Source of the DNA: Opitutaceae bacterium
GTDB lineage: Bacteria > Verrucomicrobiota > Verrucomicrobiia > Opitutales > Opitutaceae
Assembly (NCBI GenBank): GCA_947474995.1
Contig: CANJNJ010000001.1
Location: 1-64,000, forward strand
Length of the DNA stretch: 64,000 nucleotides
Direction: 5' to 3'
Under the pieces are notes generated by a model. That model searched no databases. It was not told where the DNA came from and worked only from the letters and a program-made list of their open reading frames with translations. The position numbers and the translations under genes are program-made. Positions within the stretch are counted from its first letter, which is position 1. Each line of letters begins with the position of its first letter. Positions 1 through 64,000 of the stretch are shown piece by piece.

Positions 1-2
1 AC

Positions 3-107
3 GTGGCCAACCGGCTCGCGGGGATCAATTCGTTCATCACCGTCAAAAACTCGGCTCCGCTGAGCCGCTTCGCTGGTTTCGTACATTCCATCCCAAGCCT
101 ATGCTAA
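3..107 (+). CDS. 3' end of a CDS truncated by the window edge (translation VANRLAGINSFITVKNSAPLSRFAGFVHSIPSLC*), possibly BON-domain-like
   Basis: Open frame from base 3 to TAA at 105-107; short, so weak. Confidence 0.3.
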   Translation: MANRLAGINSFITVKNSAPLSRFAGFVHSIPSLC

Positions 108-183
108 CTAACGCCACCAATGTACAGTACTTTGCCTTAACGGCATTGGCTCTAATCCATGCCGTCGGGTGAGCCTTATGTGT

Positions 184-210
184 GGATTCTTCGCTTCGCT
201 CAGAATGACA
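184..210. repeat. REP-like sequence GGATTCTTCGCTTCGCTCAGAATGACA
   Basis: Internal inverted repeat; matches a sequence commonly seen dispersed in bacterial genomes (reverse complement TGTCATTCTGAGCGAAGCGAAGAATCC). Confidence 0.5.
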
Positions 211-313
211 GACTTTTCACACAGTCTGGGAAGAGGCGGGATTGGGGAACGTGTCACCGGCAGGTCCGACGGCTTCGGTGGAGTTCGGTCCTCCGGCAAA
301 ATCAACCCGCGCG

Positions 314-1282
314 CTACTTCGCGATCTCGCCGGCGTTGATCCCGCGGCCGAGTTCGAAACCGGCGCCCACGGCGCCGACGACGGCGTGCGCACGGTCGAG
401 CCCAAGGTCCCGCCGAAACCGGTAGACCGTCTCGATCCCCGTGCAGTGCGCCCCAATAAAGTTGTCCACGCCGAATCCGCGCAGCTTCTCGGTCGTCCAC
501 GCCAGCGTCTCTTCACTCGCGTTGAACAGGTGAATCCCGCCAATGAGGGCGTTAATCCGGGCCGGCCGAATGAACGTGCGCGCGTGGTCGGTGATGTTGA
601 TCACGCCCGCGTGCCCGCAGCCCGTCAGCACGACGAGGCCCTGCGCGGTGTCGAACACGAGCGACATGTCGTCCGGGACATTATCCTCCACGACTCCCGC
701 CGACGTCGTCATCCGACCACGACCGCTCCAGTTGCGTTCAGGATATTTGCGCGGGACGGGACCGGTCAGCCAGACCCCCGGATAGAGTTGCACCGGCCGG
801 TCGTGCACCACGAAGGTGCCCCCCGTCTGCTCGTAGTCCGGCCTCACCCGCAGCATCGCGTTGTTTTCCACCGGCGGAGCGGCCGTGGCTCGCGAATAGA
901 AAAAACCCTCCGCGACATGGGTACGAGCCAAGGCCCCGGGAGCCGCACCGCGGACGGAGTCGCGCAAGGTCATGAAGCCGCCGACGTGGTCCCAATGCCA
1001 GTGACTCAGGATGACCTCCGGCACGGTCGTGAGATCGAGTTTAAGCGTGCGGGCGTTTTTCAAGACGACATCAGTGTGTGCCCCCGTGTCGAAAAGGATG
1101 CGGTGCCCATCGACTTCCACGAGCGCCGCAAAACCCCATTCACCAAGTTCGTCGCCGTCGGCCAGCATCGTGGAGAGGATCGTGATCTTTAGTTCCTGCA
1201 CCTTTCCGTGCAGTTCGGCGGCGGGGATCGGACATGGGACCAAAAGGACCAGTAGGACGAATAGCAGGGCTCTCGGGATCAT
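314..1282 (-). CDS. MBL-fold metallo-hydrolase (exported)
   Basis: HWHWDHVGG metal-binding motif, hydrophobic N-terminal leader. Confidence 0.85.
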   Translation of the reverse strand: MIPRALLFVLLVLLVPCPIPAAELHGKVQELKITILSTMLADGDELGEWGFAALVEVDGHRILFDTGAHTDVVLKNARTLKLDLTTVPEVILSHWHWDHVGGFMTLRDSVRGAAPGALARTHVAEGFFYSRATAAPPVENNAMLRVRPDYEQTGGTFVVHDRPVQLYPGVWLTGPVPRKYPERNWSGRGRMTTSAGVVEDNVPDDMSLVFDTAQGLVVLTGCGHAGVINITDHARTFIRPARINALIGGIHLFNASEETLAWTTEKLRGFGVDNFIGAHCTGIETVYRFRRDLGLDRAHAVVGAVGAGFELGRGINAGEIAK

Positions 1283-1345
1283 CGTTCAATGGAGGCATAG
1301 AAATAACGCCGTGCCAATCTCGCCCTGCCTCGGCTTGAGCCCCTA

Positions 1346-1370
1346 GGGTTGGCGCGTCGCGCGCCAACCC
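1346..1370. terminator. Hairpin, 11-bp perfect stem with TCG loop, between DUF4159 and MBL genes
   Basis: GGGTTGGCGCG-TCG-CGCGCCAACCC read directly. Confidence 0.5.
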
Positions 1371-1371
1371 C

Positions 1372-2385
1372 TCAGTGGGTCATCAGGTAAAAAACGATAT
1401 TGATCGCGAGCGGATAGGCGCGGGTCTCGGAGAATTTGTGAAAGTAATCGTTGTTTTCGCCTTCGCGCTCCCAGCCATCGCCAAAGTCCGTGTTGTGCGT
1501 CGCGATGACCATGATGCGACCCTGCTCGTCGAGCCAGGCGCGGATGTGGAGATCCTTGGTTTCCTCGCCGTTGCGGGAACTGCTGCCCGTGCGTTCATAC
1601 GCGTGAATCGGCGGGACCTGCAGTTGATTGCGGTCGAGCGCGAACACGCCGCGAAACAGCTGGTGCTCCTTGGGCAGTTCGGTCCAGGTCCGACCCGGCA
1701 AAACCTGCTGCATCTGATGTTCGAAGTTGTCCCACTCGGCCTGGCCCCAAAAATCATCCGCCATCAAGGCGCCCCCGTTGGTCAGATACTGGCGCAGCGG
1801 AGGAATTTCCTCGTTCCGCAATTCCATCCGCCCCGGCTTCACCGCGTAGATGAAGGGGAAGTCGAATAACTCGGGATTGGTCAACTTGAGCACGCGTCCG
1901 TCGGGATCGACCTTGAGCGAGGTCAATTGCGAGAGCCGCCACGATAAATTGAGGTCGCTGTCCGGGTAGTCGTTCACCCATCCAATCCACCCGCCGCCGC
2001 GAAAACCGAAGCGGAGGTTGCGATTCATTTTGAAAATAATTCGGGTAAACGTGAAGACGTCCTTCTCGAACCCGGGCGTGTTTGACCAATTGGGCGTGCC
2101 GGTACTGTGGGAAGCCGTTTCCCGGGCGGTGCGCACGGTGTCCTCGTCGATGACTCCGCCGCCCTCGAGCCGGATGAGCGAGCCGCCTTCGAGGTCGCCG
2201 TCGTTGCCGTAGCGATCCCGCTGAGCGGCGAGGCGCGTTGGCTTGGCCAGTCCCACCAAAAGTACCGCGGCTAGAAACAAACACAGTCGGCGGGGTAAAT
2301 TCATGTCGTTGGGCGCTGAGCGCCAGGTTGGGCAATCGCCCGTCGCTCCAGCGGACAACGAATCCCTTTCCAGCGGAGGCCGCAA
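1372..2385 (-). CDS. DUF4159 domain-containing protein
   Basis: Motifs such as FRGGGWIGWVNDYPDSDLNLSWRL, LTNGGALMADDFWG, ATHNTDFGDGWE; start probably internal (MNLPRRLCLFLAAVLL). Confidence 0.75.
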   Translation of the reverse strand: MRPPLERDSLSAGATGDCPTWRSAPNDMNLPRRLCLFLAAVLLVGLAKPTRLAAQRDRYGNDGDLEGGSLIRLEGGGVIDEDTVRTARETASHSTGTPNWSNTPGFEKDVFTFTRIIFKMNRNLRFGFRGGGWIGWVNDYPDSDLNLSWRLSQLTSLKVDPDGRVLKLTNPELFDFPFIYAVKPGRMELRNEEIPPLRQYLTNGGALMADDFWGQAEWDNFEHQMQQVLPGRTWTELPKEHQLFRGVFALDRNQLQVPPIHAYERTGSSSRNGEETKDLHIRAWLDEQGRIMVIATHNTDFGDGWEREGENNDYFHKFSETRAYPLAINIVFYLMTH

Positions 2386-2458
2386 TTTCTAAAGACGCGA
2401 TCCGGCACGCCGCGGAAAGCGGCGCCAGGTCGCGGCACTCCAAAGTTAATGACCGCTG

Positions 2459-4015
2459 CTACGCCAAAATTCCCTTGATCACGCGCCCATGCACGTCGGT
2501 CAACCGGCGCTCGATACCGCTGTTGTAGTAGGTCAGTCTTTCGTGATCCAGCCCGAGCAGGTGCAGGATGGTCGCATGGAGATCGTAAATGGTGGTGACT
2601 TTATCCACGGCTTTGAAACCCAGATCATCCGTCGCGCCGTAGCTAAAACCGGGTTTCACGCCCGCGCCGGCCAGCCACACCGTGAAGCCCTTTTCGTTAT
2701 GGTCGCGGCCGTTCGCACCCTTTTGAAACGTCGGCATCCGGCCAAATTCGGTGACAAACGCCACGAGCGTGTCCTGGAGAAGCCCACGCTCCTTGAGATC
2801 GCGCAGCAGCGCGGCCGCCGGTTGGTCCAGGATCGGCGCATGCACCTTGTATTGGTCGACAATGAATTTGTGGCCGTCCCAGTTCCCCACCCCCTCGCCC
2901 ATCGCGTAGGCGCCGTTGAAGAGTTGCACGAAACGCACGTCGCGCTCGAGGAGCCGCCGCGCGAGGAGGCAGTTGCGGGCGAATCCCGCCTTGGTTTTGT
3001 TGGCATCATTCACGCCATACGCTTCCAGGGTATGCGCGCTTTCCTTGGCAAAATCCCCGACCTCGGCCGCCGCGAGCTGCATCTTGGCCGCGAGTTCGTA
3101 GGCGGAGATTCGCGCCGCGAGTTCCGTGTCACCGGGATTTTCCGCGAGGTGCCGGTCGTTGAGCAGCTTCAACAATTCGTAGGTCGCATAATCATCCTGC
3201 GCCGCGACGCCGGCCGGGCGGTTGAGATGCGGGATCGGTTTGTCGGCACTGAAGGCAACGCCCTGGTACGCCGCCGGCAGGAAACCCGCCGCCCAATGCC
3301 GCGAGCCCGTTTGCGGCACGCCCCGCGGATCGGGAATCGCCACAAACGCGGGGAGATTCTGGCATTCGCTGCCCAGCGCATAAGTCGCCCACGAACCGAT
3401 GCCGGGAAAACCATCGAGGATGAAGCCCGTGCTCATCTGGTTTTCCGCCGGGCCGTGCGCCGCGGACTTCGCCGTCATCGAGTGGATGAAGCACATGTCG
3501 TCAGCCAGCTCGGCGAGGTCCGGCAGGAGATCGGAAACCATTTTGCCACTCTGCCCGCGCGGCTTGAAATCCCAGAGCGGCTTGATGACGTTGCCCTGCA
3601 TGCCCTGCCCGGTGATGAGCCCCTCACCGCCCGGCATGGGTTGGTTGTGCAGCCGGATCAGCTCGGGCTTGTAATCAAACGTGTCGATGTGGCTGATCGC
3701 GCCGGAGCAAAAAATCATCAACACACGCTTCGCCTTGGGCTGAAAATGGGGCGCGCGCGGCGCGTAGGGCATCCGGCTGTCAATGCGTGGCCGCCACGGC
3801 GTGCCGGCGGCGCCCAGGCGTTGCTCGGCGAGGAGAGCCGCGAGCGCGATGCCACCGAGCCCGGTGCCGCCCCAGCGCAAAAAATCACGGCGGCTGAGCA
3901 GATGCCGCCCGGCGTGAGAAAGAGGGGAGTGGTTCATGGCAGGCTTAAGGGACGGTGATGAATTCGTTGGTGTTGAAAAGAGCCCGGCAGAACAGTCGCA
4001 GGCCGCGCTCCGCAA
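2459..4015 (-). CDS. DUF1501 domain-containing protein with Tat leader
   Basis: SRRDFLRWGGTGLGGIALAALL twin-arginine leader; LIRLHNQPMPGGEGLITGQGMQ, GRMPTFQKGANGRDHN; likely start MNHSPLSHAGRHLLSRRDF. Confidence 0.9.
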   Translation of the reverse strand: MRSAACDCSAGLFSTPTNSSPSLKPAMNHSPLSHAGRHLLSRRDFLRWGGTGLGGIALAALLAEQRLGAAGTPWRPRIDSRMPYAPRAPHFQPKAKRVLMIFCSGAISHIDTFDYKPELIRLHNQPMPGGEGLITGQGMQGNVIKPLWDFKPRGQSGKMVSDLLPDLAELADDMCFIHSMTAKSAAHGPAENQMSTGFILDGFPGIGSWATYALGSECQNLPAFVAIPDPRGVPQTGSRHWAAGFLPAAYQGVAFSADKPIPHLNRPAGVAAQDDYATYELLKLLNDRHLAENPGDTELAARISAYELAAKMQLAAAEVGDFAKESAHTLEAYGVNDANKTKAGFARNCLLARRLLERDVRFVQLFNGAYAMGEGVGNWDGHKFIVDQYKVHAPILDQPAAALLRDLKERGLLQDTLVAFVTEFGRMPTFQKGANGRDHNEKGFTVWLAGAGVKPGFSYGATDDLGFKAVDKVTTIYDLHATILHLLGLDHERLTYYNSGIERRLTDVHGRVIKGILA

Positions 4016-7000
4016 TCATCGCCGTCGCGGCGGTCGTCTCCACCGCCGCCGGCTCGCGACCAAACATCAACCGGAAGGCCTGCCGCACCTGCGCCGCGGG
4101 TTCCGCGCCCGCCTCCCGCTCCAGCCGCGCCGCCAGGGCCGCCGCTTGCTGCATGATAAAGGGACTGTTCAGCAGGTTGAACGCCTGCAGCGGCGTCGTC
4201 GAATGCGTGCGGCTCGGCGCAATCTGGCCGGCATCGGGACAATCGAACGCGCCAAAGACGTCGTCGAGCTGGGCGCGCGGCTTGGTCTGATACACCATCC
4301 GGCGGAAGTCATCGCCGGCAAATTCACTCTTCGGCACATAGGTCTGGATGCTGCTCCGGCTCATTTCCGCGCCGAAGAGGGAAAACCCGGGGCCGCCCGT
4401 TCGTAATTCAATCCGGCCGCCCACGGCGAGAATCGTGTCGCGCAACGGTTCGGCCTCCAGGCGCCGTGGCGGATAGCGCCAGAGGAACCGCGATGCAGCG
4501 TCGACCTCCAACCCCTGCGGTTGCGGGCGTGAGGACTGCCGGTAGGTGTCGGACAGCAAAATCAGCCGGTGCATGTCCTTCACACTCCAGTGGCGCGCGA
4601 TAAACTCACTCGCCAGCCAGTCCAGCAGCTCGGGGTGCGTCGGCCGCGCGCCATTCAGGCCAAAATCGCTCGGGGTGTCCACGAGGCCAGTGCCAAAATG
4701 ATAGTGCCAGATCCGATTTGCCATCACCCGGGCCGGCAGCGGATTTTCGGGATCAACGAGCCAGTCCGCCAGGGCGAGCCGGCGCTTTTGCTCCGGGGTG
4801 TCGCGGGGCAGTTCGAGTTTTTTCCCAAAACGGGCCAGTCCGGCCGGCGCCACCTGCTCGCGCGGCGACAACGGGTCGCCGCGATGCAACCGAAACGTCG
4901 GGCCCGGCTCCCGCAGCTTGCCCGCATAGACCGGCGGAAAATCGATCAACCGCTTAACCTCGACCCGCAGTGGCCGACGCTCTGCGACCAGTTGGCCGAC
5001 GGCCGAGGCCCGTCCCGGCGTCACGAAGCTCAACGTCGGAATGATCGGCACGCGTTTGCGCCAGGCGTCGCCGAGGCGATCATCGGACGACGCGACCCGC
5101 GTCCACGCGCGCCCATCGACCGAGACTTCGATCCGATAGCCGGTCACGAGATGATCATCCAGGTTCGGCACCCGGTCGCTGCGGTTGCGGCTCCAGAGCA
5201 TCCGGTCGACACGCTCGACCTGCGCGAACTCGATCTGCACGTAGCCCGGTTCCTTGGCCGGGGAGTTCCACGCGGCGCGCTCGTTATAGCGACCGTCGTT
5301 CACATAGAAAGGATTGCCGTCTTCGCCGTTGACCACGGGCGACGTGGCTTTGCCGCCAAACTCCTTGAGCGCCACGTTGCGTGACTGCGGGCCGGCGGTG
5401 AAGACCTCGAGTTCGTCGACATAACCTTCCGGGGTGTTCGAGCCGAGGACCGTGAACCGCACGAACTTGGCGTCGGTCGGCGCGAATCGTTCTTCGTTCG
5501 TCTTCACCACCACGGGCGCGCGCAAGTGGGGCGTCAGAGTCGGAGCCTCATCCGCCAAGGAAACGATTTCCTCCAGCAAAACGGCATCGGCTGATAAAAC
5601 GTCAGCCGCACCCTGCGACGCGAGCGCGAGCCGGCTTTCCGCAGTCAAAGTGTGAATTCCCGCGTCGTAGAATCCGCTCCAGCGTTTTTCGCCGGCTACC
5701 GCGGGAGTACCATCGGCCAACGTGGTTTGATTTATCTGCCCGATCTCGCGCCCGTCGAGGAAGACGCGCACGGCCGAAGCGTGCTCAGCCGCCACGCCCC
5801 ACGAAAGCCAGACCCGAAAGCGACCCGCCGCCAGCGCACCCCAGGCCGGCCAATCCGTCGTGCCGACGCCCGCCGGCCGGACCCGAAACGCCGCGTTCAA
5901 CGTCGGCAGCCGCATTTCGTCACCCAGGTCTCCCGCTTGCCCGCGGCCGGTCCCGGCCGTGTAGGCCGGGGAGTCCCCGGTTGTTCCTGCCGCCGGTAGC
6001 ACGACCAGCTCACGCCGGGCCTGAGCCACCGGGTCAAAAGGAGCCAGCGCGGCGGCGATCTCCGCGATGCGGCGTCTCGGTCCCGCGGCTTCCGCCATCA
6101 ACGCGTCAAGATTGCGCGGACGCATCGGACGTTCGCCATGCTCCACTCCCTGAAAAACCGCCGCCATTGAATAATAGTCGGCCTGCGAAATCGGATCGAA
6201 CTTGTGGTCGTGGCACCGGGCGCAACCCACGGTTAGGCCCATGAACGCACTACTGGTGGTTCCGACCATCTCAGAGAGTTCGTCGGCGCGCTGCCCGAGG
6301 TTAAAATAAGGCGGCTCGAAGCTCTGGAGAAAATCGAAGGACCCGCCAACGATGAAACCCGTCGCCGCGTCGGCCCCCAGGGCGTCGCCCGCGAGCTGCT
6401 CGCGGACAAATTGGTTGTAAGGTTTGTCCTCGTTGAAGGCACGGATGACGTAATCGCGATACGGCCACCCATTCGGCCGGATGTTGTTGCGCTCAAACCC
6501 GTCACTCTCCGCAAACTTCACCACATCGAGCCAGTGGCGCGCCCAGCGCTCCCCATAGCGCGGCGAGGCGAGCAGGCGCTCGACCAAACGGGCGTAGGCG
6601 TCCGGCGATTTGTCTGCCACAAACGCGTCCACTTCCTCCGGCGTGGGCGGCAATCCGATCAAATCAAAACTCAGCCGACGAATAAGTGTCCGCGCGTCGG
6701 CCGGCGGCGAGAGGCTGAGCCCTTTTTCCTGCAGCTTCGTGCTGATGAACGAATCGATCGCACCGTGCGTCCGGCCGTCAGCTGGCTTCGGCACTTCCGG
6801 CCGGACGAGCGGGCGGTAGGACCAGTGTGACTTCCACGTCTCCGTCGCGGCCGGCCGGCCGTCACCCGGCCAGATGGCGCCCTGATCGATCCAGGCCCGC
6901 AAAATGCCCACCTGCTCGTCAGTCAGCGGGTCGCCCTTGTTAGGCATCAGTTTGTCCTCATCGAGGCCGGCGACGAAATGGATCAAGGGACTCGCCGCGC

Positions 7001-7433
7001 TCTGGCTGACCACGATGTTCGGGGCCGAACCATCGCCGCCGGTCAGGGCGGCGCTCTTGTCGTCGAGCCGGTAGCCGCTCTTCTGTTTTTCCGGGCCGTG
7101 ACACGAGTAGCAGTTCTCCTCGAAGATCGGCCGGACGTCGCGGACGAAGTCGATGGGGCGGGTGACCGGCGGCGGAAGTTTGGTGATGTCGACCGGCTGG
7201 GCCGCGAAGGCCAGCAAGCTGACCGTACCGAGACCGGCCAAGGCGCATCTCACTTTCCGGCAGATCCCGCCGGGCGCTTTGTTCGTCGTTCCGGCTTCAG
7301 CCGGAATCGAAACACTGCCGCCGGCCCGCCTGAAGGCGGAACGACGAGCGACCGCGGCCGACAAGAAAGTGAGATGCGCCCGAGCGGCTAGGACGGGGGG
7401 CAGTCGCGTTGAACCATCCATGGCATTTCGCAT
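3945..7433 (-). CDS. PSCyt1 (planctomycete cytochrome c) - DUF1549 - DUF1553 protein
   Basis: FEENCYSCHGPEKQKSGYRLD haem/PSCyt1 motif; LSFDLIGLPPTPEEVDAF and RVMANRIWHYHFGTGLVDTPSDFG DUF1549/1553 motifs; start uncertain because a palindromic element overlaps the N-terminus. Confidence 0.9.
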   Translation of the reverse strand: MRNAMDGSTRLPPVLAARAHLTFLSAAVARRSAFRRAGGSVSIPAEAGTTNKAPGGICRKVRCALAGLGTVSLLAFAAQPVDITKLPPPVTRPIDFVRDVRPIFEENCYSCHGPEKQKSGYRLDDKSAALTGGDGSAPNIVVSQSAASPLIHFVAGLDEDKLMPNKGDPLTDEQVGILRAWIDQGAIWPGDGRPAATETWKSHWSYRPLVRPEVPKPADGRTHGAIDSFISTKLQEKGLSLSPPADARTLIRRLSFDLIGLPPTPEEVDAFVADKSPDAYARLVERLLASPRYGERWARHWLDVVKFAESDGFERNNIRPNGWPYRDYVIRAFNEDKPYNQFVREQLAGDALGADAATGFIVGGSFDFLQSFEPPYFNLGQRADELSEMVGTTSSAFMGLTVGCARCHDHKFDPISQADYYSMAAVFQGVEHGERPMRPRNLDALMAEAAGPRRRIAEIAAALAPFDPVAQARRELVVLPAAGTTGDSPAYTAGTGRGQAGDLGDEMRLPTLNAAFRVRPAGVGTTDWPAWGALAAGRFRVWLSWGVAAEHASAVRVFLDGREIGQINQTTLADGTPAVAGEKRWSGFYDAGIHTLTAESRLALASQGAADVLSADAVLLEEIVSLADEAPTLTPHLRAPVVVKTNEERFAPTDAKFVRFTVLGSNTPEGYVDELEVFTAGPQSRNVALKEFGGKATSPVVNGEDGNPFYVNDGRYNERAAWNSPAKEPGYVQIEFAQVERVDRMLWSRNRSDRVPNLDDHLVTGYRIEVSVDGRAWTRVASSDDRLGDAWRKRVPIIPTLSFVTPGRASAVGQLVAERRPLRVEVKRLIDFPPVYAGKLREPGPTFRLHRGDPLSPREQVAPAGLARFGKKLELPRDTPEQKRRLALADWLVDPENPLPARVMANRIWHYHFGTGLVDTPSDFGLNGARPTHPELLDWLASEFIARHWSVKDMHRLILLSDTYRQSSRPQPQGLEVDAASRFLWRYPPRRLEAEPLRDTILAVGGRIELRTGGPGFSLFGAEMSRSSIQTYVPKSEFAGDDFRRMVYQTKPRAQLDDVFGAFDCPDAGQIAPSRTHSTTPLQAFNLLNSPFIMQQAAALAARLEREAGAEPAAQVRQAFRLMFGREPAAVETTAATAMIAERGLRLFCRALFNTNEFITVP
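7242..7380. repeat. Nested palindromic element: outer 16-bp perfect IR (7242-7257 / 7365-7380), inner imperfect REP-like IR (7284-7347)
   Basis: GGCGCATCTCACTTTC ... GAAAGTGAGATGCGCC; inner CGTCGTTCCGGCTTCAGCCGGAA ... CGCCTGAAGGCGGAACGACG. Confidence 0.8.
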
Positions 7434-7440
7434 TCTGCGC

Positions 7441-8223
7441 TTACGTCACCGTTTGCTCGACCCCGAGCTTCGCCAGCACCTCGGGGGGCGGACCCGCGAA
7501 CGCGGCCAGGGGAACGTTGCCGACATAGCCGAGGGCTTTCCATCCGGCTTCCGTGCCGTAGTAGGCGCTGGCGGCGAGCGAGCGAAAGCGTCGGAAGAAA
7601 TCCGTTGCTGACTTGAGCGACGGCGCCGGGTCCACGGCGCCGCAAATATCGTCGCAGATGGCCTGCTGCTGCGCCGAAGAAAGGGCCGGAAAATTCAGCC
7701 GAAAGCGTCTTGCTGACTCGTCGTCCAACCACTGAAACCCGGACAAAATGATCTCACGATCCAATTGCTGCGCGGGATAGGGCGCGCTGACCCATTCGTC
7801 GAGGTAGTCCGGCACGCGTACGGCGCTCGCGGCGGGGCCGAGATGATCGGCGGGAAGAATTACGTCGGCGAGGGCCGTGGCGGTCGCGCGCTGCGCCGGC
7901 GTGAAGGTCAGTGGCCAGAAGTCGCCCGGTTCATAGAATTTTGCGATGGCTGGATCGGTACCGTAACCCTTCGCCTTGGGGGCAACCGACGACGCGGCGC
8001 CCACAAACTCCGGCAAATTCGCGACCGCGAACATGGCCGCGAACCACTTCAACACCTCGCGGCGGGAGAGGCGCAGGGAGTTGAGCGTTGAGGGTTGAGG
8101 GTTGAGCGCAGTAGCCGTCTCGAGGGGGACAGTCGCGGAGTGAAGCACCATTTCAGGAACCGAGGCCGGCGGACTGGCGCTCTCAACCCTCAACTCCTGA
8201 CTCTCAACTTTGGGCATTTTCAC
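7441..8223 (-). CDS. Gluconate 2-dehydrogenase subunit 3 family protein (Tat leader)
   Basis: LSRREVLKWFAAMFAVANLPEFVGA twin-arginine leader; ATATALADVILPAD...PDYLDEWV typical of the family; true start may be downstream of a repeat array. Confidence 0.85.
   Translation of the reverse strand: MKMPKVESQELRVESASPPASVPEMVLHSATVPLETATALNPQPSTLNSLRLSRREVLKWFAAMFAVANLPEFVGAASSVAPKAKGYGTDPAIAKFYEPGDFWPLTFTPAQRATATALADVILPADHLGPAASAVRVPDYLDEWVSAPYPAQQLDREIILSGFQWLDDESARRFRLNFPALSSAQQQAICDDICGAVDPAPSLKSATDFFRRFRSLAASAYYGTEAGWKALGYVGNVPLAAFAGPPPEVLAKLGVEQTVT
8081..8209. repeat. Inverted heptanucleotide arrays (TTGAGSG)x4 at 8081-8108 and CTCAACN-type at 8182-8209
   Basis: TTGAGCG TTGAGGG TTGAGGG TTGAGCG ... 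CTCAACC CTCAACT CCTGACT CTCAACT. Confidence 0.8.
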
Positions 8224-10004
8224 AGCGTTCCTTTCTTCGCCTGCTCGATGATGTAATCACCCGTACGCCAGGCGAGCGCCATGATGGTGAGCGTGGGATT
8301 TTTATCGGCGTTGGAGGCAAATGCGGCCCCGTCAGCCAGGAACAAATTTTTCACCTGCCACGTTTGGTTCCAGCGGTTGCACACGGACTGCTTCTCGTCG
8401 TCACCCATGATCGCCCCACCCACCTCGTGGATCACCCGGCCCCCGTTTTCGATGGCGGGTTGCCCGCCGCGCACCGTGCCGCCCATGGCTACAATCAGGG
8501 ACTTGAACGTGTCAGCGGCATGCGCCGCCTGGTTGCGTTCGTGTTCACTCCACTTCCAATGCCAGCGCAGCACGGGAATTCCCCACCGGTCCTTCACCGT
8601 GGGATCCAGGTCGGCATAGCAGTGCTCGTTGGGAATCTGCTCACCCCGGCAGGTATAGCCGACGGACGAACCATAATAGCGCCGGGCGGCCTCCTTGAAA
8701 CGGGTGCCGTACGCCCCCTTGGCGAGATCCTCGGAGAGTGGGCTGCGGCCGCCGGGCATCGGACGCGACCCGTTGAATTCAACGTGATAGCCGCGGGGAA
8801 AATTGAGTTTGCCCGCGTGCTGTTCGCGGTAGAGCCACCACGGGATGTAGAAGTGCGGACCGCCCGCGCCATCTTCATTGTGCGGCGGCAAATTTTCCAG
8901 CGCCGGAATCTGACCACCCACGGAAATACCCACGGAATCCATGACGTATTTGCCCACCAGCCCACGGCGGTTGCCGATGCCCTCCGGAGACTGGTTTCCC
9001 TTCGAGTTGAGGAGCAAGCGCACGGTCTCCCCACTGCTGGCCGCGAGCACGACGGCCTTCGCCTTCACGCGTTCCTCCCGACCCGTGGTCTTGTCGATAT
9101 ACAGCACGCCCGTCGCCCGGCCATCCGGGCCCACGATCACTTCGCGAGCGTGGGCGTTGGGAATGAGATCGAGATTGCCCGTCGCCATCGCCGGCGGCAG
9201 ATGCACCGTCGTGCTCTGGTAGTTCGCGCGAATGCTGCAGCCGCGGTGACAGTCGGTGGCCCAAAAGCAGGCGGCGCGGCTCCGCATGGAGTCGGCCACG
9301 ATCTTCTGTGCCCACGCGTTGCCGGGATGCAACCGGGCCGGAATGGTTTCCGCATCGAGCGGTCGCGTGAGTACGGCGCGGTGGATGGAGATCACCGGAA
9401 TGCCCAGCTTCTTCGCGTGCTTCTGCAGGTAGAGCTCCGCGGCGCGCCCCTTCGGCGGCGGCAAAAGCACCCCCGGAGGCGAGTTGGGCGTGTTCTCCAG
9501 CCCTTCGTTCGAGCCGTAAACGCCGATGAGCATTTCGACCTTGGTGTAATACGGCTCGATGTCCTCGTAGCCGATCGGCCAGTCGAAACCAAGGCCGTCG
9601 CGCGAGCGCGGCTTGAAATCATACGGTCCATTGCGCAGCGACATCCGGCCCCAGTGGTTGGTGCGGCCGCCCAACATCCGCGCCCGCCACCACCAGAAGC
9701 GCTCCTCCGCCTTGTCACTGCCCTGCGTGTACGGTTCGCCCGGCATGTCCCAGCCGCCATCCACGGTCGCGTCGCTAAACCCCGCCTGCTTGTCGGGCGT
9801 CGGCGTGCCCAACAACGGCGACTGGCCGGGCCGCTGGAACATCGCGGTCTCCGTCTCCGGAACATAGTTACGCCCGGCCTCGAGCATCACGCACTTCAAG
9901 CCGGCCAGCGTCAGCGTATAGGCCATCTGCCCGCCGCCCGCGCCCGAGCCAACGATGATGACATCGTAGTCTGCCTGAGCCTGGTTGCTGGTGATGATTG
10001 GCAT
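8220..10004 (-). CDS. GMC family oxidoreductase (sugar dehydrogenase-like catalytic subunit)
   Basis: DVIIVGSGAGGG dinucleotide-binding motif, GGRTNHWGR, FASNADKNPTLTIMALAWRTGDYI C-terminus; 4-bp overlap with subunit 3 gene. Confidence 0.9.
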   Translation of the reverse strand: MPIITSNQAQADYDVIIVGSGAGGGQMAYTLTLAGLKCVMLEAGRNYVPETETAMFQRPGQSPLLGTPTPDKQAGFSDATVDGGWDMPGEPYTQGSDKAEERFWWWRARMLGGRTNHWGRMSLRNGPYDFKPRSRDGLGFDWPIGYEDIEPYYTKVEMLIGVYGSNEGLENTPNSPPGVLLPPPKGRAAELYLQKHAKKLGIPVISIHRAVLTRPLDAETIPARLHPGNAWAQKIVADSMRSRAACFWATDCHRGCSIRANYQSTTVHLPPAMATGNLDLIPNAHAREVIVGPDGRATGVLYIDKTTGREERVKAKAVVLAASSGETVRLLLNSKGNQSPEGIGNRRGLVGKYVMDSVGISVGGQIPALENLPPHNEDGAGGPHFYIPWWLYREQHAGKLNFPRGYHVEFNGSRPMPGGRSPLSEDLAKGAYGTRFKEAARRYYGSSVGYTCRGEQIPNEHCYADLDPTVKDRWGIPVLRWHWKWSEHERNQAAHAADTFKSLIVAMGGTVRGGQPAIENGGRVIHEVGGAIMGDDEKQSVCNRWNQTWQVKNLFLADGAAFASNADKNPTLTIMALAWRTGDYIIEQAKKGTL

Positions 10005-10286
10005 CGTAGAGGAAAAAGCGGATGAACTGACGCGAATCTAAGTTGGGGGTACCATCGGCCCGGGCTTCGTCGTCGAGCCGAGCAGAACCTGGCGTGACAC
10101 CGCTGACTTTTCCCGGGGGGGATTCGGCCGGCACAATCTCAGATCGCGCATCTCCATTGACAAACAAAAAGCCCGTGCCGACATGGGTGAACTCCAACGC
10201 GACCCCTGATTTCCCGCGGGAAGAAGTCGGGAGTCTGCGACGTACCCCGGAACCAGAGTCCGCTCGTCGCCATCCTCGAACCACGT

Positions 10287-11447
10287 ATGAATATCCAGCA
10301 AAACCCCGGACGGATTCTCACCACGCACGTCGGCAGCCTGCCGCGTCCCCATGACCTGCTGGACTTGATGGCCAAGCAGGTCTCTGGCGTTGGCTTCGAT
10401 CCCGCGGCGTACGACCGGCGCGTCAGCCGGGCGGTGGAGGAATCCGTCGCCCAACAGGCGTCAACGGGGATCGACATCGTCAACGACGGCGAACAGGGCA
10501 AAACGGGATTTTTTCTCTACGTGCGCGATCGCCTGGAAGGATTCGAGGAGAGGCGCGACACCGAGATCAAGGAGTTCGAGTCCGAAGTCGCCGCGTTCCC
10601 CGAGTATTACGCCGAATATTTTAAAGTGGCGATGGCGGGTGGCTCGATTGCCCCGGTCGTGCCTCTGGTCTGCACGGGCCCAATCAAGTATAAGGGTCTG
10701 GAGTCGCTCCGGCGCGACATCGCCAATCTCAAGAGCGCAGCGGCGAAGACCAGGCACCATGCCGCGTTCATGCCGTCAGTCTCACCCAGCGGAGTCGGCT
10801 CAAACGAATATTACCGCACCACGGAGGAATACCTCCACGCGGTGGGCGCCGCGCTGCGGGTGGAGTACCTTGAGATTATCAACGCCGGTCTCCTGCTCCA
10901 AATCGACGATCCCTTTCTGACGAATATTTTCACCAATGCGGCGCTGGATATGACGCAGCGTCGGGCCCGCGCGGAAACCTATGTCGAGGTCCTCAATGAA
11001 TGTCTCCGTGACATCCCCCCGGAAAAGGTCCGCCTGCATACCTGCCACGGAATCAACGAGGGCCCGCGTGTGCACGACGCCGACCTCGCCGACGTGGTCG
11101 GCTACATGCTCCGGGTCAATGCGGGCGGCTACAGCATCGAGGCGGCCAATCCGCGGCACGAGCACGAGTACCACCTGTGGGAGAACGTGAAACTGCCGGA
11201 GGGCAAGGTGCTCATTCCGGGCGTGATCACCCATGCCAGCAACATTGTCGAACACCCCAAGCTGATCGCCGAGCGCCTCGTCCGCTTCGCCAAACTCGTC
11301 GGCCGGGAAAACGTCACCGCGAGCGCCGATTGCGGATTCTCCTCGCAGGCGACCTACCACACCGAGGTGCACCCCACGGTCATCTGGGCCAAGTTTTCAG
11401 CCATGCGCGACGGCGCCCGGCTCGCCAGCGAGCAACTCTGGCCGTAG
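10287..11447 (+). CDS. MetE-C-like / cobalamin-independent methionine synthase II family protein
   Basis: RILTTHVGSLPRP..., HTCHGINEGP, ADCGFSS motifs. Confidence 0.85.
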   Translation: MNIQQNPGRILTTHVGSLPRPHDLLDLMAKQVSGVGFDPAAYDRRVSRAVEESVAQQASTGIDIVNDGEQGKTGFFLYVRDRLEGFEERRDTEIKEFESEVAAFPEYYAEYFKVAMAGGSIAPVVPLVCTGPIKYKGLESLRRDIANLKSAAAKTRHHAAFMPSVSPSGVGSNEYYRTTEEYLHAVGAALRVEYLEIINAGLLLQIDDPFLTNIFTNAALDMTQRRARAETYVEVLNECLRDIPPEKVRLHTCHGINEGPRVHDADLADVVGYMLRVNAGGYSIEAANPRHEHEYHLWENVKLPEGKVLIPGVITHASNIVEHPKLIAERLVRFAKLVGRENVTASADCGFSSQATYHTEVHPTVIWAKFSAMRDGARLASEQLWP

Positions 11448-11465
11448 CCTCGCCCCAACCCAGCC

Positions 11466-12404
11466 ATGGACTCCTACTCCCGCGTGAATCGCAGAAGTTT
11501 TGTGAAGATGGGTGCGACGGTGTGCGCCGCGGGCCTGATGCCGCGCCTCCCGGCGGCAGCTCCGGACTCGTTTGGCCTGCGCTATGTCGTCGGCTCCAGC
11601 ATTTATGGGAATCTGCCGCTCTCGGTCATTCTCCCCGAAGTGCGGAAGACCGGCTCGGAGTACATCGACTTGTGGCCGAAGAACTGGGGCACCCAGCGCG
11701 AGCAGGTGGAAGAAATGGGCCACGAAAAATTCGCCGCCCTGCTCCAGGAAAACGGGGTGAAGGTGGCGGTCAGCACGCGTTACGATCTTGGTCCGTTCGG
11801 CCTGCAGGCTGAGATGAAGTTCCTGCGCCGCTTCGGGGGACAAATTATCGTCGCCGGCTGCAAGGGTCCGATCGGCCTGAAGGGGGCTCCGCTGCGGGCC
11901 GAGCTGCGGAAGTTCGTTGACCAACTGCAACCGCACCTGGCCGCGGCCAGCCGCGCGGGGATCACGATCGCCATCGAGAACCACGCTAATTCGCTGGTGG
12001 AGTCGCCGGACTCGATCCGCTGGCTGATGGAACTCGCCGGCGACGCGCCGCTCGGGATCGCCCTGGCGCCTTACCACCTCGAACAGGACCCCGCGATGCT
12101 GGCGGGTTTGATCCGCGACCTCGGCCCCAAAATGGCGGTCTTCTATGCGTGGCAATACGGGGTGGGCTGCATGAAGCCGATGCCCCCCGAGGAGGAAACG
12201 CTGCAATTGCCCGGCCGGGGCCGACTCGATTTTGGCCCGCTACTGCAGGCATTGCGCGACACGCATTTCGCCGGCTGGACGGAAATCTTCATGCATCACA
12301 CGCCGCGAGGTCTGCCGCCCTACCCGACCGTCGCGCCCATCACCGCGGAACTGGTCAGCGCGCGGGATTATCTGACCGGAAAAATCGCGGGCTTGAATCG
12401 CTAG
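11466..12404 (+). CDS. Sugar phosphate isomerase/epimerase-like TIM barrel with Tat leader
   Basis: NRRSFVKMGATVCAAGL leader; IAIENHANSLVESPDSIRWLME. Confidence 0.8.
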   Translation: MDSYSRVNRRSFVKMGATVCAAGLMPRLPAAAPDSFGLRYVVGSSIYGNLPLSVILPEVRKTGSEYIDLWPKNWGTQREQVEEMGHEKFAALLQENGVKVAVSTRYDLGPFGLQAEMKFLRRFGGQIIVAGCKGPIGLKGAPLRAELRKFVDQLQPHLAAASRAGITIAIENHANSLVESPDSIRWLMELAGDAPLGIALAPYHLEQDPAMLAGLIRDLGPKMAVFYAWQYGVGCMKPMPPEEETLQLPGRGRLDFGPLLQALRDTHFAGWTEIFMHHTPRGLPPYPTVAPITAELVSARDYLTGKIAGLNR

Positions 12405-12419
12405 GAATCCCAACCGCGC

Positions 12420-14201
12420 ATGGCAACTGATCCGACCTACGATGTGGTGATCGTGGGCTCGGGCGCGGCCGGCGGGCAGGCCGCCTATACGCTGACGATG
12501 GCGGGAGCAAAGGTGCTGATGATCGAAGCCGGCCGGCGCTTCGATCCCGCCACGGAGACGGCCATGTTTCAGACCAATGGACAGGCCCCGCTGCGAGGGG
12601 CGGGCACGCCGGACAAACCGCTGGGCTTTTACGACGGAACCGCGGGCGGCGGCTGGTCGATCCCCGGTGAGCCGTATACCAACGCGTCGGCCGAACCCGA
12701 CCAGCAGTTCATGTGGTGGCGCTCCCGCATGCTGGGCGGCCGCACCAATCACTGGGGACGGATCGCCCTCCGCTTTGGTCCGTATGACTTCAAGCCCTAC
12801 AGCCGCGACGGCTTGGGCGTCGACTGGCCGATCGCCTACGAGGATATCGCGCCCTACTACGACAAGGTCGAAATGCTGATCGGCGTTTGCGGGGCGGCGG
12901 AAGGCTTGGAGAACAGTCCGGACTCTCCCCCGGGCATCCTGCTGCCCGCGCCCAAGGCCCGCGCCGGGGAACGGCTGACGGCCCAACGCGGAAAAAAGCT
13001 CGGGCTCTCGGTCGTGCCGATTCACCGCGCAGTCCTCAGCACGCGGCAGGACGCCGAGACGATTCCGGCCAAGCTCCATCCGAACAATCCCAAGGCGCAG
13101 CGGATCCTGGCCGAAGCCATGCGCCAGCGGGCGGCCTGCTTTTGGGCGACCGATTGCCATCGGGGCTGTTCGATCAAGGCGAACTACCAGTCGACGACGG
13201 TCCATCTCCCGCCGGCGCTGGCGACCGGCAACCTCGATTTGGTGACCGACGCCATGGTGCGCGAGGTCACGGTCGACAAGGCGGGCCGGGCGACGGGTGT
13301 CGTCTACATCGACAAGAAGACGAACGAAGAGCGGGCCGTGCGCGGCCGGGTGATCGTACTCGCGGCCGGCTCCCAAGAGTCGGTCCGGATCCTCTTCAAT
13401 TCCAAATCCGGCCTTTTTGCCCAAGGCTTGGGCAATTCCAGCGGCCTGCTCGGCCGCTATATCATGGATACGCCGGCGAGTTCACTCCAAGGCCAGATTC
13501 CGGCGCTGGAGGGACTGCCGCTCCACAACGAGGACGGCGCGGGAATTCATGTTTATATTCCCTGGGAATTTTACCGCGAGCAACGCACGGGAAAGTTGGA
13601 TTTTCCCCGGGGGTACCACGTGCAATTCACCACCGGGCGACAGATGCCGAGCGCCCGCACCGGAACCGGGCTGGAATGGCTGAGCGGAGGAACTTACGGT
13701 CGGCAGTTCAAGGAAGACCAGCGGCGGTACTACGGCTCGCTGGTCGGCTTCAGCGCCATCGGCGAGATGGTGCCCAACGAACACTCGTACTGTGACCTCG
13801 ATCCGGTGGTAAAGGACCGGTGGGGCGTTCCCGTTCTCCGCTTCCACTGGAAATGGTCGGAGCACGAGATCCGGCAGGCGGCGCATGGCCAGCGAATGTT
13901 TGCCGACCTCATCGCCGCCATGGGTGGTCGTACGAAGGAACCTCCCGCCTCGAACGCCGCCAAGGCCTTGACCCGCGGCGGCCAGATCATCCACGAGGTC
14001 GGCGGCGCCCGCATGGGATCCGATCCAAAGACTTCGGTGACGGATCCGTGGAGCCGGACGTGGGAGGTGAAGAATCTGTTCATCGCGGACGGGGCAACCT
14101 TCGCCAGCAACGCGGACAAGAATCCCACCCTCACCATCATGGCTCTGGCCTGGCGCACGAGCGACTACATCCTCGAAGAACTGCGCAAAGGAAATTTGTG
14201 A
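12420..14201 (+). CDS. GMC family oxidoreductase, close paralogue of the 8220-10004 product
   Basis: DVVIVGSGAAGGQ, GGRTNHWGR, HEVGGARMG, FASNADKNPTLTIMALAWRTSDYI. Confidence 0.9.
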   Translation: MATDPTYDVVIVGSGAAGGQAAYTLTMAGAKVLMIEAGRRFDPATETAMFQTNGQAPLRGAGTPDKPLGFYDGTAGGGWSIPGEPYTNASAEPDQQFMWWRSRMLGGRTNHWGRIALRFGPYDFKPYSRDGLGVDWPIAYEDIAPYYDKVEMLIGVCGAAEGLENSPDSPPGILLPAPKARAGERLTAQRGKKLGLSVVPIHRAVLSTRQDAETIPAKLHPNNPKAQRILAEAMRQRAACFWATDCHRGCSIKANYQSTTVHLPPALATGNLDLVTDAMVREVTVDKAGRATGVVYIDKKTNEERAVRGRVIVLAAGSQESVRILFNSKSGLFAQGLGNSSGLLGRYIMDTPASSLQGQIPALEGLPLHNEDGAGIHVYIPWEFYREQRTGKLDFPRGYHVQFTTGRQMPSARTGTGLEWLSGGTYGRQFKEDQRRYYGSLVGFSAIGEMVPNEHSYCDLDPVVKDRWGVPVLRFHWKWSEHEIRQAAHGQRMFADLIAAMGGRTKEPPASNAAKALTRGGQIIHEVGGARMGSDPKTSVTDPWSRTWEVKNLFIADGATFASNADKNPTLTIMALAWRTSDYILEELRKGNL

Positions 14202-14253
14202 AACGGGCCAACCCTGTCCCGCGGGATTGGCCTCCCGCGGTTGAACCGCCAGC

Positions 14254-15552
14254 CTAATCCGGCAGCGGGCGGCCCTTGGTTTCCGGAGCGAGCCAAATCA
14301 ATCCGAGGCCCAAGGCGTAGACCAGCGTGACCACGGCACCGGCGCGGGCGTAGCTGCCGTCGAACGTCTGCATCAGCACGCCCATCTCGATGGCGCCAAT
14401 CGCCGCGAACACGCGACCCGAGTTCATGGCAATGCCCTGCCCCGTGGCCCTGACCCGGGTGGGGAAAAGTTCGGGAAGGTAGAGTGGCAGCCAGCCGTAA
14501 AACGCGGACGTAACGATGCCGGCGGCGAGCGCGAACAGGAGAAAAGTCGATCCGTAGTGGGTAACGCTCCGAAACAGCCAGCCACAGGTCAGCAGCGAGG
14601 CCAGGCAGAAGAGAAAATAAGCCGGACGGCGCCCGACGGCCCGCCCCACCCACGCTCCGCCTAACGCGCCAATAATCGCGCCCACGGCGATGATTACCTG
14701 GGTGATGGCCTTCGCCTGGGGCTCGGCCGATCCCGCCATCTTGTCGGCCCAGAGGGGAAGCCACTGTACCGAACCCCACGATCCGACGAGGGAAACGCCC
14801 ACGAGCAGAGACGCGATGATGGTAAACCAAAGCAGCGGTGGCCGGCCAATTTCCGCCAGCGGTCCGATTCGCGCGGTCGCCTTGGCGCGCTGCCAGCGCT
14901 CAGACTCAGGCACGTAGCGAATGATCCAGATGACCAGCAACGCCGGCAGCGCGCCCACCATGGTCACCCAGCGCCAGGAGTCCTGCGTGATCGACACGGT
15001 CATCCCGACGACTCCGATGAGCAGGAACCCCACGTTATTCGCGGCGCCGATCAGCCCCGACAGCATGGAACGGTGTTTCTCCGGCCAAACTTCCATCACG
15101 AGGGCGACGCCGAGCGACCATTCGCCGCCCATGCCGATGGCAGAGATAAACCGCAGGATTCCCAGTTGCACCGGAGTCTGGGTAAAGAAGATGGCGCCGG
15201 TGAAAACGGAATAGCAGATAATCGACAGATTCATCGCGCGGACCCGGCCGATCCGGTCGCCCAGCCAGCCGAAAATCCATCCCCCCAGGGCCGCGCCCAG
15301 CAGAAAAAGCGCGGTGATAATCCCCATCCACTGGCCGATGAACGCTTCGCCAATGATCCCGGACGCCGGCTGCATCTGCTGCAGGGCGGGCCGGGCGATC
15401 AGGGGAAAGATTCCCATCTCCAGTCCATCGAACATCCAGCCGAGGAAGGCCGCCACGAGGACCAGGTTCCGCCGAGCGGAAGTACCGTCGCCGTTCGGAT
15501 TAAGGAGTGAATCTGGTGCCGGCGGCACCACTGGCCGGGAATTTGGGTCCAT
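14254..15552 (-). CDS. MFS transporter (sugar/acid symporter-like)
   Basis: About 12 hydrophobic segments; GWLGDRIGRVRAM loop motif. Confidence 0.85.
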   Translation of the reverse strand: MDPNSRPVVPPAPDSLLNPNGDGTSARRNLVLVAAFLGWMFDGLEMGIFPLIARPALQQMQPASGIIGEAFIGQWMGIITALFLLGAALGGWIFGWLGDRIGRVRAMNLSIICYSVFTGAIFFTQTPVQLGILRFISAIGMGGEWSLGVALVMEVWPEKHRSMLSGLIGAANNVGFLLIGVVGMTVSITQDSWRWVTMVGALPALLVIWIIRYVPESERWQRAKATARIGPLAEIGRPPLLWFTIIASLLVGVSLVGSWGSVQWLPLWADKMAGSAEPQAKAITQVIIAVGAIIGALGGAWVGRAVGRRPAYFLFCLASLLTCGWLFRSVTHYGSTFLLFALAAGIVTSAFYGWLPLYLPELFPTRVRATGQGIAMNSGRVFAAIGAIEMGVLMQTFDGSYARAGAVVTLVYALGLGLIWLAPETKGRPLPD

Positions 15553-15663
15553 GGGCGAATTCAGGGATAACGGATCGGAAGCGTAAAAAATAATCCGGTG
15601 GTCGCACGAGTCTGGCGACCACCGGATGAAACTAAAGCGAGCCAGAGACGCTACCGGCGGTCC

Positions 15664-18159
15664 TCAAAACCGCGTCCCGAAGGAAATGTACGTGCGCCGC
15701 GGGCCCCACTGGGAATTCTGCGACATATAAACCATTTGGTCGGTCGCATTGCTCAGCGAGGCATTGATAAAATAACGCCCGTGCTTGAAATGGTAACTCC
15801 CGCCCACATCGACGATGTACTGATTCGCGTTGAAGGTAAGATAGGTGCCCGGCGACACGACCCAGCCTTTGAAGAAGAACTTGCCGCCCAAGGTGACTTC
15901 AAAGCCATCCCTTTGCTCGTCGCGGAAATCGTACTTACCGTAGAACATCATCGAGTTGATCATCGACTCGTTGGGCTCGAGCTGACCATTGCCCGCCTGT
16001 CCGTAGACGGTGGGGGCCGCCCCCGGGGCCGGCTTTTGGCCGCTCTGAAAGGCGAAACCCGAGGTCAGCGTCAACCGGGGGAGCGGCCGGCCGGATAACT
16101 CGGCTTCCACGCCCTGCATGACTTCACCGTTCACGATGTAGTTTTTATTATACAGGACGGACCCAATGCCATTGGTCCCCACTCCGGTCAGGGTTTGGTT
16201 GAGGATGAAGCCGGAGCGATAGCTTTGGAAGAACGCGATGGAAGCCGTCACGGCCTTGTCAAACAACTGGGTCTTGGCCCCCACCTCATCATAGCGCGTT
16301 TTCGTCTGGGCGGTAATCGTCAGGTTGTAAATGGGATCGCTCGGGGGCGGAGCCGTCCCACCACCCGACGGGCTGAAATTACTGTATTCGGCAACGGTGC
16401 GGGGGGGATCGGCCTGTTCGCTGTGCAAATAGTAAAGCGAGAGATTCGCATATGGCTTATAGGTGACCGAATATCGGGGAACCGTCGTCGACACCTGACC
16501 CGTCTGGATGACGGTGATGGGATTGGTCCGGAAGTTGTATTGCGTCGAGGCCGTCTTGTCCTCGCGCAAACCGTACATGAGGTTGATGTGACGGTTGAAG
16601 AACCAGCCGGAGTATTGAAAATAGTAACCGAGGCCATTGCCGTGGTTCTGGTTCCTCGTGGTGTTCGCCGCAAAGGGCACGTACGTGTCCGCATTGTAGT
16701 TGCTCAGGGGCAGGCCGGTCGAGGCCGAGAGCGGAACGGAATAGTTCGGACGGTAGAGGCTTTGGGCCAATCCGCCGGTCTGGGCCGAGAAGTTGGCCGA
16801 GGAATCGCTGTAGAGATCGTAGCCCACCAGCAACTGGTGCGAGGAATTCCAGTTCTTCGAGACCGCGGACTCAAAGTCATGCGCGGCCAGCAAATCGCCC
16901 TGGGCGCGGACGGAATTGGCCGACGTCAAGGCCTGCTGCTGGGTGATGCCAACCAGAAAATCCGTGGGGTCCGCGGGACTGCGGGGCACCGCCACGCCCA
17001 GGCTGTAGCGACGGTAGTGCTCGTGCATGCTGTCCACTCGCACGCCCTGGCGATACGTGAGCCAGTCGTTGAACTTGTGCACGAGGGTGGCCGACGCCTC
17101 GACGACGCTGGTCTGCCGACCCGGCCCCGGAAACCCGAAGATTCGCTCGTTCGGAATATAGGCGTCGCCGATCCCACCGGCATTGCGCGGGTTTGAGATC
17201 GGGTTCCAAATATTGGGATTGGTAAAGGGAATCTGCGCCAGCGAAACCTGCGCCCGATAGATGTTGGGGTTGGACCAGTAACGCTCACCGACCACGCCCG
17301 GGCCGTTATAGATCCACGTCCCCGTGCTAACATACAGATCGGTATTTCGGCCAATGTTCCACGACACCGATGGGCCGATGCCGTATTTCTTGATGCGCAG
17401 CAAATCTCCACTGCTGGCCCCGTCCTGCTGCTCATAGTAGAGGGGAATGCGATAGGACAGTTTTCCATCCGAGGTGATCTTTCCGCTATGATCGGCTTCC
17501 GCCCGATAGAATTGGTAGTCGCCGAAGGTGAGCGTGGCCGCGTTCGTCACCTTGCCCGTCGGCCGCTTGGGCACGAAATTGACCATGCCGCCGGCGTCAC
17601 CGCGGCCCATCGCCGCCGACGCCGGGCCCTTCACATAGTCGATGCGATCATAGAGCGCCGCGTCGCGATTGACCGGGAGCGTGCTGAGAAAGCCATCGAC
17701 CCAGGACTTGGTGACCTGCAGGCCATGGATAAAAAACAACTCCGGCTGGTGCGCGTTCGCCCGCGGGTAGACGTTGTTGACGAACTTAACGAAATCGTGG
17801 CTCTCGGTGATGTGGGCGTCGGCCAGAAATTCCGCCGTGACCACACTCACTGCCTGGGGAATATCGACGTAGGCCATGTTCAGCCGCGACGAGGAATTCG
17901 CATCCTGTGCCCCGTAGCCCGTGTTGGAACTGCCCTTCACCTGAAAGGGCTCCAGTATGACCGCCGCATTCGGATCCGATGCCTTGGTCGGAGCCGGAAC
18001 CGTCTGCGCAGGCAGCGAGAGACCGAGCAACAGGGCGACGGCGACCGCCTGAGAAGCGCGCCTTCCGAATAAAGCGACACCGAAACGAGGGAGTCGCGCA
18101 GCTTTTCGGGACAACGGGTCCGACGAAAGGCAACGAGCAATGCGGGGACAGGATTTCAT
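15664..18159 (-). CDS. TonB-dependent receptor (siderophore-type fold)
   Basis: Plug motif DIPQAVSVVTAEFL, DYVKGPASAAMGRGDAGGMVNFVPKRP, C-terminal YISFGTRF. Confidence 0.9.
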   Translation of the reverse strand: MKSCPRIARCLSSDPLSRKAARLPRFGVALFGRRASQAVAVALLLGLSLPAQTVPAPTKASDPNAAVILEPFQVKGSSNTGYGAQDANSSSRLNMAYVDIPQAVSVVTAEFLADAHITESHDFVKFVNNVYPRANAHQPELFFIHGLQVTKSWVDGFLSTLPVNRDAALYDRIDYVKGPASAAMGRGDAGGMVNFVPKRPTGKVTNAATLTFGDYQFYRAEADHSGKITSDGKLSYRIPLYYEQQDGASSGDLLRIKKYGIGPSVSWNIGRNTDLYVSTGTWIYNGPGVVGERYWSNPNIYRAQVSLAQIPFTNPNIWNPISNPRNAGGIGDAYIPNERIFGFPGPGRQTSVVEASATLVHKFNDWLTYRQGVRVDSMHEHYRRYSLGVAVPRSPADPTDFLVGITQQQALTSANSVRAQGDLLAAHDFESAVSKNWNSSHQLLVGYDLYSDSSANFSAQTGGLAQSLYRPNYSVPLSASTGLPLSNYNADTYVPFAANTTRNQNHGNGLGYYFQYSGWFFNRHINLMYGLREDKTASTQYNFRTNPITVIQTGQVSTTVPRYSVTYKPYANLSLYYLHSEQADPPRTVAEYSNFSPSGGGTAPPPSDPIYNLTITAQTKTRYDEVGAKTQLFDKAVTASIAFFQSYRSGFILNQTLTGVGTNGIGSVLYNKNYIVNGEVMQGVEAELSGRPLPRLTLTSGFAFQSGQKPAPGAAPTVYGQAGNGQLEPNESMINSMMFYGKYDFRDEQRDGFEVTLGGKFFFKGWVVSPGTYLTFNANQYIVDVGGSYHFKHGRYFINASLSNATDQMVYMSQNSQWGPRRTYISFGTRF

Positions 18160-18422
18160 TGGGAGTTATAGCGAACAGCCTGAGGACGGGGTGAAGTCTC
18201 TGATTCTTCAGAGCCAGCACGCCTATCTCGAAGAACACCGGAGTATTCTGTCAAGAGAGTTTTGATCGATCATTACTATATTGACAGTTCATATGCCACG
18301 GCCAATTGAAGCAGCGCTCGCAAAAAGTCCCCGCCGTCCTCCCGATTTTCCCAATCGCGTGATCACTTTATAGTCGTCGACCGCTCCTCTCCTCGAAATC
18401 CAGCTCTATCCCCCTCCCCGCT

Positions 18423-19001
18423 ATGCCACATAAAGTGCTTATCATCGTCGGAGATGCTACTGAAACCGTCGACACGCTCTATCCCTATTATCGGCTCGAA
18501 GAGGCCGGTTTCATCCCGGTTGTGGCCGCGCCCGACAAGCGGAAGTACCAGATGGTACTCCATGAAGTGAAACCGGGTTGGACCATCACCAAGGAGTGGG
18601 AAGGCTACACCATCGATGCCGACATCGCGTTTCGTGATATCAAGCCCGAGGAGTATGTCGGCATCTTCTTCAGCGGCGGGCGGGCACCGGAATATATTCG
18701 CGACGATCCGGATTTGATTCGCATCACGCGCTGGTTCTTCCAGCAGAACAAACCAATCGCCAGCGTCTGCCACGGTTGCGAGATCCCCGCGCGTGCCGAT
18801 TGCCTCCGGGGCCGGCGAATTGCGGCCGTGGGCAAATGCCGGTTCGATGTCGAAGTCTGCGGCGGCATTTTCGTGAACGAACCGTGCGTCGTGGATCGCA
18901 ATCTGGTGAGCGGCCGCACGTTTCACGATCACGGCAAGTATATGGGTTCATGGATGCGCCTGTTGGAGGCCGAACGTCAGCGGCTGGACGCAGCCGCTTA
19001 G
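18423..19001 (+). CDS. DJ-1/PfpI family protein
   Basis: Nucleophile elbow SVCHGCEIPA, GGRAPEYIRDDPDL. Confidence 0.9.
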   Translation: MPHKVLIIVGDATETVDTLYPYYRLEEAGFIPVVAAPDKRKYQMVLHEVKPGWTITKEWEGYTIDADIAFRDIKPEEYVGIFFSGGRAPEYIRDDPDLIRITRWFFQQNKPIASVCHGCEIPARADCLRGRRIAAVGKCRFDVEVCGGIFVNEPCVVDRNLVSGRTFHDHGKYMGSWMRLLEAERQRLDAAA

Positions 19002-19037
19002 GCACCAAACGTTCCCCGCCTGTTTATCCTCCCTGGC

Positions 19038-19958
19038 GTGACCACCACGACCCGACGCGATTTTATCGCCCTTGCCGCTGGCGGCCTTGGCTTGGCCGCC
19101 CTGCGGGCTCGCGGCGCGACCGCGCCGCAACCCGGGCTGAGCCTCGGCTTCAGTCTCTACGGGATGAAGACTTTGCCGCTCGACCGCGCCCTGTCCGAGT
19201 GCGCCCGGATCGGTTACCGCAATATCGAACTCTCCTTGATGGCCGGCTTCCCGACCGATCCCGCGAAACTCACGCCGGCCGTGAGCTCGACCATCCGGCA
19301 GCAGCTCAAGACCGCCGGACTTCCCGTCGCGAGCCTTCTGGTAAACCTGGGCCTGACCGGCGATGAGAAAGCCCACGCCGGGTATCTCGAGGTGCTGGAG
19401 ATCGCCGCGCGCTTTGCAGCGGAAATCGATCCCGCGCACCCTCCCATCGTACAAACGGTAATGGGTGGCACTCCGGCCGAATGGGAGACGAAAAAAGCGA
19501 TGATGGCGGCACGCCTGAAGGAATGGGATGCCATCGCCCGCCCGCACGGTGTCACCGTGGCCGTGAAAGGCCACGTCTTGAACGCCGTCGATACGCCGGA
19601 GAAGCTGCTCTGGATCTTCCGCGAGGCGAAAGGAACCAATCTCGCGATCGCCTACGACCACAGCCACTACGCGCTCGCCGGCCTCTCGATTGAGGACAGC
19701 CTGCGGCCGCTCGCGCCGTACACCAAGTTCGTCCACGTCAAGGATGCGAGACGAGAGGGCAAGGACGTGCGCTTTCTTCTGCCCGGCGAAGGCACAACGA
19801 ACTATGCCGAATATTTTCGTCTGCTGAAAAAATACGGCTATCGGGGTCCAGTGGTGGTGGAGGTGAGCGCGCAGATTTTCAACCGGCCCGGCTACGATCC
19901 CGTGGCCGCCGCCGAGAAATCGTACGCCGCGCTCGCGCCCGGCTGGATGGCCCCCTGA
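19038..19958 (+). CDS. Sugar phosphate isomerase/epimerase TIM barrel with Tat leader
   Basis: TTRRDFIALAAGGLGLAAL leader; IAYDHSHYALAGLSIEDSL, FVHVKDARREG. Confidence 0.85.
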   Translation: MTTTTRRDFIALAAGGLGLAALRARGATAPQPGLSLGFSLYGMKTLPLDRALSECARIGYRNIELSLMAGFPTDPAKLTPAVSSTIRQQLKTAGLPVASLLVNLGLTGDEKAHAGYLEVLEIAARFAAEIDPAHPPIVQTVMGGTPAEWETKKAMMAARLKEWDAIARPHGVTVAVKGHVLNAVDTPEKLLWIFREAKGTNLAIAYDHSHYALAGLSIEDSLRPLAPYTKFVHVKDARREGKDVRFLLPGEGTTNYAEYFRLLKKYGYRGPVVVEVSAQIFNRPGYDPVAAAEKSYAALAPGWMAP

Positions 19959-20010
19959 ACCAGGTCCTGGCCCAAACCTTTCGCCACGCTGGCGGAGGGC
20001 GCAGCCAGAG

Positions 20011-22173
20011 GTGAGAGCGGCGGCCCGCAAAAAAATGCCCGACACGAAATCCGACCTACTCCTACTCGGCCTGGCGGCGATCACCGCCCTGCTGCCGATC
20101 CGCGGCCTCCGCGCCGAGGCCGCCTTGGCGGAATTCAAGATTCTGCCGGCGGCGGGGCCATCGGAACTGACGCCGGCCAACGGCTGGCCCTCGACGCGCG
20201 ACTACGCCGAGTGGACCCGTTCGCTTGGCGGGCCCACCTCCAATCGCTTTTCCACGTTAACTGGCATCACCCGGGAGAATGTCGCCCGCCTTGAAGTCGC
20301 ATGGACCTACCATTCCGGCGACGGCACCGGCGTTGTGCAGAGCAATCCCGTCGTGGTCGGGCGCCGGATGTTCGTGCCCACGGCTGGGCACCAGATCGTG
20401 GCCCTCGACGCCGCCACCGGTCGTGAACTCTGGAAGTTTCGGCCGGAGAAAATGGGCAACGCGCTGCAGGATTTTCCGGCCCGCCGCGGCCTGATCTACT
20501 GGGCGGGCAACGCCGCGATCCCACCCCGACTTTTCTTTTCTGCCGGCAACTGGGTTTATGCGTTGAACCCCGAGGACGGCAAACCGGTGACAGCATTCGG
20601 CTCCGACGGGCGGACTGAACTGCCCACGGGCGGAACCGCCACGGGTGCGATTTGGAAGAATGTCCTGGTCGTGCCGGGATTCCTCGCGGACGTGTTCGGC
20701 TATGACGTCGTGACAGGAAAGCTGCTCTGGCGCTTTCACACCATGCCGACCGGCACGGAATTTGGCGCCGATACCTGGAAGACCTTGGACAAGGGCGCAA
20801 ATTGCTGGGGCGGCATGTCCCTCGATGAGTCGCGCGGGATTGCGTACATCTCCACCGGTTCCCCCAAACCCAATTACCTCGGGGCGGCGCACCTCGGGGC
20901 GAACCTGTTCGCCAACTGTGTGGTCGCGCTCAACGCCGCAACCGGCGAGAGGCTCTGGCATTTTCAGGAAATCGAGCACGACATCTGGGACCTCGACGTG
21001 CCTGCCCCGCCCAATCTGGTCACGGTCACACGCCACGGCCGCAAGGTCGATGCCGTCGCCACCGTCACCAAGATCGGGCACACCCTCCTGCTCGATCGCG
21101 TGTCGGGGAAGCCGCTCTTTCCCTATCGCCTGCGCCGGGCGCCAGCCGCGAATCTGCCGGGCGAAAAGACCGCCGAGTACCAACCCGACCTCGAATGGCC
21201 GCAGCCGTTTGCGCGGCAGGATTTCAGCCGCGACCAGATCACGGAACGCACGCCCGAGGCCCGCGCCTTTGTCGAGCAACTGGTGGCGGACTCGAACATG
21301 GGTTGGTTCGTGCCGTTTGAGGACAACAAGCCGACCGTATTCTATGGGATGCTCGGGGGCGCGGACTGGCCGGGCGCGGCGTTCGATCCCACCAGCGGCC
21401 GGCTTTTCGTGAGCTCGAATCGTCTGGCGTGGAAAGTGAAAATTGCGCGCGACGACGATCCACCTCCGGCGGTGCCAGCGACGACGGGCGATCTGGTTTA
21501 CCAGCAATTCTGCTTGTCGTGCCACGGTTCGGGGCGCCTGGGCGCCGGGGTGGTACCGGGGTTGCGGGGCCTGCGCCACCGGCTGCAAAAAGCCGAAGTA
21601 CTTGAGCTCATAAAAACCGGCCGCACGACAATGCCTCCGCTGGGAATGGCCATGACCTCCCAGCAGAAGAATGATCTTCTCGCGTTTCTTTTTGCCGAAG
21701 ACCGGCCGTCCGTTCCGTCCGCTCCCGGCGATCCCATCCGCTACGCGTTTGCCGGATATAAGAAGGTCCTGGATCAGGACGGATATCCGGGCAGCAAGCC
21801 ACCTTGGGGCGAACTGGTCAGCCTCGACCTCAACAGCGGCAAGATCGTCTGGCGGGTTCCGCTGGGAGAGCACGAGGAGCTGACCAAACTCGGGGCACCA
21901 CTTACCGGGACGGAAAATGTGGGCGGGGCCATGGTAACCAGCGGTGGCGTCGTTTTCTGCTCGGGAACGCGGGACAAAAAAATCCGGGCCTTCGATTCCA
22001 CCGATGGACGCGAACTTTGGAGCGCGCGACTCCCGCTGCATGGCACTGCCCCGCCGGCAACCTACGAGGTCGATGGTCGCCAATTTGTTGTGATCGCGGC
22101 CAGCGGCGGTGGAAAACTTGGCGGCGACACCGGCGATGCCTGGGTGGCCTTCGCCCTGCCCTCGGCCAAGTGA
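20011..22173 (+). CDS. PQQ-dependent dehydrogenase with C-type cytochrome insertion
   Basis: PQQ blades (ALDAATGRELWKF, ALNAATGERLWHFQ) plus CLSCHGSGRLG haem site. Confidence 0.9.
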   Translation: MRAAARKKMPDTKSDLLLLGLAAITALLPIRGLRAEAALAEFKILPAAGPSELTPANGWPSTRDYAEWTRSLGGPTSNRFSTLTGITRENVARLEVAWTYHSGDGTGVVQSNPVVVGRRMFVPTAGHQIVALDAATGRELWKFRPEKMGNALQDFPARRGLIYWAGNAAIPPRLFFSAGNWVYALNPEDGKPVTAFGSDGRTELPTGGTATGAIWKNVLVVPGFLADVFGYDVVTGKLLWRFHTMPTGTEFGADTWKTLDKGANCWGGMSLDESRGIAYISTGSPKPNYLGAAHLGANLFANCVVALNAATGERLWHFQEIEHDIWDLDVPAPPNLVTVTRHGRKVDAVATVTKIGHTLLLDRVSGKPLFPYRLRRAPAANLPGEKTAEYQPDLEWPQPFARQDFSRDQITERTPEARAFVEQLVADSNMGWFVPFEDNKPTVFYGMLGGADWPGAAFDPTSGRLFVSSNRLAWKVKIARDDDPPPAVPATTGDLVYQQFCLSCHGSGRLGAGVVPGLRGLRHRLQKAEVLELIKTGRTTMPPLGMAMTSQQKNDLLAFLFAEDRPSVPSAPGDPIRYAFAGYKKVLDQDGYPGSKPPWGELVSLDLNSGKIVWRVPLGEHEELTKLGAPLTGTENVGGAMVTSGGVVFCSGTRDKKIRAFDSTDGRELWSARLPLHGTAPPATYEVDGRQFVVIAASGGGKLGGDTGDAWVAFALPSAK

Positions 22174-22221
22174 CCAATTTGGTCCGAGCGTTACCTCCAC
22201 CCATCCCAGCCTGTTTTTCCA

Positions 22222-22848
22222 ATGTTGTCGGTTGATACCTTTCAGACCAAGTCCTCCCGGGTCTACACGGCGCTGAAGCGGGACATCACGTCGGGCGCAT
22301 ACAAGCCCGGCCTGCATCTCGTCCGGCGGGACTTGGTGAAGCGTTTCGGCGTGAGCCTTTCGATTGTGAACGAAGCGCTTGGGCGCCTGGGGAATGATGG
22401 CCTCGTCGAAACGAAGGAGATGTACGGCACCCGGGTCATCTCCCTGAGCGAGACCAAACTTCGCGATGAATTCGTACTGCGCGAAGCCATCGAGCGGCAT
22501 GCCGTGCGTCTCCTGGCCGAATTTGGGAGTGACGAGACGCTCGGCGCGCTCCTCGAAGAAGCGAAGACCATCGATCGCTGGATGAACGATCCCACGCATA
22601 ACGAGGAACAGGGCACGACGATGCACCTGGAGTTTCATCTCAAGCTCGCCCGGGCCACAGGTTACGTGGCGTTGGAGGAAATGCTGCAGCGCACCAGCAT
22701 GCGGGCGCTGCTCACCACCCGCTGGATCGCCAACCAAAAGCTCCCGCACCCGACCGATTTTCACCAGCAGCTCGTGCTGGAGATCATGAAACGAGACCCC
22801 GGTCGCGCCGACCAGAAGATGCGCGAGCATCTGCATTTCGTCGAATAG
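22222..22848 (+). CDS. GntR family transcriptional regulator (FCD-like C-terminus)
   Basis: Winged-helix N-terminus VYTALKRDITSGAYKPGLHLVRRDLVKRFGVSLSIVNEALGRLGNDGLV. Confidence 0.9.
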   Translation: MLSVDTFQTKSSRVYTALKRDITSGAYKPGLHLVRRDLVKRFGVSLSIVNEALGRLGNDGLVETKEMYGTRVISLSETKLRDEFVLREAIERHAVRLLAEFGSDETLGALLEEAKTIDRWMNDPTHNEEQGTTMHLEFHLKLARATGYVALEEMLQRTSMRALLTTRWIANQKLPHPTDFHQQLVLEIMKRDPGRADQKMREHLHFVE

Positions 22849-23488
22849 GTCGCGCCGCCATTGTCGACCCAAGCGCCCGGCGGCCGCAGGCGGAGCATTT
22901 CAATACGGGCAGTGAATCGGAATTGGGCGATGACTTGTGCAGCCCCTTCCCCGTCTAGCCCGCTTCGAGAGGCGCCGATTGCAGCTGGATTCACAACCGC
23001 GCGGTCGTGATTCACTTCGATTCAGACGACACCGAATCCATCCTGAACGGAAACGCACGTAAATGAAGACCTTTGTCATGCGCGGCGTCATGCAATTGAG
23101 CCGCGCGCAAACGAAACCCACCTCGTCGGAATTCAGCTTCCTGCCAATTTACCAAGGAATACGCCCCTGCATCTGCGGCAATTCCGGCGCGGCCTTCGTG
23201 TTTCCCTTTTCTTGGATTTTGGTGCGGCGCATTCAGTGGTGTGCCGTCCCAATCTTTCGAGAGTCGTGGTATGACACCTTTGCCTTGCCTCTGAATTTCA
23301 CTCTCGGGCCACTTAGCTTCTGAACAGGTCCGTGTTCCACCGGTTTCGTCCTCGGCGTCGCAACCATGCACACCTACGGGAAAAATACTTCTACCCAAAA
23401 GCAAGGCCCTCCGCCTCTGCTGCGGAAGCGGGTGAAACTTAGTTTCGCGCCCACCGCCCTCGCGACGAGCCCGGCGGCCCCGGCTCGG

Positions 23489-24025
23489 CTATCTCGGTTC
23501 GGGCCCGCGCTGGAGCACCTTGCGCAGCTTGGTCAAGTCATAGCCCTGGACCGCCAGTTCCCCGACCAGCCGCTGGTAGTCGACCTCCGGGATCTGCGGT
23601 GTGCGCGCCATGATCCAGACGTAATCCCGCCGGTTCCGGCCGATGACAGTCTGGCTGTAGTCGGGGCTCAAATAAGTGATGAGAAATTCGGCCTTAAAGG
23701 GCCAGAGGAACTGCATCCCCCATGTGGAGTTGTTGATTCGATCGACGACGAAGCCGCGCGGATTGTAGCGCTTGGGCGGTCCGTCGAAGCCTCCCTGGTT
23801 GAAGGTGAAGGTCGTGTTGATGTTGCCACCGGGTTCGAGCCGGTAATCTTCAATCGCGTGGTAGGCCTCGGTCTCGATGAAGGTCGGGATGCAGGCGATG
23901 ACATACCACGGCCCCATGAAGCGCGGGAGGTCGAGCTTCTCGACGGTCTTCAAGGGCGGCAGCGACGTGGCACAGCCGGTGAGCAGGAGCAGGCAGGGAA
24001 GGAGAGACAGTGTTTTCACAGTCAT
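23489..24025 (-). CDS. Lipocalin family lipoprotein (Blc-like)
   Basis: Lipobox LLTGCA; PRFMGPWYVIACIPTFIE, NPRGFVVD, DYVWIMARTP. Confidence 0.9.
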   Translation of the reverse strand: MTVKTLSLLPCLLLLTGCATSLPPLKTVEKLDLPRFMGPWYVIACIPTFIETEAYHAIEDYRLEPGGNINTTFTFNQGGFDGPPKRYNPRGFVVDRINNSTWGMQFLWPFKAEFLITYLSPDYSQTVIGRNRRDYVWIMARTPQIPEVDYQRLVGELAVQGYDLTKLRKVLQRGPEPR

Positions 24026-24058
24026 GAAGGTACGTTCAGTTGGTGGCGTCCGCCGCCC

Positions 24059-24259
24059 TTATTTGTCGGAGTGGATCGCCCGCAGCGCGAAAAGGCACAG
24101 CCCGACCCCCGGAAGGAGGAGGGCCAACAGCCCGGCGGTCTCCCGGGCCCATTTCATCTCGTCCAAGAGGAGCCAGGCGCGGCGGAGAACTAATAGCGAT
24201 ACGAACAGGAGCAGCAGCTCCCACCCGATCAGAGAATATCGATTCTTGATAGTGGCCAA
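24059..24259 (-). CDS. Small two-TM membrane protein
   Basis: 66 aa hydrophobic ORF directly upstream of lipocalin, same strand. Confidence 0.5.
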   Translation of the reverse strand: MATIKNRYSLIGWELLLLFVSLLVLRRAWLLLDEMKWARETAGLLALLLPGVGLCLFALRAIHSDK

Positions 24260-24409
24260 GATGTATTCCGAACGCGGAAGTGTTCGTCACTGCAATCCTC
24301 CGCTAGTCGCGAAAATCCGGCGGCCCGACATTTTGAAAAACGGCGGCTTGGTGCCGTCCGCTCGGAAAATGACCGTTTGGGCCTGATGGTCTAAATTCGG
24401 TTAAGAATC

Positions 24410-25384
24410 TCAGCATACCAGAGACTGGAAATCCGAGAAATCCGCCCTGAGCCCTCCCTTCACCCCCTTGCAAATCACACTGACCGCGTCGTGCGAATGG
24501 AGCGACTCGAGGTGCGCGCACGCCACTTGGAAATCTATGATGCGCTTGTCGCCCGCGAGTTCTCGGTACAGCAGCCGGGCGGCATCCTCCACAAATTTGA
24601 TGTAAGTGCCGTTGAGCTCGGCAAAGGCCTGCTCGTCCTCCCGCTTTACCATCACTTGCGTCTCGGTCTTGAGCGCGTTGGCGCAATGCCGCTGCAAATC
24701 CTCGATCGCGAGGGTTCGATTATTCGCGAGCACGACCCGCACCCGCGCCTTCGAGCGCTGCGCGTGCGGAGTGGCGTAGGCCCCGCGCGTGCTCCGGGCA
24801 TGTTCGGCCAACTCTGCGCTGCACGGGCAGGTGGAGGAATAGACAAAATCAAACTCGACCATGCGGCGAAATTGGCCGGCGTGATTTAACGTCGCGTCGT
24901 ACGCGACGCGGTAGTACTGCCACCCCGCGAGTCCGCTCCGCAGGCTGGGTTGCAGCATCGGGTAGGAGAACGACAGCCTGATTCGCGCCTCAAAAGACCC
25001 GATCTGGCGTTGGTATTTCGCCAGCAACCTCCGCAGGACCTCGAAGGAGAATTCTTCGTCGGCGTGCGCGTAGAATAAGCGCATGATTCGCCCCATGTTG
25101 ATCCCCTTGAGTCCGGCCTCGAGGGAAACAGTGCCGGTCACGCTGGTCTCCAGCGTGTGGATTTTTCCTCCGCGTGCGCGGAATTTCAGCGGCAGGCGAA
25201 AATTGGCGCAGCCCACTTGCTGGATCGGCACTCGCGCGCCGGCAGCGGCGTTGACCGCGTCCATCATGTCGGGCAAGCTGGCGCGATACGCCGCATTGGA
25301 CTTAAACTTCGCGTCAAAAGCGCGATCGATCAGCGGCGTGCGACCGCCGGGCGCCTCGTGCAAATACATGGATTTCTTGGTCAT
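24410..25384 (-). CDS. folE2: GTP cyclohydrolase FolE2
   Basis: [18 protein letters not shown] and other FolE2 motifs; start at [14 protein letters not shown]. Confidence 0.9.
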
Positions 25385-25471
25385 ATCGTTTTTGGCATGG
25401 AAGAAGGCTGGTCCGGTGGTTGGGCCGATCACCGGCGCTCCGGACTTCCGGAGTGCGCCGGCCGGGAGAAT

Positions 25472-25942
25472 TCAGTCGATGAGCGGCCCGTGGTATTCCG
25501 CAAAATTACGCGGCGTTTCGAAAAGGCGTACGCACTGCAGGCGAGCGGGTTTCAGGCGCGGGGCGAGCTCGTGCCAGAAGGCGACCACGAGGTTCTCGGT
25601 CGTGGGAATAATGCCGCGCAGGAAAGGCACTTCCTCGTTCAAATTCCGGTGGTCGCATGGGTCCACCACGGCCGCGTGCAAAATTCGCTTCAAATCGCCC
25701 AGGTCAATCAGGTAACCGGTCTGGGGGTCGGGGGTGCCGCGGACCGAGACTTCTAAGATGTAATTATGCCCATGCCAGTTCGGGTTGGAGCACAGGCCAT
25801 AGCGTCGGACGTTCCAACGGTGGCTCTTGCTCGGATTATAGAGCCGATGCGCCGAGTTGAAATGCACTTGCCGCGTGACGGTTACGACCCCCGCCAGAAC
25901 ACGGGGCACCGCGGGATTCCTGTGCGTTGGTTTTGTGGACAC
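25472..25942 (-). CDS. 6-pyruvoyl-tetrahydropterin synthase / 6-carboxytetrahydropterin synthase family
   Basis: HFNSAHRLYNPSKS, CSNPNWHGHNY (C-x5-HGH), PCDHRNLNEEVPF, PTTENLVVAFWHEL. Confidence 0.9.
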   Translation of the reverse strand: MSTKPTHRNPAVPRVLAGVVTVTRQVHFNSAHRLYNPSKSHRWNVRRYGLCSNPNWHGHNYILEVSVRGTPDPQTGYLIDLGDLKRILHAAVVDPCDHRNLNEEVPFLRGIIPTTENLVVAFWHELAPRLKPARLQCVRLFETPRNFAEYHGPLID

Positions 25943-26345
25943 GTTTCTAAGGGTTGAAGAGGGCCGGCCTGTTTAGTGGGAACGTGGCAATCGGGCGCCG
26001 GTTTTTTTCACCGCCGAACAACCAATCGATCCTACTACGAACTTCGGGGAAGGGCGGATGCTCTGGCCCGCTTAACGATGGAGGCGCGGGTAGAGGTTTT
26101 CGATTTCCGACCAGACCTCGTGCCCTAGTGGGGCTTTGGCGCGGAAGGTTTCCGGCGCACGCCAAGGAGCAATGAAGGCCATCAGGCCCCGCCCTCGTCA
26201 GCCAGTTGCCCGCGATTGGCTCACGCGAACCCGGTCCGGTGACGGCGCCGCTCACTCGGAAATTCGCGGCTTGCGGCCACTCGCGATGCGAAGTTTTCTC
26301 GTCGCAGGTTGAGCCGACTGGGTCGCTCCTTCTCGCCTTATTACC

Positions 26346-26708
26346 ATGCCCTATCTCCGCCTTTTCTTGCAGCTGACCGTGGCGCTGGGAATTCTGAATG
26401 TCTGGCTGCTGCGCTCGGGCCAGGCGACGCCGTTTCGCGGTGGTGATGCGAAGACCCTAAGCGAGGAATTCGCCGCCTACAGACTGCCCTCCTGGTTTAT
26501 GTGCTTGGTCGGCGTGCTCAAGGTGGGGCTCGCGCTTGCCCTCCTGTCTGCGCTTTGGCTCCACCGCTTGGCGCAGCCGGCTGCCATCGCCCTCGGCCTG
26601 CTCATGCTGGGGGCGTTCGTCATGCACCTCAAAGTGCAAGACCCGGTCAAGAAAGCGCTGCCCTCGATCGCCGTCCTCGCGATGTGCGCCGCGATTGCGC
26701 TGCTATAA
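26346..26708 (+). CDS. DoxX-like membrane protein
   Basis: Four hydrophobic segments, FMCLVGVLKVGLALALL, HLKVQDPVKKALPS. Confidence 0.65.
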   Translation: MPYLRLFLQLTVALGILNVWLLRSGQATPFRGGDAKTLSEEFAAYRLPSWFMCLVGVLKVGLALALLSALWLHRLAQPAAIALGLLMLGAFVMHLKVQDPVKKALPSIAVLAMCAAIALL

Positions 26709-27149
26709 CGGATCGGCCGGGCAGAACGACGCCCAACACAAGTAGGCATTCAGCGCCAGGTAGAGCAGCGCTGGTGTCGTTTGGAGCAGCGTGTCTTTGA
26801 TTCTAATTCGAACGACGACCGCGACCAGCATCATTAGGGCAAGCCCGCCCGACGCCGCGCGCCCGATCCACGGCTGGTCCAGGCCGGCGACCAAACCGAG
26901 CGCCGCGCCCAATTGCAGCGCGCCGACCAGCGCGCGCTGCGACCCAAGGCGGTAGCGGTCGAACTCCCCTTTGATGTAGGTCGAAAGAAAGCATGCCGCA
27001 CCATAGCCGAGGAAGGAAACGGCGGAGAAAAGCATCAGGGCGAAGTTCAAGCGCGCAACCGTAGCGCGTCCTGACGCCGGCGGACACCCAATTCCGGCAG
27101 CCAACCTCCCGAAGGCGGCAGCGCTTCCTCCCAGGCTGCGGGTCTTCAC
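26703..27149 (-). CDS. DoxX-like/membrane protein, convergent with previous gene
   Basis: Hydrophobic segments; overlaps 26346-26708 by 6 bp at the 3' ends. Confidence 0.5.
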   Translation of the reverse strand: MKTRSLGGSAAAFGRLAAGIGCPPASGRATVARLNFALMLFSAVSFLGYGAACFLSTYIKGEFDRYRLGSQRALVGALQLGAALGLVAGLDQPWIGRAASGGLALMMLVAVVVRIRIKDTLLQTTPALLYLALNAYLCWASFCPADPL

Positions 27150-27277
27150 TCCACCCGCTCCGGGCAGATGCAGTGGGTCATGCGCCGTTGACCGGTCAAC
27201 AGCCCCCTGGCGGATTCATCCCCGCCGCGAAGATCGAATTTCCGATTAGTTGGACCGTATCCGGCCGCACCGAAGAA

Positions 27278-27376
27278 TCATTTGTCCAATTTCTTCATTC
27301 CCTGTAAGGCCGCGTAGAAAGCGATTCCGAACAGGACCATGATGAGCGAGGCAAAGTAGGGAATTAGGTCACTCAT
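27278..27376 (-). CDS. 32-aa single-TM microprotein MSDLIPYFASLIMVLFGIAFYAALQGMKKLDK
   Basis: Manual translation; start ATG lies in the ATGAGTGA overlap with the upstream 61-aa ORF. Confidence 0.5.
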   Translation of the reverse strand: MSDLIPYFASLIMVLFGIAFYAALQGMKKLDK

Positions 27377-27554
27377 TTTTCGTGGAGCCGATCAGTTTTA
27401 AATAGATTCCGAAACAGAGAATTGAAGGAACCCAAATCCCAACAAAGATCGCCTCTTGTTTCTGCCCTTGGAAAAAAGTAATTTCCGAGAAGATAAGGGA
27501 AAGAAATGCGGCGACGAACAATAATTTGTCAGTGAGCGAGAATTTTTTGAACAT
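27369..27554 (-). CDS. 61-aa small two-TM membrane protein
   Basis: MFKKFSLTDKLLFVAAFLSLIFSEITFFQGQKQEAIFVGIWVPSILCFGIYLKLIGSTKNE. Confidence 0.6.
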   Translation of the reverse strand: MFKKFSLTDKLLFVAAFLSLIFSEITFFQGQKQEAIFVGIWVPSILCFGIYLKLIGSTKNE

Positions 27555-27781
27555 GGTGGAGGTTTTCCTACAAGGATTGAGGGATTTAGGTGATTGGAGG
27601 AAATCCCTTGGTGGAGACGCTTAGCGAAAATAAGGCTTACGTGATGTCAAATTTTCCGTCTGGCAAATATTTTCGGGCGCGTCCGGTAGATGCATCCGTC
27701 GAACGCATTCGCGCGTTGCAGTGCCGGAACCGAAGCCATGTCGGCGCCGGTTTCGCTCAATCCAAAACAACCCTGGTTCCC

Positions 27782-28249
27782 ATGAAGCTACGTTCCCTGT
27801 TTGCCACCCTCGCTCTCTGCACCGGTCTGGTCTCCGCGGTTTCCGCACAGACGGTCGTGGAAATTGCCATCGGCTCGCCCGATCACACCACGCTCGTCGC
27901 CGCCGTGAAGGCCGCCGGGCTCGTTGAAACCCTAAGCGGGCCCGGCCCCTTCACGGTTTTCGCGCCGACCAACGCCGCCTTTGCCAAGCTGCCCGCCGGT
28001 ACGGTGGAATCGCTTTTGCTGCCCGAGAATAAGGCCAAGCTCGTCGCGATTCTCACCTACCACGTCGTTCCCGCCAAAGTCATGGCGGCCGATGTAAAGA
28101 CCGGCGAAGCGCCCTCGGTTAACGGCAAGAAGCTCACGCTGAAGGCCGACGCCATGGGCGTGTCGGTCAATGGCGCCAAAGTCATCGCGGCGGATCTGGT
28201 TGGCAGCAATGGCGTGGTCCACGTCGTGGACACTGTAATCCTCCCGTAA
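27782..28249 (+). CDS. Fasciclin (FAS1) domain protein, secreted
   Basis: Signal peptide; [47 protein letters not shown]. Confidence 0.95.
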
Positions 28250-28620
28250 CGAGCGGGGGCGCGGTTCTGCTTAGAAATTTCCTCCCACTCATCCGAGGCG
28301 GTGAGGTGGTCCGGCGGTCTTACTGCACGATCACTTCGCCGTCCCGGTTTTCGCTTTGTCGAACGCGTTTACTTTCGAGCTCCGTTCCGAACCAATCGCT
28401 TTGTGTTTCCGACTGGCTGAATTTCTCCCGCCATGGCTGCTCATCAAGCGTGTCCACCTGCACCGCTGGGTGCTGCGGAGTTGAGTTGAGTGGCCCCTTT
28501 TTATTGGCATGAATCGTTCACATCCGGATTCGTCGAGCGGCTGGAGGTTTGCGGCCCGGTGGGCCAAGCCCAGCCTCGAAAAACGCCCGGCATGTTAAAT
28601 CGCGATCCACTCGCGGCGGT

Positions 28621-29384
28621 ATGACGTGGTCGACTGAAATGTATTCTCCGCCGACCCAGCCGGCCGAAGGTTCTCCAACCCTCACGCGGCGTAGCGAATT
28701 GCAACAGCGTCCCGCCGGCCGGCTGGCCGGGCGGCACCGCTGGAATCAACTGATTTTTGCGCACTGGAACGTCGATCCGGCTGCGGTGCAGGCGTCCCTG
28801 CCGCGCGGGCTCTATGTCGATACGTTTGCCGGCGTGGCCTACCTCGGGATTGTGCCGTTCGCGATGGAGCGCTTCCGCCCCGCGTGGCTTCCACTCCTGC
28901 CGGGGTTGTCGTGGTTTCTCGAGCTCAACGTTTTCACTTACGTCTTTGATGAGAACGGGCAGCCCGGCGTTTGGTTCTATTCGCTCGATTGCAACCAGGC
29001 TTTCGCGGTTGCGATCGCGCAGCGCTTTTTCTCTCTGCCCTATTGCCCTGCGCGCAGGGCGGCGTCGCTCCCTGACGGCGAGATTCACTACAAGTGCCAG
29101 CGCCGCGACGAAGCCGCCCGGCCTTGCGCTATGCCTGGACTCCAGGCCCAAAGGCCGCGGCCGTCGCGCCGGGCTCGCTCGAGTTTCTTCTGGTGGAGCG
29201 GTATTTGCTCTTTGCCGCCGACCCGGCGGGTCGCCTGTATCCCGGACGGGGACATCATGCGCCCGATCGCGTCTCGTCACCGAGGGTTTCGGAGTTTTCG
29301 GTCGAGCCGGCGTCCGTGCTGGCCGCGCTGCCGGTCGCCGTTTCCATCTTTCCTCTCGTGCGCATGCATCGCTCCTCCCCATGA
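28621..29384 (+). pseudogene. DUF2071 (YqjF-like) gene split by a frameshift near 29110-29125
   Basis: N-terminal half in frame 1 (HRWNQLIFAHWNVDPAAVQASLPRGLYVDTFAGVAYLGIVPF...), C-terminal half in another frame (APGSLEFLLVERYLLFAADPAGRLYPGRGHHAP...). Confidence 0.7.
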
Positions 29385-30253
29385 ACACAGTTAACGACAC
29401 GCCTGTCTGGCTCATCACCGGGTGTTCGACCGGGCTCGGTCGCGCGCTCGCCGCGCGTGTGCTGGCCCGGGGGTATCGCCTCATCGCGACCGCCCGCCAT
29501 CCGGAGACGCTCGCTGAATTGGTTGCCGTGGATCCAAGCCGGTGTCGGGCGCTCGCGCTCGATGTTGCGGACGCGCCCCAGGTCGCGGCCGCAGTCGCGC
29601 AGGCGGCGGAGGCCTTTGGCCGCCTGGACGTGGTGGTGAACAACGCCGGCTACGGCTTGATCGGTGCCGTCGAGGAATACGACGAGGCGCAAATCGCGCG
29701 CAATTTTGAGACGAATTTTTTCGGCGCGCTGCGGGTGATTCGCGCCGCCCTGCCGATCTTGCGCTCCCAGCGGTACGGACATTTCGTGAACGTTAGCGCG
29801 GCGGCCGTCATCGCCAACTACCCCGGCTTTTCCATCTACGGAGCAACCAAGTGGGCGCTCGAGGGCGTTTCGGAATCGCTCGCGGCGGAAGTCCGCCCGT
29901 TAGGGCTGAAGGTGACGATCGTGCAACCCGGTCCCTTTCGCACGGATTTCATTGCGCGGTCGCTCGAACGCGCGACTGGGTCGATCGCCGACTACGATCC
30001 GTCGAGCGGAAAGTTCCGTCGCTTCCTCGAAACGATGAACGGCCGGCAACCGGGCGATCCCGCGAAGGCCGCCGACGCCATCATCGACGCCGTGACATCA
30101 GAGAATCCGCCGCTGCGTCTCGTGCTCGGCAAATACGCGATCGACAAAACCCGCCGGAAACTCGCGGCGGCGGCGCGGGAACTCGACGCGGGCGTCGCCG
30201 CCGGCCTGGCGACGGAATTCCCAATGGACGGCGACGCGAAGGCGAGGCGATGA
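29381..30253 (+). CDS. SDR family oxidoreductase
   Basis: WLITGCSTGLGRALA, NNAGYG, YGATKWALEG; ATGA overlaps at both ends. Confidence 0.9.
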   Translation: MNTVNDTPVWLITGCSTGLGRALAARVLARGYRLIATARHPETLAELVAVDPSRCRALALDVADAPQVAAAVAQAAEAFGRLDVVVNNAGYGLIGAVEEYDEAQIARNFETNFFGALRVIRAALPILRSQRYGHFVNVSAAAVIANYPGFSIYGATKWALEGVSESLAAEVRPLGLKVTIVQPGPFRTDFIARSLERATGSIADYDPSSGKFRRFLETMNGRQPGDPAKAADAIIDAVTSENPPLRLVLGKYAIDKTRRKLAAAARELDAGVAAGLATEFPMDGDAKARR

Positions 30254-31839
30254 GCGTGGCAAAAGCAGTGCGTGTGCTCGTGGTGGTACTCGGGGATCAG
30301 CTGGATGCAGAGTCGTCGGCGCTCGACGGCTTTGAACCCCAACGGGACGTGATCTGGATGGCGGAGGTGGCGGAGGAATCGGAGCACGTCTGGACGAGCC
30401 AACCGCGAATCGCGGTGTTTTTGGCGGCGATGCGGCACTTTCGCGACGCGCAAAAAAGATTGGGTCGGCGGGTCAACTACACGGAGCTCGACGCGGCCGG
30501 GAACACGCAGACGCTGGCGGCGGAGTTGGCGCGGGCGGTGGCCGAGTTGAAGCCGGAACGGTTGATCATGGCGGAGGCGGGCGAATGGCGCGTGCAGGAA
30601 ATGATCACCGCGGCGGCGAAAACGGCGAATCTGCCACTGGAGGTGCGGGTCGACCGGCACTTTTTTCAGACCCGGGCGGATTTTGCCGCCCACGCCGCCG
30701 GCCGGAAAATGTTACGGCTGGAATTCTTCTACCGCGAGGTGCGGCGCAAGCATCGCGTGCTGCTCGACAAAAAAGGCGAGCCCGAGGGCGGGGAGTGGAA
30801 TTACGACCGCGACAATCGCGGGAGTTTCCAAAAGGGCGGGCCGAAGGCGGAGAAACTGCGCGCGCCCGCGCTGACTAAGCCCGATGCGATCACGCAGGCG
30901 GTGCTGGTGCTGGTGGCGAAGCGTTTCGCCAGCCATCCGGGAGAGCTCAAGGAGTTCGCGTGGCCAGTGACGCCGGAGGACGCGCGGGCGACGCTGCGGG
31001 ATTTTATCGCGCAGCGCCTGCCGAACTTCGGCCAATTTCAGGACGCGATGTGGACGGAAGAGCCGTGGCTGTTTCATTCCCGGATCTCGGCGGCGATGAA
31101 TTTGAAATTACTCAACCCGCGCGAAGTCGTGGCGGCGGCGGAGCAGGCGTATCGTGAAGGGAAGGTGCACCTCGCCAGTGCGGAGGGATTTATCCGCCAG
31201 ATCCTCGGCTGGCGGGAGTATGTGCGCGGAATTTATTGGCACCACATGCCGCGCTACCTCGGACTCAACGCGCTGGGGGCGAAGGAAAAATTGCCGGAGT
31301 TTTATTGGACCGGAAAGTGTGAGATGAACTGTCTGCGCCAGAGTATCGGGCAGACCTTGGAACACGGCTACGCACATCATATCCAGCGGCTGATGGTCAC
31401 GGGGCTCTATGCGCTGCTGCTCGGAGTCGATCCGCAGAAAGTCCATGCGTGGTATCTGGCGGTCTACGTGGATGCGGTCGAGTGGGTGGAACTGCCGAAC
31501 ACGCTCGGGATGTCGCAGTATGGTGACGGCGGGATCATGGCCTCGAAGCCGTATGCGGCGACGGGCAAGTATATCAACCGGATGAGCAATTATTGTGCGG
31601 GGTGCCGGTTTGATCCGGCGAAGTCGGGGGGGGATGACGCCTGCCCGTTTACTACGCTGTATTGGGATTTTTTGCTGCGGCACGAGCCGTTGCTCGCGAA
31701 GAACCAGCGGATGGCGTTGCAGGTAAAAAATATTGCCCGGCTCAAGCCCGCGGAGCGCACGGCGATTCAAGCGCGGGCCCAGGAAATCAAGGACCACGGC
31801 GGGGCGCCGACGCCAGCGGGTGGACTATTGGCGCTTTAA
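30250..31839 (+). CDS. Cryptochrome/photolyase family protein, FeS-BCP (PhrB-like) type
   Basis: LVVVLGDQLD N-terminus; cysteines in KCEMNC and NYCAGC...DACPF; VDAVEWVELPNTLGMSQYGDGG. Confidence 0.92.
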   Translation: MSVAKAVRVLVVVLGDQLDAESSALDGFEPQRDVIWMAEVAEESEHVWTSQPRIAVFLAAMRHFRDAQKRLGRRVNYTELDAAGNTQTLAAELARAVAELKPERLIMAEAGEWRVQEMITAAAKTANLPLEVRVDRHFFQTRADFAAHAAGRKMLRLEFFYREVRRKHRVLLDKKGEPEGGEWNYDRDNRGSFQKGGPKAEKLRAPALTKPDAITQAVLVLVAKRFASHPGELKEFAWPVTPEDARATLRDFIAQRLPNFGQFQDAMWTEEPWLFHSRISAAMNLKLLNPREVVAAAEQAYREGKVHLASAEGFIRQILGWREYVRGIYWHHMPRYLGLNALGAKEKLPEFYWTGKCEMNCLRQSIGQTLEHGYAHHIQRLMVTGLYALLLGVDPQKVHAWYLAVYVDAVEWVELPNTLGMSQYGDGGIMASKPYAATGKYINRMSNYCAGCRFDPAKSGGDDACPFTTLYWDFLLRHEPLLAKNQRMALQVKNIARLKPAERTAIQARAQEIKDHGGAPTPAGGLLAL

Positions 31840-31857
31840 GGGGGAGGGATTTGAACG

Positions 31858-32016
31858 ATGCCGAAGCTGCGGAAAAAATCTGATCGGCCGACGAAGCCCT
31901 GCGTGGTGTGCGGGCGGCCATTCACGTGGCGGAAAAAATGGGAGAAAGTTTGGGACGAGGTAAAGTTCTGTTCGGATGCGTGCCGGATGCTGAAGCACGG
32001 AGGCGCCCGTGGCTGA
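31858..32016 (+). CDS. DUF2256 domain-containing protein (52 aa)
   Basis: Manual translation MPKLRKKSDRPTKPCVVCGRPFTWRKKWEKVWDEVKFCSDACRMLKHGGARG*; below ORF-track length cut-off. Confidence 0.85.
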   Translation: MPKLRKKSDRPTKPCVVCGRPFTWRKKWEKVWDEVKFCSDACRMLKHGGARG

Positions 32017-33388
32017 CGAAGTCTTCACGAAGAGCGTGCGAATTGCGCGGCCGGCGGCCGAGGTGTTTGCCTGGCACGAGCGCCCGGGAGCCTTTGGGCG
32101 GTTGTGTCCACCGTGGGAACGCGTGGAGGTGACGCGGCACGTGGGTGGGATTCGCGACGGGGCGCGGGTTTCGTTGCGCACCAAGATCGGGCCGGTGTGG
32201 GCCAAGTGGGAGATCGAGCACCGGGATTACGTCGCCGGGCGGCAGTTTCGGGACGTGCTGCTGAGCGGGCCATTTTCCAAATGGGAACATCTGCACCAGA
32301 TCGCGCCGGACGGCGAGACCGCCTGCGTGTTGACGGATGAAATTCACTATCGGCTGCCGCTGGGCGCGCTCGGGCGGTGGGGAGGCGCGGCGTTTACCTG
32401 GGCACAATTGGAGCGGATGTTTGATTTTCGGCACGCGGTGACAAAAGCGGATTTGGAAAACGCGGCACACGGATCGTCGAAGTGCGTGTTGATTTCAGGG
32501 GCATCGGGTTTGGTCGGGGGGGCGCTGCGGCCATTTTTGGAAACGCAGGGACACACGGTGCGGACGCTGGTGCGACGGACGGCGCAAAACGACGGCGAGT
32601 TTCAATGGGACCCGGCGGCGGGGACGATGGCGGCGACGGCATTGGCCGGGGTCGATGCGGTGATCCATCTCGGCGGTGAAAATGTGGCGGGTGGGCGTTG
32701 GACACTGGCGCGGAAGACTGCGATCCGGTCGAGTCGCGTCGACGGAACGCGGACCCTGGCCACGGGAATCGCGGCGCGGCCGGTGGGCGGGAGGCCGGAG
32801 GTTTTCGTGAGCGCGGCGGCAGTGGGTTTTTATGGCTCACGGGGCGAGGCGCGGGTGGCAGAAGACGTCGGCTTGGGTGCGGGTTTCCTAGCGGAAGTGT
32901 GCGCGGCGTGGGAAGGAGAACTGGCGGCGGTGGAGGCGCTGGGGGTCCGGACCGTGGCGCTACGGACCGGCGTGGTATTGTCCCCGGCGGGTGGGGCGCT
33001 CGCGAAGATGCTGCCGGCGTTTCTGGTCGGCGCGGGCGGGCGGCTGGGCTCGGGGCGGCAGTGGATGAGTTGGATCACGCCGGACGATTTGGGCGCAATG
33101 TATCTGCGCGCCGTGCTCGATCCGACGTGGCGCGGTGCGTTTAACGCGGTGGCAACAGTCGCGGTGACGAACGCGGAATTTACCGCGACGCTGGCGCGTG
33201 TGCTGCGACGCCCGGCGATGCTTCCAGTGCCGGCCATCGGGTTGAAACTGATCTTTGGCGAGATGGCGGAGGAGACGTTGCTGGCGAGCACGCGGGCGGT
33301 GCCGGCTCGGGCGACGCAGGCCGGGTTCGCTTGGCGAGAGGCGGAGCTGGCATCAGCGTTGCGCCACGTGTTGGGACGGAAAGGCTGA
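32009..33388 (+). CDS. SRPBCC domain fused to TIGR01777 NAD-dependent epimerase
   Basis: GTG start; VLISGASGLVGGALRPFL, VSAAAVGFYGSRGEARV, WMSWITPDDL. Confidence 0.9.
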   Translation: MADEVFTKSVRIARPAAEVFAWHERPGAFGRLCPPWERVEVTRHVGGIRDGARVSLRTKIGPVWAKWEIEHRDYVAGRQFRDVLLSGPFSKWEHLHQIAPDGETACVLTDEIHYRLPLGALGRWGGAAFTWAQLERMFDFRHAVTKADLENAAHGSSKCVLISGASGLVGGALRPFLETQGHTVRTLVRRTAQNDGEFQWDPAAGTMAATALAGVDAVIHLGGENVAGGRWTLARKTAIRSSRVDGTRTLATGIAARPVGGRPEVFVSAAAVGFYGSRGEARVAEDVGLGAGFLAEVCAAWEGELAAVEALGVRTVALRTGVVLSPAGGALAKMLPAFLVGAGGRLGSGRQWMSWITPDDLGAMYLRAVLDPTWRGAFNAVATVAVTNAEFTATLARVLRRPAMLPVPAIGLKLIFGEMAEETLLASTRAVPARATQAGFAWREAELASALRHVLGRKG

Positions 33389-33394
33389 CGCTCG

Positions 33395-34396
33395 ATGAAT
33401 GAAACGATCGCCGTGGTGGGTGCGGGCATTGCGGGGCTGTTGCTTGCGCGGGAGCTGAAGGCACGGGGCGAGAACGTGGTGGTGCTCGAAAAAAGCCGGG
33501 GACTGGGCGGACGCCTCGCGACGAAACGGGTGGAAGCGGCGGTGTTTGATTCGGGCGCGCAGTATTTCACGGCGAAGTCGGAGCGTTTTGCGGCGAGGGT
33601 GGTCGAGTGGGCGGCGCACGGCGTGGTGGCGCCATGGCCGGGCGCATCGGCGCACCGCTGGATCGCCCGGCCAAGCATGAATGCGCTGGGGAAATATTTG
33701 GCGGAAGGGCTCGACGTACGGCGCGAATCGAAAGTCATCAAGGTGCAGCGCGCAGATGGCGGGTGGGAGTTGATGATCGAAAACCAGTCCGCGATGCGAG
33801 CGGGACGTTTGGTGCTGACGGCACCGATGCCGCAATCGTTGGCGCTGCTGCAAACCGGCAGCGTGGGCTTGCCGGACAAGCTGGCAGGCGAGTTGGCCGC
33901 GCTGACCTATCACCCCTGCCTGGCGTTGCTGTTGACGCTGGAAGGACCGAGCGCGGTGCCGGCCGAAGGCGTGGCGCTGGCGGACGGGCCGGTACGGTGG
34001 ATCGCCGACAACACGAAGAAAGGAATTTCGCCGGGCTTGGCGGCGGCCGTGACGGTCCATTTGAATCCGGCATTTTCGGCGGAGCACTACGCGAAGACGG
34101 AGTCGGAGTTGGCGGCATTGGTGTTGCCCGGAATTGAGAGCAACCTGGGCTCGCCGGTGTCAAACGTGACGCTGCAGCGCTGGAGATTTAGTGAGCCGGC
34201 GGCGACGCGTGTAGAGCCCTGCGTGTGGTTGCCCGAACTGGGCCTCGGTTTGGCGGGCGACGCACTGGGCGGTCCGCGGGTGGAAGCCGCGGCGCTCTCG
34301 GGATTGGCCTTGGCGGAGCGAATGGCGACAAAGGCGGGCGCGGCGCGAGCTAAAAGCTCCGCCGCCCACGTGCAGGAAGTCGGCAGCGTTGCTTGA
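33395..34396 (+). CDS. FAD-dependent oxidoreductase, renalase-like
   Basis: IAVVGAGIAGLLLARELKARGENVVVLEKSRGLGGRLATKR, GAQYFTAKS. Confidence 0.9.
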   Translation: MNETIAVVGAGIAGLLLARELKARGENVVVLEKSRGLGGRLATKRVEAAVFDSGAQYFTAKSERFAARVVEWAAHGVVAPWPGASAHRWIARPSMNALGKYLAEGLDVRRESKVIKVQRADGGWELMIENQSAMRAGRLVLTAPMPQSLALLQTGSVGLPDKLAGELAALTYHPCLALLLTLEGPSAVPAEGVALADGPVRWIADNTKKGISPGLAAAVTVHLNPAFSAEHYAKTESELAALVLPGIESNLGSPVSNVTLQRWRFSEPAATRVEPCVWLPELGLGLAGDALGGPRVEAAALSGLALAERMATKAGAARAKSSAAHVQEVGSVA

Positions 34397-34451
34397 TTTG
34401 CCTTCCGTGCCTGAAACCGGTGCTCCGCTTTTGGCCGATCGTCCGGGCGTT

Positions 34452-34477
34452 ATTCCGAATCGGACCCGATTCGGAAT
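34452..34477. repeat. 26-nt near-perfect palindrome (12-bp arms)
   Basis: ATTCCGAATCGG-AC-CCGATTCGGAAT. Confidence 0.7.
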
Positions 34478-35065
34478 TAGGAAACGAAAGCGGGCTCGCG
34501 TCACGGCAGCTTCGATACCGCCCGAGACAGGTAATCCTGTGCCGGATGGGCACGAATTTCCTGTGCCAATACCCACCCTATTTGAAACGCCCGGATTCGT
34601 TCGCCGGTCGGAGCTAGGGTATTTATCCCGACCAGGCCCCCCTTAGAAACAGAGATTCCGCGCACACCTGGGCGGGGTAACTAATCGAAGCAAACAAAAG
34701 CCCCGACCGTCTCCGTCTCGCGTGAAATCCAGGTTTGATGCCAGCCCACACCATGGGCTGGAAAACCGACCGGCCCCGATTTTTGACCGTGTAGATTTTG
34801 ATGTCGTGGTGTTCGTTGGTAAGGACGATGGGTTGGCTCATGACTTTGGTTGGGTTGTCAACCGCGTGTCATGCGAACCCAGTGAAACCGCTTATCCCGT
34901 TGGCCGGATGAGAACTCGTCGTAGCCCGCTTCGGGAGAAGCGGGGGGCGCTTCACCGGGTCCTTTACTCCCTGCCCTCTCGGGCAGGGCTACCCCGAACC
35001 TTCCCATCGCGGAATCCGGAGTGCGTAGCCTACCCTCCTTGTCCGGGCCGCGTCACCCAGAGTTC

Positions 35066-37201
35066 CTAGGGCAACGCAAAGGCGACATACGCATCGCCGG
35101 ATCGGTTACCCTGTTTGCCGCCGCCGCAGGCAATGACGACATATTGTTTCCCCGCCACTTCATAGGTGGCAGGCGTCGCGAAACCCGCGGCCGGCAGCCT
35201 GACTTCCCAAAGCATCTCGCCGTTGGCGGTCGAGAACGCGCGGAATTTTTCATCCGTCGTCGCCGCGATAAACAAAACCCCGCCGGCCGTGACGACGGGG
35301 CCGCCGTAGTTTTCCGTGCCCGGCGGCCGGCCGCCCGCCACGTAAGGCTTGGGCTCTTCGCCGAAACCGCGACGCCAGAGATACTCGCCGGTGTTGAGAT
35401 CGATCGCATTCAGCGTGCCCCACGGCGGCTTGATTCCGGGATAGCCATCCGGGTCGAGAAACCGGTTGTAGCCGGTCGAAATATAGGCGGTGGGCGGCGC
35501 GGTAATCGGCGCATCGTCGCGCGGCAGCGCGGCCTGCTCGGCGTCAGGCGCCATCAGGAACTGCGCCAAAGCGTCTTTCGTCGAGTTGGGGAGGAAATTA
35601 AACGACGGCATCACGCCCTTGCCCGTGCGCAATAGATTCGCGATGTCCTCGGCTTTCAGGCGCGTGCCGACGTTGATGAGGCTCGGAATATTCGCCGAAG
35701 GGTTTCCCTCCATCTTGGGTCCATGGCAACCCATGCAAATTTGGGCGTAGAGTCCCTTGGGGCCGCTGGCGAACATCGCCGTGGGTACGAGTTGAAACGT
35801 GTACGCCATCTCGCTGCCGTTAACGTACATGATGCCCTTGGGATCGACGGCCGGTCCGCCCCACTCGCCGCCGCCGTCGGTTCCCGGCATGAGTACGGCT
35901 CCGCGCTCGCTCGGCGGTTCATAAATATGGCCTGAATCCACTTCCCGCAGGTGCTTCAGCACCGCCGCGTGCGCCGCCGGGGTGCGGGTCGTCAACTCGT
36001 CCTCGGTCAAGCGCTGGCGCGCGAAAGGCGCCGGCTTCGACGGCAACGGTTGCGTCGGCCACGCCGCCTCGCCTTTGATCTTCGAGGCCGGCACGGGTTC
36101 CTCTTTCCAGGGAAAAAGCGACTCACCGGTCTCGCGGTTGAAGACCCAGACATGGCCTGACTTCAAGGTCTGGGCGACCGCGGCGATTTTCTTCCCGTCG
36201 CGCATCACCTCGCAGAGCACCGGCGGGGCCGGTGGATCGCGGTCCCAAATGTCGTGGTGGACAAATTGGAAGTGCCATTTGCGCTCACCGGTCGCGGCAT
36301 CGAGGGCGATCAGGCAATTGGCGAACAGGTTCGCGCCCACCCGGTCGGCGCCGTAGAAATCGTACGAAGCCGATCCCGTGGGCATGAACGCGAGACCACG
36401 CTCGTGATCAATGACGAGGCCCGGCCAATTATTGACGCCGCCGACCGTCTTCCACGCCTCGGCCGGCCACGTGTCGTAACCGAATTCGCCCGGATGCGGC
36501 AGCGTGTGGAAAATCCAGCGCCGCTGGCCGGTACGAACGTCGAAGGCGCGCACGTTGCCGATGGCCGCCGGAGCCGGCCCTTCGCCCACGCGCACGGGCA
36601 TGATGATCAGGTCCCGGTAGATGGCGCCGGGCGAATTGCTCACGAGGTACATGCCTGCGACATCGCGGTCCATGTTGTCGGCCAGATCGATTCGTCCGTG
36701 CGTGCCGAACCGCTCGATGGGCTGGCCGGTGGCCGGATCGATCGCGTAGAGGAACCGCCCGGCGGCGTACATCACCTGCCGCTCCTTGCCCTCCTGCCAC
36801 CACGTGAGACCGCGATTGAGACCTCCGCGGGCGTCGGTGGGATCGAAGTGCCAGCGTTCCACACCGGTCGCCGCATCGACCGCGAAGAGCCGCAGCGAGG
36901 GCGAGGTGCCGTAGAGCACGCCGTCGATGACGAGCGGATTGCACTGAATCTGGGAACGATTGTTCTCCGCGACGTCGCCGCTGTGGTACTCCCAGGCGAC
37001 CTTCAGTTCCTTGACGTTGGACGTGTCGATCCGCTTGAGCGACGAATAGTGCGTGGCGCCGGCGTCGCCGAGGTAGTGCGACCAGTTGGCCGCGGCGGCC
37101 GCAAGCGCAGTGGCGCTGGCGCCCAGTCCGAACGCGACATAGAAAAAACGAAAGAGACGATTCATAGGGGTCGGAAAGGTGTAAGGGATCGGCGCGCGCA
37201 A
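35066..37201 (-). CDS. PQQ-dependent dehydrogenase with cytochrome c domain
   Basis: AVDAATGVERWHF, ALDAATGERKWHFQ, CMGCHGPKMEG; probable start MNRLFRFFYVAFGLG. Confidence 0.9.
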   Translation of the reverse strand: MRAPIPYTFPTPMNRLFRFFYVAFGLGASATALAAAAANWSHYLGDAGATHYSSLKRIDTSNVKELKVAWEYHSGDVAENNRSQIQCNPLVIDGVLYGTSPSLRLFAVDAATGVERWHFDPTDARGGLNRGLTWWQEGKERQVMYAAGRFLYAIDPATGQPIERFGTHGRIDLADNMDRDVAGMYLVSNSPGAIYRDLIIMPVRVGEGPAPAAIGNVRAFDVRTGQRRWIFHTLPHPGEFGYDTWPAEAWKTVGGVNNWPGLVIDHERGLAFMPTGSASYDFYGADRVGANLFANCLIALDAATGERKWHFQFVHHDIWDRDPPAPPVLCEVMRDGKKIAAVAQTLKSGHVWVFNRETGESLFPWKEEPVPASKIKGEAAWPTQPLPSKPAPFARQRLTEDELTTRTPAAHAAVLKHLREVDSGHIYEPPSERGAVLMPGTDGGGEWGGPAVDPKGIMYVNGSEMAYTFQLVPTAMFASGPKGLYAQICMGCHGPKMEGNPSANIPSLINVGTRLKAEDIANLLRTGKGVMPSFNFLPNSTKDALAQFLMAPDAEQAALPRDDAPITAPPTAYISTGYNRFLDPDGYPGIKPPWGTLNAIDLNTGEYLWRRGFGEEPKPYVAGGRPPGTENYGGPVVTAGGVLFIAATTDEKFRAFSTANGEMLWEVRLPAAGFATPATYEVAGKQYVVIACGGGKQGNRSGDAYVAFALP

Positions 37202-37348
37202 ACCAGACGAATATTATCGCCAAAACACTTGCTCGCGCCCCGCGCGACCGGTAGCCGGATGCGATGCTTTTTCCGTTCCCCACCCCGGGGGCTAGGGCGT
37301 TTCCGGCCAACCCTTCGGGCCGCGAGTCCATCGACTGACGCTCCAGCC

Positions 37349-38638
37349 ATGACCCATCCCTCCTCCCGGAATTCGATCCGGCTCGTCGCCCTCGCGAGTT
37401 TCATCGGCACCACGATCGAGTGGTACGATTTCTTCCTCTACGGCACGGCCGCCGCGCTCGTTTTCAGCAAGCTATTCTTCCCCACCTTTGATTCGTTGGC
37501 GGGAACCCTGGCTTCATTTGGCACGTATGCCGTCGGGTTCCTCGCGCGGCCGATTGGCGGCATCGTCATCGGCCACTACGGCGACAAGATTGGGCGCAAG
37601 TCGATGCTCGTCCTGACACTGGTGATCATGGGCGTGGCGACGTTTTTAATCGGCCTGCTCCCGACCTACAGCTCGATCGGCCCGTGGGCCGCAGTGCTTT
37701 TGGTGGGCCTGCGGCTGGTCCAGGGGTTTGGCGTCGGGGGCGAATGGGGTGGGGCGGTCTTGATGGCGGTGGAACATGCACCCGCCAATCAACGGGGATT
37801 CTACGGCAGCTGGCCGCAAATGGGCGTGCCGGCGGGACTGCTGATCTCGACAGTCGTTTTTTCGCAGTTTGCCAAACTCCCCGAGGACCAGTTCCTCGCC
37901 TGGGGCTGGCGCGTGCCATTTTTGATTAGCATCATCCTCGTCGCCATTGGCCTGGTGATCCGGCTGCGGATCCTGGAAACCCCGGCCTTCGAAAAGATGA
38001 AGGAGAAGAAGAAAGAGGCGATGATGCCGATTCTGGAGGTGCTGCGAAAATATCCGAAACAGGTGTTGCTCGCGGTCGGCGCGCGGATGGCGGAAAATGG
38101 CGGGTTCTACATCTACACGGTGTTCATGCTGATTTATGGCACGCAGCATTCGCACATCACGCGGACCGTCGCGCTCAACGGCGTGATGATCGCGGCGACG
38201 TGCTCGCTGATCGCGATTCCCTTTTACGGCGCCTTGTCGGACCGACTCGGCCGACGGCCGGTATATATTTTTGGCGCCGTTATGACCGCCGTGCTCGCCT
38301 TCCCGCTTTTCTGGCTTTTCGACACCGGGTCGACGCCGCTGGTGTGGCTGGCGCTGGTGCTCGTGATCGTGTTTGCGCACGCGCCAATGTATGGCCCGCA
38401 GGCTGCGTTGCTCTCGGAACTCTTCGGCACGCGGGTCCGTTACAGCGGGGCTTCGCTTGGGGCGCAACTGGCGTCCATCGTGGCCGGCGGCTTGTCGCCG
38501 TTTATTGCGACCGCGCTGCTGCCCAGCTACGGCCGGGTCGGGCTGGCGCTTTATCTGGCGGCGATGGGAGCGGTGACGGTGGTTTCGGTGCTCTTGGCGA
38601 CTGAGACGGCAAATCGGGAATTGGTAGACGACAAGTAA
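37349..38638 (+). CDS. MFS transporter, metabolite:H+ symporter (MHS) type
   Basis: ASFIGTTIEWYDFFLYGTAAALVF, GHYGDKIGRKSML, PLFWLFDTG. Confidence 0.93.
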   Translation: MTHPSSRNSIRLVALASFIGTTIEWYDFFLYGTAAALVFSKLFFPTFDSLAGTLASFGTYAVGFLARPIGGIVIGHYGDKIGRKSMLVLTLVIMGVATFLIGLLPTYSSIGPWAAVLLVGLRLVQGFGVGGEWGGAVLMAVEHAPANQRGFYGSWPQMGVPAGLLISTVVFSQFAKLPEDQFLAWGWRVPFLISIILVAIGLVIRLRILETPAFEKMKEKKKEAMMPILEVLRKYPKQVLLAVGARMAENGGFYIYTVFMLIYGTQHSHITRTVALNGVMIAATCSLIAIPFYGALSDRLGRRPVYIFGAVMTAVLAFPLFWLFDTGSTPLVWLALVLVIVFAHAPMYGPQAALLSELFGTRVRYSGASLGAQLASIVAGGLSPFIATALLPSYGRVGLALYLAAMGAVTVVSVLLATETANRELVDDK

Positions 38639-38694
38639 GGGTCGCACGAGATTCGCAAACTCCCCTTAATTTGGGGTATCGGCAGGGTTGCGAG

Positions 38695-38723
38695 ATAGGT
38701 CCCATCGGAAGAATTGGACCTAT
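38695..38723. repeat. 29-nt inverted repeat element (8-13-8) overlapping a start codon
   Basis: ATAGGTCC-CATCGGAAGAATT-GGACCTAT; ATG at 38722. Confidence 0.8.
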
Positions 38724-39273
38724 GACCAAGCTCATACCTCCCCACGGCGGTTACGCCGGCCTAAAAACTTACCAGTCCGCGGAAATTGTCTACGACGCCA
38801 CCGTCGTCTTTTGCGATCGATGGATCGATTGCCGCTCCCGCACCCACAATCAAATGGTGCAGGCGGCCCGGAGCGGAAAACAGCACATCGCCGACGGCAG
38901 CATGGCCTCGGACACCTCGAAGAAGCTTGAGCTCAAGCTCGTGGGTGCGGCACGCGCGAACCTTGAGGAGCTGATGCTCGATTACGGCGACTTTCTGCGG
39001 CAGCGGGGGCTCACGACTTGGCACAAGGGAGATCCGCGAGCGGCGATCGTGCGGAGTCTGGCTTATGCTCCCGATCGGTCCTACGAGACTTATCGGACGT
39101 ATATTGAAAACCAGTCGGCCGAAATCGCGGCCAATACCCTGCTCTGCCTCAACCACCAGGCGAACTACCTACTCGACCAGTTGCTGCGCCAGCTGGAGCA
39201 ACAATTTCTCGCCGAAGGGGGATGCACGGAGCCGCTCCATCGCGTGGGCCCAGACGATCGCGCCGCCCCCTGA
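38722..39273 (+). CDS. Four-helix-bundle suffix domain / IVS-like protein
   Basis: MTKLIPPHGGYAGLKTYQSAEIVYDATVVFCDRWID...RTHNQMVQAARSGKQHIADGS...ANTLLCLNHQANYLLDQLLRQLE. Confidence 0.85.
   Translation: MTKLIPPHGGYAGLKTYQSAEIVYDATVVFCDRWIDCRSRTHNQMVQAARSGKQHIADGSMASDTSKKLELKLVGAARANLEELMLDYGDFLRQRGLTTWHKGDPRAAIVRSLAYAPDRSYETYRTYIENQSAEIAANTLLCLNHQANYLLDQLLRQLEQQFLAEGGCTEPLHRVGPDDRAAP
39074..39102. repeat. Internal copy of the 29-nt 8-13-8 element, within CDS
   Basis: ATCGGTCC-TACGAGACTTATC-GGACGTAT; 19/29 identical to 38695-38723 by hand alignment. Confidence 0.65.
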
Positions 39274-39279
39274 ACTGGC

Positions 39280-40572
39280 TCAACGCGTCTCCTGCACGCG
39301 GATGCGACGGTATTCCATCTGGCCATGATCGCTCTCAAGGCCGATCGAGCCGGTCGCTGACACGGGCATCGCGTCCGCCAGGACCTCGCCGTTGCACGTG
39401 CAATGAGCCAGGCCTCCTTTCACCGTGATCACGACTTCGTTCCAATCCAGCGGACGGTACTGCTTCAAATCCAGGTACGGCCCGGCGATCAGATAGTCGC
39501 GGCACTGCAATTGCGGTCCGCGCACAAAGATGCCGCTGTCGGCGTTCGGGCTCGCCCGAAACTCGAGCTTCAGCACGAAGTCACGCGGGAATTTTTGCGT
39601 GGTCATCAGCCGCTTGTACACGCGCTCGAGGTGCGAGACCGTCACGATCAGCCGCCCGTTCTTCACGAGGTAGCGGCCGTCCGGGTTCACCTTGAGTCCG
39701 TCAAAGGGCGCCCCGTCCGGATAGCCCCAGCCGGTGAGATCACGGCCGTTAAAAAGACTCGTGAAGCCCGGCTCAGGCGTGAAGTCATCCGGCCACGCCT
39801 CGACCAACCCCACCGTTTCGAGCATCGGGCGCAGGGCCTTTTCCCATTTGGCATAACCGACGCCGTTCGGGTGGAGCAAATCGGGAAACTCTTCCGGCTT
39901 CGCGTCACCCTGCCCGTTGGCAAAGAGTGCCCACGTGTCGAGCATCGTCACCTGCGGCTCGTCCTTGATCGCTTCGAAATAAAGCCGGTTGATTTTTCTG
40001 ATCTGATCCGCCGGCCGTTTCTTCGTCGCCGAACTCGGAAACACATTGCACAGCACCACGGGCATCGTTGCGCGGTGCTTTTTTAGCTCGGCCAGAATCA
40101 GATTCAAGTTGCCGGCAATCGTCTCGGGCGCGGCGCCTTCCTCTAAATCGTTCGTGCCAATGAGCAGCACGACGCCGCGCGGGTTGAGCGCGAGCACGTC
40201 CTCCTGCAACCGGATGAGCACACCGCGCGTGGTGTCTCCGCTGATGCCGCGATTGGCCACCTTCACGCCAGGAAACATACTGCCAATCGGATCGCCCCAG
40301 CCCTGGGTGATCGAATCGCCCAGAAAAACGATGGCCCCCTGATCCTGTGGCACGCGCGCCGCCCAGGCCGTGCGCCGCTCGGTCCAGAGTTTTTGAAACC
40401 ATTCGAACCGGCGCAACGGTCCCGCCCCCGGCAAACCGTCATCGGTCGCCGGCAGTGGGAATCGACTGGCTGGCGCCGCCGGGGCGGGGGCGGTCTCGGC
40501 GGCACCGCAAAAACAAGAGGCCGCGGCCAGAATCAGGACGCCGGCCATTCGGCGCAGGGAGGGAATTTTCAT
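39280..40572 (-). CDS. SGNH/GDSL hydrolase fused to DUF1080 (3-keto-disaccharide hydrolase-like)
   Basis: IVFLGDSITQGWG, LIGTNDLEEG, LHPNGVGY; then FTSLFNGRDLTGWGYPDG. Confidence 0.9.
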   Translation of the reverse strand: MKIPSLRRMAGVLILAAASCFCGAAETAPAPAAPASRFPLPATDDGLPGAGPLRRFEWFQKLWTERRTAWAARVPQDQGAIVFLGDSITQGWGDPIGSMFPGVKVANRGISGDTTRGVLIRLQEDVLALNPRGVVLLIGTNDLEEGAAPETIAGNLNLILAELKKHRATMPVVLCNVFPSSATKKRPADQIRKINRLYFEAIKDEPQVTMLDTWALFANGQGDAKPEEFPDLLHPNGVGYAKWEKALRPMLETVGLVEAWPDDFTPEPGFTSLFNGRDLTGWGYPDGAPFDGLKVNPDGRYLVKNGRLIVTVSHLERVYKRLMTTQKFPRDFVLKLEFRASPNADSGIFVRGPQLQCRDYLIAGPYLDLKQYRPLDWNEVVITVKGGLAHCTCNGEVLADAMPVSATGSIGLESDHGQMEYRRIRVQETR

Positions 40573-40681
40573 CGGGGCAGGAATAGGGGGAGCGCGACCT
40601 TGCGAACAGGCCCCCACGAAGGTCAAACGCGAATCACAGCAACGGCTTGCCGCGCAGCACGGGAGTCCGTTGGCTAGACCA

Positions 40682-41749
40682 ATGTCTTCCTCCTCCCCTC
40701 TGGCTGGACGCTCGGTGATTCGCTGGGGCATTCTCGGCTGCGGCGATGTCACCGAAGTGAAAAGCGGTCCCGGCTTTCGCAAAGCCGACTGCTCCCAGGT
40801 CGTGGCGGTCATGCGCCGCAACGGTGCGCTCGCCGCTGATTACGCCAAGCGCCACGGCGTTCCGCGCTGGTACGACAACGCCCAGGCCCTGATCAGTGAT
40901 CCCGAGGTCGACGCGGTTTATGTTGCCACTCCGCCCGGCGCCCATCTCGAACACGCGCTCCTCGTCGCCGCTGCCGGCAAGCCGTGCCACATGGAAAAGC
41001 CGATGGCCCGACACACGCCTGAATGCGACGAGATGATCGCCGCGTTCGCCCAGGCCAACCAAAAGCTCTTTGTGGCCTACTACCGGCGGGCGATGCCGCG
41101 CTTCGTCAAGGTGCGCGAGCTCCTCGAGTCCGGCGCCATCGGCCGGCTGAGCGGAGTCAGCTATCGTTTGTCCGCGGCCAACCGTCCGAATCCTGATCCC
41201 GCCAAAGGCGGCTGGCGCGTGGACGTGCCCAACTCCGGTGGCGGCCTCTTTCTCGACATCGGTTCGCACGTGCTCGACTTCCTCGATTACTGCCTCGGGC
41301 CGCTCAAAGACGTCCGTGGTCACGCCGCCCGCAACGCCACCGAAGGCAACGCGGAGAACGCGGTGACGCTCACGTTTCGGACCAAGGACGGCGCGCTTGG
41401 TACCGGCGCGTGGAATTTCGCGAGCCACGCGAACGAGGACATCCTCGAGTTCTCCGGCACCGCTGGTCGCATCTCGCTGAATTTTTTCGCGGCAGACCCG
41501 GTGCGGCTCGAAACGGCCAAAGGGATCGAATTGTTCGACATCCCCAATCCGCCGCACGTGGCCCAACCGCTGATCCAAACCGTCGTCGACGATTTGCTCG
41601 GTCGCGGCACCTGCCCGAGCACCGCGATCTCGGCCCGACGCACCCAACTGGTCATGGATCGCGTGCTCGTCGAATACTACGGCGGCCGCGGCGACGCCTT
41701 TTGGACCCGGCCCGAAACCTGGCCGGGGGCGGCCGTCACTCCCCAATAA
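40682..41749 (+). CDS. Gfo/Idh/MocA family oxidoreductase
   Basis: IRWGILGCGDVTEVKSGPGF, EKPMARHTPECDEM. Confidence 0.93.
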   Translation: MSSSSPLAGRSVIRWGILGCGDVTEVKSGPGFRKADCSQVVAVMRRNGALAADYAKRHGVPRWYDNAQALISDPEVDAVYVATPPGAHLEHALLVAAAGKPCHMEKPMARHTPECDEMIAAFAQANQKLFVAYYRRAMPRFVKVRELLESGAIGRLSGVSYRLSAANRPNPDPAKGGWRVDVPNSGGGLFLDIGSHVLDFLDYCLGPLKDVRGHAARNATEGNAENAVTLTFRTKDGALGTGAWNFASHANEDILEFSGTAGRISLNFFAADPVRLETAKGIELFDIPNPPHVAQPLIQTVVDDLLGRGTCPSTAISARRTQLVMDRVLVEYYGGRGDAFWTRPETWPGAAVTPQ

Positions 41750-41779
41750 TTTCCCCACCTCCCTTCGCCAATTTTTCCC

Positions 41780-42553
41780 ATGAACAAACTCCAAGGTAAA
41801 CGCGCCCTCGTCACCGCCGGCGCCCAGGGTATCGGGCTCGCCATCAGCCGCCAATTGCTCGCGGCCGGCTGCGACGTCTTCGTCCACTATTTTCGCAGCG
41901 CCGATGGCGCTCGCGAACTCACGGCGGAGGCCCAGAAGCTCGGTCGACGCTGTGGCACCGGCAGCGCGGACCTCACCACCAGCGAGGAAAGCAACCGGCT
42001 CGTCGCGGAGGCCGTGAAGTTCCTCGGAGGCATGGATATTCTGGTCAACAACGCCGGCTCGATGATCGCGCGCCGCCCGCTCGTCGATGCCGACGATGAA
42101 TTCTGGTCCGACGTGATGTCGCTCAACCTCGGCAGCCTCCGCCGCGTCACGCGCGCTTCGATTCCCCACTTGGTCGCCGCGGCCAAGACCGGCGGCGGCG
42201 CGAGCATCGTCAATCTCTCCTCGCTCGCCGCGCGCAACGGCGGCGGCGGCGGCGCGCTGGCTTATGCCACCGCCAAAGGCGCCGTGCTGACCCTGACGCG
42301 CGGGCTCGCCAAGGAACTCGGACCGCAAGGCGTGCGCGTCAACTCGCTGACGCCCGGGCTCATCCTCGGCTCCGCCTTCCACGCCACGCATACGCCGGCC
42401 GAGGCGCAGAAGGCCATCATCGCCACGATCCCGCTCGGACGCGCCGGCACGCTCGAAGATGTCGCCCGCGCGGCCGTTTTCCTGGCCAGCGAATACGACG
42501 GCTTCATCAGCGGCGCCGCGATCGATATCAACGGCGGCGTCTACGGCGGCTGA
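41780..42553 (+). CDS. SDR family oxidoreductase
   Basis: ALVTAGAQGIGLAIS, VNNAG, YATAKGAVLTLTRGLAKELGPQGVRVN. Confidence 0.93.
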   Translation: MNKLQGKRALVTAGAQGIGLAISRQLLAAGCDVFVHYFRSADGARELTAEAQKLGRRCGTGSADLTTSEESNRLVAEAVKFLGGMDILVNNAGSMIARRPLVDADDEFWSDVMSLNLGSLRRVTRASIPHLVAAAKTGGGASIVNLSSLAARNGGGGGALAYATAKGAVLTLTRGLAKELGPQGVRVNSLTPGLILGSAFHATHTPAEAQKAIIATIPLGRAGTLEDVARAAVFLASEYDGFISGAAIDINGGVYGG

Positions 42554-42610
42554 GCGCCCGCACCGCTTTCGAACTGCGCACGGTTCCGCAAGCCGTCCCT
42601 CCCTACCGCC

Positions 42611-43405
42611 ATGCGCTTCGCCGGCAAAATTGTTTGGATCACGGGGGCTTCGTCCGGGATCGGCGAGGCGCTGGCCTATGCGTTTGCGCGGGAAGGTGCG
42701 CGGCTCGTGCTCTCGAGCCGCCGCGCTCCTGAACTCGAGCGGGTACGCGCCGCGTGCGTCCGTCCCAGCGAGCACGTCGTCTTGCCGCTCGACCTGATGC
42801 AGCCGGACACGTTTCCCCGCGCCGTCAGTGAGATCATTCGCCAATGCGGCTCCCTCGACGTGCTGGTGAACAACGGCGGTGTCAGCCAGCGCGCCCGCGC
42901 GCTTGACGCCACGGTCGAAGTGGAGCGCGCGTTGATGGCGGTGAATTATTTCGGCCCGGTCGCGCTGACCAAGGCGGTTCTCCCCGGCATGCTCGCTCGC
43001 CGCGCGGGTCACGTCGTCGTGGTCAGCAGTGTCATGGGCTACGTCGGCACGCCCGGCCGTTCCACCTATGCGGCGGCCAAGCATGCGTTGCATGGTTACT
43101 TCGACTCCCTCCGCGCCGAAGTCTGGCGCACGGGAATCAAAGTCACCCTCGCCTGCCCCGGCTACGTGAAGACCTCCGTTTCCACCAACGCGCTCGGGCC
43201 CCGGGGCGAAAAACATTCCGTCAACGAAGCGACCCACGAAACCGGCATTCCCGCCGAGCGCTGCGCTGCCGCCATCGTCCGCGCCGTGGCGCGCGGTCGC
43301 GAGGAAGTCGCCGTCGGCGGCCCCGAGATCGCCGGGATTTACGTCAAGCGCTTCGCGCCCTGGCTCTTTTCCCGCATTGTCCGGCGGCTGAAGTTTTCCA
43401 CCTAG
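42611..43405 (+). CDS. SDR family oxidoreductase
   Basis: VWITGASSGIGEALAYAFAREGARL, NNGG, YAAAKHAL. Confidence 0.93.
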   Translation: MRFAGKIVWITGASSGIGEALAYAFAREGARLVLSSRRAPELERVRAACVRPSEHVVLPLDLMQPDTFPRAVSEIIRQCGSLDVLVNNGGVSQRARALDATVEVERALMAVNYFGPVALTKAVLPGMLARRAGHVVVVSSVMGYVGTPGRSTYAAAKHALHGYFDSLRAEVWRTGIKVTLACPGYVKTSVSTNALGPRGEKHSVNEATHETGIPAERCAAAIVRAVARGREEVAVGGPEIAGIYVKRFAPWLFSRIVRRLKFST

Positions 43406-43425
43406 CGCCGGTCGGAGACCGGCGC
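43405..43425. terminator. Convergent hairpin GCGCCGGTC-GGA-GACCGGCGC
   Basis: Perfect 9-bp stem between convergent genes. Confidence 0.55.
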
Positions 43426-43429
43426 CCCG

Positions 43430-44629
43430 TCACGCGAAGCTGCCGCCCTGGACGAGGCCGAGTTCCCGGCGGCGGCGTTTGCGCTCCGTGGCGGCGGCAC
43501 GCGCGTAACCGGTCCGGCGGTGTTCGAGCAGCGGATCGACGGGCAGCTGGTTCGCCCTGCGCCAGGCGTGCAACGCCGGGGTCACGTCGGTGGCAAACGC
43601 CCGCTGCAGCAGGCGCTCGGCATCGACCACGTTGTTCTTCGCCTGCGCGCGACGGAGCGCGTCGTGATCGACCAGCGCCGCCTTGGCATAAAGTGCCTGT
43701 GCCATCACCACGGTCTCAATCGTCGCCTCGATTTTCGGCTTCTCGTTGTGGCACTGGTCAATCATGTAGGCGATCTTCGGCATCCGGCCGCGGTCCGAGG
43801 CGAAGAAATGGATTTCGTGAAAAATCCGAAACGCCTGGTAGGGATCGATTGAACCCAGCGTGAGATCGTCGTCCGCGTAGCGCCGGTCATTAAAGTGGAA
43901 TCCACCCAGCATATCTTCGTCGAGCAACCACGCGACGATCTGCTCGATGTTCTGCGCAGCGTAATGGTGCCCCGTGTCGACCAAGACCTTCGCCCTGGGA
44001 CCGGCTTTCTTCGCGAGCACGTAAGCCATGCCCCAGTCGGCAATATCCGTCGCGTAGAAGGCGGGCTCGAAGGGCTTGTATTCAACCAACATGGTCTGCT
44101 TCGGCCCGAGCTTGCGGTGCAACGCCCGCAGCGAATCCTCAAAATTCTGCTTTCGTTCGCGGATGCTGCCCTGCCCGGGATAATTCGTTCCGTCGGCAAA
44201 CCACAGGGAAAGATATTCGCTGCCAACCGCTTTTCCGATGGCGACCGAATCATAGCAGTGCTGCAACGCGTGCGCCCGCACGGCGGCGTCATTATTCCCG
44301 AAGGAGCCCCATTTGTAGCACTGGTCCTGGAAGAGGTTCGGATTAATCGCCCCAATTTTTACGCCGTGCCGGCGCGCGAGCCGCGCGACCGCCTTGGGAT
44401 CCTCGCCGGGCTTGAAGTCCCAGAGGACGTGCACGGCGATGGTCGGACAGCATCCGGTCAAGGCGTGGACGTGACCGCCGTCGGCAAGTTTGTCCCCGAG
44501 ATCGATCGCGGCAGCGTCCTGGAAAAATTTTCCGAAGCGCGTGCCGGTGTCGGCGAAACCCCACGAGGGAGTCTCGATCGTGAACGTGTCGAGCGCCTCA
44601 CGGGCGCGGCGAAGTTGGGCCGGAGTCAT
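43430..44629 (-). CDS. L-rhamnose isomerase-like TIM barrel (RhaI type)
   Basis: LWDFKPGEDP, FADGTNYPGQGSIRERKQ, VDTGHHYAAQNIEQIVAWL, GGFHFNDRRYADDDLTLGSIDPYQ. Confidence 0.88.
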   Translation of the reverse strand: MTPAQLRRAREALDTFTIETPSWGFADTGTRFGKFFQDAAAIDLGDKLADGGHVHALTGCCPTIAVHVLWDFKPGEDPKAVARLARRHGVKIGAINPNLFQDQCYKWGSFGNNDAAVRAHALQHCYDSVAIGKAVGSEYLSLWFADGTNYPGQGSIRERKQNFEDSLRALHRKLGPKQTMLVEYKPFEPAFYATDIADWGMAYVLAKKAGPRAKVLVDTGHHYAAQNIEQIVAWLLDEDMLGGFHFNDRRYADDDLTLGSIDPYQAFRIFHEIHFFASDRGRMPKIAYMIDQCHNEKPKIEATIETVVMAQALYAKAALVDHDALRRAQAKNNVVDAERLLQRAFATDVTPALHAWRRANQLPVDPLLEHRRTGYARAAATERKRRRRELGLVQGGSFA

Positions 44630-44724
44630 GGTTGAAAAGGGTCATGCTGCGCAACGAACGGCGGCTGTCAGCCGAGAAAAGTGGGTGGACTTGCCCGGCG
44701 CTGACTCGAAAGTAATTTCCCTCG

Positions 44725-45657
44725 ATGAGCGCACCACCGAATCCCAACTGGATCCGCTTTTGGTCAGGGCTGGCACTCGGCACTTGGGGCGCAACGTCCG
44801 GCTGGACCCAACCCACCCCGGCCCATCCCAAATCCGAACCGGAAAATCCCGAGGAGTTTTCCCGCGTGCAAGGATTGTTCGACGTCGATCTGCCCAAGAC
44901 CGTCGAGCGACTGCGGCCCAAATTGATAATCCATCCGCACTTCGGAGATTTTCTGCACCGCTCTTACCTGCGGCTGCCGGTCGCCGTGCGCTTTGGGCTC
45001 AGCGATCACCTCGAACTCAATGCCGAGGTGGAATCGTATTTGGCCCACGGGCTAAAAGGGCATGGCCCTGGTTACGGACTCGATCGGTTGAGCTTGGGCG
45101 CGAAGTACCAGTGGCAGCACTGGCTCCGGCCGGAGGTCGACGTCAGCACGGGCTTCAACGCGTCATTTCCCGTGGGTCGGCCTCCGCTCGATCTGACCGA
45201 CGGCTACACACACTTCGAACCCTATGTCACTTTCTCACGCCGCTGGCCGGAATACCCGCGGCTCACTCCCTTCGTCAGTCTCGGGACGAATTTGATGTGG
45301 CAGTCCTCGGTGCCCGGCACTTTTGCCCGCAATGACGCCCACTCGCATTCGCTGGGCGGCGCGGCCGGTTTTTTGTACGATCGCGACGCGCTGAAGTACA
45401 CGCTGGTCTTCAGCTATTGGACGACGTCGTTGATCGGGCGTGGGAGCCACCAGTTCGTGTCGGTCAATCCGAGCGTGCTTTGGCAACTGCCCCGCGCCCT
45501 CACGCTCTATTCCGACGGACGCTGGATCTTCGGCATTGGCGTCAAGGCCATGTTCGGTCCCGACGGCACCGAATTAGGGACCAGTGCCAAACTGCGCGGT
45601 GAATTCCGTTTCCTGCGCCGTTTTCGCTCCGCGCCAAATCAAGCAGGGAAAAAGTGA
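44725..45657 (+). CDS. Hypothetical, probable outer-membrane beta-barrel protein
   Basis: Alternating hydrophobic/aromatic strands; no recognised family. Confidence 0.6.
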   Translation: MSAPPNPNWIRFWSGLALGTWGATSGWTQPTPAHPKSEPENPEEFSRVQGLFDVDLPKTVERLRPKLIIHPHFGDFLHRSYLRLPVAVRFGLSDHLELNAEVESYLAHGLKGHGPGYGLDRLSLGAKYQWQHWLRPEVDVSTGFNASFPVGRPPLDLTDGYTHFEPYVTFSRRWPEYPRLTPFVSLGTNLMWQSSVPGTFARNDAHSHSLGGAAGFLYDRDALKYTLVFSYWTTSLIGRGSHQFVSVNPSVLWQLPRALTLYSDGRWIFGIGVKAMFGPDGTELGTSAKLRGEFRFLRRFRSAPNQAGKK

Positions 45658-45659
45658 TC

Positions 45660-45690
45660 GAGCGCCGGCGTCAGGCTCGGCGCTCATTTT
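45660..45690 (+). terminator. Rho-independent terminator candidate
   Basis: GAGCGCCG-loop-CGGCGCTC followed by ATTTTAT, just after stop. Confidence 0.6.
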
Positions 45691-45777
45691 ATGGAAGGCC
45701 GAGTTCCGCGGAGGCCGCAGGGCCACTCACCATTAGATCGGCCTCGGCGGAGCTCGGCCCTCCACGCGAGATTCCAT

Positions 45778-46830
45778 TCACGAGCCCGCGGGCATAGGCA
45801 CGCTGAATTTTTTGCCCCACGGCTCGAGGCTCGGGAGGATGGCCGCGTAAAGTTCGATACCCGTTGCCAGTTGTTTCTCCCGGCGCCGCAACCCGGATTC
45901 ACCGGGCAGACGAACGCGCTCAAAACCCGGGCGGGGCGGATTTTCCCGACACGCGTCGGCGACAAATTCGGTCTGACGCGTGAAGTCCTTCCGTCCACCA
46001 AAGAATGCCGGATCAAAAACCTGGATAAAGATCGTGGCACCCCAGCCTTCGCCCGGTTCCGCGCGCCCGAAGCCCGCCAAGCCGCCGGTCAAAGCCTCGA
46101 CGAGCAACGCGAACGCATAACCCTTGTGCCCGTGATCCACTCCGCCCATCGGCAGGAGGGTGCCCGGCGGCTCGTTGAACAACACATTGGGATCGTCGGT
46201 CGGATTGCCGTCGGCATCGAGCAGCCATTTCCCAGGCATCGGCCGCTTCTCGTTCCGGCAGCGCGAAATCATGCCATTCGTCGTAATCGACATCGAGACG
46301 TCGAGAATCACGGGATAGCCGGCGGTCGGCCAGGCAGCCGCAAACGGATTCGGCGTGTACACCTTGCGCCGGCCGCCATGGGGCGCGACGCTGCTCATCG
46401 AGGGATCCGAGCAGGAAAGAATCACCATCAGGCCCTGTTCCGCAATGGGCCGCAAATACGCCGCCAGGCAGGCGATGTGGTGGCTGCGGCGAATCATCAG
46501 CGTGCAGGTGCCGTTCTTCTTGGCCCGTTCGGCCGCCAACGCCAGGCCGCGAACCGTAAGCCAAGGACCCGGCAGGCGGTTTCCGTCCCACGACACCGCC
46601 GCGGGAAAATCCGCGATCACGCGTTCCTGCCCGGTCTTGGTCAGTCCGCCCTTTTCCGCTTCGGCCAGATACTGCGGCAGCAACATCAGACCGTGGGTCG
46701 TGTGGCCCATCAGGTCGCCTTCCACGAGAATTTCCGCCACGACGCGGGCCTTGTCCGCCTCGACGCCCGCCTTCACCTGGAGGGCGGTGGCGAATTCAAT
46801 GAGTGTGGCCGGGGTATAACGGACGGACAT
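45778..46830 (-). CDS. Malate/L-lactate dehydrogenase (Ldh) family oxidoreductase
   Basis: GHTTHGLMLLPQYL, MGGVDHGHKGYAFALLVEALTGGLAG. Confidence 0.92.
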   Translation of the reverse strand: MSVRYTPATLIEFATALQVKAGVEADKARVVAEILVEGDLMGHTTHGLMLLPQYLAEAEKGGLTKTGQERVIADFPAAVSWDGNRLPGPWLTVRGLALAAERAKKNGTCTLMIRRSHHIACLAAYLRPIAEQGLMVILSCSDPSMSSVAPHGGRRKVYTPNPFAAAWPTAGYPVILDVSMSITTNGMISRCRNEKRPMPGKWLLDADGNPTDDPNVLFNEPPGTLLPMGGVDHGHKGYAFALLVEALTGGLAGFGRAEPGEGWGATIFIQVFDPAFFGGRKDFTRQTEFVADACRENPPRPGFERVRLPGESGLRRREKQLATGIELYAAILPSLEPWGKKFSVPMPAGS

Positions 46831-46888
46831 GCGCGCAGCCTACGAACCGAAGGAGTGTCGGCTAGCACAAAGCGCGAGAAGCCGTCGG

Positions 46889-48904
46889 CTAGTTTTTCAA
46901 CCGACCCCGCCGGATGGCCGCGGCCCGGATTCGGGCAAGATTCGTTCGCGCCTCCTCGTCCGTCGGATTGAGGCGCAGGGCTTCTTCGTAATGCGAAATC
47001 GCTTCGGCGGCTCGGCCCAGCCGTGCCAACGCGTTGCCCATGGCGGTGTGGAGGACGGCCGCGCGCTCGGGTTGCAAACGCAGTGCCACCTCGTAGTGCG
47101 GCAATGCCTCCGCGGGACGCAGGTCTTCCAACAGTGCGTCGCCGAGCGCCGCGTTGGCCCCGGCATCATCCGGGCGAAGTCGCACCGCTTCGAAAAAATG
47201 CTTCAATCCCTCGGGCGCGCGACCGGCAGCGGAAAGCACCATGCCGAGAATCACGTGCGCTCCGGCGTCGTCCGGATTGAGTCGGACCGCCGCTTCGAGA
47301 TGCTGCAGCGCGTCGTCGAAACGTCCGACTTCGGCCAGCGCCTGGCCGAAACGCAGCTGCTCGTCCGCGGCGAGCAGTCCCACCTTCGCCGCCGCTTCAT
47401 AGTGCGCGATGGCCTCGGGCATTCGTCCCAGCCGCACAAGGGCGGCCGCGAGACCCACGTGGGTATCCGCCGAATCGAGTCCGAGCCGCCGCGCGTGCTC
47501 GTAGTGAATAAGCGCGTCCGACTCACGTCCGGACTGGAGCAAGGCACCCGCAAGGGCGAGGTGTGCGTTCCCCTCGTTCGGCGCCAGCCCGATGGCCGCT
47601 TCGTATTGCGCCGCCGCGTCTTTGGTCCGACCCGCCGCCAGCAACGCGTGACCGTAATGGAGCCGGGCACGGGAATTTCCCGGCACCTTCGCCACGGTGT
47701 CGCTCCAAATCGAAAGGGCGCTGCGATAGTCTTGGCTGCGCCGGTACGTCACCACCCCCAGAGCCACGGCGACGACCAGCAATCCGCCCATGGCGCGACG
47801 ACCACCCCAGGCGCGGAGGCCGACCACGAGGACGGCGCAGGGCGCAGCGAGCGCGAGGTAGCTTCGGTGCTCGGCCCCCCCTTCTGATGCGAACAGATCC
47901 AAGAGCGAACCGGGCAACAGCGTCAGGAAAAACCAGGCCGCCGCAAAACCGCGCATTGGCCAGCGCACCAGCGCCACTACGGCGGCGAGGCCTGCCAGCA
48001 AGACCAAGGTGGCTTGCAGCCAGATTTCGGCCAGGGATGCCGGCGCAAGTCGTCCGTAGTCCAGCACCAGCGGCGCCGGCCACACCGCGAGCTTCACGGA
48101 AAGCGCGATGACCCGAACGAGTGCGGATACAGCGTCCCAACCTGGGACGATCACCCCGCCACCGGGGCCCACTCCGCGAGCAACAAAATAAATCCACCCG
48201 GCCGACGTCGCGGCCAGCGCGAGATGAAACTTGCGCCTCAATCGCCAGGCCTCGCGCCAGGTGCCAGCCACAAAGGTGCGATCATAGATCAGAACCAGGA
48301 TCGGTATGGCGGCCCCCGCCGCTCCCGTGATCATGCCGCACAGGCAGGACAGCAACGCCACGGCCACCCATCCGCGCGACGGCGGGCCCTCAACGCCATG
48401 GATAAAGGCGTGGATCGTCCCGAGGCAAAAAATCGCGCCGAGTAGTTCCTCGCGCCCGGCGATTCCGATGACCGCGGACGTTTGCAGGGGATGCAGCAAC
48501 CAGAGCATCGCCGCGGCCAACGCGCTCGCAAACGGCGCCAACTTTGCCCCCTCGGCTATCGCGGGCCGCTGCAAGGTGCGATAAACGACGCCGAAGAGCA
48601 GGAGGCCCGCCACGAGATGCAGCAGAAGGTTGGTGGCGTGGTAACCGCGCACATCCCAGCCGCCGGCAGCGCGGTTCAGCACGAGCGAGAAACCGGTCAG
48701 CGGCCACGACCCCGGGACCGCGGCGCCGCGCGCGATGGTTGGAATATCTTCAAAGACAAACGGGATCGAGAAAGTAGCGCCATAGGTCACGAGCACCGCG
48801 ATCGCCAGGAGAACTGCCGCCAACACGACGGGCGGCCAGGTCTCCGGAAAAAGCAGCCGGCGTCGCGTGGGCAACGATTCGAGGGAAGCGCCTGGGACTG
48901 ACAT
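46889..48904 (-). CDS. Polytopic membrane protein with C-terminal TPR repeats
   Basis: Hydrophobic N-terminal half; repeated A-x4-YE-A-x2-L-P TPR motifs. Confidence 0.85.
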   Translation of the reverse strand: MSVPGASLESLPTRRRLLFPETWPPVVLAAVLLAIAVLVTYGATFSIPFVFEDIPTIARGAAVPGSWPLTGFSLVLNRAAGGWDVRGYHATNLLLHLVAGLLLFGVVYRTLQRPAIAEGAKLAPFASALAAAMLWLLHPLQTSAVIGIAGREELLGAIFCLGTIHAFIHGVEGPPSRGWVAVALLSCLCGMITGAAGAAIPILVLIYDRTFVAGTWREAWRLRRKFHLALAATSAGWIYFVARGVGPGGGVIVPGWDAVSALVRVIALSVKLAVWPAPLVLDYGRLAPASLAEIWLQATLVLLAGLAAVVALVRWPMRGFAAAWFFLTLLPGSLLDLFASEGGAEHRSYLALAAPCAVLVVGLRAWGGRRAMGGLLVVAVALGVVTYRRSQDYRSALSIWSDTVAKVPGNSRARLHYGHALLAAGRTKDAAAQYEAAIGLAPNEGNAHLALAGALLQSGRESDALIHYEHARRLGLDSADTHVGLAAALVRLGRMPEAIAHYEAAAKVGLLAADEQLRFGQALAEVGRFDDALQHLEAAVRLNPDDAGAHVILGMVLSAAGRAPEGLKHFFEAVRLRPDDAGANAALGDALLEDLRPAEALPHYEVALRLQPERAAVLHTAMGNALARLGRAAEAISHYEEALRLNPTDEEARTNLARIRAAAIRRGRLKN

Positions 48905-48992
48905 CAGGAAAAAATTGCAGCCCGCGGAGGCGGCGGCGATTCCGATTCGTGAGGTAACGCCGGACTCTTTCGCCACCGGTCGGAGACCGCCG

Positions 48993-50657
48993 CTACTCGA
49001 TGGGTTCCGCAACCTGGGCCACCGGCACTTCGCCGAGCTTCAGGGCCAACAGGCCAAAGGTCATCAGACCGAGGCACGCGAGCACGAACCAGTCACCGTG
49101 CTCCGTGTAAAAACTGTTGCGCCCGACCCAACGCGTGTCGCGGATCACCGTGGCCGCCCGGGTGCCACGGATGTAAATGTTGCCCTGCTCGTCGGCGACC
49201 TTGAGGCGCACGCCGCCGAATTCGTCGATCCACCCGCTCCACCCGCCGTTGCCGCTGCGCAACACCGGGCGCCGCGTCTCGACCGCCCGCAGGACCGAGT
49301 GCGCCGCGTGCTGGTAGGCCGCCCCGCCTTCGCCGAACCAGGCATTGTTGGTCAGCACCGCGAGCACGCTTGAACCCGCAAGCACGCTACGGCGCGCGAG
49401 CTGCGGATAGATATCCTCGTAGCAAATCAACGGGCCGAAAACGATCGCGTCACCGCGCAGGTTGACGAGGAGCGGAGAGGAATCCTCGCCCCGGGCAAAA
49501 TCCCCGCCGATCGGCACGAACTTCGAAATCCATCCCAGCAGCGGACGCAGCGGAATATATTCCCCAAACGGCACCAGCTGCCGCTTCTTGTAATACTCCT
49601 CGGCCAGGCCGGCGTCCGGCGTGATGAGAAACGCACCGTTGTACCACGTTTCATTCGCCGCGCCGGCGTGATCGATCGCGATGGAACCCAGCAAGAGCGG
49701 CGCCTTCACCCGGGTGGAAAGCGATTCGGTGAACGCCTTGATCGCGACGTCATCGCGCACCGACATCGGGGTCACGGCCTCGGGCCACAGCACCAGGTCC
49801 GGCCTTGTCACCGTCGCGGCCATCGTGGTGCTCTCGAGCACCTGCATAATCGAAGGCAGTTTCGCCGGATCCCATTTCACCTCCTGCGGAATGTAGGGCT
49901 GCACGAAGGCCACGCGGGCGAGTGGCGCCGTGTAGCGCCCACGATTGAACCCCTCCTGAAAATGCGTGGACACGCAGGCCATCAACAGGAACAGCGCGAG
50001 AAAAAATTCCTGGCTGCGTTTGCCGAAGCCCGTCGCGCCTTCCCAAAACAGCCGGTGCGCGTAGGCGGCAAACCCGAGGTTGGCGACCACGAGCACAAAG
50101 GACACCCCGTAAGCGCCGGTCAGCGCGGAAATTTGCAGGATGGTCGCGCGCTCCCATTGGCTCGCGGCGAGCGGCAGCCACGGGAAGCCGCCGAAGAGCC
50201 ACGTGCGCGTCCATTCGATAATTACCCACACCCCTGCCAACCCGAGCACCGCCGCGAGTCGCGTGAAGGTGGGCCGACCCACCAGTCGCGGGAGCGTCCA
50301 CCACGCCGCGAGATACCACGTCCCGATCCAGGCGCCGACAAAAGGCCCGAGCAGGAAGAGTCCCACCCAGGTGACGTGGTGCAGCCAACCGAGGATAATG
50401 GTCCAGGCCACCGCCTGGGCGGCGAGCAGCGTCACGACGTAAAGCTTAAAGCGCGGCCGCCGGTAGGCCCAGAGCGCGCCGGGAACGAGCATGGCGTAGG
50501 CAAACTCGGGCGCCTTGAAGGGCGGAAACGAAATCACCGCGAGCACCACCGTGAGGACGAAAACGAATTGGGCCGCGACCCAGTCAGGACGGTCCCGCCA
50601 AAGCGAAGGCTTCGGAGCATACGGGTCGTCAGTCGGAGTTAGAGCACCGGGGGACAT
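48993..50657 (-). CDS. lnt: Apolipoprotein N-acyltransferase
   Basis: VLWPEAVTP, LVPFGEYIPLR, CYEDIYP, TNNAWFGEGGA nitrilase-fold motifs. Confidence 0.93.
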   Translation of the reverse strand: MSPGALTPTDDPYAPKPSLWRDRPDWVAAQFVFVLTVVLAVISFPPFKAPEFAYAMLVPGALWAYRRPRFKLYVVTLLAAQAVAWTIILGWLHHVTWVGLFLLGPFVGAWIGTWYLAAWWTLPRLVGRPTFTRLAAVLGLAGVWVIIEWTRTWLFGGFPWLPLAASQWERATILQISALTGAYGVSFVLVVANLGFAAYAHRLFWEGATGFGKRSQEFFLALFLLMACVSTHFQEGFNRGRYTAPLARVAFVQPYIPQEVKWDPAKLPSIMQVLESTTMAATVTRPDLVLWPEAVTPMSVRDDVAIKAFTESLSTRVKAPLLLGSIAIDHAGAANETWYNGAFLITPDAGLAEEYYKKRQLVPFGEYIPLRPLLGWISKFVPIGGDFARGEDSSPLLVNLRGDAIVFGPLICYEDIYPQLARRSVLAGSSVLAVLTNNAWFGEGGAAYQHAAHSVLRAVETRRPVLRSGNGGWSGWIDEFGGVRLKVADEQGNIYIRGTRAATVIRDTRWVGRNSFYTEHGDWFVLACLGLMTFGLLALKLGEVPVAQVAEPIE

Positions 50658-50709
50658 GCAGCGAGAATTACCCGCGACGGGGGGCGGCGGCGCAAGGGCG
50701 GAGTTTTCT

Positions 50710-50791
50710 GGTTTGTAGTCCCGCCTTCAGGCGGCATCCGAAAAATTCACCCAAGCGCCCAAACTTTCGTCTGAAGGCGGAACTACAAACC
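50710..50791. repeat. REP/BIME-like inverted repeat GGTTTGTAGTCCCGCCTTCAGGCGG ... TCTGAAGGCGGAACTACAAACC
   Basis: Read directly; intergenic between secA and lnt. Confidence 0.8.
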
Positions 50792-50823
50792 AAGCTACCA
50801 ACAGTGCCCTCGCCCTGTGATCC

Positions 50824-53817
50824 TCACGCCCCGTGGCAGTTCTTGAATTTCTTGCCGCTGCCGCAGGGACACGGCTCGTTGCGGCCGACCTTCGGCGTCT
50901 CGCGGCGAATCGTGATCTTGGGCAACTGGATTTCCTCCGGCACCGCCTGGGCCGAAGCGTCGCCATTCGGAGCGGCGGCGGCCGGGGCGGCGGCGGGTGT
51001 GGCCGGGGCATCGGTCGGCCCGACGGCGTGCGCGGTCCGACTGAGGAGCGCGAGCATGTTCTCGAAAGTCTCGAGGTTCGAGGCGCTGCGGAACAGGCCC
51101 GTGCAGATCTGCAGCCGCACGTTGTTCATCAGCTCCTCAAAATATTTGTACGCCTCGCCCTTGTACTCGACCAGGGGATCCTTCTGGCCGTAGCTGCGCA
51201 AGCCGATGCTCCGGCGAAGATCTTCCATCTCGGTCAGATGCTCCTGCCAGTGGTGGTCGATCGCATTGATGACGACATAGCGCTCGAGCGAGCCCAGGGC
51301 CTCGGGAATCTCGACCGATTCCTTGACGGCGTACGCCTTCTTGATCCGCTCAAGCACCAGGTCGGCGAGCACCTTGGGATCGTCGCCTTGGAATTCGTCG
51401 ACCCGGACGCTGATGGGGAAATGAGCGTTGAGCCAGCCCACCAGGCTCTCGATCGCGGTCGCCGTGGCGCCGCCCTTGCCGCCGAAACCGGCGACCTCGA
51501 GCCGCAGTTGCAGCTCCTCTTCGATTTGCTCGAAGATGATATCCTTCGGGCGCTCGGCGTGAATCGCCCCGTTGCGGATACCGTAGATGACTTCGCGCTG
51601 CTGGTTGAGGACGTCGTCGTACTGCAGGAGGCGCTTGCGGATGGAATAATTCTGCTGCTCGACCTTCTTCTGCGCGCTCTCGATTGAGCGGTTGAGCAAG
51701 GGATGTTCGAGCTCCTCCCCTTCCTGCATCGAGCCCTCCATCAGGCGCGAGGCGAGATTGCCCTGGAGGAAAAGTCGCATGAGGTCGTCCTCGAGCGACA
51801 GGAAAAATTTTGTCAGACCCGGGTCACCTTGACGCGAACAACGGCCGCGCAACTGGCGGTCGATGCGGCGGGACTCGTGGCGCTCGGTGCCAATGACGAA
51901 CAGGCCCCCGATCTCACGCACGCCTTCGCCCAGCTTAATGTCCGTGCCGCGGCCCGCCATGTTGGTGGCGATCGTCACGCCGCCCCGCTGGCCGGCGCGC
52001 GCCACGATTTCGGATTCCTGCTGGTGGAACTTGGCGTTGAGCACGGTGTGAATCACCCCCGTGCGTTTGAGCATCCGCGAAAGGACCTCGGATGATTCGA
52101 CGCTCACGGTGCCCACGAGCACGGGCTGGCCGCGTTTGTTGGCCTCCTCGATCTGCTTCACCACCGCGACGAATTTGTCACGGCGCGTCTTGAAAATGGT
52201 GTCGTTGCGATCGACCCGGATGCAGGGCTTGTTGGTCGGAATGACCTGCACCGCCAGCCGGTAGATGTCATTGAACTCCGTCGCCTCGGTTTCCGCGGTG
52301 CCCGTCATGCCCGCGAGCTTCTCGTACATGCGGAAGTAATTCTGAATCGTGATCGTCGCGTAGGTCCGCGTCTCCCGCTCGATGCTGACGTTTTCCTTCG
52401 CCTCCACCGCCTGGTGCAGGCCGTCGGACCAGCGGCGGCCCGGCATTACGCGACCGGTGTTTTCGTCCACAATCATGACTTTGCCGTCGGGCGTGACGAC
52501 ATATTCGACGTCCCGTTCGTAAAGTGAGTAGGCGCGCAGCAACTGCGAAATCGCGTGAATTTCCTCGGAGATGTCCCCGTAGCGTGATTGCGCCGCCAGC
52601 TTGCGCTCCTCGCGCTGCTCGGGCGTCAAGGTCGTCTCTTTCTCGAGGTCGCTGAACTCGGTCGCGAGATCGGGAAGCACGAACGCATCGGGATTGTCGG
52701 GCCGCAGCTTGGTTCGGCCGATTTCCGTGAGGTCGGCCTGATGCTGGCGCTCGTCGATCACGTAGAGAAGCTGTTCCTTCAGCTTGTAGACCTCGTCCTT
52801 GTTCAGGTCCGAATTGAGCTCGGTCTCGGTCTTGTCGAGCAGCTTGCGCCAGTCGCCCGTTTCCATGAGCCGCAGCAGTTGTTTGTTCTTCGGATTGCCC
52901 ATCTTGACCTGCAGCATCTTGCGGGCGGCCTCAAGGCGATCGTCCGGCGTGGCCGCCGGCTTCTCGAGCAGTTCCTTCGCCTCGGAAATGATGCGGTTGC
53001 ACAGGCGGGCCTGATCATTGACGAGCTGATCAACGGGCGGCTTCAGCTTGGTAAACGGTTGTTCGCGCTCGATCGGGGCGGGCCCCGAGATGATCAAAGG
53101 CGTCCGCGCCTCGTCGACGAGGATGGAGTCGATTTCGTCGACGATGCAGTACCAGTAATCCCGCTGCACCTGATCCTCCTTGCGCGTGGCCATGCCGTTG
53201 TCGCGCAGGTAATCGAAGCCGAACTCGCTCGCGGTGCCGTAGGTGATGTCGCGGCCGTACATCTCGCGCCGGATATCCGGCGACATCTGCTGCTGAATGC
53301 ACCCGACCGAGACGCCGAGAAAATTGTAAAGGTGCCCCATCCACTCCGAGTCGCGCCGGGCGAGGTAGTCGTTGACGGTGACGAGCTGGGTGTTCCGGCC
53401 CGTGAGGGAATTGAGGTAAAGTGGGAGGGTCGAAACGAGGGTCTTGCCCTCGCCCGTCGCCATTTCGGCAATTTTGCCCGAATGAATCGCCATCCCGCCA
53501 ATGAGCTGGACGTCAAAGTGAATCATGTCCCACGTCAGTTCGTGGTCGCACACGAGAATCTTGCGGCTCACGAGCCGGCGGGCGGCGTTCTTTACGGTCG
53601 CAAAGGCCTCGGGCAGGATTTCCTCCAACGCGGCGCGTTTGTCCTCGGCCGCCGCGATCCGGGCGCGAAACTCGGCCGTCTTGGCACGCAGCTGCTCATC
53701 GGTCAGGGCCTGGTAGTGCACCTCAAGTTCATTGATGCGCGCCACCGTGGGCCGCGCCTTCTCGAGAAATTTCTTATAGTGCCGACCGGAAAAGCGTTTG
53801 AGAAGCCACGAGAGCAT
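50824..53817 (-). CDS. secA: Preprotein translocase subunit SecA
   Basis: [52 protein letters not shown]-terminal [14 protein letters not shown]. Confidence 0.98.
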
Positions 53818-53931
53818 GAAGGGGCGAGACCATAGCCCCGAAGAAGAGCTTGGCAAATGGCAAATGGGGGGCCGGCGCTACGCGCCAACCTGGTGGGGAA
53901 AGCGGCGCCCCGGTGCCGGCCAGCATTCGAC

Positions 53932-54858
<927 letters not shown>

Positions 54859-55243
54859 ACGTCGCGGAACCGTGGGCGAGCGGGAAATATTTTTCGAGCA
54901 AATCCGCATCGGGCAGGCGGGCGGAAATCCCCGGCCCATCGCGGTCAGGTTCGCCCACGAGAAACCTGCGGCGACCTCCGGGAGGCGCGTTCGAGGTGCG
55001 AAAGGTGGAGGATTAATACGCCATAAACGAACCGCTTCTCTCGCGCCTAAACCAGCAGGCCGGACTTGCCCGGTTTTCACTGGCGCCGATATCATCCGAG
55101 CATGAGCACGCCGGATTTGTTCGTCGCCGAACGAAATATCCCGCGGCCGCGGCAGTCGGGCAGGGTCCCAGTTCTCCGCCAAGTCTTCCCGTTGAAATCG
55201 GGTTTTCGATCAGCATAGGTCGGTCCTCCCAGCACGCCACCCC

Positions 55244-56719
55244 ATGAGCCTCACCACGACCACCCCGCTCCCCCCTCCCGCCAACGCCAAGTACGCCTGG
55301 CGCACCATCGCCCGCACCGCGCCGCCGAAACGCAGCGCCGAGGAACGCGTCTGCGACTTTCGCGAAATCTACGACAACTTCGACGAGGCCACCGTGCGCG
55401 CCCAGGCGAGTCGGTGCATCCAATGCCCCAATCCGCTTTGCATGGAGGGCTGCCCCCTCTCGAACCGCATCCCCGAATGGATCGCGCTCGCCGCGCAGGG
55501 CCAGTTCCTCGAGGCGGCCGCCATTTCGCGCACGACGAGCAACATGCCGGAAATTTGCTCGCGCGTCTGCCCCCAGGAGCGGCTCTGCGAGGGCGCGTGC
55601 ATCCTCAACTGCCGCACGGAACCCGTCGCCATCGGCGCGATCGAGCGCTTCATCAATGAATATGCGTTCCGCCAGAACGCGGTGACCCTCGAACGCGCAC
55701 CCGCCAACGACCGCCGCGTCGCGGTCGTCGGTTCCGGTCCCGGCGGTCTCGCCTGCGCCGACGAGCTCGCCCAGCTCGGCTACGGGGTGACGATCTTCGA
55801 ATCCCTGTTCCTCCCGGGCGGCCTGCTCGTCAATGGCATCCCGGCTTTCAAACTGGAGAAGTCCATTGTCCAGCGTCGCGTCGATTTGCTCGCCAAGAAC
55901 GGCGTCGAGTTCCGGCTCGGCGTGCACGTGGGTCGCGACCTCGGCTTCGAGGCCCTCCGCCCCGACTATGACGCGGTGTTTCTCGCGGTCGGCGCGCAAC
56001 AGGCCAAGCCGCTCGACGTGCCCGGCGCCAACCTCGAGGGCGTTTTGCCGTCACTGCCGTTTCTCATTCAGAAGAATGTGGCCTCCGCCCTGACGGACAT
56101 TCCGGACATCGATGTCGCGGGCCGGCGTGTGGTCGTGCTCGGCGGCGGAGACACGGCGATGGATTGCCTCCGCACCGCGTTGCGCGGCGGAGCGAAGTCG
56201 GCGGTCTGCCTGTATCGCCGTGACCTCGCGAACATGCCCGGCAGCCGCAAGGAATACTACAATGCCATCGAAGAGGGTGCGGCCTTCGAGTTCCTGACCA
56301 ATCCGCTCGAGCTGGTGAGCGATGGTCAGGGCAGCGTCGCCGCCGTGAAATGCGTGCGGATGGCGCTCGGCGAACCCGACGCCTCCGGCCGCCGCAAACC
56401 GCGCCCCGTGGCCGGCTCGGACTACACCGTACCAGCCGACTTGATTCTCGTGGCGTACGGTTTCGATCCCGTGCCGTTCCCGGCCACCAGTGAATTCGCG
56501 CAGATCGCGACGACCGACTGGGGCAGCCTCGTGGTCGACCGCAATCAAATGACGAGCAAACCGGGCGTATTCGCCGGCGGTGACGCCGTGCGCGGCCCGA
56601 GCCTCGTCGTGCACGCCATCCGTGATGCGCGCAAGGCCGCGGCTGGGATTCATCACTATCTGGACGCGAAGGCCGCCGACCCGATTGCTAAAATCAGCGC
56701 AACAGTGGGCAAGAACTGA
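55244..56719 (+). CDS. Glutamate synthase small subunit-like NAD(P)-dependent oxidoreductase
   Basis: CIQCPNPLCMEGCPLSNRIPEW, CSRVCPQERLCEGACIL, VVGSGPGGLACADELAQLGYGVTIFE. Confidence 0.92.
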   Translation: MSLTTTTPLPPPANAKYAWRTIARTAPPKRSAEERVCDFREIYDNFDEATVRAQASRCIQCPNPLCMEGCPLSNRIPEWIALAAQGQFLEAAAISRTTSNMPEICSRVCPQERLCEGACILNCRTEPVAIGAIERFINEYAFRQNAVTLERAPANDRRVAVVGSGPGGLACADELAQLGYGVTIFESLFLPGGLLVNGIPAFKLEKSIVQRRVDLLAKNGVEFRLGVHVGRDLGFEALRPDYDAVFLAVGAQQAKPLDVPGANLEGVLPSLPFLIQKNVASALTDIPDIDVAGRRVVVLGGGDTAMDCLRTALRGGAKSAVCLYRRDLANMPGSRKEYYNAIEEGAAFEFLTNPLELVSDGQGSVAAVKCVRMALGEPDASGRRKPRPVAGSDYTVPADLILVAYGFDPVPFPATSEFAQIATTDWGSLVVDRNQMTSKPGVFAGGDAVRGPSLVVHAIRDARKAAAGIHHYLDAKAADPIAKISATVGKN

Positions 56720-56754
56720 GCAGGCACGGGCGCAGCATCCTACTATAGTGTGGG

Positions 56755-58428
56755 ATGAATTCGCGACCCGACTCCAACGGCCTGTCCGCCTGGGGTGACA
56801 CTCCCCGTCCGCGGGGCGCGGCGGTTCTGGCTGATCCCCTGCTCAACAAGGGCACCGCGTTTACCGAGCGTGAGCGCGACCTGCTTGGCCTGCGCGGGTT
56901 GCTGCCGCCACGCGTCTTCACGCTGGAAGAGCAGCTCCATCGGTCGCTGATCGCCGTCCGCGGGAAGGCGACCTCCATCGAGAAATATATCTACCTCACG
57001 AATCTCCAGAACCGGAATGAAATTCTTTTCTACCGGCTGGTCATGGAGAACATCGAGGAGATGGTACCGTTGATCTATACGCCGACGGTCGGCGAAGCCT
57101 GCCTCCAATATGGATCCATCTATCGCCGGCCGCGCGGCATGTTTCTCAGTCTGCGCGACCGTGGCCACATCGCCGAAGCGTTCCGCCACTGGGCGCAGCC
57201 GGGCGTGCGGCTCATCGTCGTCACCGACGGCGAACGCATTCTCGGGCTGGGCGATCTGGGCGCGCTCGGCATGGGTATCCCCGTCGGCAAACTTGCCCTC
57301 TATACGGCCTGCGCCGGGGTGCATCCCGGCTACACGCTGCCGATCACCCTCGATGTCGGCACCGACAATGTCGAACTCCAGGCCGGGCCCGCCTACATCG
57401 GCTTGAAAGACAAACGCGCCCGCGGCGCCGTCTACGACGAGTTCATCGCGGAGTTCGTCGCCGCGGTGCAGGACGTTTTTCCGAAGGCCCTTCTCCAATG
57501 GGAGGATTTCGGCAACACAAACGCGTTCCGTCTGCTCAACCAATACCGCCAGCAGCTTCCCAGCTTTAATGACGACATCCAAGGCACGGCCGCGGTCGCG
57601 CTCGCGGGCGTGATCGGAGCGCTGCGGCTCACGAAATCCACTCTCGCCCGGCAGAAAATCCTCTTTCTCGGTGCCGGCGAAGCGGGCACGGGCATCGCTG
57701 ATCTCTATGTCGCGGCGGCGCAGGCCGAGGGTCTGACCGAACCGGAGGCCCGGGCGCGCTGCTGGTTCGTCGACTCCAAGGGCCTCGTCGTCAAGCACCG
57801 CGGCGATAAGCTCGCGGTGCACAAGCTGCCCTATGCCCACGACCACGCGCCCATCACCTCGCTCGCCGAGGCCGTGCGGGTGCTCAAGCCGACCGCGCTC
57901 ATCGGCGTCTCCGGGATGCCGGCGACCTTTACCCAAGAGGTGGTCGAGACCATGGCCCAGCTCAATGCCCGGCCGATCATCTTCGCCCTGTCGAATCCCA
58001 CCTCGAAAGCCGAATGCACCGCCGCGCAGGTTTACCCCTGGTCCGGCGGCCGCGCGATTTTCGCGAGCGGCAGTCCGTTCGCCCCGGTCGAATTCAACGG
58101 CCAATCGCACGTGCCCGGCCAGGGGAATAACATCTACATCTTCCCCGGCGTGGGGTTGGGGGTGCTGGTCAGTGAAGCACGGGAAGTCACCGATGAGATG
58201 TTCCTCGTGACGGCGCGGACCCTGGCCCAGCTCGTGCAACCGGAGGATCTCGCCGTCGGACGCGTCTATCCTCCCCTGACGAAAGTCCGCGAGGTCTCGC
58301 TCAAAATCGCCGTGGCCGTCGCGGCCGCCGCCTTTGACGCCGGCCTCGCCGCCGTGCCGCGCCCTACCGATCTCGCCGCCGATATCAGTGCGCGAATGTT
58401 CCAGCCCGTATATCGCAACTACGCGTAG
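56755..58428 (+). CDS. NAD-dependent malic enzyme
   Basis: YTPTVGEACLQYGSIYRRPRGMFLS, NDDIQGTAAVALAG, FLGAGEAGTGIADL. Confidence 0.95.
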   Translation: MNSRPDSNGLSAWGDTPRPRGAAVLADPLLNKGTAFTERERDLLGLRGLLPPRVFTLEEQLHRSLIAVRGKATSIEKYIYLTNLQNRNEILFYRLVMENIEEMVPLIYTPTVGEACLQYGSIYRRPRGMFLSLRDRGHIAEAFRHWAQPGVRLIVVTDGERILGLGDLGALGMGIPVGKLALYTACAGVHPGYTLPITLDVGTDNVELQAGPAYIGLKDKRARGAVYDEFIAEFVAAVQDVFPKALLQWEDFGNTNAFRLLNQYRQQLPSFNDDIQGTAAVALAGVIGALRLTKSTLARQKILFLGAGEAGTGIADLYVAAAQAEGLTEPEARARCWFVDSKGLVVKHRGDKLAVHKLPYAHDHAPITSLAEAVRVLKPTALIGVSGMPATFTQEVVETMAQLNARPIIFALSNPTSKAECTAAQVYPWSGGRAIFASGSPFAPVEFNGQSHVPGQGNNIYIFPGVGLGVLVSEAREVTDEMFLVTARTLAQLVQPEDLAVGRVYPPLTKVREVSLKIAVAVAAAAFDAGLAAVPRPTDLAADISARMFQPVYRNYA

Positions 58429-58433
58429 CATCA

Positions 58434-58502
58434 GTTTGTAGTTCCGCCTTTAGGCGGAATCCGGGTAGCTCAATCCTTCCGCCTAAAGGCGGAACTACAA
58501 AC
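58434..58502. repeat. REP/BIME-like element, perfect 26-bp inverted repeat
   Basis: GTTTGTAGTTCCGCCTTTAGGCGGAA ... TTCCGCCTAAAGGCGGAACTACAAAC between convergent genes. Confidence 0.9.
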
Positions 58503-58517
58503 ACACGCCGGCACCGT

Positions 58518-59663
58518 TCACGCTCGTCGCGCGGCGGCCCCCGCCTCGTAGCGTTGCACCCAGGCGAGGTGCCACGCACCATAGTCACCTGACTCGATGT
58601 GGGCGCGTGCCTGGGCCATGAGATCGAGGAAGAAGTGCAGATTGTGGATCGTGAGCAGCGTGCCGCTCAGCATCTCGCCGGCGACGGTGAGATGGCGCAG
58701 GTAGGCGCGGGAAAAATTCCGGCAGGTGTAGTTGTCGAGTCCCTCGACGATCGGTCGCGGATCCGCGCGAAACTGTTCGTTGCGCAGGTTGATCGGCCCG
58801 TCCGGGGTAAAGACGAGTCCGTTGCGCGCCACGCGGGTCGGCAGCACGCAGTCGAACATATCCACGCCCAGAGCGACCATCTTGAGTAACTGTGGCGGCG
58901 TCCCAAGGCCCATCGCGTAGCGCGGCTTGTTCGCTGGCATATGGGGCGTCGTGGCCGCCACCTGCTTCAGCATTTCCGGTTCGGGTTCGCCCACGCTCAC
59001 CCCACCCACGGCGTAGCCGGGAAAGTCCAGCGCCGCCAGCGACTCCGCCGCTTCGCGCCGCAGATCATCGAACGTCGAGCCCTGCACGATCGCGAAGACA
59101 TGGTGCCCCGCTCCGAGGAACCCGCTGTCCGTGGCGATCTGCCGGCACTGCTGCGCCCATTTGTAACTACGCGCGACCGCCGTCGCACAGGCGTCGCGTT
59201 CACAGGGCCACGGCGGACATTCGTCGAGGACCATGGCGATGTCGCTGCCGAGATTCTGCTGAATCCCCATGACCTCGCGCGGACCGAGAAAAAGTTTGGC
59301 GCCGTCCAGATGCGACGCAAACGCGACCCCGTCCTCCCGGATGTCGCGCAACTTCGCCAGCGAGAAAACCTGGAATCCGCCGCTGTCGGTCAGGATGGGG
59401 CCGTCCCACCCCATGAATTTGTGCAAACCACCGAGTTCCCGCACCAATTCGCTCCCAGGCCGGAGATTGAGGTGGTAGGTGTTGCCTAGGATGATCTGCG
59501 CCCCGAGTTCACGCAAATGCTGCGGCGTCAGTGATTTCACGGTGCCCTGCGTGCCCACCGGCATGAAGATGGGCGTCTCGATCACCCCGTGCAGGGTCGT
59601 CAGCCGCCCGCGCCGGGCAGAGGTCACGGAATCGGTCTGGAGAAGCTCGAAAGGTGTGCCCAT
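58518..59663 (-). CDS. tgt: Queuine tRNA-ribosyltransferase
   Basis: TPIFMPVGTQGTVKSLTPQHL, LTDSGGFQVFSL, YAMGLGTPPQLL; C-terminus CRNFSRAYLRHL. Confidence 0.95.
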   Translation of the reverse strand: MGTPFELLQTDSVTSARRGRLTTLHGVIETPIFMPVGTQGTVKSLTPQHLRELGAQIILGNTYHLNLRPGSELVRELGGLHKFMGWDGPILTDSGGFQVFSLAKLRDIREDGVAFASHLDGAKLFLGPREVMGIQQNLGSDIAMVLDECPPWPCERDACATAVARSYKWAQQCRQIATDSGFLGAGHHVFAIVQGSTFDDLRREAAESLAALDFPGYAVGGVSVGEPEPEMLKQVAATTPHMPANKPRYAMGLGTPPQLLKMVALGVDMFDCVLPTRVARNGLVFTPDGPINLRNEQFRADPRPIVEGLDNYTCRNFSRAYLRHLTVAGEMLSGTLLTIHNLHFFLDLMAQARAHIESGDYGAWHLAWVQRYEAGAAARRA

Positions 59664-59674
59664 CGTCGTGTTGT

Positions 59675-59773
59675 GTGTAAGGTTTATGGTATAAAGTGTA
59701 AGGTGATAACCGCTCGGCGACTGGAATTCGTCTTGGACATAAGCCTCACACCTTCACACTTTACACCCTAAAA
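59675..59773. repeat. Inverted heptanucleotide arrays (GTGTAAG-type)
   Basis: GTGTAAG GTTTATG GTATAAA GTGTAAG ... TCACACC TTCACAC TTTACAC. Confidence 0.75.
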
Positions 59774-59790
59774 CTTCGCCGCGAACCCCC

Positions 59791-60357
59791 ATGCTGCTCG
59801 TCATCGACAACTACGACTCCTTTACCTTCAACCTCGTCCAATACTTTGGGCAGTTGGGGGTGACGCAGCGCGTGTTTCGCAACAACGAGATCACGCCGAC
59901 CGAGGCCCTCGCGCTCAATCCCGAGCGCGTCCTGCTTTCGCCCGGGCCGTGTTCGCCCCGCGAGGCGGGTGTCACGCTGGACATGATCAAGGCCTTCGCC
60001 GGGCGGAAACCCATCTTCGGCGTGTGCCTTGGCCATCAATCCATCGGCCACTACTTTGGCGGCGACGTGGTGCGCGCCGGCCGGCTGATGCACGGCAAGA
60101 CTTCCCCCATCCGGCATCACGATACCGACGTTTTTCGCGGGATGCCGCAGAACTTTGCGGCCACCCGTTACCATTCCCTGCTCGTCGACCGCGCCACCCT
60201 TCCCGCCGAACTCGAAATCACCGCCGATACCGCCGAGGGTGAAATCATGGGCCTTCGCCACCGCACTCTGCCTATCTGGGGCGTCCAGTTTCATCCCGAG
60301 TCGATCGCGACCGAGGGCGGGATGAAAATCCTCGAGAACTTTCTTAGCCTTAACTGA
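59791..60357 (+). CDS. Anthranilate/aminodeoxychorismate synthase component II (glutamine amidotransferase)
   Basis: [49 protein letters not shown]. Confidence 0.95.
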
Positions 60358-60420
60358 AACCTTGGTGAACCAGCCCATGTCCAAGGGTGAGTGACCATGA
60401 AACATCGCTGACCTAGCCCG

Positions 60421-60452
60421 ATTGGTCATTGAACATTAGTCATTGGTCATTG
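60421..60452. repeat. Heptanucleotide array ATTGGTC ATTGAAC ATTAGTC ATTGGTC ATTG
   Basis: Read directly, upstream of nrdR. Confidence 0.8.
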
Positions 60453-60465
60453 TCTCCTATTCCCT

Positions 60466-60939
60466 ATGCGCTGCCCGAAATGCACCTCGATTGAGGACAA
60501 GGTCATCGACTCCCGGATCAGCAAGGAGGGGTCGACGATTCGACGTCGGCGCGAATGCCTCGAATGCGGCCATCGCTACAGCACGACCGAGACCCTCGTG
60601 CGCGACGGGGTCGTGGTCATCAAGCGCGACGGCCGCCGGGAGGATTTCGATCGCGACAAGCTCGTCCGGGCCGTGCGTGCCGCCTGCCACAAGCGCCCGG
60701 TCGATGCCGAACAGGTCGCGATGCTGGTCGAAGACGTCATGGACGCGCTCGAGGCCCAGTTCGAAAAGGAGATTCCCACCCGGGCCATCGGCGAAGGCGT
60801 GATGCAACGACTCCGCGGCGTGGATCAAGTGGCCTACGTCCGGTACGCCAGTGTCTACAAGGAATTCCAGGATGTGACCAATTTCGTCGACGAGATCAGC
60901 GCCCTCGGAAAAACGAAAAAAGACAGCCCCCTGATTTGA
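60466..60939 (+). CDS. nrdR: Transcriptional repressor NrdR
   Basis: MRCPKCTSIEDKVIDSRISKEGSTIRRRRECLECGHRYST zinc ribbon plus ATP-cone. Confidence 0.97.
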   Translation: MRCPKCTSIEDKVIDSRISKEGSTIRRRRECLECGHRYSTTETLVRDGVVVIKRDGRREDFDRDKLVRAVRAACHKRPVDAEQVAMLVEDVMDALEAQFEKEIPTRAIGEGVMQRLRGVDQVAYVRYASVYKEFQDVTNFVDEISALGKTKKDSPLI

Positions 60940-61015
60940 AACCACTGATGCGCACGGATGAGACCCTCATTGCCGCGGGTATTAGTGATCAGGCCGTGAG
61001 GATTAGGGGTTAAAA

Positions 61016-61522
61016 ATGCCCCACCGCTCGAACGACGATCTGCGGCGACTGCATTTCATCAACGCACTTTTCGCCCACGCCACGGGCCACGATCTCTACC
61101 TGGCGGATCAGATCAAGGCGGCCATTGCGTTCAGCCTGGCCGAGCTCGAGGCCAACACGGCCGCGCACCCGGAACTCGCCCGGACCTACGACACGGCCTT
61201 TAATGCCGCCGCCGCCGACCTGCTCGCGAAATTTTTTTCGCATCTGCCCAAGCGCGGATTCTTTCACTGGGACGCCTCGCTTTCCCTCGCGTCCGCCACG
61301 CCGCTTTTCACCCGCGCGGAAATCATGGCGGGACTTCGTTCGCTCGCGCCCTTTCGCGATTCAACCCTGCTCGTAACGAACCTGCGGCCCGCGCTGCTGC
61401 CCGCCTCCCACCGCGCCACGCCCCGCCGCCAGCGGGACTACGAAGAAGCTCTCGCCTTCATCCGCGACCTCACGGCGGCCCGCACGGTGCGCAGCGCGAA
61501 CCTGCAATTGTTGTTCTTGTAG
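61016..61522 (+). CDS. Hypothetical protein
   Basis: 168-aa ORF in an otherwise coding-consistent slot; no recognised family. Confidence 0.5.
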   Translation: MPHRSNDDLRRLHFINALFAHATGHDLYLADQIKAAIAFSLAELEANTAAHPELARTYDTAFNAAAADLLAKFFSHLPKRGFFHWDASLSLASATPLFTRAEIMAGLRSLAPFRDSTLLVTNLRPALLPASHRATPRRQRDYEEALAFIRDLTAARTVRSANLQLLFL

Positions 61523-61626
61523 TAGCGAGTAGCGGGTCGTGAGTCGCGGGCATGCCATCAACCAAGGAGTTCCTGCTCGTCGTCCTTTCCCCTACTCGTT
61601 ACCCGCTACTCACCCCTCGCTGCTGT
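61521..61626. repeat. Inverted heptanucleotide arrays (AGTAGCG-type)
   Basis: AGTAGCG AGTAGCG GGTCGTG AGTCGCG ... CTACTCG TTACCCG CTACTCA CCCCTCG. Confidence 0.8.
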
Positions 61627-61627
61627 C

Positions 61628-61966
61628 ATGAAGACTCTTTTTGAAAAAATCATCGCCCGCGAAATCCCGGCCCGGATCGAGCACGAGGACGAACAGTGCA
61701 TCGTGCTGCATGACATCCAGCCGCAGGCGCCGGTCCATCTGCTGATTATCCCCAAGAAGCCCATTCCCCGGATTGGCGAAGCCGGCCCCACGGATGAAGC
61801 TCTCCTCGGCCACCTTTTGCTGACCGCCAACGTTCTCGCCAAGAAACTCCAGCTCGCCGACGGCTTCCGCCTCGTGGTGAACAACGGCCCCTGCGCCGGC
61901 GAATCGGTGCCACACCTGCATGTTCACCTGCTCGCCAAGCGGCAGCTGGCCTGGCCGCCGGGTTGA
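61628..61966 (+). CDS. HIT (histidine triad) family protein
   Basis: HLLIIPKKPIPR, NNGPCAGESVPHLHVHLLAKRQ. Confidence 0.95.
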   Translation: MKTLFEKIIAREIPARIEHEDEQCIVLHDIQPQAPVHLLIIPKKPIPRIGEAGPTDEALLGHLLLTANVLAKKLQLADGFRLVVNNGPCAGESVPHLHVHLLAKRQLAWPPG

Positions 61967-62055
61967 ACGGCCGCACGGCGGGCGGTTGTTTTAAGTTTTA
62001 GCTTTGAGCGGTAAGGGCGGGCCGAGTTCCGACGCGGCCCGCCTCCCCGCCGACC

Positions 62056-63183
62056 CTACCCCCGCGCTTCAAACGTCCCATCCGCGCGCTTGGCCACGAG
62101 GCGCTTGAGCTCGAGCATCAGGAGCGTCACGGAGAGCTGCGCCGCCGTCAGCCCAGTCTGCTCGCCCAGCGCATCGGGTGACAACAGACTCCCGCCCCGG
62201 AAGCATTCAAACACCTTGGCTTCCTCCGTCGTGAGATTCGCCGGCCGACCGCTCTCGACCTCTGCTTCCTTCTGCGGAATCGCCTGGGGCCGAAAGCCAT
62301 CGAGGTAATTCAACTCGGCCAGCAAATCGTCGATGCTCGTCAGGAGCGTCGCCCCATCACGAATCAGCTGATGACAGCCCGCGCTGGTATTTTGATCGAT
62401 TCGGCCCGGCACGGCGAACAGCAAACGTCCCTGCTCGCCCGCGAACCGCGCCGTGATCATGGCCCCGCCATCGACATCACTTTCGACGACGACGATCGCC
62501 TCGCACATCCCCGCGACAATCCGGTTGCGCATCGCGAACGACTGCCGATCCGCTCGCCGGCCGAAGGGAAACTCCGAAAGGATGGCCCCCTCCGCTTCGA
62601 TCCGCCGGTAAAGCTCCAGGTTTTCCGGCGGATAAATGAGGTCGATCCCGGTGCCCAGCACCGCGGCGGTTTTGCCGCCCACCGAAAGCGCGCCCTCATG
62701 AGCCGCCGTGTCGATGCCCCGCGCGAGGCCGCTCACGACGCAAAAACCCAGGCGGCCGAGTTCCATCCCGAATCGCTTCGCCACACTCTGGCCATAGAGC
62801 GTCGTCCGCCGCGAACCCACAATCGCCACGTTGGGCCGCGAAAAATCAAAGCGGCCTTTGCGATACAGCCCGATGGGTGGATCGTGAATTTCTTTCAACA
62901 ATTTTGGGTAAACGGAATCGTCGCTCGTGATGAAGTCCGCGCCGCTCTTCGCCATCCGCTCCTCCTCGCGGGCCAGATCGAAATGCTCCCGCCAGTTCGT
63001 GATCGTTTCCGCAATCACCGGGCCGACGCCCTTCACGGCCTCCAGTTGGCGCCGCGGCGCCGTCAGGACCGATCGCGGATCGCCCCCGAGTTCCTCGAGC
63101 AGCCGGTTGAGCGTGATGGGCCCGATATTTGGGACGGCATTCAAAACCAGCAGGGCCTGCCGCCCGGTCAGCTCACTGCTCAT
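62056..63183 (-). CDS. dprA: DNA-processing protein DprA
   Basis: VAIVGSRRTTLYGQSVAKRFGMELGRLGFCVVSGLARGIDTAAHEGAL, C-terminal winged helix. Confidence 0.95.
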   Translation of the reverse strand: MSSELTGRQALLVLNAVPNIGPITLNRLLEELGGDPRSVLTAPRRQLEAVKGVGPVIAETITNWREHFDLAREEERMAKSGADFITSDDSVYPKLLKEIHDPPIGLYRKGRFDFSRPNVAIVGSRRTTLYGQSVAKRFGMELGRLGFCVVSGLARGIDTAAHEGALSVGGKTAAVLGTGIDLIYPPENLELYRRIEAEGAILSEFPFGRRADRQSFAMRNRIVAGMCEAIVVVESDVDGGAMITARFAGEQGRLLFAVPGRIDQNTSAGCHQLIRDGATLLTSIDDLLAELNYLDGFRPQAIPQKEAEVESGRPANLTTEEAKVFECFRGGSLLSPDALGEQTGLTAAQLSVTLLMLELKRLVAKRADGTFEARG

Positions 63184-63233
63184 GGGCAGAAACTGGCGCC
63201 CCGATTCGAGCCGGCGACATTATTCGCCACCTG

Positions 63234-63282
63234 ATTGGTTCTTGGTCATTTTCCATTGGTCATTCGGCCGTGGTCCGTGGTC
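63234..63282. repeat. Degenerate 7-nt-period array ATTGGTT CTTGGTC ATTTTCC ATTGGTC ATTCGGC CGTGGTC CGTGGTC
   Basis: Read directly, upstream of dprA. Confidence 0.65.
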
Positions 63283-63386
63283 CCGAAGTCCTTGAGCCCG
63301 GATCCTTGCACCGGCAATCCACCTGAACCCCCAAAATTGGGTATGCCGGCACATCCGCCAAACGGAAGGCCGCGGCACTCTTCGCC

Positions 63387-63998
63387 CTAAACGTCGCCCA
63401 GCTGCGGCCGAAGCACGATCTCCTCGACCACCGTCCGCCGCGAAAGCCGGTAAACATCCAGAAATGCCCGCGCCACATCCTCCGCCGGCATCAGGCGCTC
63501 TTTCGCCTTGCCCGCGCCCGCCCACGACGGCGACCAGGTCGCCCCGGGATACACGCAGCACACGCGCACCCCTTGGTCGCGCAGCTCCGCGCGCATCACC
63601 TGGCTCAGCCCGCTGACGCCAAACTTCGCGGCCGAGTAGCCCGCCCCACCCGGGTAGGCGCCCCGCCCGGCGATGGAGCTCATGTTGAAAATATCACCAC
63701 GTTTCCGCGCCATCATGTCCGGTGCGAAGGCCCGCGACATCAGGAAAACGCTGCGTAAGTTCACGGCGATCATCCGATCAAAATCCGCCACCGGCATTTC
63801 GACAAACGGCGCTCCCGCAAACTTGCCCGCGTTGTTGATCAAAACGTCGACCCGCCCCAGCCGCTTCGCCACCGCCACCTTCAGCGCCGCCACCGCGGTC
63901 TCATCGCTCACGTCGCAGGGGAAGATCTCCGCCTTGGCGCCCAGCTTGCCACACGCGCCGGCCACGGCTATCAGCTTGCGCTCCTGACGTGCCACCAA
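63387..63998 (-). CDS. SDR family oxidoreductase, N-terminus cut by window end
   Basis: VDVLINNAGKFAG, YSAAKFGVSGLSQVMRAEL; Rossmann N-terminus missing. Confidence 0.9.
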   Translation of the reverse strand: MVARQERKLIAVAGACGKLGAKAEIFPCDVSDETAVAALKVAVAKRLGRVDVLINNAGKFAGAPFVEMPVADFDRMIAVNLRSVFLMSRAFAPDMMARKRGDIFNMSSIAGRGAYPGGAGYSAAKFGVSGLSQVMRAELRDQGVRVCCVYPGATWSPSWAGAGKAKERLMPAEDVARAFLDVYRLSRRTVVEEIVLRPQLGDV

Positions 63999-64000
63999 AG

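Follow-up and report, generated by a model that had tools for sequence, protein, structure and literature searches.

Miniature repeats of 9-nt modules and a four-helix-bundle protein family as probable partners in bacterial genomes

Hairpin-capable elements built of 9-nt modules occupy the start codon and the coding sequence of a four-helix-bundle protein gene in the window, the 64-kb stretch of an Opitutaceae genome that was analysed, and arrays of the same period are found at homologues of this gene and dispersed through host genomes. The best reading of these data, which we regard as probable, is that they are REP- or IVS-like miniature elements of which the four-helix-bundle protein is the cognate partner. 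This suggests that, in bacteria, a protein family is teamed with mobile mini-repeats in a way not recognised before.

The gene encodes 183 amino acids with a TIGR04258 suffix domain (38722..39273, + strand; ORF from the ATG at 38722, stop codon included). Its leader element (38695..38723, + strand) reads ATAGGTCC-CATCGGAAGAATT-GGACCTAT and is composed of the units ATAGGTCCC/ATCGGAAGA/ATTGGACCT followed by AT, these final two bases being the AT of the start codon. The sequence bears out the perfect 8-bp inverted repeat, with the ATG at 38722, that the first-pass annotation had described, and as RNA the element is predicted to form a hairpin with an 8-bp stem (minimum free energy −18 kcal/mol). 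The linker element within the coding sequence (39074..39102, + strand; ATCGGTCCTACGAGACTTATCGGACGTAT; units ATCGGTCCT/ACGAGACTT/ATCGGACGT plus AT) lies between helices 3 and 4 of the protein, a relative position that matches the linker arrays of homologues. Its location, its 19/29 identity to the leader element and the encoded peptide RSYETYRTY were as claimed, but its arms are less perfect than had been stated, with complementarity at 6 of 8 positions. No tail array was seen at the window gene.

A bare 8-13-8 inverted repeat was rejected as significant by itself: the window contains 3 perfect ones, and 129 perfect 8-bp inverted repeats with spacers of 3–40 nt. Unlike the bare inverted repeat, the three 9-nt modules (ATNGGNCCN-like) are not a product of chance. 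The module pattern ATNGGNCCN ATNGGNNNN ATNGGNCCN AT, which was derived from the leader element itself, is matched with 0 mismatches by that element and with 3 by the copy in the coding sequence, and the best matches in 20 shuffles of the window had 4–6; equally good matches in shuffled sequence, which the annotation had said would count against it, were thus not seen. The independent test of the 9-nt module reading is the count in the 5.2-Mb genome to which the window belongs, where about 5 further sites were found at no more than 2 mismatches (reversed control, 0). A possible further dispersed copy, ATGGGACCAAAAGGACCAGTAGGACGAAT (1234..1262, + strand), has 3 mismatches to the module pattern and is a weak candidate identified by this match alone. 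The window hairpins fold slightly better than shuffles (z −1.4 for the leader element and −1.6 for the other, weakly significant), and with its degenerate units, such hairpins and the lack of a visible tail array the locus looks old and eroded.

The window protein scored 58.1 bits against the TIGR04258 HMM (cut-off 40) over residues 133–175, which places it in this family. The suffix domain is encoded at 39118..39246 (+ strand; TIGR04258 match positions 1–43) and supplies the fourth helix of the bundle. The AlphaFold model (pLDDT 90.5) has four long helices (residues 15–34, 40–62, 67–94 and 133–165), and the linker that joins helix 3 to helix 4 contains two further, short helices. The top-probability Foldseek matches were the S23-family protein 2rld (0.97) and the Avd protein of a diversity-generating retroelement (DGR), 8ub7_B (0.96, TM 0.72 by target), with the weak E-values that are usual for helical bundles. 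PF05635 (23S rRNA IVP) matched 58 of 60 homologues at E ≤ 0.1 (best 6e-8) but not the window protein, which also had no match in the rest of Pfam or in PADLOC and scored below threshold against TIGR02436 (12.6 of 24 bits). The resemblance to rRNA intervening-sequence (IVP/S23) and Avd proteins that had been proposed is therefore supported by the TIGR04258 match, the model, Foldseek and the homologues. To our knowledge the IVP fold has no catalytic activity, so a TIGR04258 protein probably does not act as a transposase on its own. Reading of translations named the neighbours of the window gene as an MFS-type transporter ORF and an SGNH-hydrolase-like ORF. Rfam gave no match in 7 loci, including that of the window, and literature searches for TIGR04258 or 'four helix bundle suffix' found no papers.

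TIGR04258 was detected in 57 of 200 genomes of the family and 208 of 388 genomes of the phylum (taken as Verrucomicrobiota), often in several copies. The homologue sample comprised 177 loci that were read and 167 distinct genes having both domains. With arrays defined as 9-nt periodic stretches with at least 19/27 matches, lag-9 arrays were present in 54/164 leaders, 35/167 linkers and 45/164 tails, compared with 0–4 at other lags, 0–1 in dinucleotide shuffles and 0/166 in the bundle coding region. Absence of the element from homologues, the other result that would have spoken against the annotation, was looked at as well: 95 of the 167 genes have at least one 9-nt array. Unit types vary from gene to gene (ATAGGNCCT, GATCNGNCN, GTCNGACNN, ATGGGAGTN, GTAGGACNN and others), whereas leader, linker and tail units of the same gene resemble each other (similarity 0.63–0.69 vs 0.51–0.55 when permuted, p 2e-4 to 4e-4; this test, like the Fisher tests below, counts related genes and genomes as independent). 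This is the transfer of a copied or expanding 9-nt repeat between leader and coding sequence that had been suggested, in the form of concerted evolution, and the leader, linker and tail arrays, the likeness of units within a gene and the genome-wide dispersal all support it.

Several loci of the sample have particular arrangements. At L062 and L177, 9-nt arrays precede the suffix domain and an upstream bundle domain was not found, possibly as the result of a deletion between leader and linker arrays. At L008 (about 1404–1500 on the gene strand) a stop codon directly after the linker array divides bundle and suffix into two ORFs, which may reflect decay or phase variation. Perfect 9-nt arrays follow the gene (GATAGGGGT) or surround it (TTAATGGAC / CCACCCAGT) at L099, L102, L106, L109 and L111 (one genus, taken as Akkermansia) and at L107 and L110; their copy numbers differ among species, which makes them candidate VNTRs.

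Dispersed arrays were counted by pattern searches covering three unit types, and the incompleteness of metagenome-assembled genomes bears on absences. Of the 200 family genomes, 23 contain runs of three ATAGGNCCT units in tandem, with up to 44 matches (reversed control, 0), and TIGR04258 is carried by 18 of these 23 vs 39 of the 177 others (p 1.8e-7). GATCNGNCN arrays number 77 in G006, 59 in G083, 44 in G030 and 40 in G069, the genes of which have GATC units, and most genomes of the ATAGG type lack them; in G030, genes of both types are accompanied by elements of both types. Searches for GTCNGAC arrays succeeded in 15/15 genomes with a GTCNGAC-type gene vs 3/21 others; for some of these 15 it is the arrays of the gene itself that were matched, but G208, G282, G338, G480, G496 and G501 have higher counts than those arrays can account for. 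Gene and genome also agreed in type for ATAGG (10/20 vs 4/33, p 0.004) and GATC (7/13 vs 7/40, p 0.025), some counts including the gene's own arrays. The matching of unit type between gene and genome is thus significant but incomplete. Arrays without a detectable TIGR04258 gene were seen in G004, G003, G094 and G123, and a full-length profile search of array-bearing, gene-less genomes found none; either the repeats persist or function without the gene, or another factor acts.

The dispersed elements are typically 29 or 38–40 nt long (3–4 units), and 31 of 38 were not deep inside ORFs, compared with 118 of 740 random positions (16%). The free sixth base (N6) of the first unit is complementary to that of the last in 24 of 38 elements (expected 12.1, p 1.5e-4) and no such complementarity was found between first and second units, which indicates that pairing of the arms is maintained, as expected of a hairpin. 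In G113 one element sits between a stop and a start codon, and the orthologous sites of G175 and G071 are empty; this presence/absence difference, shown at one site, is a lineage-specific gain. Two 40-nt elements in G030 are 95% identical and two 38-nt elements in G004 are identical at 36/38 positions, with unrelated flanks in both cases, and judged from such sequence comparisons the elements have likely been copied.

Some 9-nt arrays were set apart from these elements. The 455 GATC matches of G103 (assembly 65% complete) were rejected as analogous: the arrays found in the stretches read belong to one long ORF (L322) and are apparently a different, coding phenomenon. Reading about 130 kb of G103 and G123 for more arrays led nowhere. 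On the Anabaena plasmid pANA02, a 9-nt array (GGGAGTTGG; L391, 6748–6823) lies inside an annotated ATP-binding-protein CDS.

The sister family TIGR02436 has arrays of another period. Among TIGR02436 loci of the phylum, the 30 best had no lag-9 arrays, had lag-7 arrays in 15 leaders and 17 tails, and had lag 8 in a few; the leader period differs between the two families with p 2.7e-12, relatedness not being controlled. In a set of 42 TIGR02436 loci that takes in those of cyanobacteria, arrays lie on both sides of 24 (mutually inverted in 19, direct in 4), and here too units are gene-specific (0.707 vs 0.487 permuted, p 2e-4). The loci L349–L378 are classic S23-like four-helix-bundle genes flanked by 7-nt (sometimes 8-nt) tandem arrays, and one of them, L374, comes from the window's own genome, which therefore has the 7-nt kind as well. 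On cyanobacterial plasmids (L379–L390), heptamer arrays lie beside 12 of 12 S23-type genes (leader in 11, tail in 12), several of which are placed between genes that are operon partners, for example nrdB-nrdA and cas6-cas4. No other copies of the gene's own heptamer were found elsewhere on pANA02 and pNe_5, and one Nostoc plasmid has other heptamers, the unit of its S23 gene not recurring elsewhere on it. Cyanobacterial STRRs are tandem 7-bp units, hairpin-forming, intergenic and of unknown function (PMC2670836), and in Coxiella burnetii variable heptameric repeats precede S23p in the IVS (PMC4990558). Both look related to the 7-nt arrays, and the heptamer arrays at the plasmid genes are a possible source of STRRs; no papers connecting the three were found in the open-access literature.

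When the 9-nt elements are compared with known systems, they share several traits with REPs/REPINs and their RAYTs (PMC3733652, PMC3116915). They are short (29–40 nt), imperfect, dispersed and mostly extragenic palindromes, in line with the definition of REPs (20–40 nt), they adjoin the ends of a particular protein gene, and families with different cognate genes coexist. They differ in being made of 9-nt modules, in having arrays also inside a coding sequence and in their partner, since the flanked gene encodes a four-helix bundle and not the Y1 (HUH) transposase of a RAYT/REPtron. With 23S rRNA IVSs that contain S23p/IVP ORFs, for example that of C. burnetii (PMC4990558), they share a gene bounded by inverted repeats and a protein that, judged by the PF05635 matches of its homologues, appears to be of the same superfamily; in contrast, the window gene lies outside a 23S rRNA gene, the location that defines an IVS, the units are of 9 nt and not 7 nt, and linker arrays and dispersed solo elements are present. 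The heptamers of STRRs are distinguished by a unit of 7 nt, as in the TIGR02436 sister family. DGR Avd proteins share the fold, as the Foldseek match to Avd in 8ub7_B indicates, but an adjacent reverse transcriptase with TR/VR repeats, the mark of a DGR, was not noticed in a reading of the ORFs at 34–44 kb of the window.

One alternative is that the elements are ordinary REPs moved by a RAYT (Y1 tyrosine transposase) and that the four-helix gene is a bystander with REP insertions. Opitutus terrae has REPs, which may insert in genes (PMC3733652), and Y1_Tnp genes were found in 34 of 40 genomes tested, yet they were equally common in array-poor genomes, and in G103 no array lay close to 9 of the 10 Y1_Tnp loci that were read. 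Moreover, Y1_Tnp had no match in G208 (99% complete) or in G282, G338 and G440 (84–92% complete), despite 18–70 GTCNGAC matches per strand; RAYTs are therefore no general explanation for repeat-rich genomes. The GTAG/CGTC tag of REP superfamilies is missing from the consensus of ATAGGNCCT, GATCNGNCN or GTCNGACNN units, and bystander insertion predicts neither the sharing of a unit by three sites of a gene nor a subfamily-specific period. We therefore consider this alternative improbable. A little less so, though still unlikely, is that the arrays are neutral minisatellites, expanded by slippage and unequal recombination at tolerant places, with no role for the protein. A 9-nt unit would preserve the reading frame in the linker, and the arrays of L099, L102 and L110 are perfect and VNTR-like. 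However, slippage is local, and the unit is common to leader, linker and tail with copies dispersed; frame-keeping explains neither the 9-nt period of non-coding leaders and tails nor the 7-nt period of the sister family, and the covariation of the arms also argues against neutrality.

The two remaining alternatives assign the hairpins a function of their own, and we regard each as very unlikely. If the leader hairpin, which ends at the ATG, were solely a local autoregulatory operator, the copy in the coding sequence would be a coincidence arising from the peptide YE.YR.Y, and residues like YE.YR do occur in homologues without the repeat. Against this stand the dispersed copies elsewhere in the window's own genome and the codon usage of ATAGG-type linkers, in which rare AGG codons (21/105 vs 13/362) and TAT codons are enriched, a test that is partly circular owing to the choice of genes with repeat-like linkers. 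Selection might instead maintain the elements as ordinary terminators of transcription or as hairpins for mRNA stability, which would agree with their mostly intergenic location and hairpin folding, but only 3 of 42 have a neighbouring T or A tract, and 9-nt modularity, lineage-specific gain and dispersal are not traits of terminators. Secondary use by the host is possible.

In the preferred reading, that of miniature elements with a cognate four-helix-bundle protein, hairpin-capable elements of three to four 9-nt modules are spread mostly between genes, and the TIGR04258 gene with the same modules in its leader, linker and sometimes tail would form a REPtron-like or IVS-like locus. An oligomer of the protein may recognise the unit as hairpin RNA or single-stranded DNA, and its footprint would set the unit length. 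The leader element is a plausible binding site of the gene's own protein, as the annotation had proposed, and binding at leader and linker hairpins could autoregulate the mRNA from the start codon. Binding at dispersed copies may mark them or help them to spread through host enzymes, so that the dispersed elements would be targets of the protein or non-autonomous derivatives.

More tentatively, and with somewhat less than even confidence, IVP/S23-fold proteins may act in trans as the partners of an entire class of tandem repeats in bacteria, in which each subfamily fixes the unit length (9 nt in TIGR04258, and 7 or 8 nt in TIGR02436), arrays of its own unit bound the gene, and STRRs, the 9-nt elements and 23S rRNA IVSs are mobile derivatives. 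If true, the arrangement would parallel the REP-RAYT system but work without a transposase or through RNA. IVSs with S23p, the heptamers of cyanobacterial STRRs and the way in which REP-like repeats arise without a transposase have been separate open questions, and the data suggest one answer to all three: arrays matched in unit type and length to a four-helix-bundle family. The function of S23/IVP proteins thereby becomes directly testable, as binding of each protein to its own unit, and the loci would offer a natural series of protein-repeat pairs for studies of specificity.
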